Shown here one piece after another: positions 1 through 64,000 of a stretch of 64,000 bases of DNA. Each line of letters opens with the position of its first letter. The first letter of the stretch is position 1. The stretch lies in NCBI GenBank assembly GCA_903851415.1, contig CAINOE010000124.1, forward strand, positions 62,001 to 126,000, given 5' to 3'. The notes beneath the pieces were generated by a model. That model searched no databases. It was not told the DNA's origin and saw nothing but the letters and a program-made list of their open reading frames with translations. The DNA is from an uncultured Rhodopila sp. (GTDB lineage: Bacteria > Pseudomonadota > Alphaproteobacteria > Acetobacterales > Acetobacteraceae). The position numbers and the translations under genes were made by a program.

Positions 1-831
1 CCCGACCGCGCGAATCGCGCCCCAATGGCCGCCCAGCCGCCGCCCGAGTTCGCGCATGAACCGCACGTTGTCCAACGCCATGATCGCCGCAACGTCCCTG
101 GTCCGCTCGGTCCAGACGATTGCCGAGACGTTCGGCGATCCGCCCGGCTCGGCATCCGCGCTCGGTCCCATCGGCAGCGCGGCGAACGGACCGGCGGGCA
201 GGAAGTGCTCCAGCGCCAGGTCGTGATGCGGCCGTTCATGCGCGATTGCGCAGACGATGCCGGTCTGGTGGTACGGAATCCGGGTCACGGGAATCCCGGC
301 CTGCTCCCGCAGCGGGGAGTTCCGTCCCTCGGCCCCGACGACCAACCGGCTCTGGATGACCGTGCCATCGTCCAGCCGGATAACGACGCCGTCGGCGGAC
401 CGCTCGACCCGGGCCCTGGCGGGCGCGAACAGATGCAGGCCCGGCTGCACCGGAAACCGCGCGTTCAGCGCCTTGCGCAGCGACCGCGCCTCGACCATCC
501 AGCCGAACGGGCGAGGTTCCTCGGCCGCCTCCCGGTGATCGAAATGCACATGCAGCCGCGAGGGCGGGCGGCCGACGCGGCCGTCGGTGACACGGATGTC
601 GCGGATCGGGTTGGGCGGAACATCGAGCACGTCCCACAGTCCGGCGTCGTCGAGCAGATCGCGCGACCCCGCGGCGATGGCGTATGCGCGGCCATCGAAG
701 GCCGGATTCTCCATTGGCGGCAGCGCGGCATAATCGATCACCGCGACACTGACTCCCGCGGCGGCCAAACGGCAGCCGAGCGTGCCGCCGACGGGACCGG
801 CACCCATGATACAGACCTGAACGGACAGCAT
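1..831 (-). CDS. FAD-dependent monooxygenase, UbiH/COQ6 family (partial, runs off window start)
   Basis: Minus-strand reading from ATG at 831: MLSVQVCIMGAGPVGGTLGCRLAAAGVSVAVIDY..., with GxGxxG FAD motif and later GAEGRNSPLREQAGI; no stop before the window edge. Confidence 0.8.
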   Translation of the reverse strand, partial: MLSVQVCIMGAGPVGGTLGCRLAAAGVSVAVIDYAALPPMENPAFDGRAYAIAAGSRDLLDDAGLWDVLDVPPNPIRDIRVTDGRVGRPPSRLHVHFDHREAAEEPRPFGWMVEARSLRKALNARFPVQPGLHLFAPARARVERSADGVVIRLDDGTVIQSRLVVGAEGRNSPLREQAGIPVTRIPYHQTGIVCAIAHERPHHDLALEHFLPAGPFAALPMGPSADAEPGGSPNVSAIVWTERTRDVAAIMALDNVRFMRELGRRLGGHWGAIRAVG

Positions 832-836
832 GCGAT

Positions 837-1346
837 TTACCCCGGCGGTTGTCCGGCGACCTGTTTGACCGGCTCATTCCAGGTGGAGGCCGGCGGCGGC
901 GGTCCGGCGCCCGGGTTCCACCGGCCGGACTTCTTCAGGGCGTCGGCGACTTCCTTGGGCATGTAGGTCTCGTCATGCTTTGCCAAGACCTCGTTGGCGC
1001 GGAATACGCCGTCCGGTTCGCGCGTGCCCATCACGATCACGCCCTGGCCCTCACGGAACAGGTCGGGCAGGATGCCTTTGTAGACCACGGGCACATCGGC
1101 AGACCCGTCGGTGACCTTGAACCGTACGCCGGCGGAACCGGTGGCCGAGGTCCGCTCGACGGTGCCCTGTTCGACCAGGCCGCCGAGGCGAAGCTGCCGG
1201 CCGAAATGCGGTTCCTTCGCCAGGTCGGTTGGCGAGACGAAATATACCAGGTTGTCGCTGAACGCGGTCAGCGTCAGCGCCGCCGCGGACCCGAGTCCGA
1301 CGCCGCAGGCCAGGATCACCAGCATCCGCTTGTGTTTGCGGGTCAT
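837..1346 (-). CDS. ccmE: Cytochrome c maturation protein CcmE (heme chaperone)
   Basis: 169 aa; MTRKHKRMLVILACGVGLGSAAALTLTAF..., FKVTDG...VPVVYKGILPDLFREGQGVIVMG, AKHDETYMP heme-binding motif. Confidence 0.95.
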   Translation of the reverse strand: MTRKHKRMLVILACGVGLGSAAALTLTAFSDNLVYFVSPTDLAKEPHFGRQLRLGGLVEQGTVERTSATGSAGVRFKVTDGSADVPVVYKGILPDLFREGQGVIVMGTREPDGVFRANEVLAKHDETYMPKEVADALKKSGRWNPGAGPPPPASTWNEPVKQVAGQPPG

Positions 1347-1489
1347 GCGTCGCCCCTGTTCCGGCGGGGGTCGATTGCATCCAGCCGGCGCCGGGCGCGG
1401 CGCGCGCGAAACACCGCATCGGTTGCCAGGATCAAAGGCGTGCCCAGCGCGATCACATAGGCAGCCACGATGAACGGCAGGTGGGTCAA
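1343..1489 (-). CDS. ccmD: Heme exporter protein CcmD
   Basis: Small ORF (TTG start) between ccmC and ccmE: THLPFIVAAYVIALGTPLILATDAVFRARRARRRLDAIDPRR; ATGA overlap with ccmE. Confidence 0.75.
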   Translation of the reverse strand: MTHLPFIVAAYVIALGTPLILATDAVFRARRARRRLDAIDPRRNRGDA

Positions 1490-2274
1490 GACAGCGCCTC
1501 CTGTTCCGACGCGGACGAGGCTTTAGCCATCAGCAGCCCGCGGATTCGCCGCTCCATCACCGCCGCCCGCGTGCGGGTCACCACGATCGCGGCGAACAGC
1601 AGGGTGAACCCGATGGCGGAGAACAGCAGCGGCCACAGCATGCTGGAGGCGATCGTCGGCGCTCCGGTCAGCCCGATGGAGGCCGGCTGATGCAGCGTGT
1701 TCCACCAGTCCACGCTAAACTTGATAATCGGCAAATTGATCACCCCGACCAGCGCCAGGATCGCTCCGGCGCGATAGCCGCGCGCCGGGTCGTCGAACGC
1801 CCGCACCAGCGCAATGTGGCCGAGGTAAAGCAGCAGCAGCACGAACACCGAGGTCAGCCGCGCATCCCAAACCCACCAGGCGCCCCATGTCGGCTTGCCC
1901 CAAAGGCTGCCGGTAGCCAGGCAAACCGCGGTAAACGCCGCCCCGACCGGCCCCAGTTCCACCGCCGCCAGATCGGCCAGCGGATGGCGCCAGACAAGAG
2001 AGATGAAGCTGCAGACCGCCAGCGAGAAATATCCCGCCGAGGCCAGCCAGGCGAAGGGAACATGCACATACATGATGCGCACGGTGTCGCCCTGTTGCCA
2101 GTCGGACGGTGCAAAGAACACGCCCCAGATCAGGGCGCCCGCGGTCAGCAGCACGCCGGGCCAGTACAGCCACGGCAGAACCCGCCCGGACAGCCGCAGA
2201 AACTGGCCGGGGTTGGCGAAGCGATGCAGCACATGCCCCGAACGGGGCGAGGCGGCGGATGAGCGAGCGTCCAC
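1486..2274 (-). CDS. ccmC: Heme ABC transporter permease CcmC
   Basis: 262 aa; MYVHVPFAWLA, WGKPTWGAWWVWDARLTSVFVLLLLYLG (tryptophan-rich WWD motif). Confidence 0.93.
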   Translation of the reverse strand: MDARSSAASPRSGHVLHRFANPGQFLRLSGRVLPWLYWPGVLLTAGALIWGVFFAPSDWQQGDTVRIMYVHVPFAWLASAGYFSLAVCSFISLVWRHPLADLAAVELGPVGAAFTAVCLATGSLWGKPTWGAWWVWDARLTSVFVLLLLYLGHIALVRAFDDPARGYRAGAILALVGVINLPIIKFSVDWWNTLHQPASIGLTGAPTIASSMLWPLLFSAIGFTLLFAAIVVTRTRAAVMERRIRGLLMAKASSASEQEALS

Positions 2275-2387
2275 GAATGTCCCTTACCCTATCGCTCCAG
2301 CTCACGAAAGCGCTGGCAACGCCATTGAACAAATCCCGCCGCCGGTGACAAGATCACGCCGCGGCGTTGCGCCGAACCGGAGGCTGG

Positions 2388-2804
2388 ATGACTGGCTATT
2401 GGTTGGTGAAGTCGGAGCCCGATGCGTTTTCATGGGATGATCAGGTTGCCAAACGCGTCGAACCCTGGACCGGTGTGCGGAACCATACGGCGAAGAACAA
2501 CCTGAAGGCCATGCAGGTGGGTGACCGGGCGTTCTTCTACCACTCCAACATCGGCAAGCAGATCGTCGGCATCGTCGAGGTGGTGCGGGAAGCCTATCCC
2601 GACCCGACCGCCGAAAGCGGCGACTGGGTGTGCGTCGATATGAAGGCCGTCCGGCCGTTGCCGAAACCGGTCACCCTGGCGGACATCAAGGCGGACCCCG
2701 GACTCGCGGACCTGCCGCTGGTGCGCCAATCCAGGCTGTCGGTGATGCCGATCTCCAAACCGCATTGGGACAGGCTATGCCGGATGGGCGGATGGAAGCT
2801 TTGA
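2388..2804 (+). CDS. EVE domain-containing protein
   Basis: MTGYWLVKSEPDAFSWDDQ...WTGVRNHTAKNNLKAMQVGDRAFFYHSN, typical EVE domain. Confidence 0.92.
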   Translation: MTGYWLVKSEPDAFSWDDQVAKRVEPWTGVRNHTAKNNLKAMQVGDRAFFYHSNIGKQIVGIVEVVREAYPDPTAESGDWVCVDMKAVRPLPKPVTLADIKADPGLADLPLVRQSRLSVMPISKPHWDRLCRMGGWKL

Positions 2805-2933
2805 TCCAGGGCAATTTGCGGGCGGGTCTGCCGGGTGTCCGCGGGGAAAGATGCATGGGGATTTCCCGGCGCCAGCGGATACCATCGCACCTCGTGCTGG
2901 CAGGTGGCTGCGATTGACGCTAGATTGTGCGTT

Positions 2934-3161
2934 ATGGACAGCGTCAACCCCGCTCAGGGCGATAGCCTCGACGCTCCCTCGGAAACCGAGGCCGATCGGC
3001 AGCATCGCCTCTCCCGCGAAGCCGAGGACATCGCCCGGGCGCGCGCTTCGATCGCTGCCGGCTACTTTGCGACCTCGGCCGAAGTGAATGCCTGGATCGA
3101 CAGCCTGGGCACCGGCAATCCATTGCCGGCGCCCTATCCGCACCATCCCCGGCCGCGTTGA
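2934..3161 (+). CDS. ParD-like/type II antitoxin candidate
   Basis: 75 aa small acidic protein; ...ARASIAAGYFATSAEVNAWIDSLGTGNPLPAPYP, directly upstream of a RelE/ParE-like ORF. Confidence 0.55.
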   Translation: MDSVNPAQGDSLDAPSETEADRQHRLSREAEDIARARASIAAGYFATSAEVNAWIDSLGTGNPLPAPYPHHPRPR

Positions 3162-3179
3162 CCTGACCCGCCATTCCGG

Positions 3180-3492
3180 GTGCCCCGTGAGCTGATATAC
3201 GCGCCCGAGGCGCTCGCCGATCTCGAGGCAGCTACCCGCTGGCTAACTCAGCCAGGATCCGGACCAAGGGCCTGGCGCAGGCTGGCCGCGATTCGGGACA
3301 GCATAGAGCGCCTGCGCGAGCATCCGTGGCTCTGGCCGATCGGCCGCCATACCGGTGTGCGCGAACTGCCCCTGCGAGGGAGGCTGCCGGGCGCTCTACG
3401 AGGTCGTCCCGGATACCGGACACGACGAAACTGCCGGCGACGTGTTGGTGCTGCGGGTCTACGGCCCGGGCCAGGACCGCAGACGCCTCTGA
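3180..3492 (+). pseudogene. RelE/ParE family toxin, frameshifted at a C4 run
   Basis: GTG start; MPRELIYAPEALADLEAATRWLTQPGSGPRAWRRLAAIRDSIERLREHPWLWPIGRHTGVRELP, then homology continues in the +1 frame from 3373: CEGGCRALYEVVPDTGHDETAGDVLVLRVYGPGQDRRRL*. Confidence 0.7.
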
Positions 3493-3744
3493 TCCCGCGC
3501 CTTCGCACCCACCGATTCGGCTCGCCCGGCCGCTTCCTGTCGGCGGACGGACGATTTATTATCTGCGCGACGCACGGTGCCGAGTTCACAATCAGTAGCG
3601 GAACGTGTATCTCGGGTCCGTGCAAGGGCGATCAATTGACATCGGTCAATGTGCTAATCCGCAATGGCGTGATTCATGTCCCGCCCGGCGTTTGAAAACG
3701 CCGCATAACCGGTGTGGCCACCAGGGAAGTAAGGAAACAGATCC

Positions 3745-5694
<1,950 letters not shown>

Positions 5695-6052
5695 GACCGG
5701 AAAGCGGGGAAGCGAGCGGCGCCGAACGGTTTGCGTGGCCCGCTCCCCGCGCTTTGGCTTACTCTTATAGCCATGGGGAGAGGCCTGTCATGACGGTGAG
5801 TGCGGGTAGTTTTGAGTCGGTTATCTCACCATATGAGAACGTGGTTCAAAATAATCACCACTCGGTCTAGTGGATCAGCCTTCCAACTTTTGATACATCT
5901 CGCGGGCGTGTTTCAGGCTGCTGCCAGTATTTCTCCCTGGCGCGTAAGTCTCGTTTACTCGATGATACTCTGACACGGGAGCGGGCAGCAGTCGCGCGCG
6001 GCCGTGTGCGCCTTGTTGCCATCGGCGGGGCGTTTTTGATGCACTGATTGAG

Positions 6053-7213
6053 GTGATGAGTATGACGGAGACGAGCCGGATCGTCCTGCGTTCGCCCAAC
6101 CGCGTATGGGCGGCCGCGGCGCTATGCGCCGTCATGGCCGCTCCGCTCGGCGCCGAAGCGCAAACCCCGGCGGAGCCGGCCGCCGTCCCGGTCTCGGTCG
6201 AGAAAATCACCCGGCAGGACGTGCCGATATGGCTGCGTGGCCTGGGCACCGTTCAGGCCAATTATTCGGTCCAGTTGCGGCCAAGGGTGGACGGCACGCT
6301 GACGGAAGTTCCTGTCAAGGAGGGGCAGGACGTCAAGCAGGGCGACCTGCTCGCCGTCATCGACCCGCGACCGTACAAGGCCATCCTCGACGCCGCGATC
6401 GCCAAGAAGCAGCAGGATCAGGCGCAGCTCGTGAACGCGCAGATGGATCTCGCGCGCTACGCCTCATTGGTCCGGCAGGATTTCGCCTCGCGCCAGCAGC
6501 TCGACACGCAGCAGGCGATGGTCAAGCAGTTCACCGCCGCCATCGCCGGGGATGACGCCCAGATCGAGACGGCGCAGCTCAATCTCAGCTTCTGCTACAT
6601 CACCGCCCCGTTCGACGGGCGGATCGGACTGCGCAATGTCGATCCGGGGAACGTCGTTCATTCGGCCGAACTGGCGCCGATCCTGTCCATGACCCAGGTC
6701 CAGCCGATCGCGGTTACCTTTACCCTGCCGCAGGATACGCTGCCGGCGATCACCCGGGCGATGGCGCAGCATCCGCTCGAGGTCGTCGTCTATGCCGGCG
6801 ACAACAAGACCGAGCTCGACCGCGGCGTTCTGCTGACCGCCGACAACAGCATCGACGCCACGACGGGCACGATCAAGCTGAAGGCGACCTTTGCCAACGC
6901 GCAGCGCGCGCTCTGGCCAGGCCAGTTCGTCAACGCAAGGCTTTTGCTGGGCACCGACACCAATGTCGCCGCCGTCCCGGCACCGGCCGTGCAGCACGGT
7001 CCAAATGGTCTGTTCGTCTATCAGCTGGGGCAGAACGACACCGTCACGGTCCAGCCGATTCAAGTCGCCCGGCAGGAAGGCGACGTCTATGTTGTCGCCA
7101 GCGGGCTGGACCCGGGAGCGACCGTCGTGACCGCCGGCCAATCCAGGCTGCAGGCCGGCACCCATGTCACGGTCCGGGAGGCTGCCGCCCAACAAGCCAA
7201 ATCAGGCAGCTAG
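6053..7213 (+). CDS. RND efflux periplasmic adaptor (MdtA/HlyD-type)
   Basis: 386 aa; signal peptide, VQLRPRVDGTLTEVPVKEGQDVKQGDLLAVIDPRPYKA, FCYITAPFDGRIGLRNVDPGN. Confidence 0.93.
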   Translation: MMSMTETSRIVLRSPNRVWAAAALCAVMAAPLGAEAQTPAEPAAVPVSVEKITRQDVPIWLRGLGTVQANYSVQLRPRVDGTLTEVPVKEGQDVKQGDLLAVIDPRPYKAILDAAIAKKQQDQAQLVNAQMDLARYASLVRQDFASRQQLDTQQAMVKQFTAAIAGDDAQIETAQLNLSFCYITAPFDGRIGLRNVDPGNVVHSAELAPILSMTQVQPIAVTFTLPQDTLPAITRAMAQHPLEVVVYAGDNKTELDRGVLLTADNSIDATTGTIKLKATFANAQRALWPGQFVNARLLLGTDTNVAAVPAPAVQHGPNGLFVYQLGQNDTVTVQPIQVARQEGDVYVVASGLDPGATVVTAGQSRLQAGTHVTVREAAAQQAKSGS

Positions 7214-7228
7214 GGGAACGCGCGCGCC

Positions 7229-10200
7229 ATGAGCATCTCCACTCCGTTCATCCGCCGGCCGGTCGCGACCTCGCTGCTGACCGCCGCCCTGGTGCTTGTC
7301 GGGCTGGCCGCCTACCCGTTCCTGCCGGTGGCGCCGCTGCCGCGCGTCGAGTTTCCCACCATCTCCGTCTCCGCCAGCTATCCCGGCGCCAGTCCGGAGA
7401 CGATGGCCAGCACCGTCGCGCAACCGCTGGAAAAACAGTTCGCGCAGATAGCCGGGTTGGCCCAGCTCACATCGGTCAGTGTGCTGGGCCAATCGCAGAT
7501 CACGCTGCAATTCGACCTGGAACGGGACATCGACGCCGCGGCCGGCGACGTGCAGGCGGCGATCAATGCCGCCAGCGGCCAGTTGCCGAAGGCGCTGCCC
7601 TCGGCCCCGACCTACCGGAAGATCAACCCGTCCGACTCGCCGATACTGATTCTGGCCGTGCAGTCGGATGAGGTGCCGCTGATCAATGTGGACGAATACG
7701 CCGACGTCGTGCTGTCGCAGCAATTGTCGCAGATCTCCGGCGTCTCCCAGGTGCTGATCGGCGGCGAGCAGAAGCGCGCGGTGCGCGTCCAGGTCGATCC
7801 GGCGAAGCTCGCGGCCATGGGCATGACCCTGGAGGATGTGCGCGGCGTGCTGGTCAACGCCACCGTCGATTCGCCGAAGGGCACGGTCGATACGCCGAAC
7901 CGGTCGTTCGCGGTCTACGACAACGACCAGTTGACCAAGGCGGCTGAATACGACGACGTCATTCTGGCCTGGCGCAACGGCGCTCCGGTGCGGGTGCGCG
8001 ACATCGGCCGCGCCGTCGACGGGCCGGAGAACCAGCTTCTGGCCGCCTGGCAGAACGGCAAGCGCGGCATCCTGCTGGTCGTGTTCAAGCAGCCCGGCGC
8101 CAACGTCATCGACACGGTGGAGAAGATCAAGGCCGCGCTGCCGCATCTGGAGGCGTCGATTCCGCCATCCATCCACGTCAACGTCATCATGGACCGGACG
8201 CTGACGATCCGCGCCTCGGTGGCCGACGTGCAGTTCACCCTGATCCTGTCCATCACCCTGGTGGTGATGGTCATCTTCCTGTTCCTGCGCAGCCTCTGGG
8301 CGACCATCATCCCTTCGATAACCGTGCCGGTGGCGCTGATCTGCACCTTCGCAGCGATGTACCTGCTGGGCTTCAGCGTGGACAATTTGTCGCTGATGGC
8401 ATTGACGATCGCCGTCGGCTTCGTCGTGGACGATGCCATCGTCATGCTGGAAAACATCTTCCGGCACATCGAGCACGGCATGGACCCGATGGAGGCCGCG
8501 CTGAAGGGCGCCGGCGAAATCGGCTTCACGATCGTGTCGATCAGCTTCTCCCTGGTCGCGGTGTTCATCCCGCTGTTGTTGATGGGCGGAATCGTCGGCC
8601 GCCTGTTCCGCGAGTTCGCGCTGACCATTACCATCGCGGTGCTGCTGTCGGCCTTCATCTCGTTGACGCTGACGCCGATGATGTGCTCGCGATTCCTGAA
8701 GCATCACACCGGCACGCACAACCTGGCTTACCGGATGGTCGAGGGCTTCTTCGAGTCGCTTGTCGGCGGGTATCGCCGCACCCTGGATATCGCGCTGAAG
8801 TTCAAGTTCATCACCCTGATGGTGTTCTTTGCGACGGTTTGCACCACCGGCTACCTGTATTACGTCATCCCCAAGGGGTTCTTTCCGGCGCAGGACACCG
8901 GCGTGGTATTTGGCACGACCGAAGGCGCGCAGGACATCTCGTTCGGTCAGATGTCGGAGATCCAGCGCAAACTGGACGAGATTGTCATGGCGGATCCGGA
9001 CACCGAGGGCTTCGGCGCCACGGTCGGTGCCGGCGTCGGCGGGCAGACCGGCAACAACGGCGTGATCTATATCGCGCTCAAGCCCTGGGACCAGCGTGTC
9101 GGCGGAACCGCGCAGCAGTATATCGCCCGGTTGCGGCCGAAATTCGCCGAGGTGTCAGGCGGAGCCGCGACCTTGCAGGCAGCACAGGACATACGCGTTG
9201 GCGGGCGGCGGACCAAGGCGGAGTTCCAATACACGTTGCAGGATGCCAACTTCGACGAGTTGTTTGAATGGGGTCCGAAAGTGCTGGCAAAGCTGCAGGC
9301 ACTGCCGATGCTGCGCGATGTCAGCACGGACCAGCAGACTGGTGGGACGACCGTCACCCTGACGATCGACCGCGACAAGGCAGCGCGGTTCGGCGTGCAG
9401 CCTCAGGTGATCGACGACACGATCTATGATGCGTTCGGCCAGCGGCAGGTCACGCAATATTTCAGCCAGGTGAACTCCTACCACCTGATCCTGGAAGTGA
9501 CGCCGGGCGCGGCGTCGGATGTGGAGACTCTGAACAATCTCTATGTCCACTCGAATACCGGGCAGACGGTGCCGCTCTCGGCCTTCGCTACGTGGTCCAC
9601 AGCGCCGGTTCAGCCGCTGTCGATCAGTCATCAGAGCCAGTTTCCCGCGGTGACGATCTCCTTCAACCTGGCGCGGGGCGCCGCGCTGGGTCAGGCGGTC
9701 GATGCGATCACTGCGGCGGTGCGGGACATCAACACGCCGCTGACGGTGCAAAGCTCGTTCCAGGGGACGGCGCAAGCGTTCCAGTCATCGCTCGCCAGCC
9801 AGCCCTACCTGATCGCCGCGGCTGTGATCACGGTCTATATTATCCTCGGCATCCTGTATGAGAGCTACATCCTGCCTCTGACGATCCTGTCGACCTTGCC
9901 GTCAGCCGGTGTCGGCGCGCTGCTCATGCTGATCCTGTTCCATTACGAACTGACCGTGATCGCGCTGATCGGCATCATCCTGCTGATCGGCATCGTCAAG
10001 AAGAACGGCATCATGATGGTGGATTTCGCCATCACGGCCGAGCGCCGCGATGGCGCGACGCCTCTGGCGGCGATCCGACAGGCCTGCCTGCTGCGGTTCC
10101 GGCCGATTTTCATGACGACGATGGCGGCGATGCTGGCGGGAATCCCGCTGATGGTCGGCAGCGGCGCCGGGTCCGAACTGCGCCGGCCGCTCGGGTTTGC

Positions 10201-10351
10201 CATGGTCGGCGGATTGGCGCTGAGTCAGATCCTGACGCTGTATACGACACCCGTAATCTATCTTTACCTGGACAAGCTACAGCATTGGCTGGCACCGCGG
10301 CGTGCCCGGATGCCGGCGCTGGCGGCGAAGATGGGGGTGGAGGCGGACTGA
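7229..10351 (+). CDS. RND efflux permease (MdtB/MdtC/AcrB family)
   Basis: 1040 aa; MSISTPFIRRPVATSLLTAALVLVGLAAYPFLPVAPLPRVEFPTI, AVGFVVDDAIVMLENIFRHIE, GIVKKNGIMMVDFA. Confidence 0.95.
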   Translation: MSISTPFIRRPVATSLLTAALVLVGLAAYPFLPVAPLPRVEFPTISVSASYPGASPETMASTVAQPLEKQFAQIAGLAQLTSVSVLGQSQITLQFDLERDIDAAAGDVQAAINAASGQLPKALPSAPTYRKINPSDSPILILAVQSDEVPLINVDEYADVVLSQQLSQISGVSQVLIGGEQKRAVRVQVDPAKLAAMGMTLEDVRGVLVNATVDSPKGTVDTPNRSFAVYDNDQLTKAAEYDDVILAWRNGAPVRVRDIGRAVDGPENQLLAAWQNGKRGILLVVFKQPGANVIDTVEKIKAALPHLEASIPPSIHVNVIMDRTLTIRASVADVQFTLILSITLVVMVIFLFLRSLWATIIPSITVPVALICTFAAMYLLGFSVDNLSLMALTIAVGFVVDDAIVMLENIFRHIEHGMDPMEAALKGAGEIGFTIVSISFSLVAVFIPLLLMGGIVGRLFREFALTITIAVLLSAFISLTLTPMMCSRFLKHHTGTHNLAYRMVEGFFESLVGGYRRTLDIALKFKFITLMVFFATVCTTGYLYYVIPKGFFPAQDTGVVFGTTEGAQDISFGQMSEIQRKLDEIVMADPDTEGFGATVGAGVGGQTGNNGVIYIALKPWDQRVGGTAQQYIARLRPKFAEVSGGAATLQAAQDIRVGGRRTKAEFQYTLQDANFDELFEWGPKVLAKLQALPMLRDVSTDQQTGGTTVTLTIDRDKAARFGVQPQVIDDTIYDAFGQRQVTQYFSQVNSYHLILEVTPGAASDVETLNNLYVHSNTGQTVPLSAFATWSTAPVQPLSISHQSQFPAVTISFNLARGAALGQAVDAITAAVRDINTPLTVQSSFQGTAQAFQSSLASQPYLIAAAVITVYIILGILYESYILPLTILSTLPSAGVGALLMLILFHYELTVIALIGIILLIGIVKKNGIMMVDFAITAERRDGATPLAAIRQACLLRFRPIFMTTMAAMLAGIPLMVGSGAGSELRRPLGFAMVGGLALSQILTLYTTPVIYLYLDKLQHWLAPRRARMPALAAKMGVEAD

Positions 10352-10533
10352 GGCCTGGTTCCCGCAGTACCGGCAGCCTGGCGGCCGCCCGCCTATCCGG
10401 TTACGCCGGCAGCCGAACCGCGGGCGGCTCGTTAACGCTCCTCACCGCGGTGCCGCGATAGAGACTTTGCGCATTGCAGCCGGTGATCCGCCTGTGAAGG
10501 GCGACCAACTCCAGTGGGCACGCCAGAGCATTT

Positions 10534-10682
10534 TCAGGCTGACTGGAATCGTGGCGAGGACCCTGTTCGTCATGGCCCGGCTTGTCCGGGCCACCTATCG
10601 CGGCAGGGTGCTGGCACAGGTGGCCCGGACAAGCCGGGCCATGACGGTGTGGCAGCGTCCGCCGCCTTTCCAGTCAGCCTGA
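10534..10682. repeat. Nested palindromic element (REP/MITE-like)
   Basis: Outer 15-bp perfect inverted repeat tcaggctgactggaa (10534-10548)/ttccagtcagcctga (10668-10682) enclosing an inner 29-bp perfect inverted repeat cgtcatggcccggcttgtccgggccacct (10568-10596)/aggtggcccggacaagccgggccatgacg (10618-10646). Confidence 0.85.
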
Positions 10683-10974
10683 ACACGCCCCAGCGAGCGA
10701 TCCGGACGCCCCGCAAGGTTGCGTCAGAGGAGTGTGAAGTCGTTCAGTCTTTGGAGGCCGCAACAAAATCGTGAAATCATGCCTGGCGGCTGCCGCTTGA
10801 CGTTTAAGTCAGGCTTGATAACTTGACCTGTAGTTGAACCGCTGTTGGGTATTTCTTTATTCAGTTGATATGCTGTTTCTCCCCAACAGCGGGTTCCGGA
10901 AAATCGCTTCCGCTTTTTGCGGAACAATCAGGCTTGGATTGGTTCCTCTCAAGAGTCATCGAGCATTTATCGCC

Positions 10975-11640
10975 ATGAGCAATACAGGCTCGCGCAACAA
11001 CGACGTTGACCTCGATTGCCTTGACGATTTTTTATTATCGGACCGCGTGTCTGCCAGTTGCATGGGCTTGTCCGATCTTGACGGATTTTTAACCGGCATC
11101 GCGGTGGGACCGGAGTTGATTCTGCCGTCGGAATGGATGCCCGTCATTTGGGGCAGTGACGCTCCGGAGTTCGCGAGCGTCGATGAAGCGATAAAAATCC
11201 TCGGGACGATCATGTCCCGCTACGTCGAGATCGTCGCGCGTCTTGACGCCGATCCCGACGGCTTCGACCCGGTGTTTTGGGAAGGACCGGAGGGCGGCGT
11301 GGTGGCAGACGACTGGGCTGCCGGATTTCTGGATGCGGTCAGGCTCCGAGCGGCGGCGTGGGAGCCGCTCGTGCTGCAACCGGCTTCCCGTGCTTTGCTC
11401 ATTCCGATGCTGCTTCTCGACACCGAGGACGACGATCGTCCGCCGCTCAGCGGGCACTCACTCGGGGAAAACGAAATGAATGAACCGGACGCCAGGATCT
11501 CTGAAATCATTCCCGCAAGCGTCCTTGGTATCCGCGCGTTTTGGCGAAAGCATGGTGTCGGCACGACAACGAGGGATGGACAGGCGAGAAGGGGATCGGG
11601 CACCCGTCCTCGGCGCAGGTCATGCGGGTCATTACGCTGA
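10975..11640 (+). CDS. UPF0149/YecA family protein
   Basis: LDDFLLSDRVSASCMGLSDLDGFLTGIAVGPELILPSEWMPVIWG...DDWAAGFLDAVRL. Confidence 0.75.
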   Translation: MSNTGSRNNDVDLDCLDDFLLSDRVSASCMGLSDLDGFLTGIAVGPELILPSEWMPVIWGSDAPEFASVDEAIKILGTIMSRYVEIVARLDADPDGFDPVFWEGPEGGVVADDWAAGFLDAVRLRAAAWEPLVLQPASRALLIPMLLLDTEDDDRPPLSGHSLGENEMNEPDARISEIIPASVLGIRAFWRKHGVGTTTRDGQARRGSGTRPRRRSCGSLR

Positions 11641-11920
11641 ACATCCGCACAGGCGGCGCTCGGCAAAGAGTGCAGTATGATTGCGATCATCTCTGTCCCG
11701 CGTGGTGCCCGCCGCCAAAGTATCCGAAGTATATTGCCGCACTTTGCGTCGCCAACGACAAACCCGGCGGCTACCGGGAAGATCAGGGACAGCGGGTCGC
11801 GACCCTCGCGTCTGCGATTTCGCATGGGTATTATCGCACGCACACGGGATTAAATCGCGAAATATGCGGCCGAAATCGGATTTGATGGTCGTATCGGACT
11901 GATAACGGTACCGTCCGGCG

Positions 11921-11954
11921 CGATATCGATATTCGCTGGTTACAATCGATATCG
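11921..11954. repeat. Inverted repeat/hairpin downstream of the NDH-2 gene
   Basis: cgatatcgat (11921-11930) ... atcgatatcg (11945-11954), 14-nt spacer. Confidence 0.55.
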
Positions 11955-12018
11955 GCCAAATGCAGCGCTATCAACCCGGCAATCCCCCGTTCATCCTAAA
12001 TCACCAGCACCCTGTCTT

Positions 12019-14157
12019 TCATTTTCCTGGCGTCCGCCCGGCCAGCCGAAGATCCTTGGTATTGAACTCGGTCTGCCGCTCGCCGGTGATCAGTTGAACG
12101 CCGACACGGTAAGTCAGGTAGGACCATAGCCATCCCAGCATAACCGCAATGCGGCTCCGCGTGCCCAGCATGAAGAAGACATGCACCGCACCCCACAGCC
12201 ACCAGGCGACGGAGCCCGAAAGCGTCGTCCAGCCGAAATCCGCGACCGCTTGCCGTCGCCCGATGGTGGCCAGGCTGCCGCGTGACTGATAGCGGAACGG
12301 CGGCGGCGGCGCATGGCCGCGCAACCGGGCCCGAAGCACCGAAGCAACATAGACGCCGCCCTGCTTGGCGGCGGGAGCAACGCCGGGCACGGCTGATCCA
12401 TCCGAAGTGATCGCCGCCGTGTCACCAATGGCGAAAACCTCCGGCCATTCCGGAACCGAAAGATCAGCCGCCACCTTCAGCCGCCCGGCGCGATCCGGCT
12501 CCTGGTTCAGCCACATCGCAGCCGGCGAGGCGACCACGCCAGCCGCCCAGATGATGGTTGCCGCCTCGATACGCGCTCCGTTCACCACCGCTCCGGCTTG
12601 ATCGATGTCTTCGACGCGGCTGCCGACACGCACGTCAACGCCAAGGCTTTCAAGCGCCCGGCGGGCGGCGGCCGAGAGCGTCTCGGGAAACGACGGCAGC
12701 ACCCGATCTCCCGACTGCACCAGGATAATGCGCGCGCTCGCAGGATCGATCCGGCGATATTCCCCGGCAAGCCCGTGCCTCGCCAGCTCCGCGATCGCAC
12801 CCGCGAGTTCGACGCCGGTCGGGCCGCCGCCGCAGATGACGAAGGTGAGACATCTGGCCTGCTCCTCGGGGTCCTCGGCGAGTTCGGCCCGTTCGAAAGC
12901 CCCGAGGATCCGGCCGCGCATGGCGACGGCATCCTCGACGAACTTGAGGCCGGGCGCATAGGCCGCCCATCGATCTTTGCCGAAATATCCGTGGCTGGCT
13001 CCCGTCGCCAGCACCAGGTAGTCGTATCGGATCTCGCGGCCCTCGACGTGAACCAGCCGGCGGACCGGATCGACCCCGGTGACCGTCCCGCACAGTGCCG
13101 TCACCTCAGGGTCATCGCGGAAAACAGAACGGATCGGCACCGCAATATCTCCCGGCGACAGGCTCGCCGTGGCGACCTGATAAAGCAGCGGCTGGAACAG
13201 GTGATAGTTTCGACGATCAATCAAGGTGACGCGGACCCGCTCGCGGCGCAGGCCGCCGGCGCACGCCATGCCCCCGAAGCCCGCCCCGACGATCACGACA
13301 TGGGGCGCGTCTTCGTCCGGACGCCGCGGCCCTTCGGCCAGTGCATCTGAGAGCAACCGGTCCAGCGACAGCGCCCCCGGTCCGGAGACAGCGAGCAAGG
13401 CGAGCAAAAGCGGAGCATACAGGCTGACGCCTTCGTCGGGGGCCATCATCCAGGTCCCCGACAGGGTGAGCAGCAGCACGACGGCCGCAACCGGGGTCGC
13501 CAGGCCTGCCGCAATGCAGAAGGCCAACGGCCATGCCAGCAGCCTCGGCAGCGCCGCCATGGTCTCGACCGGAAAGAATGCTCCGGGCAGCGGCAAACCG
13601 GCCACTGCGGCGGCAAGCCAAACACGCAGCAGCAGCCGCAACCATGGGCCGGCCGCGCGCTCGAGCCATACGCCGGCGGCTATGGCCTCAGCCGCCAGCG
13701 GAAGCGCGCTTTCACGGACGCCTTTCGCAAACAGGCGATCGAGCGACAGAGGGCCGGCGCCGTGGATAGCATACCAGGCGAACAGAAACGCCCAGAACAG
13801 GGTCTCATCCAGGTGCTGGTAGCTGAACTGGATCACCAGCGACAGCAGCAGCATCGCCAGGGCCGCCGGCCGCACAAACAGACCCGCCGCCAGCAGTATC
13901 GATCCGCCAACTTCGATGCCGGCGCCGAGAACGGCCGCGATATGCGGATCGAGCCAGCTCACCGGGTATTCCTGCTGTGCCAGTGTGAGCGCGAGCGGCC
14001 AGTTGCCGAGTTTCAGCATGCCCGAGGTGAAGAAGGCGCCGGCGAGGGAAAGCCGCACAAACAGATCGACAAACGGCGCGGCCAGCCGCATACCGGCCCG
14101 GACAACGCCGATGGCGGCGCGCAAAGGCACCTGCACGGCGGCACTCACGCGAGCCAC
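12019..14157 (-). CDS. DoxX-type membrane domain fused to type II NADH dehydrogenase (NDH-2)
   Basis: 712 aa; N-terminal DoxX-like transmembrane region (VRLSLAGAFFTSGMLKLGNWPLALTLAQQEYPV...AALAMLLLSLVIQFSYQHLDETLFWAFLFAWYAIHGAGPLSLD), C-terminal FAD/NAD domain (VVIVGAGFGGMACAGGLR...RRNYHLFQPLLYQVATASLSPGDIAVPIR). Confidence 0.9.
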   Translation of the reverse strand: MARVSAAVQVPLRAAIGVVRAGMRLAAPFVDLFVRLSLAGAFFTSGMLKLGNWPLALTLAQQEYPVSWLDPHIAAVLGAGIEVGGSILLAAGLFVRPAALAMLLLSLVIQFSYQHLDETLFWAFLFAWYAIHGAGPLSLDRLFAKGVRESALPLAAEAIAAGVWLERAAGPWLRLLLRVWLAAAVAGLPLPGAFFPVETMAALPRLLAWPLAFCIAAGLATPVAAVVLLLTLSGTWMMAPDEGVSLYAPLLLALLAVSGPGALSLDRLLSDALAEGPRRPDEDAPHVVIVGAGFGGMACAGGLRRERVRVTLIDRRNYHLFQPLLYQVATASLSPGDIAVPIRSVFRDDPEVTALCGTVTGVDPVRRLVHVEGREIRYDYLVLATGASHGYFGKDRWAAYAPGLKFVEDAVAMRGRILGAFERAELAEDPEEQARCLTFVICGGGPTGVELAGAIAELARHGLAGEYRRIDPASARIILVQSGDRVLPSFPETLSAAARRALESLGVDVRVGSRVEDIDQAGAVVNGARIEAATIIWAAGVVASPAAMWLNQEPDRAGRLKVAADLSVPEWPEVFAIGDTAAITSDGSAVPGVAPAAKQGGVYVASVLRARLRGHAPPPPFRYQSRGSLATIGRRQAVADFGWTTLSGSVAWWLWGAVHVFFMLGTRSRIAVMLGWLWSYLTYRVGVQLITGERQTEFNTKDLRLAGRTPGK

Positions 14158-14413
14158 CCGCTATTGAGCGCGCCGGGCGGCACGGCACCGAGCCTCTGCG
14201 CGATCACGCTCAGCACACAACCCGCCCACAACAGGTGGTCCGGCCGGTTCTCAGGATAGCCGACTATCTCGATGACCGCCGTCATGCCGCTCCGAATAAC
14301 CGGGCCAGGCGACCGGGACGGGATGCTGATCAAGACATTCAGGCCATAGGCACTGCGTTGAAGCCGGCTGGATCTTGAGGGCATTGCCGCGATCTCCTTT
14401 GTTATAACAATAA

Positions 14414-15418
14414 TCATTGCTCGAGCATGACGGCATGCCCGTCCGGATCGAGCACCTGGACGGCGCGTATATCCCCCGGCAACTGCACGATCCCGGGCGA
14501 CACGAAGCGAACCCCTGCCTGGTCCAGCGCCGGCACCATCGTGTCCAACGACTCAACCCTGAGAACCACACGCGTGCGCCACAGATCATTCGCGCGCGCA
14601 TCGGGCGGCGGCGGCCGACCGGTCGAGGGCGCCCGGTAGTCAAGCAGCTCGATGCCCGGGCCGTCAGCCGAGACCGGTCGCAGTCCGGTAATGCGGACCA
14701 TCGCGGCAAAAGTCCCGTCCAGATTTTCCTGTCCAGGGCCACGATTGACTACCTCATAAGCCACTTTCATGCCGAGCAGCCCGGCGTAGAAGGCCTCGCT
14801 CGCCTTGGTGCCCGAGACGCTGATCGCGGTGTGGTCGATCCCCAATGTGGGACCCGAACCGGCGCCGCGCGACCAGACCGGACGCCCCTGACCGGGCGGA
14901 AAATAGATCAGCTCCAGCGGATGCCCGTCCGGATCGCGGAACTTGAAGGCGCGTACCCGTCCGTCTTCCTCAGGCAGGGTCTGCGGCCCGTTCGTCGAAA
15001 TCGGCAGAAAGTGCGTCATCCGCAAGCGGGCGTAGGCCGCATCCATGTCGGCGGCGACGATCGCGAAGTGCTGGAACCAGAGATCGTTACTTGCGGAGTC
15101 CGCCGGGAAGCCGCGGCCGGGATCCCGGAACCGGACGAATTCAACCCGGTCGCCGCCGAGCTCCATGGTCAGCGTTTCCGCCGGAACCGGAAGCCCGAGC
15201 AGTTCCTCAGCGGCCCTGTCGCCAACGATACCTCTGCCCACGCTTCGGAATCCCAGACCGTCCCGATAGAATGCTTCGGTGCGGTCGAGATCGGCGACCG
15301 TCAGACTGATCCGCTCGATGTCGATGACCGCCGCTTGCCCGCTTTGCCCCGAGGCAAGCCAAACAACGCCAAGCAGAGCGAACAGAACAGGCCGGCGGAA
15401 TGGTATGAGGTGCCTCAT
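14414..15418 (-). CDS. Secreted VOC (glyoxalase/bleomycin resistance) family protein with two VOC domains
   Basis: 334 aa; signal peptide, ERISLTVADLDRTEAFYRDGLGFR and IDHTAISVSGTKASEAFYAGLLGMKVAYEVVN. Confidence 0.85.
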   Translation of the reverse strand: MRHLIPFRRPVLFALLGVVWLASGQSGQAAVIDIERISLTVADLDRTEAFYRDGLGFRSVGRGIVGDRAAEELLGLPVPAETLTMELGGDRVEFVRFRDPGRGFPADSASNDLWFQHFAIVAADMDAAYARLRMTHFLPISTNGPQTLPEEDGRVRAFKFRDPDGHPLELIYFPPGQGRPVWSRGAGSGPTLGIDHTAISVSGTKASEAFYAGLLGMKVAYEVVNRGPGQENLDGTFAAMVRITGLRPVSADGPGIELLDYRAPSTGRPPPPDARANDLWRTRVVLRVESLDTMVPALDQAGVRFVSPGIVQLPGDIRAVQVLDPDGHAVMLEQ

Positions 15419-17412
15419 CGGTCGTCTCCCTCAGCGGTGAATTCGGGCGATCGCAGGATGACCTGCAAGCGGATGAGTTCGCCCATCGACCAGGCCTGAA
15501 ACGGACAGCCGCGCGGCGTATGCGGCGGGTCGCCATCGGCGATCTCGGATACGTGCCCCAGACCCGCCGTCTCGAGGTGAGCCAGCAACGGAGCGATGAA
15601 CTCGGCCTGTGCCGTTGCGGCCGCTTCCCGCTTGTCAGTGCTCACCCGCAGCCATGCCTCGACGAACGGCCCCAGCAGCCAGGGCCAGACGGTTCCCTGA
15701 TGGTAGGCCGCATCCCGCTGCAGAGGCGAACCGCCATAGCGGGGGCGATAGTCCGGATCATTGGCGCTGAGTGAGCGCAGGCCCATCGGCGTCAACAAAC
15801 GTTCCGCGACCAGCCGCACGACGCCGGTGGCAACCTCGCCGTCGATGACCTGGAACGGAAGACCGCCGACGGCGAAGATCTGGTTCGGCCGAATCCGCGC
15901 ATCGACCGCGCCCCGGACATGATCGGCATCGACCACGTCGAACAAACCGCCGGTCTTCGGGTCGGGGAACCGCGCCGCGAATGTTCGGCCTGCGCATTCC
16001 CCAAGCACTGCCCAGCGCGCCGAACGGGCGCCGGCGATGCGGAGAGCGTTGATCCAGAGCGCCTGGACCTCGACCGGCTTGCCGATGCGAGGTGTGACGA
16101 CCCATTCGCCAACCTTGGCATCCATCCAGGTGAGTTGCACGCCCGCGACGCCGGCACGCAGCAACCCGTCCTCGTCCGCGGCGATGCCGTAGCGGGTGCC
16201 CTGTTGATACGCCGCCAAGATGGTGTCGAACGCATCGTAAAGGCGTGCCGCCCGATGCGGATCGATCGGCTGGTGCAGCCTGTCCGCCGCCGCCAGCAGT
16301 TCGTGGCTGGCGATGATGAACCAGAGCGAACTGTCAACGGCGTTGAACTCCGGCGTGCTTGCGTCATCGAGGAAGCGGTTGGGCAGCATGCCCTCGCTGA
16401 TTGTCGCCACCCAGGCATCCAGGATTTCGGCGGCCTCCGCCAGCCTGCCGCGCGCGATCATCAGGCCGCGCATCGCGATGAACGTGTCCCGTCCCCAGTC
16501 GGTGAACCACGGGAAGCCCGCCAGCAGCGTCCTGGCGCGACCGCGATCGACCAGATAGCTGTCCGCGGCGACGCCAAAATCCCCGGCGACCCGGGCGCGC
16601 CGCGTGCGTTCGATCTCAGCCAGATCGCAGGCATGCGCCTCGGGCCGCAGGTTCAGGCCGTCGCCGGCCCGAAGGATCAGCACAGCGTCTCGTCCGGGGT
16701 GCAGATCCCATGAGAAGATGCCCGGCGAGGCAAGGTCCTCGACATGATCGAGGCCCCGCTCACGCTCGGCGGTGTAAAGCACATTGCGGAACCATTGCGG
16801 TTCATGCGTGTAGCTGCCGTTCGTCAGGGCGGCGACCGCAGGCAGATCGCCGTACGGCCGCCAGGACACGTTGCCGGCTTGGGTGAGCGCGGCAAAATTG
16901 AACGCGGCGTTCTCCCGGTGCAGCGCATGGTAATCGCGCCCCGACAGCAGCGGGCGCAGGCGGAGCCGGCATGATGGGCTGCCCGCCGGCAGGCGCCAGC
17001 GCAGAACGGTTTCGCACGTATCGCGCGCAACGAAGATTTCCTGCCGAACCGTCATGCCGGCCGAAATCCGGAACGTCCATGTCGGCCAGGGCGTGTGCTC
17101 GAACGCCACGATCCACCGCCAGCCGTCGGGATGGAGAATATCGGGGAGGTAAAGGCTGGTGGACAGCGCGACGATTCCGTTATTGGTCTCGACCTCGGCT
17201 TCGACGCCGTTGACCTGAACGACGCGCCCGGTTGGCGGCGTCGTCGCGGTCAGCAGCAACGCCTGGTATCGGCGGGTCCGCGGACCCCGGACCGGACCGG
17301 ACGCAAATCCGCCCAACCCATCGGCTTCGAGCCATTCGGCGTCCGACCCCGGGTCGCAAGCGGAAACTTCAGCCGGCTTCGGCGGCGGGAAAGGGGTTGG
17401 TTGCATTCGCAT
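15415..17412 (-). CDS. Glycogen debranching enzyme (amylo-alpha-1,6-glucosidase family)
   Basis: EWLEADGLGGFASGPVRGPRTRRYQALLL, FPWFTDWGRDTFIAMRGLMIA, AYHQGTVWPWLLGPFVEAWLR; likely start at 17412 within the longer ORF. Confidence 0.92.
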   Translation of the reverse strand: MRMQPTPFPPPKPAEVSACDPGSDAEWLEADGLGGFASGPVRGPRTRRYQALLLTATTPPTGRVVQVNGVEAEVETNNGIVALSTSLYLPDILHPDGWRWIVAFEHTPWPTWTFRISAGMTVRQEIFVARDTCETVLRWRLPAGSPSCRLRLRPLLSGRDYHALHRENAAFNFAALTQAGNVSWRPYGDLPAVAALTNGSYTHEPQWFRNVLYTAERERGLDHVEDLASPGIFSWDLHPGRDAVLILRAGDGLNLRPEAHACDLAEIERTRRARVAGDFGVAADSYLVDRGRARTLLAGFPWFTDWGRDTFIAMRGLMIARGRLAEAAEILDAWVATISEGMLPNRFLDDASTPEFNAVDSSLWFIIASHELLAAADRLHQPIDPHRAARLYDAFDTILAAYQQGTRYGIAADEDGLLRAGVAGVQLTWMDAKVGEWVVTPRIGKPVEVQALWINALRIAGARSARWAVLGECAGRTFAARFPDPKTGGLFDVVDADHVRGAVDARIRPNQIFAVGGLPFQVIDGEVATGVVRLVAERLLTPMGLRSLSANDPDYRPRYGGSPLQRDAAYHQGTVWPWLLGPFVEAWLRVSTDKREAAATAQAEFIAPLLAHLETAGLGHVSEIADGDPPHTPRGCPFQAWSMGELIRLQVILRSPEFTAEGDDR

Positions 17413-17513
17413 TCTCCCGCGCGGCCGTTGTTGCTCCCCCGATCCTGTCGGGACGGGAACGCCGGCACGGCAAACAGTCGATATTATAGCAACATACCGT
17501 AATGCGGTTGAAT

Positions 17514-17536
17514 GGCCGGGCGTCAACCGCCCGGCC
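17514..17536 (-). terminator. Hairpin terminator candidate downstream of the PRC-barrel gene
   Basis: ggccgggcg-tcaac-cgcccggcc perfect 9-bp stem. Confidence 0.6.
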
Positions 17537-17553
17537 CCCTGCGACGAAACGGA

Positions 17554-17946
17554 TCAGTTACCACCGCCTTCGTAACTGAACTGCCACTTCGGCAACGCCG
17601 CCATTTCCGCCTTCGTTGCGGACATGCTCGCCTTGTCGGCCTTCAGAGAGATGTGGCTGAGCGGGACGACGACCAGCTTGTCCCCCCCACCGACGAACCC
17701 GCCGACGGAAAGCACCGCCAGCGGCTCCGACACCGTATCCTTTACCAGAATATCCTCGAGCTTGCCGAGGTCCTCGCCCTGATCGTTGTAGACTTCAGTG
17801 CCGATCAGCTTGCTGGCGCGCAGGCTGTGGGTCTGGGCGACCATTGCACTGGGGCTCTGCGACTGGGCCGACGCAGGCGTGATGATGGAGGGAGCGAACA
17901 TCAGCGCCAGCGCGGCTGCGGTCAGTACTGTGGTGAGTTTTTTCAT
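17554..17946 (-). CDS. PRC-barrel domain-containing secreted protein
   Basis: MKKLTTVLTAAALALMFAPSIITPASAQ signal peptide; LRASKLIGTEVYNDQGEDLGKLEDILVKD PRC-barrel. Confidence 0.85.
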   Translation of the reverse strand: MKKLTTVLTAAALALMFAPSIITPASAQSQSPSAMVAQTHSLRASKLIGTEVYNDQGEDLGKLEDILVKDTVSEPLAVLSVGGFVGGGDKLVVVPLSHISLKADKASMSATKAEMAALPKWQFSYEGGGN

Positions 17947-18073
17947 GTTGTCCTCAGAGTTTTGCGATGCACCGATAGGTGACACGCTGTGAGCGATAAC
18001 CTGGTGTTTCCCGGTTTACGCGTTTGTCACAGCGGTCGGTCGATGGCCCCATCCAGGGCGCACCGGGACACTC

Positions 18074-18294
18074 GCAGACGGCCCCGGGCGGGGGAAATGC
18101 CGTTGGGGCATGGTTTGGATGACCCTTCGGCATCGTTGACGGTGTCGCCGGATCTCTATCGCCGCTTCACCGCCCGGCATGGCAAATCAATCGGCGACCG
18201 CCGGGCCGGGGAAAGACGGCCGCCCGCTTCAACGATGCCGGAGGGTCATCCAAACCATAACTCAACGGCATTTACGCCGCCCGGGGCTATCTGC
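18074..18294. repeat. Long imperfect inverted repeat (MITE-like)
   Basis: Arm 18074-18139 (gcagacggccccgggcgggggaaatgccgttggggcatggtttggatgacccttcggcatcgttga) is an imperfect reverse complement of 18229-18294, with a central ~89 bp. Confidence 0.8.
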
Positions 18295-18370
18295 AAATCT
18301 GTCTGCACGCCAGGAACGGGGGCACAGCCCGCACAAAGCCGGTCCCATCAGGTCGCCGAAGGATCATAGA

Positions 18371-21013
18371 ATGAACATCGAGCAACAACGGCTGGCCGAC
18401 TGCACCGCGGCGCCACCCGGATGGAAGAAATGGGGTCCGTATTTAAGCGAACGGCAGTGGGGCACGGTCCGCGAGGACTATAGCGCGCACGGCAATGCCT
18501 GGGACTATCTTCCACATGACCATGCCCGCAGCCGCGCATACCGATGGGGCGAGGACGGCATCGCCGGCTTTTCCGACGACAACCAGATTTTGTGCCTGTC
18601 CCTGGCGCTGTGGAATGAGCGCGACCCGATCCTGAAGGAGCGCCTGTTCGGTCTGACCAACAGCGAGGGCAATCACGGCGAAGACGTGAAGGAACTGTAC
18701 TACTATCTCGATGCCACTCCGACGCATTCCTATCTGCGGATGCTCTATAAGTACCCGCAGGCGGCCTTCCCCTACGCCGACCTGGTGGCGGAAAATCGGC
18801 GCCGTGGCATCGGCGCGCCGGAATACGAGCTGCTCGATACGGGGATATTCGACGATAACCGGTATTTCGACGTGTTCGTCGAATACGCCCGGGCCGGCGT
18901 GGACGATGTCCTGATGCGGATAACCGCGCACAACCGCGGCGACGCGCCGAGTCCTTTGCATCTCTTGCCGCAGCTCGTATTCCGCAATACCTGGAGCTGG
19001 AAGCCCGGCCAGCATCGGCCCGCCTTGCGCGGCGATGGCAACGCCATTGTCGCCGCGCACGAAACCCTGGGCGTCTATCATTGCACCGCGGGCAGTCCAA
19101 ACAACCCCGCCATGCAATGGCTGTTGACCGAAAATGAGACCAACGGCAAAAGACTGTTCTCGGCGCCGGGCGGCGGACCGTTCAAGGATGGCTTCCATGA
19201 TTATCTCATCGGCGGCCGGAAGGACGCGGTCTCGGCGGCGAATCAGGGCACCAAGGCTGCCGCGCACTTCCGCTTCGACGTCCCCGCGCATGGCTCGGTC
19301 AGCGTTAACCTGAGGCTGTCGAGCGCAACGAGCTCCGCGCCGCCGGAGGATTTCGATCGCATTTTCAGCCAGCGCATCGCCGAAGCCGATGAATTCTACG
19401 CGGCACTGCAGCACGATATCGAAAGCGCCGACGCCAGGCACGTCCAGCGTCAGGCGCTCGCCGGAATGATCTGGAGCAAGCAATACTTTTATTTCGACAT
19501 TCCCGAATGGATCAAAGGCGATCCCTGTCAGTTCCCGCCTCCCGCGGAACGGCGCCACGGCCGCAACCACGAGTGGATGCATCTGAATAATGCCGATATC
19601 ATCTCCATGCCCGACAAATGGGAATATCCGTGGTACGCGGCGTGGGATCTGGCGTTTCATACAATTCCGTTCGCCCTGGTTGATTCCGAGTTCGCCAAGG
19701 AACAGCTCCTGCTGCTGACGCGCGAATGGTACATGCACCCCAACGGCCAGATTCCGGCTTATGAGTGGGCCTTCGGCGATGTGAATCCGCCAGTGCACGC
19801 CTGGGCAACCTGGCGTGTTTATCAGATGGATCGCAACCACCGCGGCGGGAAGGGCGATCTCGCTTTTCTGGAACGCGTGTTTCATAAGTTGCTGCTTAAC
19901 TTCACCTGGTGGGTGAACCGCAAGGATGCCGAAGGACGCAACATATTCCAGGGCGGATTCTTGGGTCTCGACAACATCGGCGTATTCGACCGCAGCGCCC
20001 AACTGCCGACTGGCGGTCACATCGATCAGGCCGACGGCACAAGCTGGATGGCGATGTACTCGTTGAATCTCATGCGTATTGCACTGGAGCTGGCGCAGCA
20101 CAATCCGGTCTATCAGGACGTCGCCACGAAGTTCTTCGAGCACTTCCTGCAAATCGCCGAGGCGATGAGCAACGTCGGCGATGCCGGCATCGGGCTTTGG
20201 GACGACGAGGACAAATTCTTCTACGACGTGCTGCACCTGCCCGACGACTCCATGGTTCCGCTCAAAATCCGTTCCATGGTCGGCTTGATTCCGCTGTTCG
20301 CCGTCGAAACCCTGGAGCCGGAACTGCTCGATAAGGTTCCGGAGTTCAAACGCCGCCTGGAGTGGTTTCTGCACTACCGCCCGGATCTGGCGGCCCTGGT
20401 GTCGCATTGGAACGAGGAGGGTCGCGGCCATCGCCGTCTGCTGTCGCTGCTGCGCGGTCATCGCATGAAGCGGCTGCTCAGGCGCATGCTGGATGAGACC
20501 GAATTTCTCTCCGACTACGGCATCCGGGCGATTTCCAAATATCACGACCGTCATCCCTATATCTTCAATGTCAACGGCATGGACCTGAGCGTGCACTATT
20601 TGCCGGCGGAATCGGACTCGGGGCTGTTCGGCGGCAATTCGAACTGGCGCGGTCCGATCTGGTTCCCCGTCAACTATCTGCTGATCGAGTCGCTGCAGAA
20701 ATTCCATCACTACTACGGCGATGACTTCAAGATCGAGTGCCCGACGGGATCAGGGACATTCGTCACGATCGACCAGGCGGCGACCGAGATTGCCAGGCGT
20801 TTGACCAGGATTTTCCTCAAGGACGAGCATGGCAGGCGGCCGGTGTTCTCGCAGTATCCACGACAGCAGAGCGATGAGCACTTCCGCGATCATGTCCTGT
20901 TCTACGAGTACTTTCACGGCGACACCGGCCGCGGCGTCGGTGCGTCGCACCAGACCGGGTGGACCGGGCTGGTCGCCAAACTGCTTCAGCCGCGCCAGCC
21001 TTCGCGCAATTGA
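18371..21013 (+). CDS. Glucosidase, GH63/MGH1-like family
   Basis: MNIEQQRLADCTAAPPGWKKWGPYLSERQWGTVREDYSAHGNAWDYLPHDHARSRAYRWGEDGIAGFSDDNQ...; NSNWRGPIWFPVNYLLIESLQKFH; HQTGWTGLVAKLLQ. Confidence 0.9.
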   Translation: MNIEQQRLADCTAAPPGWKKWGPYLSERQWGTVREDYSAHGNAWDYLPHDHARSRAYRWGEDGIAGFSDDNQILCLSLALWNERDPILKERLFGLTNSEGNHGEDVKELYYYLDATPTHSYLRMLYKYPQAAFPYADLVAENRRRGIGAPEYELLDTGIFDDNRYFDVFVEYARAGVDDVLMRITAHNRGDAPSPLHLLPQLVFRNTWSWKPGQHRPALRGDGNAIVAAHETLGVYHCTAGSPNNPAMQWLLTENETNGKRLFSAPGGGPFKDGFHDYLIGGRKDAVSAANQGTKAAAHFRFDVPAHGSVSVNLRLSSATSSAPPEDFDRIFSQRIAEADEFYAALQHDIESADARHVQRQALAGMIWSKQYFYFDIPEWIKGDPCQFPPPAERRHGRNHEWMHLNNADIISMPDKWEYPWYAAWDLAFHTIPFALVDSEFAKEQLLLLTREWYMHPNGQIPAYEWAFGDVNPPVHAWATWRVYQMDRNHRGGKGDLAFLERVFHKLLLNFTWWVNRKDAEGRNIFQGGFLGLDNIGVFDRSAQLPTGGHIDQADGTSWMAMYSLNLMRIALELAQHNPVYQDVATKFFEHFLQIAEAMSNVGDAGIGLWDDEDKFFYDVLHLPDDSMVPLKIRSMVGLIPLFAVETLEPELLDKVPEFKRRLEWFLHYRPDLAALVSHWNEEGRGHRRLLSLLRGHRMKRLLRRMLDETEFLSDYGIRAISKYHDRHPYIFNVNGMDLSVHYLPAESDSGLFGGNSNWRGPIWFPVNYLLIESLQKFHHYYGDDFKIECPTGSGTFVTIDQAATEIARRLTRIFLKDEHGRRPVFSQYPRQQSDEHFRDHVLFYEYFHGDTGRGVGASHQTGWTGLVAKLLQPRQPSRN

Positions 21014-21039
21014 CCTTCATTTCTCAAGGAGACGTCTTT

Positions 21040-21900
21040 ATGCAAGCTCCCGCGCATCCGTCCCATCTGCCCCGGCCCGTAATGCCGCAGTGTCCGCCTC
21101 AGCACATGCTGGAGGGTCAGAAAGCATTGGTCACAGGCGGAGGTTCCGGCATCGGACGCGCCATCGCGCTGGCGCTTGGTCAGGCGGGTGCCGACGTGAT
21201 CGTCAACTATGTGTCCGGCGCGGAGACCGCGGAACAAGTCGCCACCGAAATCCGCGCCTTCGGCGTGCGCGCCATGCCGATATGCGCCGACGTGTCGGAT
21301 GAAGATCAGGTCCGGGCCATGTTCAGGCAGGCGATCGAGGCGTTCGGAACGATCGATATTCTGGTCAACAACGCCGGTCTGCAGCAGGACGCCGCGTTCG
21401 AGGACATGTCGCTCGCCCAATGGAACAAAGTCATCGGCGTCAACCTGACGGGCCAGTTCCTGTGCGCGCGCGAAGCGGTGCGCGAATTCAAGCGGCGCGG
21501 GGTGAAACCGGAGGTTTCGTGCGCGGCGGGCAAGATCCTGTGCATCAGCTCCGTGCACGAGGTGATTCCCTGGGCCGGGCACGTCAATTACGCCGCGTCG
21601 AAGGGCGGGGTGATGTTGATGATGAAAAGTCTGGCGCAGGAGGTCGCGCCGTATCGCATACGGGTCAACAGCATCTGTCCGGGGGCGATCCGCACGCCGA
21701 TCAACATGGAGGCATGGGGCACTCCGGAAGCTTATCAGGAGCTGCTGAAACTCATTCCGTATAAGCGTATCGGCGAACCGGACGAGATCGGCCGCGCGGC
21801 GGTCTGGCTCGCCTCCGACTACGCCGACTACGTGCATGGAATCAGCCTGTTCGTGGACGGTGGCATGACCCTGTATCCCGGCTTCGAGACGGGGGGCTGA
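21040..21900 (+). CDS. SDR family oxidoreductase (glucose 1-dehydrogenase-like)
   Basis: GQKALVTGGGSGIGRAIALALGQAGADVIVNY, NNAG, YAASKGG, PGAIRTPIN. Confidence 0.92.
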   Translation: MQAPAHPSHLPRPVMPQCPPQHMLEGQKALVTGGGSGIGRAIALALGQAGADVIVNYVSGAETAEQVATEIRAFGVRAMPICADVSDEDQVRAMFRQAIEAFGTIDILVNNAGLQQDAAFEDMSLAQWNKVIGVNLTGQFLCAREAVREFKRRGVKPEVSCAAGKILCISSVHEVIPWAGHVNYAASKGGVMLMMKSLAQEVAPYRIRVNSICPGAIRTPINMEAWGTPEAYQELLKLIPYKRIGEPDEIGRAAVWLASDYADYVHGISLFVDGGMTLYPGFETGG

Positions 21901-21905
21901 GGCAG

Positions 21906-22748
21906 ATGCGACCGCCCTTGAGCCCCGGCGCTGCGCTGCGCCAGCACTGGCCCGAATACCTCATGGAAGCCTGGCTGCTTGGGACGTTCATGGTCTCGGC
22001 CGGTGTTTTTGCGACGCTGCTCGGCTTCCCCGGCTCGCCGTTGCCGCGCGTGGTGATGGATGAGGGCGTGCGGCGCGCGCTGATGGGCGCGGCGATGGGA
22101 CTGACCGCGGTGGTGCTGATCTATTCGCCCTGGGGCAAGCGCTCAGGCGCGCACATGAATCCAGCCGTCACGCTGACGTATTGGAGATTGGGAAAAGTCG
22201 CCCGGTGGGATGCCGTGTTCTATATTCTCGCGCAGTTCGCCGGTGGTGTGGTCGGCGTATCCATTGTCGCCGTGCTGCTGGGCGATGCCTTTACCGCGCC
22301 CCCGGTGCACTACGTCGCGACGCTGCCGGGCAGGCACGGTGCGTTCGCGGCATTTGCCGGGGAATTCCTGATTTCGGCGCTGCTGATGTCGGTGATCCTG
22401 CGGGTCTCGAACGCTCCCCGCTATGCAATGCTCACGGGGATCTGCGCGGGCGCGATGGTTGCGATCTACATTACTTTGGAAGCGCCGATCTCCGGGATGA
22501 GCATGAACCCCGCGCGTTCGTTCGCCTCGGCCTTGCCGGCCCGGCTGTGGCGTGATTTGTGGGTTTATTTGACGGCCCCGGTTCTCGGCATGCAGTTGGC
22601 GGCGGCGCTGTATGTCTTTCAGCGCGGCAGACAGGCGGTCGCTTGCGCCAAGTTGCTTCATCCTTCCGACCAGCGCTGCATCCACTGCGGTTACGTTCCG
22701 ACCGCGCGGGGCAAGCTGGTTGCCGAACCAAAAGAGGCATCACGATGA
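21906..22748 (+). CDS. MIP/aquaporin family channel
   Basis: Two NPA boxes: SGAHMNPAVTLTYW and SGMSMNPARSFASALPARLWRDLWVY. Confidence 0.92.
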   Translation: MRPPLSPGAALRQHWPEYLMEAWLLGTFMVSAGVFATLLGFPGSPLPRVVMDEGVRRALMGAAMGLTAVVLIYSPWGKRSGAHMNPAVTLTYWRLGKVARWDAVFYILAQFAGGVVGVSIVAVLLGDAFTAPPVHYVATLPGRHGAFAAFAGEFLISALLMSVILRVSNAPRYAMLTGICAGAMVAIYITLEAPISGMSMNPARSFASALPARLWRDLWVYLTAPVLGMQLAAALYVFQRGRQAVACAKLLHPSDQRCIHCGYVPTARGKLVAEPKEASR

Positions 22749-24205
22749 CGAATTCCAGCCAATATCAGGTCATTATTGTGGGGTCGGGCGCCGGCGGATC
22801 CGCTGCCGCGTTTCGATTGGCGCAAGCCGGCCTGCGTGTCGCCCTGATCGAGAAGGGCGGACCGTTACCGAAAGATGGCAGTACGCTCGACTTCAACCGC
22901 GTCGTGCATGAAGGTGCTTTCAAAAGCCGGGAGCAATGGCGTGACCGTCAGGGCCGCGTGTTCTGTCCGGAAGAATACTTCAACGTTGGCGGCAAGACAA
23001 AATGGTATGGCGCGGCGCTTCTGCGCTACGGCCGGCAGGAGTTTTCCGCGGAAGCGGCTTTCCAGTGTGCGGGGTGGCCAATCACGTATGACGAATTGCT
23101 GCCTTACTATGAAGAGGCCGAGCGAGCGCTTGGTGTCCGCGACCTCGATGCCGAGCCTGATCTGCAACGCATCGCCGATATCGTCACGCGCGGTGCTTCG
23201 GCCTGGAGCCACGAGGCCCTGCCGATGGGCTTGTCGCCGGCAATCGTGCGGAACCCCGCCGAAGCGCGCCACTTTGATGGTTTCGCTTCCGTCGCCAACC
23301 TGAAATCCGATGCGGAGACAGCATTCTTGCAGCCGGTGCTCGGGGCGGCCAACCTGACAGTCCTGACGGGCCGTGCCGTCACCGGGCTTATCGGCGATTC
23401 ATGCGACGCTACCCGCATCAAGGCCGTTCGCCTCGACGACGGAACCGAACTGCAGGGCGATGTCGTTCTGTTGGCCGCGGGTGCTTTGCACTCGCCACGT
23501 TTGCTGCAGAGGTACCTGGCCGCCAACGGCCTGTCTGCGCGATTGCCGTGCGCGGCGGCGGTGGGACGCAATCTGAAAACGCATTTGCTGACGGCGATGA
23601 TTGCGATTTCCACGACGCGGATGACCGACCTGATCCGCAAGACCCGCATCTTCCTGAGTTCCGATTTGCCCCATAGCAGCGTCCAACCTTTGGGTTTTGA
23701 TGGTGAACTCATGAGCACCCTGATTCCAAAGTTTGTCCCTCGCGGCGTCGCGCGGTCGGTTGGAGATCACGCCTACGGCTTTTTTCTGCAGACCGAAGAC
23801 GGCGCGCATCGCGATAACCGCGTCATTGCGGAGTCCGGTGCGACGCAGGGTCTGCCGGTTCTCGACTACGATGCCACCCGGACTCCGGCGGCCGCCAACG
23901 AGCACCGTCAATTGGTCCGAAGTTTCACAATTGCGCTTGCGCGCGCCGGGATGATTGCGTTTTCCCAGCGCATCGGCATCGCCGGCACAGCCCATGTCAG
24001 CGGAACGCTCGCAACCGGGAATGATCCTGCGCAGTCGGTGGTTGATTCCCTGGGACAGGTGCACGGAATGAAATCTCTATACGTGGTCGACGGCAGCATT
24101 TTGCCGCGTTCGAGCCGGGTGAATCCGTCCTTGACGATTTATGCCTGGGCTCTGCGCGTGGCCGACACTATCGCGGGACGCCTGAACCCTGAGACGGCAG
24201 TATAG
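22745..24205 (+). CDS. GMC family oxidoreductase
   Basis: YQVIIVGSGAGGSAAAFRLAQAGLRVALIEKG; C-terminal RVNPSLTIYAWALRVADTIAGRL; ATGA overlap with the aquaporin gene. Confidence 0.9.
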   Translation: MTNSSQYQVIIVGSGAGGSAAAFRLAQAGLRVALIEKGGPLPKDGSTLDFNRVVHEGAFKSREQWRDRQGRVFCPEEYFNVGGKTKWYGAALLRYGRQEFSAEAAFQCAGWPITYDELLPYYEEAERALGVRDLDAEPDLQRIADIVTRGASAWSHEALPMGLSPAIVRNPAEARHFDGFASVANLKSDAETAFLQPVLGAANLTVLTGRAVTGLIGDSCDATRIKAVRLDDGTELQGDVVLLAAGALHSPRLLQRYLAANGLSARLPCAAAVGRNLKTHLLTAMIAISTTRMTDLIRKTRIFLSSDLPHSSVQPLGFDGELMSTLIPKFVPRGVARSVGDHAYGFFLQTEDGAHRDNRVIAESGATQGLPVLDYDATRTPAAANEHRQLVRSFTIALARAGMIAFSQRIGIAGTAHVSGTLATGNDPAQSVVDSLGQVHGMKSLYVVDGSILPRSSRVNPSLTIYAWALRVADTIAGRLNPETAV

Positions 24206-24290
24206 ACGGGTGGCCAGGATGCCCGCCGGCCCATGCCGATCGTACGATGTCAGACGATGATCATCGTGCTGCCGGGGCCGGTGACGTTCC

Positions 24291-24785
24291 TCAACGTGGC
24301 GGGCGGGTTTCCGCGGGGGCGGTTCCCGGGCGGCGCCTGATTGATGCGTCTCGGGCCCTCCCGGCACCGTTCTTCTTAACAGCGCAATCCTCCGAGCCCA
24401 TCCCCGCCTCGATCGGATCGCACGCGGTCTGCTGCCGCGTGGACACCGGTGCCAGCAGGAGATTCAACGCATCGACGTCGCTGGCGAACATGATCTTCGC
24501 TTTCGTCTCCATCGAGCGGAAAATGTCCAGCACGGCCCGCCCGGTCGGGGTCAGCGAGGCGCTGCCGCCCCGGCGGCCGCCGATGACGCGCGTCACCAGA
24601 GGCTCCCGGAAATATCCGTTCATGCTTTCAAGCAGTTTCCAGGCATTCGGGTAGGCCATGCCCATTGTCCGCGCCGCGGCGGCAATCGAGCCCTGCCGAT
24701 CGATGCCCTCCAGCAACGCCATCTTGCCCGGGCCGATCAGCGGCAGGACGCGCACCTGGACGTTCAGCTCCGTTTGATCGGCCAT
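24291..24785 (-). CDS. ModE-like winged-HTH (LysR-type HTH) regulator, no molbindin domain
   Basis: VRVLPLIGPGKMALLEGIDRQGSIAAAARTMGMAYPNAWKLLESMNGYFREPLVTRVIGGRRGGSASLTPTGRAVLDIFRSMETKA; the ORF ends without TOBE/Mop sequence. Confidence 0.8.
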   Translation of the reverse strand: MADQTELNVQVRVLPLIGPGKMALLEGIDRQGSIAAAARTMGMAYPNAWKLLESMNGYFREPLVTRVIGGRRGGSASLTPTGRAVLDIFRSMETKAKIMFASDVDALNLLLAPVSTRQQTACDPIEAGMGSEDCAVKKNGAGRARDASIRRRPGTAPAETRPPR

Positions 24786-24887
24786 GTCTCCGTCCTGTTG
24801 GTGGTCCCGACCGCCTAGCCGCTTCGGCGGTGCGCGTCAAGCAACCATCCATCAGAACATTGATTTCGTTTGGTATTCCCCGGCAGA

Positions 24888-25379
24888 TCAAACTTCCTGC
24901 TCGTCCAGGGCCAGGCGCATGCCGGCGGCGTCGCGCATGACCCGGCGCATCCACAGCGGCGGCACGCCGTTCATCAGGCGCTGAACGTTGGAGATGACGT
25001 CGTCAATGTCGCGCACCGTCGCGCTCTTGACCGGGAAGATCCGCAGCGCATGCACGCGGAAGGCGGCGAGGTCGCTCAGCCCCAGGGTGAACAAGACCGA
25101 GCAGCCCTTCAGCGCATCGACCCGGTCCACCAACGGATCGCGGCCGGTGCCGTCGTCGTCCTCCATGTCGTCCATGATGCAGGTGCCGAGCTGCTTGCCG
25201 AGGCCGCCGCCCGGACCTTTCTTGGCGACGCCGCCGGGGCCGAAATGGATCACGTCAACGAATTCCGAGCTGTCCCTGGCCACGTCGTAGAAGACGACCT
25301 GTTTGGCGGCGGCGAAATTCGCGTCGACCTGGATCAGGCTGTTCGTGGTGACGGCGATACGAAGATGCGGGGCATCCAT
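24888..25379 (-). CDS. NifX/NafY-like dinitrogenase cofactor-binding family protein
   Basis: MDAPHLRIAVTTNSLIQVDANFAAAKQVVFYDVARDSSEFVDVIHF...GTGRDPLVDRVDALKGCSVLFTLGLSDLAAFRVHALRIFPVKSATVRDIDDVI. Confidence 0.72.
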   Translation of the reverse strand: MDAPHLRIAVTTNSLIQVDANFAAAKQVVFYDVARDSSEFVDVIHFGPGGVAKKGPGGGLGKQLGTCIMDDMEDDDGTGRDPLVDRVDALKGCSVLFTLGLSDLAAFRVHALRIFPVKSATVRDIDDVISNVQRLMNGVPPLWMRRVMRDAAGMRLALDEQEV

Positions 25380-25397
25380 GGCGGGTTCCTCGAAGGG

Positions 25398-26291
25398 TCA
25401 GGTCATCGGTTGGTTGATCGCCGCCGTCTCGCGCCCGAAACGCTGGCGGAAGCTGGCGGGCAAAGTCACGCCGTCCGGGGTGCGGGCGCGCCATTTGTCC
25501 AGCTCCGCCAGGGGCAGAGCGCCGTCGGTCAGCGCCTCGACCGGAATGATATACAGAACGTCGCGGTGAACAACGAAGAAGTCGATCGGGTAAAGCGACG
25601 CATCGCGATACAGCGGGCTGATTTCGATCTGCAGCAAGTCGCCTTCGATGTCGGTCTTCGGGTTGTCGCAATCGAAACGGGCATGCCGGTTGAACCGGCC
25701 GGTGCGGCGGAACTGATAAAGAACGCGGTCCTCGTCGAAGAAGCGCTTCAGCTCGCCGGTGATGTCGAAAAAATACTGCGACAGCATCGCTGCGACATAG
25801 GCTTCCGGGTAGGGCTGGCGCAACGATTCCAGATAGTAAGCCGTCGCGGACTCCAGCAGTACCAAGCCGATCGGCGTGATCGCGAGCGACAAAGCGAGCT
25901 TGTGAACGGTGCCGTTGAACCAGATGATGCCATCGTCGATCGTAATGCGGCCTTGCGGCGTGAACGCAACGGACCAGGCGACGCGCAGGATGCGGTAAAG
26001 CTCGGCCACCACCCTCTCGCTCATGGTGCCACGCGGCATGCCGGCCGCGCGCTGCCATGTCGTTTTGCCGTCGGAGTCGGGGGTCCGGGATTGCACATAC
26101 GAATCCAGCACCATGAAGGCGCTGAAGACGCCGCGCAGTTCGTCCGTTATCAGCTCCTGCCGCGGTTCCTCGGCAGCGAAGCTCAGGGCCTTGCGTTTCG
26201 TATAGAGTTCGATCTGCCGGTATTCCGGCAGCGACAAGCGGCGATGCGAGCCGTTGGTCGAACCGGTGAGCAGGTCGTACAGCTTTACCAT
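25398..26291 (-). CDS. Uncharacterized protein encoded directly downstream of vnfK
   Basis: 297 aa; MVKLYDLLTGSTNGSHRRLSLPEYRQIELYTKRKALSFAAEEPRQEL...; operon position; no family recognised by eye. Confidence 0.75.
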   Translation of the reverse strand: MVKLYDLLTGSTNGSHRRLSLPEYRQIELYTKRKALSFAAEEPRQELITDELRGVFSAFMVLDSYVQSRTPDSDGKTTWQRAAGMPRGTMSERVVAELYRILRVAWSVAFTPQGRITIDDGIIWFNGTVHKLALSLAITPIGLVLLESATAYYLESLRQPYPEAYVAAMLSQYFFDITGELKRFFDEDRVLYQFRRTGRFNRHARFDCDNPKTDIEGDLLQIEISPLYRDASLYPIDFFVVHRDVLYIIPVEALTDGALPLAELDKWRARTPDGVTLPASFRQRFGRETAAINQPMT

Positions 26292-26355
26292 AACGTAGCG
26301 ATCTCCGTATCCGGCAGACGCCCGGGACGGGCTTGCTCCCGTCCCGGATTGGCAC

Positions 26356-27756
<1,401 letters not shown>

Positions 27757-27773
27757 TCATGACCAAATAGCGC

Positions 27774-29632
<1,859 letters not shown>

Positions 29633-29676
29633 CTATAGCGAAAAGCATGTTTTCCGGGTCGGACGCCGTCCGGAGT

Positions 29677-29690
29677 GTTCCGATCAGTAC
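29677..29690. promoter_or_regulatory. Putative VnfA upstream activator site 1
   Basis: gttc-cgatca-gtac (reverse complement GTAC-N6-GAAC). Confidence 0.55.
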
Positions 29691-29706
29691 GAATGGCCCG
29701 GGAAGA

Positions 29707-29720
29707 GTACACGCCGGTGC
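29707..29720. promoter_or_regulatory. Putative VnfA upstream activator site 2
   Basis: gtac-acgccg-gtgc (GTAC-N6-GTgC), exactly 30 bp from site 1. Confidence 0.45.
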
Positions 29721-29762
29721 GCGGAGTGTGCGGACCGCGTCGTTTCCGGCCTGCCGAGCGTG

Positions 29763-29778
29763 TGGCACGGCGGTTGCG
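29763..29778 (+). promoter_or_regulatory. Sigma54 -24/-12 promoter of the NifX-glyoxalase fusion gene
   Basis: TGGCACGGCGGTTGCG; consensus TGGCAC-N5-TTGC, about 39 bp before the ATG at 29817. Confidence 0.88.
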
Positions 29779-29816
29779 AAGCGTTTTCCACCTTATTCGT
29801 TCTCGGAGGTTTCTCC

Positions 29817-30611
29817 ATGTCCATCGACACGATCGAAAAACCACAAACCGCCTCGACCACCCTGCGGATCGCCGTCGCCAGCAAGGACGACATCCGCATC
29901 GATCAACATTTCGGCCACGCAGACTCGTTCCTGGTGTACGATGTCACCGCCAGTGGCGCGACCCCGCTCGGCCGCCGTGAAATCGCCGCCCATGCCGAGG
30001 GTGAGGACGAGGACCCGCGCCAGACCATCCTTCGCATGCTCGCCGACTGCAAAGTCCTGCTGGTCGCCAAGATCGGCCCCAACCCTCAGGAACAGCTCGC
30101 GGCTGTCGGAATCGAGGCCAGCGACATGCTGGCCGGCAAGCCGATCGATACGGCGCTGACGATGACGTTCGCGGCGAAGAACGTGGATCATGGCGACAGC
30201 CCGGTCGATTCCTCAAGCTTTCGGCTGCTGCATGCCATGCTGCGGGTTACCGACCTGGACCGTTCATTAGACTTTTATACCAACCAGTTGGGGATGCAGG
30301 TGCTGGAGCGCCGCGACCACAAGAAGAACCAGTTCTCCCAGGCGTATATCGGTTTTGGTGACGGCTTCGGACAGATGACGCTGGAGCTGGTGTCCAACTG
30401 GGACCACGAGGGCCCCTATACGCAGGGCGAATCGTTCGGCCATATCGCCATCGAGGTCCGCGGCATAACCGCCCTGTGCGACCGTCTCTCTGCTGCCGGC
30501 GTGAAGATGCCGCGGCCACCCCGCGCCCAGCGCCATGGCGAGAATATCGTCGCCTTCATTGAGGACCCGGACGGTCACCAGATCGAACTGGTCCAGAAAC
30601 CCGCTACCTGA
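29817..30611 (+). CDS. Fusion protein: N-terminal NifX/NafY-type cofactor-binding domain + C-terminal glyoxalase I (VOC) domain
   Basis: 264 aa; N-terminus TLRIAVASKDDIRIDQHFGHADSFLVYDVTASGATPLGRREI...TILRMLADCKVLLVAKIGPNPQEQLAAVGIEASDM; C-terminus RLLHAMLRVTDLDRSLDFYTNQLGMQVLERRDHKKNQFSQAYIGFGDGFGQMTLELVSNWDHEGPYTQGESFGHIAIEV...IVAFIEDPDGHQIELVQ; RBS ggaggt at 29805. Confidence 0.9.
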   Translation: MSIDTIEKPQTASTTLRIAVASKDDIRIDQHFGHADSFLVYDVTASGATPLGRREIAAHAEGEDEDPRQTILRMLADCKVLLVAKIGPNPQEQLAAVGIEASDMLAGKPIDTALTMTFAAKNVDHGDSPVDSSSFRLLHAMLRVTDLDRSLDFYTNQLGMQVLERRDHKKNQFSQAYIGFGDGFGQMTLELVSNWDHEGPYTQGESFGHIAIEVRGITALCDRLSAAGVKMPRPPRAQRHGENIVAFIEDPDGHQIELVQKPAT

Positions 30612-30623
30612 AAGGAGATTACG

Positions 30624-30842
30624 ATGTCAGTTGAATCCGCCGTCGCCTACATCAAGCGCATGCGTGAGGATCAGGAGTTCCGTCGCGTCCTCAATGAGAA
30701 CAGCGAAGACGAAGCCGCCAACTGGGCTTTCGTCAAGGAAAATGGTTACGACTTCACCATGGCCGATTTCAAGGCGGCTCAGGACGAGGTCTACAAGGAA
30801 TACGGGGTCGATCCGATGCAGGATATTCAGATCGGTTCGTAG
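30624..30842 (+). CDS. Nif11 family protein
   Basis: 72 aa; MSVESAVAYIKRMREDQEFRRVLNENSEDEAANWAFVKENGYDFTMADFKAAQDEV, Nif11 domain pattern. Confidence 0.85.
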   Translation: MSVESAVAYIKRMREDQEFRRVLNENSEDEAANWAFVKENGYDFTMADFKAAQDEVYKEYGVDPMQDIQIGS

Positions 30843-30849
30843 GTTGGCC

Positions 30850-30877
30850 CGTCATGGCGCGCGTGCGCGCCATGACG
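30850..30877. terminator. Bidirectional hairpin between convergent genes
   Basis: cgtcatggcgcgc-gt-gcgcgccatgacg, 13-bp perfect stem after the nif11 stop. Confidence 0.65.
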
Positions 30878-30883
30878 GACGCT

Positions 30884-31228
30884 TCAGCTCCGATACCGCA
30901 GCACTGCCTCGCGGCGGTTGGTGAAGTGCTGCGCCATCCGTTCGGCGTCATCGACGGTGAGCGGAAACCCATAGGTTTTCGCGGCGGCAGCCAGTTGCGC
31001 TGCTTGCATGCCCTGGAGGGACGCAAATCCGGCCGTGGCCATGGCATTGACCCGGCTGCGCAACGCCGGATCGCCGGTGCGCGCCAACCAGCCCTCCCGC
31101 ACTGATCCCGGCGAATATTCCGGCCCGACCGCAACGGCGGACTGGCGATCGTACGTGCTGATCGCCGCCATCATGGCGATATCCGCGAGGATCATATGGA
31201 ACTGCTGATTTTCGGTTGGTGCGTTCAT
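30884..31228 (-). CDS. Hypothetical protein downstream of vnfA
   Basis: 114 aa; MNAPTENQQFHMILADIAMMAAISTYDRQSAVAVGPEYSPGSVREGWLARTGD...; starts 6 bp after the vnfA stop. Confidence 0.6.
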   Translation of the reverse strand: MNAPTENQQFHMILADIAMMAAISTYDRQSAVAVGPEYSPGSVREGWLARTGDPALRSRVNAMATAGFASLQGMQAAQLAAAAKTYGFPLTVDDAERMAQHFTNRREAVLRYRS

Positions 31229-31233
31229 GAACC

Positions 31234-32835
31234 TTATCCCTGTTGATGCGCCTCGGCGCGGCGAAACGTTTTGTAGCTGATGTTGTGCTTCTCCATGCGC
31301 AGCCCGAGGATGCGCCGTGTCAGGCCGAGTTCCTTGGCCGCCTCGGTCATGTTGCCGTTGTGCGTCTTCAGGGTCTCGACGATCATTTCGTATTCCACGG
31401 CGTGGATCTTGGCTTCCAGGCTGCAGCCGAACGCGGTGCCGGTTTCGGCGGAGGTCTGCAACGAGGGCGGCAGGTTGTAGCCGTGGATCACTGCATCATC
31501 CGACAGGATGACGGAACGTTCGATCACATTCTCCAGTTCGCGGACGTTGCCCGGCCAATGATACGTCATGAGCATGTTCAGCGCGGGCGTGGAGATGCGC
31601 TTGACCTCCTTGCCGCCCTCGGCCGAGTAGCGGGCGGCAAAATAATCCGCCAGCAGGATCACGTCGCTGCCCCGATCCCGCAGCGGCGGGACGGTAATCG
31701 GGAAAACATTCAGGCGGTAATATAGATCTTCGCGAAAGGTCCCCTTCGCCACCATGTCCGGCAAATCTCGGTTGGTCGCCGCGATGATACGCAGATCGAC
31801 CTTGATGGGACGGTTTCCGCCCACCCGCTCGAACGCCCGTTCCTGCAGCACACGCAGCAATTTGGCCTGGATCGGCAAGCTGAGCTCGCCGACCTCGTCG
31901 AGGAAGATTGTTCCGCCGTCGGCCTGCTCGAAGCGCCCCTTGCGCATCATCGCGGCGCCGGTGAATGCGCCTTTTTCATGGCCGAACAACTCGCTTTCGA
32001 CGATGTTTTCCGGCAGCGCGGCGCAGTTGAATTTGACCAGCGGCCCGTCGGCATTGGGGCTTTGATAGTGGATCGCGTTGGCGACCAGTTCCTTGCCGAC
32101 GCCGCTTTCGCCCAGGATCAATACCGTCGCCTTGGTGGCGGCAACCTTGTGAACCAGCTCGTAGACTTCCTGCATCGGCTTGGAGTTGCCGATGATGTTG
32201 GTGGGTTTGAACCGTTCCCGCAGCTCTTTCTTCAGGCGGCGGTTTTCGTTTTCAAGCCGCACCTTGGAGATGTTCTCCATAAGGTACAGTTCCACTGCAG
32301 GGCCGACCATGGAGGCGATCGTTGCGAGCAGTTCGACGTCCTGCTTCAGCAGACCGCGATTGAGATAGATACGTTCCGCGCTGATCGTGCCGACAACTTT
32401 CTTCGCATGCATGATCGGTACGCATACGAACGAGGCTTTGGCGTTGCTGTGCTCGCCATCAACCCCGGGGGTTTCGACAAAACCTGGCTGATCGCGCAGG
32501 TGCGGAACGATAAACGCCGTGCCGCTTTCCACCACCTTGGTGATGATGCCACCGTTGGGCGAATAGAGGCCGCTGGCTTTCTCGGCATCCGTCAGGCCGA
32601 AGCTTTCGTGGATGAAAATGGAATCCGACTGGTTGTCGTACAGCGCGACCATCCCGCGGCGCATCCGCAGACGTTGCCGCATGACCTGCAGCATCACCGA
32701 CAACGAAGTGGCAAGATCCTGATTTTCCGCCATGATCTGGCTGATCTGGAACAGGATCGGCAACATGTTCACACGGCATTCGCCGGTGAAGCAATGGGTG
32801 AAATCATCGACGTCGATAGCGATCGATTGCTCCAT
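31234..32835 (-). CDS. vnfA: VnfA, sigma54-dependent transcriptional activator (GAF-AAA+-Fis)
   Basis: 533 aa; GESGVGKELVANAIHYQSP, ESELFGHEKGAFTGA, C-terminal GNMTEAAKELGLTRRILGLRMEKHNI; adjacent to vnf genes. Confidence 0.93.
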   Translation of the reverse strand: MEQSIAIDVDDFTHCFTGECRVNMLPILFQISQIMAENQDLATSLSVMLQVMRQRLRMRRGMVALYDNQSDSIFIHESFGLTDAEKASGLYSPNGGIITKVVESGTAFIVPHLRDQPGFVETPGVDGEHSNAKASFVCVPIMHAKKVVGTISAERIYLNRGLLKQDVELLATIASMVGPAVELYLMENISKVRLENENRRLKKELRERFKPTNIIGNSKPMQEVYELVHKVAATKATVLILGESGVGKELVANAIHYQSPNADGPLVKFNCAALPENIVESELFGHEKGAFTGAAMMRKGRFEQADGGTIFLDEVGELSLPIQAKLLRVLQERAFERVGGNRPIKVDLRIIAATNRDLPDMVAKGTFREDLYYRLNVFPITVPPLRDRGSDVILLADYFAARYSAEGGKEVKRISTPALNMLMTYHWPGNVRELENVIERSVILSDDAVIHGYNLPPSLQTSAETGTAFGCSLEAKIHAVEYEMIVETLKTHNGNMTEAAKELGLTRRILGLRMEKHNISYKTFRRAEAHQQG

Positions 32836-32883
32836 GTCGGTCCCGCTTCACCCCTTGCCATTACCCTATAGCCCACGATGCAA

Positions 32884-32897
32884 GTACGATGCCATAC
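32884..32897. promoter_or_regulatory. Weak VnfA-like dyad near vnfA
   Basis: gtac-gatgcc-atac. Confidence 0.3.
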
Positions 32898-32994
32898 TGG
32901 AATCCAATTAAACCATTGATTCCGCTCAATACCGATATTGTCGGATTGCCACCAAACGCCACGCCGGGTTGAATTCATGACATCGCCTATGTCC

Positions 32995-33008
32995 GTTCAA
33001 AAATGTAC
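32995..33008. promoter_or_regulatory. Putative VnfA site upstream of vnfE
   Basis: gttc-aaaaat-gtac (reverse complement GTAC-N6-GAAC). Confidence 0.5.
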
Positions 33009-33033
33009 ATTTTTCTCGCAATCTGCCGCTGAT

Positions 33034-33047
33034 GTACGAACATGTGG
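33034..33047. promoter_or_regulatory. Putative second VnfA-like site upstream of vnfE
   Basis: gtac-gaacat-gtgg (half match). Confidence 0.3.
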
Positions 33048-33114
33048 CAGGAGTTTGCTGGAATTTCCCGATTTCGACCGCCAAAAACCGTTATAGCGCG
33101 TTTGCTCGTCAAGC

Positions 33115-33130
33115 TGGCCCATCTATTGCT
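33115..33130 (+). promoter_or_regulatory. Sigma54 -24/-12 promoter of vnfE
   Basis: TGGCCCATCTATTGCT; 10 bp between GG and GC, 27-39 bp before the vnfE start. Confidence 0.7.
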
Positions 33131-33156
33131 ACGGTGACGCTGCGCCACCACCGCCA

Positions 33157-34554
33157 GTGAGGCACGACATGAAAGCCGACGAACTCCTTGCGCTGATGAA
33201 CGAACCGGCCTGCGCGCAAAATGCCAAGTCGAAATCCGGCTGCGCCAAGCCGCAGCCCGGGGCCACACAAGGAGGATGCTGCTTCGACGGTGCCCGCAAC
33301 GCGCTGCTGCCCATCGCCGATGCTGCCCATATAGTACATGGACCCATCGGCTGCGCCGGATCGTCGTGGGACAATCGCGGCACCCGTTCCAGCGGCGCCG
33401 ATCTGTTTCGGGTCGGCATGACGACCGATCTGTCCGACATCGACGTCATCATGGGCCGCGGCGAGAAGCGCCTGTTCAAAGCCGTGCGTCAGGCAGTCGA
33501 GACGTATCACCCGGCCGGCGTTTTCATCTACAACACCTGCGTGCCGGCGCTGCAGGGCGACGATATCGAAACGGTCGCCCGGGCCGCGTCGGAACGTTTC
33601 GGCGTCCCGGTCGTGCCGGTCGATTGCGCCGGGTTCTACGGCAACAAAAACCTCGGCAACCGCATTGGGGGCGAGGCCGTCTATAAGCATGTCATCGGCA
33701 CGCGGGAGCCGGACCCGGTCCCGGAGTCCGCCCAGCGCCCCGGCATCGTCACCCACGACATCAATCTGATCGGCGAATGGAACGTCGGCGGCGAATTCTG
33801 GACCGTCGCGCCTTTGTTCGACGAACTCGGCCTGCGCATTCTCTGCACTTTCTCCGGCGATTCCCGCTTCCGCGAGGTGCAGACCATGCATCGCGCCGAG
33901 GCCAACATGGTCGTCTGCTCCAAGGCCATGATCCAGGTCGCCCGGAAATTGAAGGAGGATTACGGCACGCCTTTCATCGAGGGCAGCTTCTACGGCATTG
34001 CCGATACGTCCCGCGCCTTCCGCGATATCGCCGGCATGCTGAACGATCCGGACCTGACGGCCAGGACCGAGGCGATGATCGCCCGCGAGGAAGCCAGGGT
34101 GGAAGCCGCGCTGGCGTCGTTGCGGCCGCGCCTCGCAGGCAAGCGGGTGCTGATCTTCACCGGCGGGTACAAGTCCTGGTCGATCGTTTCCGCTATGCAG
34201 GATCTCGGCATGGAGGTCGTCGCTACCGGAACGGAAAAATCCACGGAAGAGGACAAGGCCCGCATCGTCGAACTGATGGGTCCCGACGCCCGGATGATCT
34301 CCGACAACGACCAGATCGCGCTGCTGCAGACGTTCCGCGAATGCCGCGGCGACATCCTGATCGCCGGTGATCGTTACATCTACCCGACTCTGAAGTCGCG
34401 CATTCCGTTCCTCGACATCGATCATGTCCGCCGCATCGGCTACGCCGGTTATGACGGAATGATCGAACTCGCCAGCAACCTGGTGCACGTCGCCCACTCG
34501 CCGGTCTGGGCGAAGGTCCAGGCCCGCACTGAAGCGCCGCGGCGGGCAGCTTAG
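33157..34554 (+). CDS. vnfE: VnfE, cofactor scaffold alpha subunit (NifE family)
   Basis: 465 aa; [42 protein letters not shown]...[18 protein letters not shown] alternative at 33169. Confidence 0.93.
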
Positions 34555-34558
34555 CGAC

Positions 34559-35929
34559 ATGGCCGAAATTCTTACCCCCACCAAGGCGCTCGCGGTCAAC
34601 CCGCTGAAGACCAGCCAGCCGATCGGCGCGTCGCTGGCGTTTCTGGGCCTGGCTGATTCGATGCCGCTGGAGCATGGCGCGCGCGGCTGCACGTCTTTCA
34701 ACAAGCTGTTCTTCATGCGGCATTTCCATGACCCGATCGCTTTGCAAACGACGGCGATGGATCATTTGGTTGCGGTAATGGGAGCCGATGCCAGCGTGGT
34801 CGAGGCACTTGCCACGATCTGCAACAAGAACCGCCCCGCCGTTATCGGACTGATCACCACGGGCCTGTCGGAGATGCAAGGGGCGGACATCCAGCGCACG
34901 GTCGCCGTCTTCCGGTCGCAATTCCCGATGCACAACGACGTTGCCATCATTCCGGTGGCGACCACGGATACGCTCGGCTGCATGGAAAGCGGCTTCGCCC
35001 GCGCGGTCGAGGCGATCATTACGACACTGGTGACGCCCGGGCCGAGCGTCATCCGCCATCCGCGGCGGGTGAACGTGCTGGCATCGGCGATGCTGACCCC
35101 GGGCGATATCGAGGCGGTCAAGACCTTCACCGCCGCCTTCGGACTGACCGCCGTCGTGCTGCCCGACGTCGCGGACTCCCTGGATGGCCATCTGATCGAG
35201 GACGGGTTCTCCACCCTGACCTACGGTGGCACGCCGCCGTCAGCCGTTGCGGAGATGGGACAATCTGCCGCAACTCTCGTTATCGGACCGTCCATGAGCA
35301 AGGCCGCCGATCTGCTGCGGGACAGGACCGGACTGCCGGATTATCGTTTCGCCAGCCTGATCGGCCTGGACGGCGGCGACGCCTTTTGTCAGGCGCTGGC
35401 CGAGATCGCCGGCTGCGCGGTTCCTGCGATCATCCAACGCCAGCGCGACCAATTACAAGACGCAATGGTCGATTGCCAGTTCCAGATCGGCGGCGCACGT
35501 GTGGCGATTGCCGCTGACGCCGATCTGCTGTGCGCGATGACTGGTTTCTTCACCGATATGGGGGCGGAGGTGGTCGCTGCGGTCGCCGCCGGCCGGGCCG
35601 CGCATCTGGCCGATCTGCCGATTCCGTCGGTGGTCGTGGGCGATTTGGAGGACCTGGAGTTCCTGGCGCGCGAAGAACGGGCCGACATGATCGTTACCAA
35701 TTCCCACGGGGCTGAAATTGCCCGTCGCCAGGGAACCGCGCTGCTACGCGCCGGCTTCCCGATCTACGACTCCTATGGCGCCCACACGGTAACCCGGGTC
35801 GGTTATGCCGGAACGCGCGAGCTTGTGTTCGAAGCCGCCAATCTGCTGGCCGGGCACTATCGGGAAATCCGGCCTTATCGATCCCGTTACTGGCAAGGAA
35901 CGCCGCGTGAGGACGAAGTGACATGCTGA
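34559..35929 (+). CDS. vnfN: VnfN, cofactor scaffold beta subunit (NifN family)
   Basis: 456 aa; ALAVNPLKTSQPIGASLAFLGLADSMPLEHGARGCTSFNKLFFMRHFHDPIALQTTAMD. Confidence 0.94.
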   Translation: MAEILTPTKALAVNPLKTSQPIGASLAFLGLADSMPLEHGARGCTSFNKLFFMRHFHDPIALQTTAMDHLVAVMGADASVVEALATICNKNRPAVIGLITTGLSEMQGADIQRTVAVFRSQFPMHNDVAIIPVATTDTLGCMESGFARAVEAIITTLVTPGPSVIRHPRRVNVLASAMLTPGDIEAVKTFTAAFGLTAVVLPDVADSLDGHLIEDGFSTLTYGGTPPSAVAEMGQSAATLVIGPSMSKAADLLRDRTGLPDYRFASLIGLDGGDAFCQALAEIAGCAVPAIIQRQRDQLQDAMVDCQFQIGGARVAIAADADLLCAMTGFFTDMGAEVVAAVAAGRAAHLADLPIPSVVVGDLEDLEFLAREERADMIVTNSHGAEIARRQGTALLRAGFPIYDSYGAHTVTRVGYAGTRELVFEAANLLAGHYREIRPYRSRYWQGTPREDEVTC

Positions 35930-36399
35930 GGATTGCCTTTGCTTCAAGCGACCGCACCACGGTCAACCTGCATTTCGGCGGCGCTGAAAGTCTGATGATC
36001 TACGATGTCTCACCCGGCCAGGCCGATCTGGTGGGGATCGGCGAGTTCATGAAGGCCGAAACGGTTGGAGAGACCGGACGCACCGGCCTGACCGGAACGG
36101 TGCAGGACAAGGTGCTGCCGAAGCTCGATTTCGTTGGCGAATGCGCCGCCGTCTACGCCGCCTCGATCGGCAGTTCTTCCATACGCAGACTGATGAAGCT
36201 GGGAATCCAGCCGATCATCGTCGATACCGGGCACGAGATTCTTGATCTGCTGAACGAGGTTTCGCTGGCGCTGGTCCATGGCGGCCTCGCGTGGGTTGAT
36301 CGCGCCAAGGCCAAGGCGCTCGCGGCACCGCCAAAGGAAACCGCTTCAGCCGGCGCGCCGAGGCACGTGCTGCTCAGTTCGATTGATGACCTGGAGTGA
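35923..36399 (+). CDS. vnfX: VnfX/NifX family cofactor carrier
   Basis: 158 aa; LRIAFASSDRTTVNLHFGGAESLMIYDVSPGQADLVGIGEF...; overlaps the 3' end of vnfN. Confidence 0.9.
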   Translation: MLRIAFASSDRTTVNLHFGGAESLMIYDVSPGQADLVGIGEFMKAETVGETGRTGLTGTVQDKVLPKLDFVGECAAVYAASIGSSSIRRLMKLGIQPIIVDTGHEILDLLNEVSLALVHGGLAWVDRAKAKALAAPPKETASAGAPRHVLLSSIDDLE

Positions 36400-36406
36400 A
36401 ACCACC

Positions 36407-37228
36407 GTGAAATTAGCCGTTTCGAATCTGGCATTGCCGGCCTACTACCACCTCGGGATGCTGCCTTACGTGCACAGCCTGGGCGTGGAAGGGCTGGAGG
36501 TCGTGCCTGCGCATACCTGGCCGGACCGCGTCACGTCGCGCATGGTCGAAAGCTATCGCGCCGCGGTGGAAGGCGCGGAACTCTCGGTCATCGGCATGCA
36601 TGGTCTGTTCCGCCACCGCCCTGATCTCGGCATCTTCGCGTCCGGCGACAAGCGCGCGCGCAGCCTGGAGTTGCTGGTTCAGCTTTCGGCGGTAACACGG
36701 GATCTCGGCGGCCGCACGCTTATCCTCGAGTCGCGTTGGCGCAACGACATTCCGGAGCGAGAGGCGTGGCTGCAATGCCGCGATTTCCTGCATGAAGTGC
36801 TGCCGCGGATCGAAAGCCACGGCACAGTGCTGTGTTTTGCGCCTTTGACAGACGGCGATTTCTGTCGGCAGGCCCGGCAGTGCTACATGTTGACGAACGC
36901 GATCGACCATGATTCGTTTGGGCTGCATCTCGGCGCCGCCGCGCTGGCTGCCAATGGCGAGATGGGACATACGACCTTTGCCGCAGTGCGCGGACGTCTC
37001 GAACTGGTCCACCTTGATGAGCCCGGCCATGCGGTGCTGGGCAGTTCGAACCAGGTGGATCATATCGATATGCGCAACCACCTGGCAGCCATCACCTACA
37101 AGGGCTGGGCGTCGTTGGTCCAGCAGACTGTCCCGGCAGCCGAGCCGGCGGATAGCCTTAGATTGGGACTGCGGTTTTTCGCGAACAGCTACATGTCGAA
37201 TGGGGCAAGAAAGGGCATCCGGGTATGA
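36407..37228 (+). CDS. TIM-barrel sugar-phosphate isomerase/epimerase-like protein (AP endonuclease 2 family)
   Basis: GTG start; MKLAVSNLALPAYYHLGMLPYVHSLGVEGLEVVPAHTWPDRVTSRMVESYRAAVEGAELSVIGMHGLFRHRPDLGIFA...LELVHLDEPGHAVLG. Confidence 0.78.
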   Translation: MKLAVSNLALPAYYHLGMLPYVHSLGVEGLEVVPAHTWPDRVTSRMVESYRAAVEGAELSVIGMHGLFRHRPDLGIFASGDKRARSLELLVQLSAVTRDLGGRTLILESRWRNDIPEREAWLQCRDFLHEVLPRIESHGTVLCFAPLTDGDFCRQARQCYMLTNAIDHDSFGLHLGAAALAANGEMGHTTFAAVRGRLELVHLDEPGHAVLGSSNQVDHIDMRNHLAAITYKGWASLVQQTVPAAEPADSLRLGLRFFANSYMSNGARKGIRV

Positions 37229-37497
37229 CCGAGGACGAGCGACTCCGCATCATCGCCGCCACCGTCGAGTCGGCGCGGCCGGCGGTGCAGGCGGACGGCG
37301 GCGATCTGGAACTGGTCGCCGTGGAAGGTCACCGGGTGCGGGTGCGGCTGTCCGGCGCCTGCACGACTTGCTCGATGGCGGGCCAAACCTTGGGCGGGAT
37401 ACGCCGCAAGTTGATGCAGGTGCTGGACGGGCCGGTGATGGTCGTGCCGGCCCAGGCGCAGGCCGGCATGAGCCTCAGGCCGCCTGATAGCCGATGA
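37225..37497 (+). CDS. NifU C-terminal domain-like Fe-S scaffold
   Basis: 90 aa; IIAATVESARPAVQADGGDLELVAVEGHRVRVRLSGACTTCSMAGQTLGGIRRKL with CxxC; ATGA overlap with the upstream gene. Confidence 0.9.
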   Translation: MTEDERLRIIAATVESARPAVQADGGDLELVAVEGHRVRVRLSGACTTCSMAGQTLGGIRRKLMQVLDGPVMVVPAQAQAGMSLRPPDSR

Positions 37498-38905
37498 CAG
37501 CTTTGATCTCGGTAAAGTCGTCCAGCGCCCACTTGCCGTATTCGCGGCCGTTACCCGACTGCTTGTAGCCGCCAAACGGCGCAGCGGTATCCCATTCCGG
37601 ATAGTTTACGAAGACGTTGCCGGCCCGCATCTCCGCCGCCACCCGGTTGGCATGGTCCCGATCGGCCGACTGCACATACGCGGCAAGGCCATAAACCGTG
37701 TCGTTGGCCAGACGGATTGCCTCCGCCTCGTCCTTGTAGGGCAGGATCGACAGCACGGGCCCGAAGATTTCCTCACGCGCGATGCTCATGTCGTTCCGCA
37801 CGTTCGCAAAGACCGTCGGGCGGACGTAATAACCGCGGTTAAGATGTTCCGGACGGCCCGGGCCGCCGGTGACCAGTTCCGCACCCTCATCAATCCCGGC
37901 CTGGATCAGGCGCTGGATCTTGTTGAACTGGATCTCGCTCACCACCGGGCCGATGGTCGTGCGCGGATCGTTTACATCCCCAACGACCACCCGTTCCGCC
38001 GCCGCCCTGGCAATCGCCTTCACCTCGTCCTGCCGATCGGCCGGGACGAACATGCGGGTGGGGGCGTTGCAGGACTGGCCGCTGTTGCCCATCATTCCGA
38101 GCAGACCCTTGGTCACCGCGGTGTTGAAATCGACGTCCGGCAGAAGAATATTGGCTGACTTGCCGCCCAGTTCCTGCGCGACACGCTTCACCGTCGCGGC
38201 CGCCGCCCGGGCAACAAGGATACCGGCGCGGGTCGATCCTGTGAACGACATCATATCGATATCGGGATGCGCGGACATGGCGGCGCCAACCACCGCGCCC
38301 TCGCCCTGCACCATGTTGTAGACGCCGGCCGGAACGCCCGCCGCGTGCATCACCTCCGACCAGATGATCGCATTCAGCGGCGCGACCTCGGACGGCTTCA
38401 GCACCATCGTGCATCCCGACGCGATCGCCGGAGCCACCTTGCAAACAATCTGGTTGATGGGCCAGTTCCACGGCGTAATCAAACCGACAACGCCGATGGG
38501 CTCGCGCACGATCAGGGTGGAGCCTTCGACGTCCTCGAACTTGTAGGCTTCCAGCACTTCGATCATACGGGTTAGATGTGCCGTGCCGGTGCCCGCCTGG
38601 CTGTTCAGGGCGAACTTCAGCGGTGCGCCCATTTCCCGGGACAGTGTCTCGGCAATGTCCTGCCGGCGCTTCTGATACTCGGACAGGATGGCGCGCAGCA
38701 GATCCAGCCGCTGGTTGCGGGTGGTGCGGGCGAACGCCGGAAAGGCTGCTTTCGCGGCCGCGACGGCGCGGTCCACATCCGCGGGACCGCCGACGGCGAT
38801 CTGCACGAAGGACTCTTCCGTGGATGGATTGATCACGTCCAGCAGCATGGGCTGTAGCGGAGCCACCCAGGCTCCGTTGACGTAGTGATGGTGTTCATGG
38901 CCCAT
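37475..38905 (-). CDS. Aldehyde dehydrogenase family protein
   Basis: 476 aa; TPWNWPINQIVCKVAPAIASGCTMVLKPSE, VAQELGGKSANILLPD, NSGQSCNAPTR catalytic Cys, EEIFGPVLSI. Confidence 0.95.
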   Translation of the reverse strand: MGHEHHHYVNGAWVAPLQPMLLDVINPSTEESFVQIAVGGPADVDRAVAAAKAAFPAFARTTRNQRLDLLRAILSEYQKRRQDIAETLSREMGAPLKFALNSQAGTGTAHLTRMIEVLEAYKFEDVEGSTLIVREPIGVVGLITPWNWPINQIVCKVAPAIASGCTMVLKPSEVAPLNAIIWSEVMHAAGVPAGVYNMVQGEGAVVGAAMSAHPDIDMMSFTGSTRAGILVARAAAATVKRVAQELGGKSANILLPDVDFNTAVTKGLLGMMGNSGQSCNAPTRMFVPADRQDEVKAIARAAAERVVVGDVNDPRTTIGPVVSEIQFNKIQRLIQAGIDEGAELVTGGPGRPEHLNRGYYVRPTVFANVRNDMSIAREEIFGPVLSILPYKDEAEAIRLANDTVYGLAAYVQSADRDHANRVAAEMRAGNVFVNYPEWDTAAPFGGYKQSGNGREYGKWALDDFTEIKAVIGYQAA

Positions 38906-39178
38906 TTCGGTTCCTCCCTGCCGGCAGCGGCTGGCGTTATATACCTTCGAACATCGCGGCTGGCAAAATCATCGGTCCCGGGCGGCGGCACGTGGCATAT
39001 AAGGCCCAGCCGGTCTTTCCGGCCGCGTGCCCATTGACGTAAACGTGCCGGTAAAAATAAGAACACGGGCGAGATTCTTGCGATTTCGGCCCGCAGGCTG
39101 CGGTTCCGTTTTGATTTCCAACTGAGTCGATGGCTCACGGCACCATCCGCCTCGGCACATGCCGTTGCGTGCAGGACG

Positions 39179-40372
39179 CTACCGTGCAGTTTTACGGCGT
39201 TGGGCCTTCCGACCCCGGTAAAGCGCTGCAAGCCGGTTGGCCGTTATGTCAATTGTAAAATCTCTCTCGATACGCTGCCGTCCGTTGTGGCCGAACCGGA
39301 GGCGGAGGTCTTCGTCGCCGACCAGCGTCACAAGCCGATCGGCCAATTCGTCGATGGAGCCGGGTGTGACCAGGAAGCCTGCCTCGCCATCGATCCCGAG
39401 GTCCGGGATGGCTCCAACCGGCGTGGTGACAACCGGAAGGCCGGTCGCCATGGCCTCGAGTAGCGCGACCGGGAGGCCTTCGTTATATGAAGGGAGGACG
39501 AAAATCTTGGCGGTGGCCAGCAAGGACTGGGCGGCTTCGGGCCCTATCCAACCGGGAAATGTCACCCGATCGGCGAGCCCCAATGCGGCGGCTTCGGCCC
39601 GAAAATCATCCACGGCTCCATTGCCGGCGATCACGGCCTCCCAGTTCAAGGCCTGAAGGCTCGGAGAGGATAGAGCCTTCAACAAATCGTAAGTTCCCTT
39701 CCTCGGGCCGAGAGCACCAAGGTATACGATGCGACATGGCCCGGCCAGTCTGTTGCGATCAATTACCGAATCGGGAAGAGGAACTCCGTTGGCAATGATT
39801 TCGATCTTACTTTCGTCTATGCGAAGATCCTCGGTTAGGTAATGCCTCCAGAAGCTTCCTATCACGACGATTTTGGAGGCTCGCGCCATCGTGCGAACCA
39901 GGAGACCGCGGAGGACCGGGGACAGTTGGTCGCAGAACACCGCGAATTTAGACCCGTGCAGGTGCAGTATTGTTGGAACGCCAAACATATCTGCTATTCG
40001 CAACAAAAACAGCTTTCTCAGTGCGCTGCCGCCGAACGACATATGGATATGGGCAACGTCAACACGACCTCGGACGCATGCAAACCCCAGCTTCACCGCC
40101 GAGCGGGAGAAGTGAAAGAGCATCTGACCGAATGGCCCCAAGCCGTAAGTGTCGAGAACCTGCAGATGGATGTCCGGCCGGGATTCGAATTTCGCGGCCA
40201 GATATCGGGCCATTTGGCCCATGCCGCCGCGCCCCTCAATTCCCCCCGGGGTGAAGTACATCACGCGGATTTTATCTTGTGGCGCCAGGGTCATAGTCTT
40301 ATCAATCAAATGAAGTTGCGGATCGGTTTGGTCATAGACATCTACCTCCAATACCGTTCGTGAAACCGACAT
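39179..40372 (-). CDS. Glycosyltransferase family 4
   Basis: 397 aa; IVYLGALGPRKGTYDLLKAL, ILPSYNEGLPVALLEAMATGLPVVTTPVGAIPD-type motif. Confidence 0.92.
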   Translation of the reverse strand: MSVSRTVLEVDVYDQTDPQLHLIDKTMTLAPQDKIRVMYFTPGGIEGRGGMGQMARYLAAKFESRPDIHLQVLDTYGLGPFGQMLFHFSRSAVKLGFACVRGRVDVAHIHMSFGGSALRKLFLLRIADMFGVPTILHLHGSKFAVFCDQLSPVLRGLLVRTMARASKIVVIGSFWRHYLTEDLRIDESKIEIIANGVPLPDSVIDRNRLAGPCRIVYLGALGPRKGTYDLLKALSSPSLQALNWEAVIAGNGAVDDFRAEAAALGLADRVTFPGWIGPEAAQSLLATAKIFVLPSYNEGLPVALLEAMATGLPVVTTPVGAIPDLGIDGEAGFLVTPGSIDELADRLVTLVGDEDLRLRFGHNGRQRIERDFTIDITANRLAALYRGRKAQRRKTAR

Positions 40373-40512
40373 GTTACCCCTGGTGTCGTTAGAGCACCAC
40401 GCGTGCTGGCTGGCCCAACCATGTCAGTGGCGCGCTTCGAGGTGGCGTCCTCAAGAGGAGAGAGACTTGCTATGATGATGAACGGTTCGGCCCGTGTCCT
40501 GATCCGTCCGGA

Positions 40513-41775
40513 GTGCCAATGACTCACGTTCTGATCATTGTCGAAAACCTGCCGGTCCCACTGGACCGGCGCGTTTGGCAGCAGGCGACTGCTCTGGTCA
40601 GGGCGGGCTTTGCGGTTTCGGTCATATGCCCAAAGGCAGGCAAACATGTCGCGGCTTTCGACGAACTTGAAGGCGTTCGAATCTATCGGCACGGCTTGCC
40701 CGTCGAGGGAAAGGGCATCCCCCATTACGCTTTGGAATACATTTGGGCATGGCTTGCAGAATTGATATTGACCGCACGAGTGTATAACCGCAGACCGATT
40801 GATATCATCCAGGCGTGCAATCCGCCTGATAATATTTTCTTGATTGGAATCATTTTCAGGTTGCTCTTCGGCACGAAATTCATCTTTGATCACCACGATC
40901 CGGCAGCGTCGCTCTTCGCGCTGAAGTTCCCCAGGCGGCGTCTGCTTCAAAAAGTCGTCAACTGGTTCGAGCGCCAGTCGCTCCGCTCAGCCGATCATGT
41001 CGTTACGACGAGCGAGCAGCTTCGCACACTGGCGATCGACGACTGCGGCGTGCACGAAGCGCGAATCACCCTGGTTCGAAGCGGCTTCGACATGAATCGG
41101 GTGCCCCCCGTCGTCGGCGACGCCGCCTTGAAACGCGGCCGCAGATTCATGGCGCTCTATGTCGGCATCATGGGTGAACAGGATGGCATCGATCTGCTGC
41201 TTGCCGCCATTTCCATCATTGTGCATCGCTTCCGGCGTGACGACATCCATTTCGTGCTTGCAGGCGGCGGCGCGCAATTGCCCGCGATGAAGGCGTTGGC
41301 GGAGCGTCTCCAAATCAGCGAGCATGTCGAATTCACCGGCTACCTGGAGGGTGTCGCGCTGTATCGACTGTTCACCACAGCGGATATCGGCCTGTCGCCG
41401 GATCCGAAGAATGACTTCAATGACAAGCTGTCCATGAACAAGATCCTCGAATACATGGCGTTCGGCCTTCCCATCATTCAGTTCAATCTGAATGAGGGAC
41501 GGGTGCTGGCGTCCGATGCCTCGGTATACGCCGGCGACGGGGAACCCGACAGTTTTGCCATAGCAATAACAAATCTGCTCGACTCACCGGACCGGCGCGC
41601 CGCGATGAGCGCGTACGGCAAGAAGCGCGTTCGGAAGCTGTTCCCCTGGAGCCGGCAGGAAGAAATCTATGTCGGGCTCTACAAATCGGTCGCAGCCGGG
41701 CGGCTCGCCGGCAAACCTGCTCACGCGTCGGGTGAAATGCTCGCCGCGCTGAAACCCTCTCGGCGTGACGTTTGA
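40513..41775 (+). CDS. Glycosyltransferase family 4 (WbuB-like)
   Basis: 420 aa; VLIIVENLPVPLDRRVWQQATALVRAGFAVSVICPKAG; YVGIMGEQDGIDLLLAAI; LSMNKILEYMAFGLPIIQF. Confidence 0.92.
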   Translation: MPMTHVLIIVENLPVPLDRRVWQQATALVRAGFAVSVICPKAGKHVAAFDELEGVRIYRHGLPVEGKGIPHYALEYIWAWLAELILTARVYNRRPIDIIQACNPPDNIFLIGIIFRLLFGTKFIFDHHDPAASLFALKFPRRRLLQKVVNWFERQSLRSADHVVTTSEQLRTLAIDDCGVHEARITLVRSGFDMNRVPPVVGDAALKRGRRFMALYVGIMGEQDGIDLLLAAISIIVHRFRRDDIHFVLAGGGAQLPAMKALAERLQISEHVEFTGYLEGVALYRLFTTADIGLSPDPKNDFNDKLSMNKILEYMAFGLPIIQFNLNEGRVLASDASVYAGDGEPDSFAIAITNLLDSPDRRAAMSAYGKKRVRKLFPWSRQEEIYVGLYKSVAAGRLAGKPAHASGEMLAALKPSRRDV

Positions 41776-42965
41776 GCAACGTGTCGGAGGAGCGGTCCGT
41801 TCCAGATGCATCGTGCCCGATCTATCTGGCCATCTATATGCAGGACCTTTCCGGTGGCGGCGTGGAGCGACAGACCCTCGCGCTTGCAAACGAGCTTCAT
41901 GCACGAGGTCTGAGGGTCACCCTCCTCGTGCACGAGGCAAGCGGTGAGCTACGCGGCAGCGTTCCTGCGGATATCCGCCTGGTTGAACTGCGGACCAGGC
42001 ACACCTGGCGCGCGGTGCCGCGGATAGCCCGCTTTATTCGGCGGGAGCAGCCAGACGTGCTGCTGGCCAATCTCGACCACAACAACGTGGCTGCCGCGCT
42101 GGGCAACCTGTTGGCCGGCAGGAAGACACATGTCGTAATCTGCCAACATAACGCGATGTCGGCGGCATATCTGCGGACCAAGGGTTGGTCCCATCGCCTC
42201 ATCCCGATGGCCTATCGCCTCGTGTCCCGGGGTTTCGAACGGGCGGTCGCTGTCTCCGCGGGGACCGCGCGCGAACTGCGTGCGTTGGCACACCTGTCCC
42301 AGTGCAAAGTCGTCGTCATCCCGAACCCCGTCATCGCCGCCGACTTTCAGCTTCGGGCCGATCGATTGGTGACGCATCCGTGGCTGGACCAGCGCGCGGC
42401 CCCGACCTTCGTGACCGTGGGTCGGCTGGTGGCCGTCAAGGACCATGAAACGCTGCTGCGCGCACTCGCGATCTATCGCCGGCAGCACAGCGGGCGCCTG
42501 CTGATCCTGGGTGCCGGACCACTTCGTGAGAGCCTGACCGCGCTGGCGAATCAGCTAGGTCTGCATGATGCCGTGGACTTCCTGGGCTTCCAGGAAAATC
42601 CCCTGCCTTATATCCGCCGCGCCGACGCCTTTGTGCTGAGTTCGTATTTTGAGGGGTTCGGCAATGTACTGGTCGAAGCCTTCGGCTGCGGAACCCCGGT
42701 GATCTCCACGAACTGCGAGCATGGGCCGGCAGAGATTCTCGACAACGGCCGCTACGGCGTGCTGGTGCCACCGCGCGATGCACAAGCGCTGGCGGACGCG
42801 ATGGGGCGGGTGGCCGATCTGCCGAGGCTATGGCCACCGGCGTTACTTAAGGCCCGCGCCGCCGAGTTTTCCTTGGTCGCGTCCGCGTCTGCCTATCTGC
42901 GGCTATTCCAGTCTCTCATGCCGATGCCCCGCCGGGAATCGCCTCGATTGCCGTCAGCGGCGTGA
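41772..42965 (+). CDS. Glycosyltransferase family 4
   Basis: 397 aa; FVTVGRLVAVKDHETLLRALA, VLSSYFEGFGNVLVEAFGCGTPVISTNCEHGPAEIL; 4-bp overlap with the upstream GT. Confidence 0.92.
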   Translation: MSNVSEERSVPDASCPIYLAIYMQDLSGGGVERQTLALANELHARGLRVTLLVHEASGELRGSVPADIRLVELRTRHTWRAVPRIARFIRREQPDVLLANLDHNNVAAALGNLLAGRKTHVVICQHNAMSAAYLRTKGWSHRLIPMAYRLVSRGFERAVAVSAGTARELRALAHLSQCKVVVIPNPVIAADFQLRADRLVTHPWLDQRAAPTFVTVGRLVAVKDHETLLRALAIYRRQHSGRLLILGAGPLRESLTALANQLGLHDAVDFLGFQENPLPYIRRADAFVLSSYFEGFGNVLVEAFGCGTPVISTNCEHGPAEILDNGRYGVLVPPRDAQALADAMGRVADLPRLWPPALLKARAAEFSLVASASAYLRLFQSLMPMPRRESPRLPSAA

Positions 42966-43417
42966 TTGTGCTGATCGCATCGACGGTTACCGCTTCCGGC
43001 ATGCGCGGCTGGCCGGTCAACAGACCCTGACCTTGTCGGAGTAGATCAAAGGCGCAGGCAGAGGCCCGGCCGCGCGGCGCGGTCGTGGACTCTCCGGCGG
43101 ATTGTCGCGCCACACGCCGCGCGGTGGAACACGCTGGCATCAGCATATGGCAGCCAATGGGCCGCGTTCTTCAAGCCACTCGAAAACGCCGGCCCGCGCA
43201 CGATGGCGGCCTTGATCAGTTCCAGCGCGCCCAGCGCATCGCACAAGGCCACCGGCGCGCCGCGGCCGTCCGATTGAAGTGACGCCAGGTATTTTGCGGC
43301 AACTCAATTGCGAAAAAAAGCCCAATAACCGTACCGTTACGGAAGAATCCAGCGGTGAGTCGACAGTCTTCAGATTCTTTCTACTTGGCAGCGGGCGTAT
43401 CGCGGCAGAAAACAACG

Positions 43418-43900
43418 ATGCTATCCAGTGGCGAACGTTGGTATCTCGTCCAACGCTGGCGCGGCAAGAATCGCGTGCGGAGATTGAGTTGACCGCACAA
43501 ATGTTCAGGGTCTTCGCTCCAAGCTTGATCACGACGGTCAGCCACGCAAGAAAAGCCCATGCTGTCAGAAGGCCGGTTTTTCCATGCTATTTGTTTGTCA
43601 GACTTGATCCCGCGCGGGATCGATGGCAGTCCATCAATGGGACTTTCGGAATAACGAGACTTGTCCCGACCGGAGATCGTCCGTCGCCGGTGCCGCCATG
43701 CCTGGTCGAGGCGATGGTCGATCAGACAGGCGTGGCCGGTCAACCGCACCGGCATGATACCTTCAGCTCGGAACAATCGGTCCCCGTCGTGGCCGGGCCC
43801 TTCGCAGAGCTTATGGGGACCTTGGCCAGGCTCGATGCCGGCAGACGGGTATGCGCGCTGTTGGCGATAATGGCGGGTCGTCGTACCCGTAACGTAATGT
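43418..43900 (+). pseudogene. NusG/RfaH-like transcription antitermination protein, frameshifted
   Basis: N-terminal MLSSGERWYLVQ is in one frame, then QESRAEIELTAQMFRVFAPS...RRPVFPCYLFVRLDPARDRWQSINGTFGITRLV in the shifted frame of ORF 43279-44025, and the C-terminus is out of frame again. Confidence 0.65.
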
Positions 43901-44426
43901 ATGGCGCGTCTACAGCCGGAGTTGGCGCGCACCTTGCCACGGATCGGCGAGGGCGTCGTCGGAGGCGGGCCGCAAACGGCCGCGGAGAGATACCCGCCGG
44001 CGACTTCCGATGTTACACTCAATAACCGCAGAAAGTTTCATCCGCTCTACCTGATCGAGGCGCCGGTCGTGTTCACCGCGGTCGAAACCGTGGAACCGGG
44101 GCTGGGGAGGCTGCGGCAATGACCCGGGCTCAAGCATGCATCTGGCTAATCTGGCCAGCGATCCTGGCCGCCGCGATCTGCGCGGGCGGAATATGGGCGT
44201 CCGCCCCATCCCGTGACGCCCGGGTCCCCGGGCAGGCCCGAAAGCGGTCAGCGCCGCCGCTGCGTACTTCTGAGCCGGCGTTTTTCGCCTGATCACGCTG
44301 GGATAGCGCCGATTTCAATCACATTTACTCTACTCCGGCTTTGCCCCGACCTTTTCGCGGCACAATGCCGCCGCTTTGACCCACCTTCCTTATGGCATCA
44401 GCTTTTCACCGCCCCGAGTGTCCGCG

Positions 44427-45293
44427 ATGACCAGCGGCATCATCCGCGTCGGCATTGCCGGCTGGACTTACGAGCCCTGGCGCGGCACCTTTTACCCCAA
44501 GGGCCTGAAGCGTGAGCAGGAACTGGAGTATGCCGCCAGCCAGTTCCGCTCTATCGAGATCAACGGCACGTTCTACGGCATGCAAAAGCCCGCGGCCTTC
44601 GCGCATTGGGCCGATCAGGTGCCGGCGGATTTCGTGTTTTCGGTCAAGGCGCCGCGCTACATCACCCACATCCTGCGGTTGCGCGATCCGCTCGTGCCGC
44701 TGGCCAACTTCATCGCCTCCGGGCTGCTGCGGCTCGGCCCGCATCTTGGCCCGATCCTATGGCAGTTTCCGCCGAACTTTCGCTTCGATCCCGGCCGGAT
44801 CGAGCCGTTTCTGCGCCTGCTGCCGCCGGACACGGAAGCGGCGGCGAAGCTGGGAGCGAAGCACGACGGCAAGCTGCACGCGCCTGCCTGGCTTGAGGTC
44901 AAAGCGAAGCGCCCGATCCGCCACGCCGTCGAAATCCGCCACGAGAGCTTTCGCTCCGAGGCCTTCATCGAGCTGCTGCGCGCCCACAACGTGGCCCTGG
45001 TCTGCGCTGATTCGGTCGAATGGCCGCGGTTGATGGACGTCACAGCCGACTTCGTCTACTGCCGGTTGCACGGGTCGGAGGAACTCCATGCGAACGGCTA
45101 CGACAACGCCGCGCTGGAGATGTGGGCGCGCCGCGCCCGCGCCTGGGCGAGCGGCGGCGAACCGGAAGACGCCGAACGCGCCGGCGGGAAGGCCAGGCCC
45201 CGCAAGCGGGACGTGTTTGTATACTTCGACACCGAAAGGAAAGTGCGGGCCCCGGCAAACGCCCTGGAACTGATGCGACGCCTGCGCACGTGA
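44427..45293 (+). CDS. DUF72 domain-containing protein
   Basis: IIRVGIAGWTYEPWRGTFYPKGLKREQELEYAASQFRSIEINGTFYGMQKPAAFAHWADQVPADFVFSVKAPRYITH. Confidence 0.93.
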   Translation: MTSGIIRVGIAGWTYEPWRGTFYPKGLKREQELEYAASQFRSIEINGTFYGMQKPAAFAHWADQVPADFVFSVKAPRYITHILRLRDPLVPLANFIASGLLRLGPHLGPILWQFPPNFRFDPGRIEPFLRLLPPDTEAAAKLGAKHDGKLHAPAWLEVKAKRPIRHAVEIRHESFRSEAFIELLRAHNVALVCADSVEWPRLMDVTADFVYCRLHGSEELHANGYDNAALEMWARRARAWASGGEPEDAERAGGKARPRKRDVFVYFDTERKVRAPANALELMRRLRT

Positions 45294-45345
45294 CCGGCGG
45301 ATAAGCCTCCTGTAGCTTACCGGGCAACAATGAACGGGAAAGACC

Positions 45346-46149
45346 ATGACCCTGGAAGCAACCGCCCGGCCCGCCGCCACGATCATGCTGCTGCGGGACG
45401 GTGGCGACGGCATGGAAGTGTTCATGGTGGTGCGCCATCACGCCATCGACTTCGCGTCCGGCGCTTTAGTGTTTCCCGGCGGCCGGGTCGAGGAAGCCGA
45501 CTACGCCCTTGCCGCTCAACTTCTTGATCGTGTCGACCCGGACGAGCCGGAAACCGCGGCGATGGCGTTCCGCATCGCGGCGATCCGGGAGACGTTCGAG
45601 GAATGCGGCGTGCTGCTCGCCCGCCCGCGCGGCTCCAACCGCATCGTCAGCGCGGCCAGGCTGAAGCTCCTGGATGAACAGCACCGGGCTGCGCTGAACG
45701 CCGGGTCCATCGGCTTCGACACGGTGCTGGAGTCCGAAGGCTTGCTGCCGGCCCCGGACCTGCTGGTGCGGTTCGCCCACTGGATCACGCCGGTGAACCA
45801 GCCCAAGCGCTACGACACGCACTTCTTCCTCGCCGCCGCCCCGCGCGAGCACCTGGCGGTGCACGACGGTGGCGAAGCGGTTGACTCGATTTGGATCACG
45901 CCGCAACGGGCGCTCTCCGAAACCGAGGCCGGACGCTACAAGCTGGTCTTCGTCACGGCGAAGAACCTGGAAAAGCTCGGGCGCTCGCGCAGCGTCAAGG
46001 AGGCCATGGACATGGCACGCTCGTCCGACATCGTTACCGTCCAGCCGCGCGGCACGCGGCTGGAGGGAGGCAAGCGATTGCTGCGAATCCCGCCGGAAGC
46101 AGGCTACGGTGGCAGCGAGTTTATCGTCGAGATGCCGCCGGCCTCGTAG
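45346..46149 (+). CDS. NUDIX hydrolase
   Basis: IMLLRDGGDGMEVFMVVRHHAIDFASGALVFPGGRVEEAD...AIRETFEECGVLLAR. Confidence 0.92.
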   Translation: MTLEATARPAATIMLLRDGGDGMEVFMVVRHHAIDFASGALVFPGGRVEEADYALAAQLLDRVDPDEPETAAMAFRIAAIRETFEECGVLLARPRGSNRIVSAARLKLLDEQHRAALNAGSIGFDTVLESEGLLPAPDLLVRFAHWITPVNQPKRYDTHFFLAAAPREHLAVHDGGEAVDSIWITPQRALSETEAGRYKLVFVTAKNLEKLGRSRSVKEAMDMARSSDIVTVQPRGTRLEGGKRLLRIPPEAGYGGSEFIVEMPPAS

Positions 46150-46242
46150 GCCAACCCGGGCGGGGAGCCCGGCGTCACGGCAAGCAGTCTTTTTGGTATT
46201 GCCCGGCTTAAGGGCGCCGGGACGTGCCGGACCCGCAGACGA

Positions 46243-46431
46243 TCAGGCGACCAGCTTGACCGGAGTGCGGGCTTCGAATGCATCGGCGAAGCGCGTGCAC
46301 ACTTCCCGTGCGTCGGTTTCGTCAACCTCGTCAACGCGAAGAAACAACTTGTCGGTCAGACGCTCATAAAGCCCTTCGCCGTTGCGCGAATAGAAACGCG
46401 TTCCGGAAACCGGTTGCCACATGTCGTTCAT
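46243..46431 (-). CDS. Small hypothetical protein
   Basis: 62 aa; MNDMWQPVSGTRFYSRNGEGLYERLTDKLFLRVDEVDETDAREVCTRFADAFEARTPVKLVA. Confidence 0.5.
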   Translation of the reverse strand: MNDMWQPVSGTRFYSRNGEGLYERLTDKLFLRVDEVDETDAREVCTRFADAFEARTPVKLVA

Positions 46432-46804
46432 TCTCGTCCCTCCTCATCCTGCGAGCCCGCCATCTTGGCGTGGCGAGACGCCGTGGACTCGCAAGCCTTC
46501 CGACAAATCGCCGCCCTTGTCAATATCCAGTGTGGCGGTCAGGAAACAATCCTGGCATGTTCGTGAGGCGGGGAATACATATGCAGTCAAGAACGCGTGA
46601 GATCGCGTTTTATGTGCGCTGCAACACGATTTTTGGCCGCCTCGGGGTCGGCGAGGCGCCGGCAAACCCCGGCGTTATTGCATAGAAGCGCGTACTCACC
46701 GGGAAGTCGGCGGCGTCCCGTGGCAATGATTGGTGCGCCGCCGACAAACATCTGCGACCTGAATGCGTCTGAGCGCACCCCGTGGCCGCCAGGGTGGCCC
46801 GGGT

Positions 46805-47248
46805 CTACCGGCCGGTGCCCGAACCGGTGCCGGTCATGTTCGAGGTTCCGGCCGTTGATGAGCCGCCCTGCGTCATGCCCGGGTTCGTCGCGGAGCCAGC
46901 GGGCCCGGCGCCCGTGCCGCCACCGGCGGGTCCTGATCCGGTTCCCGCCGTGCTGTTTCCGGCGTAGTTGGAGCTCGGGCCGTTCCCGGACGATGGCGAA
47001 CTGCCGCCGCCGCCAGCCGGCGAGCCGGGCACCGCCGATGTTCCCGCGCCTGGCGACATCGCCGCGGTCCCGCTGCCTCCATAACCCGAACCCATACCGG
47101 CTGAGCCCGTGCCGGCCGAACCGGTTCCACCGGCGCCGGCCGAACCAGACCCGCCGGCTCCGCCACCTCCGCCAGCGGCCAGGGACACGGTGGCCGGCAC
47201 CCCGGTCAGCGCCATCGCAAGCATGAAAGCTTTGGTCTTGTTCAGCAT
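46805..47248 (-). CDS. Secreted Gly/Ser/Ala-rich low-complexity protein
   Basis: 147 aa; signal peptide MLNKTKAFMLAMALTGVPATVSLA, then AGGGGGAGGSGSAGAGGTGSAGTGSAGMGSGYGGSG... Confidence 0.65.
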   Translation of the reverse strand: MLNKTKAFMLAMALTGVPATVSLAAGGGGGAGGSGSAGAGGTGSAGTGSAGMGSGYGGSGTAAMSPGAGTSAVPGSPAGGGGSSPSSGNGPSSNYAGNSTAGTGSGPAGGGTGAGPAGSATNPGMTQGGSSTAGTSNMTGTGSGTGR

Positions 47249-47444
47249 TATCGCTTCCTTCCTGTTGCCGCGGGAATGCGCGGCTCCAGGACTCCGAACG
47301 CCCGGCTTCCTCTGAAGGGTTTATGTTGCCGGGACGGTTTCGCGCCGATTTGAGCAGCAACCGGGTCCTCGTCCTGGTTTGGATCGCCAGCGACGAGACG
47401 AAGCGAGTTTCATCCGGTCCGGCGGGCAGCCGCCCGCCCGCGGG

Positions 47445-48179
47445 CTAGCGCAGCCTCGGATCGGGAACCCGCGCCGCCACCAGCACGTCCACAGCGCAAG
47501 CGCCTGCCGCCAGCAGCGCCGCCGCGCAGGCATTCGCGGTCGCGCCCGACGTCATGACGTCATCGATCAGCACGACGGTTCGGCCGGCGATAGCCGCCGC
47601 CCGGTTCGGCCGCACTCTGAGCGATCCCGCCACCTCGCGCGCGCGCTCCTCCGGCGACTTGTCGTCCAACGGTGCGGTGCGGCGGGTGCGTTGCAAGGCG
47701 TCCGGCAGAACAGGCCGGCGGGCGATGCGGCCCGCGGCGAAAGCCAGCACCGCCGCCTGATTGTACTTGCGATGAAACAACCGCCGCCGGTGCAGCGGCA
47801 CCGGCACCAGCAGGTCCGCCCGCGCGAGCATCTCCTGTCCGGCCCGCACCAGCATCGGCGCCAATATCGGCGCCAGGTCCAGCCGATCGGCGTGCTTCAG
47901 CGGCAGGATCAGGCGGCGTCCCTGGTCGTCGTAGCGCACCGCCGCCCGCGCCTGCCGGAACAGCGGCGGATGCGCGCGGCAGCCGGGGCACAGCCCCTCG
48001 CTGCCGCCCTGGTCCGCCGCGGCGAACGGCACCCCGCAGCGGACGCACATCGGCGCGCTGATGAAGCTGGTGCGGCCGAAGCAGCCGGGACAGAGTTCGC
48101 CCTGCACCGCGACCGGCTCGTCGCACGCGGCGCAGCGCGGCGGGACCAGAAAATCCAGCGCCGCCCGGCCGGCCTGCAA
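47445..48179 (-). CDS. ComF family phosphoribosyltransferase (start uncertain)
   Basis: FLVPPRCAACDEPV...LCPGCFGRTSFISAPMCVRCGVPF zinc-finger; VVLIDDVMTSGATANACAAALLAAGA PRPP-binding motif. Confidence 0.9.
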   Translation of the reverse strand: MQAGRAALDFLVPPRCAACDEPVAVQGELCPGCFGRTSFISAPMCVRCGVPFAAADQGGSEGLCPGCRAHPPLFRQARAAVRYDDQGRRLILPLKHADRLDLAPILAPMLVRAGQEMLARADLLVPVPLHRRRLFHRKYNQAAVLAFAAGRIARRPVLPDALQRTRRTAPLDDKSPEERAREVAGSLRVRPNRAAAIAGRTVVLIDDVMTSGATANACAAALLAAGACAVDVLVAARVPDPRLR

Positions 48180-48201
48180 GAGCCGGTGCGCGATCTCGGA
48201 A

Positions 48202-49809
48202 TTACGCGGCGGTGCCGTCTTGCCCGGGGATGCCAAAGACCACTGTCCCGTCGCGTTGGATTTCATGCACGAGGTCGATTTCCCAGGACAGATAGGCGTG
48301 CATCGCCTCTTCAGTCCCGGCGTTGCGGTCGTACGGCCGCAGATAGAAGTCGATGCAGGCTTCGTCCGGGGGGTTGGTCTTGTCCTTGACCAATGGCCGG
48401 CCGTACGCGTGCCATGCCTCGGTGCCGCCATCCAGAACCCGGACGTCCGCCGTTCCGGCCAGCGCCTCGACCTCCGGCATTGCCAGGCGGGCCAGCATGC
48501 CGTCCGGAGACGCGATGACCACATGGCGTGCCGCGCCGAGTTGCGGCCGGAGCGGCTCCAGCCTGCCGCGCACACCCCACACCGCGCCGGGAATATGGCC
48601 CTCGCGGAACTCCACGCTGCGGGCGAGGTCGAGCACAAGGGTATGGGCGCCGGTGTCCAGCAGGCGCACCAGGCCGGAAACATCGATCAGATCCACCGGC
48701 GCCGCCAGTTCCGGCACGGGGACCGCAGCGGTGCCGGTGGTCCTGACGGCTTCCAGGCCGCCTTCGACGACGAAGACGTCGCGATGGCCCATCTGTCGCA
48801 GCCAGGCGGCGGCCATGCGGGCGCGTACGCCGGTGTCGTCCACCAGCACGATGCGGGCGTTGCGCACGCCGATCCAGGCGTCGGTGGCCTGGATGAGCTG
48901 GCCGCCGGGGGCGTTGCGGCTGCCCGGCCGGTGGCCGGCGCGGAATTCCGCCGGGTCGCGCACGTCCAGCACGTATAATGTCCGGTCCGGGTCGTCCTCG
49001 AACCGGGTCAGGTCGAGCGGGCCGATGACGCCGACGCCGGACTGCTCGGCGAAGGCTTGCGCCCGCTGCAGCGCCAGGGCGGCGGTGTTCGGGGTCCCGG
49101 GCTGGTACTTGTCGGTCCTGCCGCGGTCGCAGCGCAGGCCGGCGAGTTCCCATCCCATGGTGCCGTTGCGCAGGGCGACGACCTTGTTGGGGATGCCGGC
49201 GCGGCGCAGGCTCTCGGCGCCGAGGATGCTGCGCGTGCGGCCGGCGCAGTTGACCACCACAAGAGTCTCCGGATCGGGGGCGATGTCGCCGATGCGATAC
49301 GCCAGTTCTCCGCCCGGCACGCTGATGCCGGTCGGGATCGACATGCGGGTGAACTCCTCGATCGTTCGGCTGTCCAGCACCACCATGTTGCGGCCGGAGT
49401 CGATCCAGGCTTTCAGCTCCCGCGCATCGACACTTTCGGTGCCGTAGTGGTGCTCCACCCACTCGCCGAACGCCTTGGAGGGGACGTTGACCCCGCTGAA
49501 CAGCACGTTGCCGGCTGCTTCCCAGGCCTTGGTGCCACCGTCGAGGACGGCGACATCGGTAAAGCCGGCGGACTCCAGCCACGCGGCCAGGGTTTCCGCC
49601 GCGCCGCGCCCGTCATCGACGCAGCAAATTCTCACCGATGGCCGAGGCAGCAGTGCGCGGGCCCGGATCTCCTTGCGTGCCAGACCGCAGGGCACCGCCC
49701 AGAACAGATGCGATGCGCCGAACTCGCCATCCTCGCGCGCATCCAGCAACGCGAGTTCCTGTCCGTCGCTGATCCAGCGGAGCAGGGTCTCGGGTGAGAT
49801 GCGGGTCAT
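48202..49809 (-). CDS. Multi-domain rhodanese sulfurtransferase (four rhodanese-like domains)
   Basis: 535 aa; repeated LLDAREDGEFGASHL / VVLDSRTIEEFTRMSIPTG / VLDVRDPAEFRAGHRPGS / VLDLARSVEFREGHIPGA. Confidence 0.92.
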   Translation of the reverse strand: MTRISPETLLRWISDGQELALLDAREDGEFGASHLFWAVPCGLARKEIRARALLPRPSVRICCVDDGRGAAETLAAWLESAGFTDVAVLDGGTKAWEAAGNVLFSGVNVPSKAFGEWVEHHYGTESVDARELKAWIDSGRNMVVLDSRTIEEFTRMSIPTGISVPGGELAYRIGDIAPDPETLVVVNCAGRTRSILGAESLRRAGIPNKVVALRNGTMGWELAGLRCDRGRTDKYQPGTPNTAALALQRAQAFAEQSGVGVIGPLDLTRFEDDPDRTLYVLDVRDPAEFRAGHRPGSRNAPGGQLIQATDAWIGVRNARIVLVDDTGVRARMAAAWLRQMGHRDVFVVEGGLEAVRTTGTAAVPVPELAAPVDLIDVSGLVRLLDTGAHTLVLDLARSVEFREGHIPGAVWGVRGRLEPLRPQLGAARHVVIASPDGMLARLAMPEVEALAGTADVRVLDGGTEAWHAYGRPLVKDKTNPPDEACIDFYLRPYDRNAGTEEAMHAYLSWEIDLVHEIQRDGTVVFGIPGQDGTAA

Positions 49810-49892
49810 TTATGCATCCTTTGGTTGTGGCGAACCGTAGGGCCGGGGCGGGTGACTTGGCAAGGCATGTGGGGGAGCGCACATGCGCATGC

Positions 49893-50675
49893 ATGGACTC
49901 GATGCTTGTATTTGATCGCACCGCCGTGCGCCGCCACCGCGACCGGGCTGCACGGACTGTTGACGCCGTGGCGGACGTGCTGCGCGATGCGGCGGAGCGG
50001 TTGCTCGACCGCCTCGACGACACGACGCGGACGTTCTCCGATGCGCTGGATGTCGGCGGCCGAGGGGTTGTCGCTCCGCTGCTGCGCCAGCGTGGGATGC
50101 GGGTGGTCAGTTGCGACCTGTCCGCGGCGATGGCGGCGCGGAACGGCGGCGCGTGCGTGGCGGCGGATGAGGAGTTCCTGCCGTTCGGCCCGGACAGCTT
50201 CGACCTGGTCGCCGCCAGCCTGTCGCTGCATTGGGTGAACGACCTGCCCGGGACGCTGCTGCAGCTTCGCCGGACCTTGCGGCCGGGCGGGCTGCTGCTG
50301 GCGAGCCTGCCGGCGCTGGGCACGCTGGCGGAACTGCGTGCGGCGCTGACCGAGGCGGAGGACGCGGTCTCGAGCCGGGTGTCGCCGCGGGTCTCGCCGT
50401 TTCCGGAGCTTCGGGATTGCGCGCATCTGCTGCAGCGGGCGGGCTATGCCGTGCCGGTGGCGGATGTGGAGGACATACGGCTGCTCTACGCCAACCCGTT
50501 CGCGCTGCTGACCGACCTGCGGGCGGCGGGAGAGACGAACGCGATCCGCCAGCGGGCGCGATCGGCGCCGGCGCGGGACTTGTTCCCCGCGGCGCTGGCC
50601 AGGTTGCCGGCGGAGGATGGGCGGGTGGCGGTCACGCTGCGGATGGCGGTGATGACGGGGTGGGCGGCGGACTAG
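49893..50675 (+). CDS. SAM-dependent methyltransferase (BioC/NDUFAF5-like)
   Basis: MLVFDRTAVRRHRDRAA...ALDVGGRGVVAPLLRQRG...VVSCDLSAAMAARN...LPFGPDSFDLVAASLSLHWVNDLPG. Confidence 0.88.
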   Translation: MDSMLVFDRTAVRRHRDRAARTVDAVADVLRDAAERLLDRLDDTTRTFSDALDVGGRGVVAPLLRQRGMRVVSCDLSAAMAARNGGACVAADEEFLPFGPDSFDLVAASLSLHWVNDLPGTLLQLRRTLRPGGLLLASLPALGTLAELRAALTEAEDAVSSRVSPRVSPFPELRDCAHLLQRAGYAVPVADVEDIRLLYANPFALLTDLRAAGETNAIRQRARSAPARDLFPAALARLPAEDGRVAVTLRMAVMTGWAAD

Positions 50676-50749
50676 CGATCGGCTGGCGACCGAAATTCCT
50701 TGCCGCCGCGGGCAGAATAGATTATATTTCAATATAACATGAATGAAGG

Positions 50750-51016
50750 ATGATCGTCACGTACACAACCACTCTCCGGAAGGTCGGCGGCTCGGTGATG
50801 CTTACCCTCCCGCCGGCCATTCTTGATCTTTTGCAACTTCAGCCCGGGGCAACCGTCGGCCTGACGGTTGATGGCGATCGCCTCGTCATCGACCCGAAGC
50901 CCCGGCAACGCTACACGCTGGCCGAATTGCTCGCTGCATCGGATTATTCGGAGCCGCAACCGGCCGGCGAGCGGGAATGGGTCGATGCGCCCGCCATAGG
51001 CCGCGAACTGATATGA
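50750..51016 (+). CDS. AbrB/MazE-family antitoxin
   Basis: TTLRKVGGSVMLTLPPAILDLLQLQPGATVGLTVDGDRLVIDPK. Confidence 0.88.
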   Translation: MIVTYTTTLRKVGGSVMLTLPPAILDLLQLQPGATVGLTVDGDRLVIDPKPRQRYTLAELLAASDYSEPQPAGEREWVDAPAIGRELI

Positions 51017-51339
51017 GGCGAGGCGACATCTATCTGGTTTCGCTCGACCCTTCCGAGGGACGGGAGCAGCGCGGACATCGCCCTGTACTGGTCGTTTCGC
51101 CGGCACCGTTCAATCAGGCCACGAAGCTGCCCGTGGTATTGCCGATAACGTACGGCGGCGACTTTGCCCGGCGCATCGGGTTTACCGTACCGATTTCAGG
51201 AATCAGCATGACCGGGGTCGTGCGGTGCGACCAGCCTCGAGTGCTGGACCTGGAGGCCCGGAACGGGCGAAAGGTCGATACCCTGCCTATGGCTCTCCTG
51301 GACGAGGTGATGGCGAAGGTCCGGCCTATCTTCGACTAG
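51013..51339 (+). CDS. MazF-family endoribonuclease toxin
   Basis: MRRGDIYLVSLDPSEGREQRGHRPVLVVSPAPFNQATKLPVVLPIT; ATGA overlap with the antitoxin. Confidence 0.92.
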   Translation: MRRGDIYLVSLDPSEGREQRGHRPVLVVSPAPFNQATKLPVVLPITYGGDFARRIGFTVPISGISMTGVVRCDQPRVLDLEARNGRKVDTLPMALLDEVMAKVRPIFD

Positions 51340-51411
51340 CGCCCCGCCCCCCGGATCGCTTGACCAAACCCGGCCATGGTCTAGAAGCCCCTCCGGCAAG
51401 GAGAGAGCGTC

Positions 51412-52632
51412 TTGAACAAGCCCATCGGACTCAACAGCCTGCGCAGCGGACCCAGCGACCGCGGCCGCTTCGGCGAATTCGGCGGCCGTTTCGTCGCGGA
51501 AACGCTGATGCCGCTGATCCTGGAGGTCGAGCGCGCCTATTCCGAAGCCAAGGCCGACGCGGCATTCGCCACCGAACTCGGCCAGTATCTGACGCATTAC
51601 ATAGGCCGCCCCAGCCCGCTCTGGTTCGCCGAGCGCCTGACGCAGCACCTCGGCGGCGCGAAAATTTATTTCAAGCGTGACGAGCTGAACCATACCGGCA
51701 GCCACAAGGCCAACCCCTGCATGGGCCAGATCCTGCTGGCCCGCCGCATCGGCAAGACCCGCATCATCGCCGAGACCGGCGCCGGACAGCACGGCGTCGC
51801 CACCGCCACCATGTGCGCGTTGTTCGGCCTGCCCTGCACCGTCTACATGGGCGCCACCGACGTGGAACGTCAGGCGCCGAACGTGTTCCGAATGAAGCTG
51901 CTCGGCGCCGAGGTGAAGCCCGTCACATCGGGCGCCGGCACCCTGAAGGACGCGATGAACGAAGCCATGCGCGACTGGGTCGCCAATGTCTCCGACACCT
52001 ATTACCTGATTGGCACCGTCGCCGGACCGCATCCCTATCCGATGATGGTGCGCGACTTCCAGTCGGTCATCGGCGAGGAAGCCAAGGCGCAGATGCAGCA
52101 GGCCGAGGGCCGCCTGCCCGACGTCGCGGTCGCCTGCATCGGCGGCGGCTCCAACGCGATGGGATTGTTCCATCCGTTCCTCGACGACGAGTCTGTCCGG
52201 CTGATCGGCGTCGAGGCCGGCGGGCACGGGATCGAGACCGGCCAGCACGCCGCCAGCCTGACCGGCGGGCGTTCGGGCGTGCTGCACGGCAACCGCACCT
52301 ACCTGCTCCAGGACGACGACGGGCAGATCATCGAGGCGCACAGCATCAGCGCCGGCCTGGATTACCCCGGTATCGGTCCGGAGCATTCCTGGCTGCACGA
52401 TATCGGCCGGGTCGAGTACGTCTCGGCAACCGATCAGGAGGCGCTGGCCGCGTTCCAGTTGTGCACCCGGACTGAAGGGATCATCCCGGCGCTGGAGCCG
52501 GCGCATGCGCTGGCCTACGTCACCAAGCTGGCGCCGACGCTGCCGGCGGATCAGATCATCCTGATGAATCTGTGCGGCCGGGGCGACAAGGACATCTTCG
52601 CGGTCGCCCAGCACCTGGGGGTGAAGCTGTGA
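51412..52632 (+). CDS. trpB: Tryptophan synthase beta chain
   Basis: [72 protein letters not shown]. Confidence 0.98.
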
Positions 52633-53456
52633 GCCGCATCGCCGCCCGGTTCGCCGCGCTGAAAAGTCAGGGCCGCGGGGCGCTGATCACGTTCCTGGAG
52701 GCATGGGACCCGGATCAGGCCACCTCCGCCGCACTGCTCCGCGGCATGCCCGAAGCCGGTGCCGACCTCATCGAGATCGGCATGCCGTTCACCGACCCGA
52801 TGGCGGATGGGCCGATCATCCAGGCGGCGGCGAAGCGCGGGTTGGCCGCGGGTGTGAAGGTCGCCGGCGTGCTGGACATGGTGCGGGACTTCCGGCAGGC
52901 CGACGAGGCGACTCCGGTGGTGCTGATGGGGTATCTGAACCCGATCCTGTCCTATGGGACGGAGCGGTTCTGCGCCGATGCCGCCGCCGCGGGGGTGGAC
53001 GGGCTGATCATCGTCGATCTGCCGACGGAGGAAGCCGATCTGCTGCTGCCGTTCAGCACGGCGAACGGGTTGGACTTCATCCGGCTGATCGCCCCGACAA
53101 CGGACAACGCGCGGCTGCCGCATGTGCTGAACGGCAGTTCGGGGTTTGTGTATTACGTCAGCATCACGGGTGTGACCGGCACGGTGACTGCGTCGGTGGA
53201 GCCTCTGCAGGCGGCGATCCCTCGGATCAGGAAGGTGACCGACCTGCCGATAGCGATCGGGTTCGGGGTGCGGACTCCGGCGCAGGCCGGTTCGGCCGCG
53301 CGGATCGCCGATGCGGCGGTGGTGGCCTCGGCGCTGATCGACACGCTGTCGGCGCATCTGGATGCGGACGGGAAGGCGCTGCCGGGGGCGGTGGAGGCGG
53401 TGCTGGACCAGGTGAGGGGGCTGGCGGCGGCGGTGCGGAAGCGCAAGGGTTCGTAG
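52629..53456 (+). CDS. trpA: Tryptophan synthase alpha chain
   Basis: [57 protein letters not shown] start overlapping trpB. Confidence 0.97.
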
Positions 53457-53679
53457 CGGCGCCTGGCAGGCGGACCGTCATGGCGGGCGCAGGCCCGCCA
53501 TCCAAGCCTCTGTTTACACGAAGAAAAAGCGCGGATCCCACCCCCCGGCTTTTGCCGGGGCATGCTTCTCCGGGGAAGAATAGCCGGAAAGTCCGCGCCG
53601 TCGCGTACCGGTATTGCAGCTTTCGCTCGTTGCGATTCTCCACTATAACAATCCGGGCAAGAAGCGCGAGATCGTCGAA

Positions 53680-54090
53680 ATGGCCCCTGACGGCTTATCG
53701 GAAACGCGTTGGCTGGTAACTCTGCTGGCCGTCGGGTGCGGAATGGCCGCATCGGTGACGGTGCTGTGGCTGGCTTTCAGCGTGAGTGATCTGACTGAGG
53801 AAGAGTTTGAAATCCTGCGGATCGTGCTGGCGCTGGCCGGCGGCGGGGTCGGTGCGGTCATACCGGGCTTTCTCGACCTTAGCCTCAACTCGGGCGGCAA
53901 GTTCATGCTGCGAGCCGGCGGCGGTCTTGCGGTGTTCGCGGTTCTCTATTTCTGGTCCCCGGCGCGTTGGCAGCCGGCGCCCGATGGAGAGGTCACCATC
54001 AGCGCGCCGGGCGGGGTGGCTGCGAAAGACATCAGCAGCAGCCCGATCGCCATTGATAACAACCCGGCCGGCACGACGCCCGCGAAGTGA
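53680..54090 (+). CDS. Small membrane protein, unknown
   Basis: MAPDGLSETRWLVTLLAVGCGMAASVTVLWLAFSV...; two or three predicted hydrophobic segments. Confidence 0.55.
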   Translation: MAPDGLSETRWLVTLLAVGCGMAASVTVLWLAFSVSDLTEEEFEILRIVLALAGGGVGAVIPGFLDLSLNSGGKFMLRAGGGLAVFAVLYFWSPARWQPAPDGEVTISAPGGVAAKDISSSPIAIDNNPAGTTPAK

Positions 54091-54217
54091 TGAGCCAGCC
54101 GTGGCCGGGCCGGTGTCTCGCCGCCGTTCTGGTTCTGGCGCCGGCTTCTGCACGCGCGCAGACGCGGCTTGAAGCCCCGGGCGGGGTCGCGACGCCTTGA
54201 TAAGATGCGGGCCTTTC

Positions 54218-54502
54218 GCCTGATCGGCATCGAACCGGGCGGGCATGGTATCGAGACCGCCCAGCACCCCGCCAGTCCCGTTCCGGCAAGCCCGGGATCC
54301 CGACCAGGCCATCTCCATGGCGCTGCTCCGCGGCATGCCCGAAGCCGGCGCCGACCTGATCGAGATCGGCATGCCGTTCAACCGACCCGATGGCGGATGG
54401 GCCGATCATCCAGGCGGCGCGAAGCGCGGGTTGGCAGCGCAGGCGAAGGTCACCGGTGGGCAAAGCATCAACGGCGGCACTGAGGAAGCGGAAGGGTTCG
54501 TA
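54218..54502 (+). pseudogene. Collapsed trpB-trpA duplicate relic
   Basis: 54218-54288 resembles trpB 52199-52270; 54291-54465 is very similar to trpA 52709-52870 with indels; 54482-54502 gaggaagcggaagggttcgta resembles the trpA 3' end 53435-53455. Confidence 0.82.
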
Positions 54503-54587
54503 AACCCGGTGGCGCGGGCGCGGCGCTTGTCGACCCCTTTTCGGCCGGAATTGTGGCAGAGTTGGCTCATGACGCCGGATTCGCCCG

Positions 54588-56171
54588 ATGCTGACGCTAT
54601 TCGAGACTGAAAAATCGCTTGCCGCCGCCGCGGTCAGCCTGACCGACGATGATCTGAGCACGGACGATCCCGATCCGGGCGGGTTGCTGTCCTCGATCCG
54701 GAATGGCGGCGATCCGCTGGGCGACGCGTTTACGGCGCTGAGATCTTCGGCTGAACGCAGGAAGGATGGTGCGGTCTACACGCCCCCGGCGATCGTCCGA
54801 TCGATGCTGGGGTGGGCGCTGGATCAGGAACCGCCAGCGCGGGTCGTCGATCCGGGCGCGGGTTCGGGACGATTTCTGATCGCGGCCGGACAGGCCTTTC
54901 CGCGGGCTGAGTTGGTTGGCGTTGAGCTGGACCCTCTGGCGGCCAGTCTGTTGCGGGCGAACCTGTCGGTGAACGGACTGACGGAACGCGCCACGGTGCT
55001 GGAGGCCGATTATCGCTCGGCCGCGCTGCCCGGTATCAGCGGCCGGACGCTGTTCGTCGGCAATCCGCCCTATGTCCGTCATCACGGCATCAGCGCGGAT
55101 TGGAAGACCTGGTATCGCCGGACGGCGGCCGGATTCGGCATCAAGGCCAGCGGACTGGCCGGGCTGCATGCGCATTTCTTCCTCCGCACGCTGCAGCTTG
55201 CCCGCGCGGGCGATTTTGGCGCGTTCATCACCGCGTCCGAGTGGCTGGATGTGAACTACGGCGCCGCGGTGCGGCGGATGCTGACCGAGCGCCTGGGCTG
55301 CGTCGGTTTGCATGTGCTGGAGCCGGCCGCCATGCCGTTTGCCGGTTCAACAACGACCGGGGCGATAACCTGCTTCCGCGTCGGTTCGAGGCCGGCGGCA
55401 ATGCGTGTTCGCTCGGTCGCATCGGCCGAGGCGCTGAACCGGCTTGCCGAAGGCGACGAGGTCCCGCTGTCGCGCGCCGCGGTCACGCCGCGCTGGTCGG
55501 TCTTGCTGCGACCTGCCGCACCTTGTGCCCCGGCCGATTTCGTTCCACTCGGCGAATTGGTGCGGGTGTCGCGCGGCCAGGTCACCGGCTGCAACCGGGT
55601 CTGGATCGCCGGGGACGCGGCGAAGCATTTGCCGAAGCAGGTGCTGGTCCCGGCCATCACGAAAGCCCGCGAACTGATCGCGGCTGGAGATGAACTCGGG
55701 CCGGAGGCGGCGCTGCAGTGCGTCGTCAACCTTCCCGTCGATCTCAATGAGATCGAGAAGCGTTTCCGCGCGGCCGTCGACCGGTTTCTGGCCTGGGCAG
55801 CGCAGCAGGGCGCCGCCACCGGCTACATCGCGAGCCACCGGCGGGCATGGTGGGCGGTGCAGCTTTACGAGCCGGCTCCCATGCTGTGCACGTATATGGC
55901 ACGCCGTCCGCCAGCCTTCGTCAGAAACCTGCGCGGCGCTCATCATCTGAACATAGCTCATGGCCTCTATCCCAGGGAGAAGCTGACTGAGTTGCAAATG
56001 CGGCAGCTTTTGGGGTTCCTCCGCAATCGCGTGTCGGTGGCGGACGGCCGCACCTATGCGGGCGGCTTGACGAAATTCGAGCCGCGGGAGCTTGAGCGCA
56101 TCCAGGTGCCTCGGCTATACGCGCTGGATGCAATTGCCTCCGATATGGACCGAGTCGCAAATCCGCCTTGA
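54588..56171 (+). CDS. N-6 adenine DNA methyltransferase (type II RM, Eco57I-like)
   Basis: 527 aa; KDGAVYTPPAIVRSMLGWAL, VVDPGAGSGRFLIAAGQ, GRTLFVGNPPYVRHHGI (NPPY). Confidence 0.93.
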   Translation: MLTLFETEKSLAAAAVSLTDDDLSTDDPDPGGLLSSIRNGGDPLGDAFTALRSSAERRKDGAVYTPPAIVRSMLGWALDQEPPARVVDPGAGSGRFLIAAGQAFPRAELVGVELDPLAASLLRANLSVNGLTERATVLEADYRSAALPGISGRTLFVGNPPYVRHHGISADWKTWYRRTAAGFGIKASGLAGLHAHFFLRTLQLARAGDFGAFITASEWLDVNYGAAVRRMLTERLGCVGLHVLEPAAMPFAGSTTTGAITCFRVGSRPAAMRVRSVASAEALNRLAEGDEVPLSRAAVTPRWSVLLRPAAPCAPADFVPLGELVRVSRGQVTGCNRVWIAGDAAKHLPKQVLVPAITKARELIAAGDELGPEAALQCVVNLPVDLNEIEKRFRAAVDRFLAWAAQQGAATGYIASHRRAWWAVQLYEPAPMLCTYMARRPPAFVRNLRGAHHLNIAHGLYPREKLTELQMRQLLGFLRNRVSVADGRTYAGGLTKFEPRELERIQVPRLYALDAIASDMDRVANPP

Positions 56172-57109
56172 TGCCGCAACGGCACGCGATCTTTTCCGTG
56201 CCGAACGTCTCACCGAGCCTGTGAAGCGCTGGCAGGCGACGATCACGCGATATCGGATCGCTTTCGAACGGTTGTTTGAACAGTACAATGTGGCCGACAT
56301 CAAGGCGGTCACGCCAGCCCAACTTGCCGAGATATTTGCAACCACGCTGGCGTCGCTTCAAACCGGGGGCGGATGGGTGCCAGAAGCATGGGAGGATGTG
56401 TGGGAAAATCCTGGCGCCCCGCTACGCTACCTCGCCGGGCCGCCGATTTCGAAGGACGATCTGGCAGTATTGGCAGACGTCCGTTCACTCGCCCCCGGGC
56501 CGCTGAGGGGGGACCCGGAGGCCGCACGGCGGGTCCTGGCAAACATCGTCCAGGCGGTGGACATGACCCGGTTTCCATGGCTCGCGGAGAACCGGGAACC
56601 GACCTTGCAGGAAAGGGAGATCGCGATAGCAACCTCGGCGGCGCTCATCGCGGCGCAGCGGGTGTCAACCGATCGACGAAACGAGAGCAAGGATAAGCAG
56701 GAATCGTTGGTAAAATCGTTTCTCACAAGTATAGGCTTCACAGCCGTTTGCGCGCGGCCCATATTCACGCTGGACAACGCCCCGCTGCGTGGCGAGTTCT
56801 GCGCCGAAAGCATGGTCGGCAGCCGGAAGGCCGACGTGCCTGTGCGACGGCCGGCTGATGCCGATCGAGTGCAAGGTTTCGAACAGCGAGGTGAACAGCG
56901 TCAAACGCATCAACAACGATGCCGCGATCAAGGCGGTTACATGGCGTCGTGAGTTCGGAATGAACCAGGTCGTGCCCGTCGCCATGATGTCTGGCGTGTT
57001 CAAGGTCGCCAATCTGATTCAGGCACAAGAGGCCGGGCTCACGCTTTTCCGGGCGCACGATCTCGATAAGGTGCGAGCGTTCATCGAGGACACAAAGACT
57101 GTCAGATAG
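56128..57109 (+). pseudogene. XamI-like type II restriction endonuclease, frameshifted in the catalytic core
   Basis: Frame 1 ...APLRGEFCAESMVGSRKADVPV, then frame 2 DGRLMPIECKVSNSEVNSVKRINNDAAIKAVTWRREFGMNQVVPVAMMSGVFKVANL; shift near 56845; located next to the methyltransferase. Confidence 0.78.
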
Positions 57110-57119
57110 AAACAACCGG

Positions 57120-57335
57120 CTACCGAAAGATCGACCGCACCAGCGCCCGGGTCTCCGGCGAGACCTTCATCGGTTGATGCCCCGGCATCAGCCTGCCGTT
57201 GACGTGCATGATCTCCACCAAATCCGCGTAGCTGGACAGGTTGAACCACTCCATCGCCGCGCGGTGCCCGATCTTGCCCTTTTCCAGCCGTTCCAGCACA
57301 TCGGCGACCGAGCAGCCCTTCAGATACTCGCTCAC
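57120..57335 (-). CDS. Small protein paired with a PIN-domain gene (candidate antitoxin)
   Basis: 71 aa; MSEYLKGCSVADVLERLEKGKIGHRAAMEWFNLSSYADLVEIMHVNGRLMPGHQPMKVSPETRALVRSIFR; 4-bp overlap with the upstream PIN gene. Confidence 0.5.
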   Translation of the reverse strand: MSEYLKGCSVADVLERLEKGKIGHRAAMEWFNLSSYADLVEIMHVNGRLMPGHQPMKVSPETRALVRSIFR

Positions 57336-57922
57336 GGCCCGAAACTCCTGCGCAGCCAGGTCGAACGTATTTTGGAGGTCGATCCAACCTTTTCAAACGG
57401 CACCATCGGGGTCTTCCGGCTGGCATTGATCCGCTCGACAAGATCGAGGCCCTCGGGCAGCAGCCCCTCCCGTTGCAAGGTCAGAAGCCACGCGGTGGTG
57501 TTGAGCAAATGCACGCCTTTCAGCCGCCCGACCCGCAGATTGAGGACATCGGGATCTTCGAACAGCACCAGCGGCACGAAACCCGGCCCGGTGCTGTGCG
57601 CAAGCGTCGTCGCATATTCGTCCACCGCAATCTCTCCAAGGTTGCCGCTCGGCGTCAGCGGGTCCCGGCCGAGACGGGTCTGAAAGCCGACACCCACATT
57701 GGTCTCGACGATCTCGATCCGGTTATGCAAGCGCCGCAACCCGGCCGCGACTTCGCCCTTGGGATCGTTCGCCGGCTTGGTGATCTCGTAATAGACCTGA
57801 TCCACCACCCGAACCGGCACCGCAAAACGGCCCAGCAGATCTATCCGGTCAATCCCCGCAAGCGTCAGCACCGGACCGGCATCCGGTATGATAACCGCCA
57901 CATCGACCGTCCTGCGGCGCAT
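57332..57922 (-). CDS. PIN-domain-like protein (candidate toxin)
   Basis: 196 aa; VAVIIPDAGPVLTLAGIDRIDLLGRFAVPVRVVDQVYYEI...NLGEIAVDEYATTLA...VLFEDPDVLNLRV. Confidence 0.72.
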   Translation of the reverse strand: MRRRTVDVAVIIPDAGPVLTLAGIDRIDLLGRFAVPVRVVDQVYYEITKPANDPKGEVAAGLRRLHNRIEIVETNVGVGFQTRLGRDPLTPSGNLGEIAVDEYATTLAHSTGPGFVPLVLFEDPDVLNLRVGRLKGVHLLNTTAWLLTLQREGLLPEGLDLVERINASRKTPMVPFEKVGSTSKIRSTWLRRSFGP

Positions 57923-58048
57923 AGAATCCTCATCTGAAGCCGGACGCCTTCTATACCCGGCTTGACCGGCGACGTCAGCTTCGGCGGCTGAGCCACTCCG
58001 GATCAACCCTGCTTGCCCCCGGGCCGCGCCCCCGCTATCTGCTGCCGC

Positions 58049-58915
58049 ATGAGTTGGCTCACCGAATACGTCCGCCCCAAGATCCGCACGCTGTTCACCC
58101 GCTCGTCGGTGCCGGACAACCTCTGGCACCAGTGCCCGGCCTGCCAGCAGATGATCTTCCACCGCGACCTCACCGCCAGCCTCAAGGTGTGCAGCAACTG
58201 CGGCCACCACATGCGGGCCAGCTCGGACGAGCGGCTTGAATGGACCTTCGACGCGGAGGCATTCACCCGCATCGAACTCCCCAAGCCGCCAGCCGATCCG
58301 CTCCGCTTCCGCGATACCAAGCGCTACGCCGATCGGCTGAAGGAGGCGCGGGATGTCACCCACATGGATGATGCCATCGCGGTCGCCCACGGCACCATCG
58401 ACGGCGAGAAGGCTGTCGTCGCCGTGATGGAATTCGGCTTCATCGGCGGCTCGATGGGCGCCGCGGTGGGGGACGCCATCGTCGCCGCCGCCCGCCTCGC
58501 GGTGCTTCAGCAGGTGCCGCTGATCGTCTTCACCGCGTCGGGCGGCGCGCGCATGCAGGAAGGCGCCGTCAGCCTGATGCAGATGCCGCGCACCGTCATC
58601 GCCACCCGCCTGGTCAAGGACGCCGGCCTGCCGTTCATCGTCGTGCTAACCGATCCCACGACCGGAGGCGTCACCGCCAGCTTCGCCATGCTCGGCGACA
58701 TCCAGATCGCCGAACCCGGCGCCATGATCGGCTTTGCCGGCGCCCGCGTCATTGAGCAGACGGTGCGCGAGATTCTCCCCGAGGGCTTCCAGCGCGCCGA
58801 ATACCTGCTGGAGCACGGCATCATCGACATGGTGGTCAAGCGCACCGACCTGAAGGCCACCCTCGCCCGCATCATCAGCCTGCTGAGCGTGAAGGACATT
58901 CGGGCGGCCGCGTGA
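58049..58915 (+). CDS. accD: Acetyl-CoA carboxylase carboxyltransferase beta subunit
   Basis: MSWLTEYVRPKIRTLFTRSSVPDNLWHQCPACQQMIFHRDL zinc finger; GGSMGAAVGDAIVAAA, FTASGGARMQEGAVSLMQM. Confidence 0.97.
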   Translation: MSWLTEYVRPKIRTLFTRSSVPDNLWHQCPACQQMIFHRDLTASLKVCSNCGHHMRASSDERLEWTFDAEAFTRIELPKPPADPLRFRDTKRYADRLKEARDVTHMDDAIAVAHGTIDGEKAVVAVMEFGFIGGSMGAAVGDAIVAAARLAVLQQVPLIVFTASGGARMQEGAVSLMQMPRTVIATRLVKDAGLPFIVVLTDPTTGGVTASFAMLGDIQIAEPGAMIGFAGARVIEQTVREILPEGFQRAEYLLEHGIIDMVVKRTDLKATLARIISLLSVKDIRAAA

Positions 58916-60174
58916 CAGACGCCATCGACCGGATCGCCGCCCGCCTCGAGAGACTGCATCCGAGGCTGATCGACCTCAGCCTGGACCGCCTGCGCGATCT
59001 GCTGGCCAGCCTGGGACATCCCGAGCAGCGCCTGCCGCCGGTGATCCATGTCGCCGGCACCAACGGCAAGGGCAGCACCTGCGCATTCATCCGCGCAATG
59101 GCGGAGGCGGCCGGACAGCGCGCGCATGTCTACACCTCGCCGCATCTGGTGCACTTCAACGAACGCATCCGCGTCGCCGGCCGCCTGGTCGGGCAGGACC
59201 GCCTGATCGCCGCGATGGAACGGATCGAGCGGACCAACAACAACGCGCCGATAACCGTGTTCGAGGTGATCACCGCCACCGCCTTCGACCTGTTCGCCGC
59301 CACACCTGCCGATATCTGCGTCCTGGAGGTCGGGCTTGGCGGCCGGGGCGACGCCACCAACGTGATCGATGCGCCCGCCGCCTGCGCGATCACCTCGATC
59401 TCGCTCGATCACCGCGAACTGCTGGGTTCGGCCGTGGAAACCATCGCCGGTGAGAAAGCCGGCATCATGAAACCCGGCGTGCCGGTCGCAGTCGGGGGCC
59501 AAACGCCTGATGTCAGGCGGGTTCTGCTGGACCATGCCCGGGCCGTCGAAGCGCCCTTGCTGCTGCGCGGCCGGGACTGGGACATAACCGCGAGCGCCTC
59601 CGGCCTGTGTTACAGCGACGCGTCGGGGACGATCGAACTGCCTCCCCCATCGCTGCTCGGGCTGTTCCAGCACGACAACGCCGGCATCGCCCTGACCGCC
59701 TTGCGTGCCGCCGACCTGCCGCATCGCCCGGCCGGGGTCGCCGCGACGGAATGGCCCGCCCGGCTGCAGCGCCTGGACGGCCGGCTTGCGCGCCTGCTGC
59801 CGCCGGACTGGGAGCTTTGGCTGGATGGCGGCCACAATCCCGGCGCCGGCGTTGTCCTCGCAGAGCACCTTCGCGGCTGGGCCGATCGGCCGGTGCATGT
59901 GGTGGTGGGGATGAAGCAGGCGAAGGATTCGGCGGAGTTTCTGCGGCCTCTGCTGCCTCTTGCCGCGTCCGTCTGGGCGGTCCGGGAGCCGAACCAGCAT
60001 GCGGCATTGCCTGTCGAGGCGATCGTCGCTGCATCCGGCGGGGTGGCCCGGCCCGGGCCGCTGGTGGCCGATGCGCTTGCCGGGGTTTCCGGGGGCGCCG
60101 AACCGGCCCGTGTGCTGATCTGCGGCAGCCTGTACCTGGCGGGCGAGGTCCTGAAACTCGACGCCGGCGGCTAG
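58912..60174 (+). CDS. folC: Bifunctional folylpolyglutamate synthase/dihydrofolate synthase
   Basis: HVAGTNGKGSTCAFIRAMAEAAGQRAHVYTSPHLVHFNERI; WLDGGHNPGAG. Confidence 0.95.
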   Translation: MTDAIDRIAARLERLHPRLIDLSLDRLRDLLASLGHPEQRLPPVIHVAGTNGKGSTCAFIRAMAEAAGQRAHVYTSPHLVHFNERIRVAGRLVGQDRLIAAMERIERTNNNAPITVFEVITATAFDLFAATPADICVLEVGLGGRGDATNVIDAPAACAITSISLDHRELLGSAVETIAGEKAGIMKPGVPVAVGGQTPDVRRVLLDHARAVEAPLLLRGRDWDITASASGLCYSDASGTIELPPPSLLGLFQHDNAGIALTALRAADLPHRPAGVAATEWPARLQRLDGRLARLLPPDWELWLDGGHNPGAGVVLAEHLRGWADRPVHVVVGMKQAKDSAEFLRPLLPLAASVWAVREPNQHAALPVEAIVAASGGVARPGPLVADALAGVSGGAEPARVLICGSLYLAGEVLKLDAGG

Positions 60175-60548
60175 AGCGCCATCGCGAGGGGCGGCGTCCG
60201 CTCGTGATCCGGGGCCTGGACCGAAATCGTGACCTTCTGGCCGAGACCCTTCAGCACCAGCAGTAGCCGCCAGACCGAGAAGCCCGAAACCGTGCCGTTG
60301 ACGATTTTCGACACGTCAGGCTGTTTCAATCCGGTGCGGTCGCAGACATCCGCCTGACGGAGACCCTGGTCTTCGATCAGCAGCGCGATCCGGTTCGCCA
60401 GATACACTTTCACCCGCATTTCGTCCGGATCGGCATAGCCGCGATCACGCAGGAAGTCGCCGCTGCCGACGACCGGGGCAGTGTTCTCCAGAGGATCGTC
60501 TTTCCAGTTTTCGCTCATGTCGTTCGCCTTCGCCGTCGTTGTCACCAA
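60171..60548 (-). CDS. HigA-like XRE-family antitoxin
   Basis: RIALLIEDQGLRQADVCDRTGLKQPDVSKIVNGTVSGFSVWRLLLVLKGLGQKVTISV. Confidence 0.88.
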   Translation of the reverse strand: MVTTTAKANDMSENWKDDPLENTAPVVGSGDFLRDRGYADPDEMRVKVYLANRIALLIEDQGLRQADVCDRTGLKQPDVSKIVNGTVSGFSVWRLLLVLKGLGQKVTISVQAPDHERTPPLAMAL

Positions 60549-61000
60549 ACCAATTCGCCGCTCAGGCCGCTGGCGTTAGCCTGCCGCACCAACCGCCGCT
60601 CCTCCGCCCGCCGCCGCAACGCCAATCTGTTCTCGAGGTAGTGGTGGTCGGCCTTTTGTTTCCGCGCCATCAGACGGTCGATCTGCCACCGCGGCATGTC
60701 GCTGTCCTTAGGCGACTTCTTGATGCCGGCATCCAGGATGTAGATCGCTTCCGCATACTCCGCCGCGAAGTAAACCCGATACGTGTCGTCATCGTAGAAG
60801 ATCCGGATCTCCGAGATCCCGAACAGAGAACCCCGCAAATCCCGCACCTGTTTCGCCGGCAACCTCCCGCCGTTCTGCAAGACAGTCGTCCTGGCATCGG
60901 CCGCCTCCCGCACCTCCGGCGGCAGAGCGGCGTAGTCCCGGACGGCTGCCTCATTGATAAAGATCACCTCTTTCAGATCGCCGCTGGCGCCGGATGTCAT
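60542..61000 (-). CDS. HigB-like/RelE-family (Gp49) toxin
   Basis: AALPPEVREAADARTTVLQNGGRLPAKQVRDLRGSLFGISEIRIFYDDDTYRVYFAAEYAEAIYILDAGIKKS. Confidence 0.87.
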   Translation of the reverse strand: MTSGASGDLKEVIFINEAAVRDYAALPPEVREAADARTTVLQNGGRLPAKQVRDLRGSLFGISEIRIFYDDDTYRVYFAAEYAEAIYILDAGIKKSPKDSDMPRWQIDRLMARKQKADHHYLENRLALRRRAEERRLVRQANASGLSGELVW

Positions 61001-61265
61001 CCAAGCCTCCTTTCGTATAGCGGTTCAACTATATTTCGTCAACCCGTTTAAACGTCCCGAAGCAGGGTAGCCGGTCACGGTTACGAAAGAGTTAACGGGA
61101 ACGCCCACGCCGACCGCGGGCGCCGGTCAAGGGTTCGGGTTTTTGATCCAGCCCCGGCCGCATCCGAAGCCCCGCATGCGCGTTGTTCGGACAGGCCGAT
61201 GCGGCGCCGCACGACGACGAACCGACCGCACGGCCTCCGGCAGCAGCCGAAACAAGGAGCATTCC

Positions 61266-61502
61266 ATGAAACCACTCCTGGCTTTGGTCACGCTGGCTCT
61301 GACCGCGCTTGTTCTTGAGGAGAAAGCCCGTGAGGTCGCGGGCGACGCGCACGATGCCTACGGCCAGGCTGTCGTGCAGGCGCGGGAGGCAAAGCAAACC
61401 CTCGCCGAGCAGGTCCGGCAGCAGCCGCTCATCTCGCTTCTGATCGCCGGGGGCCTCGCCTTCGCGGTGGCTTCGGTCGTCCCGGCCCGAGGCCAAACCT
61501 GA
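61266..61502 (+). CDS. Small hypothetical membrane-associated protein
   Basis: MKPLLALVTLALTALVLEEKAREVAGDAHDAYGQAVVQAREAKQTLAEQVRQQPLISLLIAGGLAFAVASVVPARGQT. Confidence 0.65.
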   Translation: MKPLLALVTLALTALVLEEKAREVAGDAHDAYGQAVVQAREAKQTLAEQVRQQPLISLLIAGGLAFAVASVVPARGQT

Positions 61503-61534
61503 AACCCCATACTTAACCGAAAGGAATCACCAGC

Positions 61535-61801
61535 ATGTCAGTTCTCGCCTGGCTTATCCTCGGCCTGATCGCGGGCTTCATCGCCAGCAAACTCGTCAAC
61601 AAGACCGGCGAGGGGCTCATCCTCGACATCGTGCTCGGCATCGTCGGCGCTTTTGTCGGCGGCTTCCTGTTCTCGTTCGTCGGAGCCGCCCCGATCACCG
61701 GATTCAACATCTACAGCATCATCGTCGCCGTCATCGGGTCGGTTGTCGTGCTGTTCATCTACCACGCTTTTGCTGGCCGAAGCACCAGCAGCACCATCTG
61801 A
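61535..61801 (+). CDS. GlsB/YeaQ/YmgE family stress-response membrane protein
   Basis: LAWLILGLIAGFIASKLVNKTGEGLILDIVLGIVGAFVGGFLFSFVG. Confidence 0.93.
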   Translation: MSVLAWLILGLIAGFIASKLVNKTGEGLILDIVLGIVGAFVGGFLFSFVGAAPITGFNIYSIIVAVIGSVVVLFIYHAFAGRSTSSTI

Positions 61802-61810
61802 ACGCGAAAC

Positions 61811-61842
61811 ACCCCGGCGCGCTGGTCATTCCGCGCCGGGGT
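61811..61842. terminator. Bidirectional terminator hairpin
   Basis: accccggcgcg...cgcgccggggt, 11-bp perfect stem between convergent genes. Confidence 0.75.
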
Positions 61843-61860
61843 CTCGCGCATCTCCTGCCG

Positions 61861-62193
61861 TCAGATGTTGCCGGCGATCCAATCCTTCAAAGCGCCTTTG
61901 GGAAGCGCGCCAATCTTCGTCGCAGCCACCTTCCCGTCCTTGAAGATAAGCAGGGTCGGAATGCCCCGAACGGCGTATTGGTTCGGAGACTCAGGGTTGT
62001 TGTCGATATCGACCTTCGCGACCTTTAGCTTGCCGGCAAATTCTTCCGCCAACTGATCAAGCGCAGGGGCGATCTGCTTGCAGGGACCGCACCAATCCGC
62101 CCAGAAATCGACCAGCACCGGGCCGGTCTTGCTGGCCTCGATGACATCGGTGGCGAAGCTGGCATCCGTCACGGGAACCGTATTTGCGCTCAT
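61861..62193 (-). CDS. trxA: Thioredoxin
   Basis: VLVDFWADWCGPCKQIAPALDQLAEEFAGKLKVAKVDIDNNPE, WCGPC motif. Confidence 0.97.
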   Translation of the reverse strand: MSANTVPVTDASFATDVIEASKTGPVLVDFWADWCGPCKQIAPALDQLAEEFAGKLKVAKVDIDNNPESPNQYAVRGIPTLLIFKDGKVAATKIGALPKGALKDWIAGNI

Positions 62194-62248
62194 TTTTCAG
62201 ACCTTCAGATTTCAATTCGAAAAGAGGTGGGATCGATGCCGGATACGG

Positions 62249-64000
62249 TCAAGCGGCGTCTCTCGCGCGACCGGGTTCATGCGAATCGAGCATCTCATCA
62301 GGCAGGATCGCCACCTTGGCCTCCCGCGTCCAGATCAAAGCGCAGCGAACCGCCCGGCCGGGAAAGATCGCCCGCAACACCGCGCGGTACGATGCCATCT
62401 GCCGCAGATACAGCACAGGCGTGTCCTCCACGCGTGACGGAGTCCGCCGGTTGGTCTTGAAATCCACCACCAGCACCTGATCCGGCGCGACCACCAGACG
62501 ATCAACGAGGCCGCCGACAACCGCATCGCCGACAACGCCGGTCAGCGGCACCTCCGCGCGGCTGTCCGGCCCGAACACGGACGCGAGGTCCGGATGGGCC
62601 ATCACCGCCAGCACTTCCTGCGCAATCCTTGCCGCGTCGCCGTCCGCCAGGCCATTGCCCGGTTTGTCCAGGAACCGCAACGCCGCGCCCGGACGCTGTT
62701 CCGCCGGGATCGCCGGCAAATGCTGCAACAGCGCGTGGACCAACTGGCCGCGGCGGAACCGGTTGCCGCCGGCGTCCCGCTCCGCCAGCGGCGAATCCGC
62801 CGCCGGCACCGATCCCAGCTCCGCCCCCTCCGGCCGGCTCGGCGCCAGCGGCATCGGCCGCGGCGGCTCGGGCGGCGGTGGCGCGGGCTGCCAGAGCGGC
62901 GCGGCGCCGGCCCATTGAGGCATCGCCGCAAGGTCGTCGGCGCGGCCTGCCGCGGGCGCCGTTTCGGCCGGAACGGCCTGCGACGAGCGCAGCCACATCA
63001 CGTCGCCCTCCCACAGCCCGAACGCCTCCCGTTCCGCCCCCAGCGCCTCGAACCCCCGCCGCACCAAACTATGCCAGCATTCATCCTTCGGCGGATTGCG
63101 TGACTGCCAGCCGCAAACCAGCAGACGATCCTCGGCGCGGGTCAGGGCTACGTAGAGCAGCCGGTTGTGCTCCTCCATCTGCCGCTGCCGCCCGGCGGCG
63201 CGCAACTGGTCCAGCGGGCCGCAGCGGAACTCCCGGCGCGGCGCCCACAGCGGGACGTCCCGGCCGGTCGCCTTGTCCTCGGCCCAAACGATCGCGCCGT
63301 CATCCATCGGCAGCGCGGCGGTATCCGGCACCACGACCAGCGGCGCCTGCAACCCCTTGGCGCCATGCACCGTCATGATCCGCACCAGGTTGCCGGCTGC
63401 CTCCGCCTCCCGCTTCACCTCCGCGCCGGACTGGCGCAGCCAGTGCAGGAACCCCTGCAGCGACGGCGGATGCCGGGCGGCGAAGGTCAGCGCGGCGTTG
63501 AGCAGTTCATCGACCGGCTCCGCCGCCTCCGGCCCGAGCCGCGCGAACAGCCGCGCGCGGCCGCCCAGCGGGCCCAGCGCCTCCGCGAGCAGCGCGTACG
63601 GTGAAACGTAATCCACGCGGCCGAGCAACTGCCCGAAGAACGCCGCCGCCTGCGCCCAGGACGGCCGCTCGCCCGCGCGATCGCGCAGCGCGTCCCACAG
63701 CGAACCCGGGCGATCGATCGCCAGCTCCATCAGCTCGTCGTCGGTCAGGCCGCCGAGCGGGCTGGTCAGCAGGCAGCCGAATGTCAGGTCATCCGATGGC
63801 AGCAGCAGCGCGTCCGCCAGCGCCATCAGATCCTGCACCGCCGGCTGGTCCGTCAGCACCATCCGGTCCAGCCCCGCCACCGGCACGCCGCGCGCCTTGA
63901 GCGCCCGCACCAGCGCCCGCGCGAACTCGTCGCGCCGCCGCACCAGGATCAGCACGTCGCCCGCGGCCAGCGGCCGCCCCTTGCTTTCGAGCATCACCGA
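62249..64000 (-). CDS. addA: Double-strand break repair helicase AddA (partial, C-terminal part)
   Basis: RDEFARALVRALKARGVPVAGLDRMVLTDQPAVQDLMALADALLLP; RIMTVHGAKGLQAPLVVVPDTAALP; RLLYVALTRAEDRLLVCGW; VLVVDFKTNRR nuclease motif; runs off window end. Confidence 0.93.
   Translation of the reverse strand, partial: SVMLESKGRPLAAGDVLILVRRRDEFARALVRALKARGVPVAGLDRMVLTDQPAVQDLMALADALLLPSDDLTFGCLLTSPLGGLTDDELMELAIDRPGSLWDALRDRAGERPSWAQAAAFFGQLLGRVDYVSPYALLAEALGPLGGRARLFARLGPEAAEPVDELLNAALTFAARHPPSLQGFLHWLRQSGAEVKREAEAAGNLVRIMTVHGAKGLQAPLVVVPDTAALPMDDGAIVWAEDKATGRDVPLWAPRREFRCGPLDQLRAAGRQRQMEEHNRLLYVALTRAEDRLLVCGWQSRNPPKDECWHSLVRRGFEALGAEREAFGLWEGDVMWLRSSQAVPAETAPAAGRADDLAAMPQWAGAAPLWQPAPPPPEPPRPMPLAPSRPEGAELGSVPAADSPLAERDAGGNRFRRGQLVHALLQHLPAIPAEQRPGAALRFLDKPGNGLADGDAARIAQEVLAVMAHPDLASVFGPDSRAEVPLTGVVGDAVVGGLVDRLVVAPDQVLVVDFKTNRRTPSRVEDTPVLYLRQMASYRAVLRAIFPGRAVRCALIWTREAKVAILPDEMLDSHEPGRARDAA

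Follow-up and report, generated by a model that had tools for sequence, protein, structure and literature searches.

The PF02579 fold is known from NifX of A. vinelandii (PDB 9ian/9iao) and from the C-terminal domain of NifB. In A. vinelandii NifX, H35 coordinates NifB-co during the hand-over to NifEN and the C-terminal helix docks on NifE (PMC13128457). NafY, a FeMo-co carrier, has a two-domain design in which a NifX-like cofactor domain is preceded by an N-terminal SAM docking domain. Ni-type glyoxalase I (E. coli GloA, 1f9z; P. aeruginosa GloA2, 4mtq) has the VOC fold with four metal ligands, and in human glyoxalase I the residues F62, L69 and F71 line the hydrophobic pocket (PMC6268171). 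The V-nitrogenase of R. palustris is encoded by rpa1370-rpa1380, and the passage that lists these genes makes no mention of a gene such as the one described here (PMC9431616).

In the window, by which we mean the whole 64 kb stretch of DNA that was analysed, a gene divergent from vnfD across a 274-bp intergenic region unites the NifX-type and the glyoxalase I-type fold in one chain (Table 1). It is a single unbroken ORF, and its product of 264 aa matched PF02579 (Nitro_FeMo-Co) at residues 25-115 (E 4e-19, 69 bits against a gathering cut-off of 26.3) and PF00903 at residues 136-258 (E 3e-23), while the TIGR00068 glyox_I equivalog cut-off of 120 was passed marginally (121.9 bits); by Pfam and NCBIfam the glyoxalase I-type domain is complete (residues 136-261). 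The original prediction of one uninterrupted 264-aa polypeptide, with a NifX-type domain followed by a complete glyoxalase I (VOC) domain, was thus confirmed by the profile searches. Within the open-access literature on vnf clusters, glyoxalase, nitrogenase and NifX, searched by title and abstract, we found no description of this architecture, of which subscription journals or annotations may hold a mention. From sequence comparison we propose, with a probability of roughly 0.55, that the fusion is a dedicated accessory protein of the alphaproteobacterial V-nitrogenase, in which a carrier of a cofactor precursor is combined with the metal site of a glyoxalase, repurposed to take a polar ligand.

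Table 1. Features of the vnf locus and of the fusion gene in the window (positions of the 64 kb stretch).
Feature	Position	Strand	Basis
Further NifX-family protein, cofactor His absent (DANFAA)	24888-25379	-	profile searches and sequence
vnfK	26356-27744	-	TIGR02932
vnfG	27774-28127	-	TIGR02930
vnfD	28124-29542	-	TIGR01860
Sigma54-like promoter towards vnfD, TGGCACACCCCGTGC, 9/11	29597-29611	-	motif scan
VnfA-type site GTTC-N6-GTAC	29677-29690	+	motif GT(T/A)C-N6-GTAC of A. vinelandii VnfA1 (PMC9542535)
Second, degenerate VnfA-type site GTAC-N6-GTGC	29707-29720	+	motif scan
Sigma54 -24/-12 promoter of the fusion, TGGCACGGCGGTTGC, 11/11	29763-29777	+	motif scan
NifX-VOC fusion gene, 264 aa	29817-30611	+	Pfam/NCBIfam profile matches and homologues
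NifX-type domain, residues 15-121	29859-30179	+	PF02579; AlphaFold strands/helices; Foldseek match to NifX of the NifEN-NifX complex 9ian
H31, aligned with NifX H35 (NifB-co ligand)	29907-29909	+	alignment; invariant in 25 aligned fusions
Glyoxalase I-type VOC domain, residues 135-262	30219-30602	+	Pfam/NCBIfam profiles; PDB match; Foldseek
H139, metal ligand 1 (E. coli GlxI H5)	30231-30233	+	alignment
Signature segment H168-Y177 (HKKNQFSQAY in the window); polar H168, N171, Q175, Y177 invariant in the clade	30318-30347	+	alignment
E190, metal ligand 2 (E. coli GlxI E56)	30384-30386	+	alignment
H209, metal ligand 3 (E. coli GlxI H74)	30441-30443	+	alignment
E257, metal ligand 4 (E. coli GlxI E122)	30585-30587	+	alignment
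Small protein with Nif11 domain, following gene of the putative operon	30624-30842	+	TIGR03798/PF07862; conserved neighbour of the fusion
vnfA-type sigma54 activator	31234-32835	-	profile searches
vnfE	33157-34554	+	NCBIfam
vnfN	34559-35929	+	assigned from ORF list and synteny
vnfX	35923-36399	+	NCBIfam

With NifX and the NifB C-terminus the fusion has in common the PF02579 fold and the NifB-co-binding histidine (H35 of NifX, H31 of the fusion). In NCBIfam searches the NifX half scored higher against NifB, through the NifX-like C-terminal part of that protein (78 bits), than against NifX (45 bits), and since the latter score missed the TIGR02663 equivalog cut-off of 112, the fusion is not NifX itself. 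Unlike both relatives, it is joined to a VOC domain and is specific to alphaproteobacterial vnf clusters; the NifE-docking C-terminal helices of NifX are absent from it, the NifX part running straight into a linker and the VOC domain, and an ordinary vnfX as well as another His-less NifX-family protein are also present in the vnf cluster of the window. PDB 1p90, which we take to be the core of NafY, was matched as well; the additional domain of NafY is an N-terminal SAM domain, whereas that of the fusion is a C-terminal metalloenzyme fold. A further relative is the operon SagB - rhodanese/ankyrin - NifX - orfN - GST-like of A. vinelandii and Azomonas, whose stand-alone NifX domain is 34-39% identical to that of the fusion; there, however, the proteins are separate and a GST-like protein (a name resting on our reading of its sequence) takes the place of the VOC domain. 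The pairing of a NifX domain with a glutathione fold may therefore be a wider theme. This operon, with a SagB-like first gene, was seen in the surveyed loci L197 (6434-8585), L200, L201 and L203, with vnfA and vnfENX following it in Azomonas macrocytogenes (L201).

AlphaFold2, run on 25 aligned fusions, predicted a monomer of two confident domains (pLDDT 86.8, pTM 0.68). Foldseek placed Ni-bound GloA2 and E. coli GlxI first, followed by methylmalonyl-CoA epimerases and NifX of the NifEN complex. The superposition on GlxI was poor (rmsd about 12 A) despite an E value of 6e-13, and we read the high rmsd as the probable result of comparing GlxI, a domain-swapped dimer, with an AlphaFold monomer in closed form, rather than as a different fold.

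To characterize the VOC half, 28 sequences (27 fusions and a split copy from Azospirillum) were compared with 57 GloA-type sequences; residue numbers follow the human and E. coli GlxI reference sequences, and the E. coli alignment agrees with the PDB match to 1f9z. All four metal ligands (H139, E190, H209, E257) were invariant in 28/28, and R143, N194 and R233 of the glutathione site were kept, an arginine standing for human K150 as in GloA; the fusion has the VOC fold, the four metal ligands and R9/N60/R98 in common with Ni-type glyoxalase I. The pocket differs from that of GloA in every member. H168, N171, Q175, Y177 and V192, all fixed in the fusions, are equivalent to human F62, M65, L69, F71 and T101, so that the hydrophobic substrate pocket F62/L69/F71 becomes H/Q/Y in 28/28. 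H168, Q175, Y177 and V192 occur in 28/28 sequences versus 0-12% of GloA proteins, which keep L69 in 56/57 and F71 in 49/57; at T101, part of the glutathione site R37, T101, N103 and K150, the fusions have V in 28/28 and GloA has T in 56/57. Set against the Ni-type enzymes, these are the changes L41->Q, F43->Y and T58->V, accompanied by the HKKNQ segment, the NifX domain and a clade of its own (support 100/100).

Taken together, these substitutions make a plain methylglyoxal-glutathione lyase less likely and are compatible with a polar ligand, while the retention of R143, N194 and R233 means that some glutathione-dependent activity is possible. Accordingly, we regard as rather unlikely the reading that the VOC half is an ordinary lyase specific to growth on vanadium, needed as vanadate disturbs phosphate metabolism and tethered by the NifX half to the site of nitrogenase assembly. 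The kept metal ligands and glutathione residues and the TIGR00068 score of the window protein speak for it, but F62, L69, F71 and T101 are replaced in every member, and most fusion-bearing genomes also possess a separate GloA-type gene, 41-52% identical.

In the tree, the VOC domains of the fusions group into one clade (support 100/100), set apart by a long stem of about 1.1 substitutions per site, and their dN/dS of 0.08-0.13 indicated stronger purifying selection than on the NifX half (0.14-0.32). A decayed VOC domain was ruled out by the 28/28 conservation of the ligands and a dN/dS of about 0.1, as had been suggested from the four kept GlxI ligands, and the VOC half is best read, from its residues, as a repurposed glyoxalase. 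The same data weigh against the view that the VOC domain serves docking or dimerisation without catalysis, aiming the carrier at VnfDGK or VnfEN as the SAM domain of NafY does. Docking parts are common in NifX-family proteins, and the NifX part of the fusion stops where NifX has its NifE-binding helices (PMC13128457); however, invariance of the four metal ligands and of the pocket signature in 28/28 despite so long a stem, and purifying selection that is stronger on the VOC half, render a mere docking function distinctly improbable.

Apart from the sigma54 promoter of the fusion, which ends 39 nt upstream of its ATG, the plus strand of the 64 kb has no perfect TGGCAC-N5-TTGC. Of 28 homologous intergenic regions, 22 had an 11/11 sigma54 promoter (null mean 0.01). 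In 19 (null 0.17) we found GT(T/A)C-N6-GTAC, the motif that PMC9542535 reports for VnfA1 of A. vinelandii. The two counts do not represent independent events, because the loci are related. NifA-type upstream sites were not found in the upstream region of the fusion. The promoter and the predicted VnfA site support the assignment of the gene to the Vnf regulon, which the original prediction had based on a canonical promoter 39 bp upstream, and the VnfA-type sites may also serve vnfD. The divergent orientation to vnfD, predicted likewise, was observed in the window and in every carrier locus mapped.

In many loci vnfH and then a Nif11-domain gene lie downstream of the fusion; in the window the Nif11 gene follows directly, and VnfH of the same genome sits on another short contig with a NifB-like ORF. 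That second vnf-related contig (L204, G000:C73), away from the vnfDGK locus, carries VnfH (85%), the NifB-like ORF, which bears a NifX domain, and a VnfA-like activator. A Nif11 homologue was present in most proteobacterial vnf loci surveyed, and that of A. vinelandii adjoins an apparent vanadate/phosphonate-type ABC transporter. Two further genes of the window are conserved: a 297-aa protein after vnfK (25398-26291, minus strand), found in most proteobacterial vnf loci and without a Pfam or NCBIfam match, and a 114-aa orphan between Nif11 and vnfA (30884-31228, minus strand), found in alphaproteobacterial vnf loci and without a Pfam match. A role as regulator or sensor, in which the fusion would sense the level of cofactor or ligand and modulate the expression or activity of V-nitrogenase, draws on the adjoining vnfA and the divergent control region in common; it is very unlikely, as the protein has no DNA-binding or signalling domain and the arrangement with vnfH fits assembly equally well.

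Scanning 84,980 species genomes for VnfD yielded 77 loci together with their flanks, and phmmer comparison of the ORFs placed the fusion in the alphaproteobacterial loci, among them those of Rhodopila, Rhodoblastus, Xanthobacter, Magnetospirillum, Pararhodospirillum, a MAG of Rhodopseudomonas palustris, and MAGs of Rhizobiales, Methylocystaceae and Rhodospirillales. Counted by whole genome, it was present in 26/30 alphaproteobacterial-type vnf genomes, being intact in 24, frameshifted in one and truncated at the end of a contig in one. Of the remaining four, Azospirillum TSO22-1 has the halves separate, MAG L080 carries the NifX half alone, and the other two, both MAGs, lack both halves. In the 42 V-nitrogenase genomes from outside this set (beta/gammaproteobacteria, cyanobacteria, Firmicutes, archaea and others) we found neither the fusion (0/42) nor a VOC domain more than 47% identical to that of the fusion. 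Moreover, in an even sample of 385 alphaproteobacteria AnfG/VnfG occurred in two genomes, one of which appears to be L051 of the vnf survey (same contig coordinates), and the fusion occurred in these same two only. A common architecture unrelated to vnf was ruled out by these surveys, and the predicted tie to vnf loci holds for the genomes searched, which included no known anf-only genome. Order-level, class-level and plasmid searches with the whole fusion protein returned mostly GloA and by themselves give little information on the fusion. The host genome measures 7.1 Mb, and its order-level relatives in the sample belong to one family throughout; the nearest named VnfD proteins are those of uncultured Rhodopila MAGs (98%), and that of the cultured Rhodopila globiformis is at 91%. 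A vnf locus was also seen in an Acidobacteriaceae MAG (L083, VnfD 79%), a phylum unusual for V-nitrogenase.

In Azospirillum TSO22-1 both halves belong to one vnf cluster, where the NifX half directly precedes the Nif11 gene and the VOC half is a gene by itself, divergent from vnfD; the VOC tree placed this split copy beside all fusions, and the NifX tree was unresolved around it. Fusion of two parts in most genomes, with separate genes for them in one, is a classical sign of functional linkage, which we take to apply to the NifX and VOC halves. Chance is excluded, because the perfect promoter recurs in 22 of the 28 intergenic regions and the fusion itself in 26 of the 30 genomes, and an artefact from a sequencing error or from the accidental joining of two genes, to which the frameshifted copy in MAG L045 and the separate halves of one genome might point, was ruled out by an intact single ORF in 24 genomes, so that this check on the original prediction rejected the artefact.

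Returning to an accessory protein of V-nitrogenase as the preferred reading, the NifX domain would hold NifB-co or a later FeV-co precursor via H31, much as NifX does, and the VOC domain would take the place of the NifE-docking tail of NifX. The latter domain would be a former glyoxalase I that has kept its 2His/2Glu metal site and part of the glutathione site while its hydrophobic pocket turned polar, a change suggesting that the site binds or converts a small polar oxygen ligand, or a thiol adduct, of V-cofactor assembly or protection, at the carrier. Possible ligands are homocitrate or its vanadium chelate, a glutathione adduct or a 2-oxoaldehyde; our leading guess, albeit a tentative one, is an alpha-hydroxy acid, for instance homocitrate or the chelate that it forms with vanadium. 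It is conceivable, though doubtful, that the VOC site is a literal vicinal-oxygen chelate site, which would bind vanadium with a bidentate alpha-hydroxy acid (homocitrate), or the ligand alone, and pass it to the precursor on the NifX domain; if true, the fusion would be a one-chain metal and ligand insertion module for FeV-co, derived from glyoxalase. Against an accessory role stand three alphaproteobacterial-type vnf genomes, all MAGs, that lack both halves (two) or have the NifX half only (one). V-nitrogenase is made without the fusion in Azotobacter, cyanobacteria, clostridia and archaea, so the step it performs is not universal.

With its cluster carrier and metalloenzyme fold in one chain, the fusion offers a concrete and testable candidate for a step in the placement of vanadium, homocitrate and other ligands on the FeV-cofactor, one which Azotobacter genetics could not reveal because Azotobacter is without the fusion, and cultured alphaproteobacteria in the fusion set include Rhodoblastus, Xanthobacter and Magnetospirillum. 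The presence of a conserved, co-regulated fusion suggests an extra, unrecognised step in building or protecting the V enzyme.
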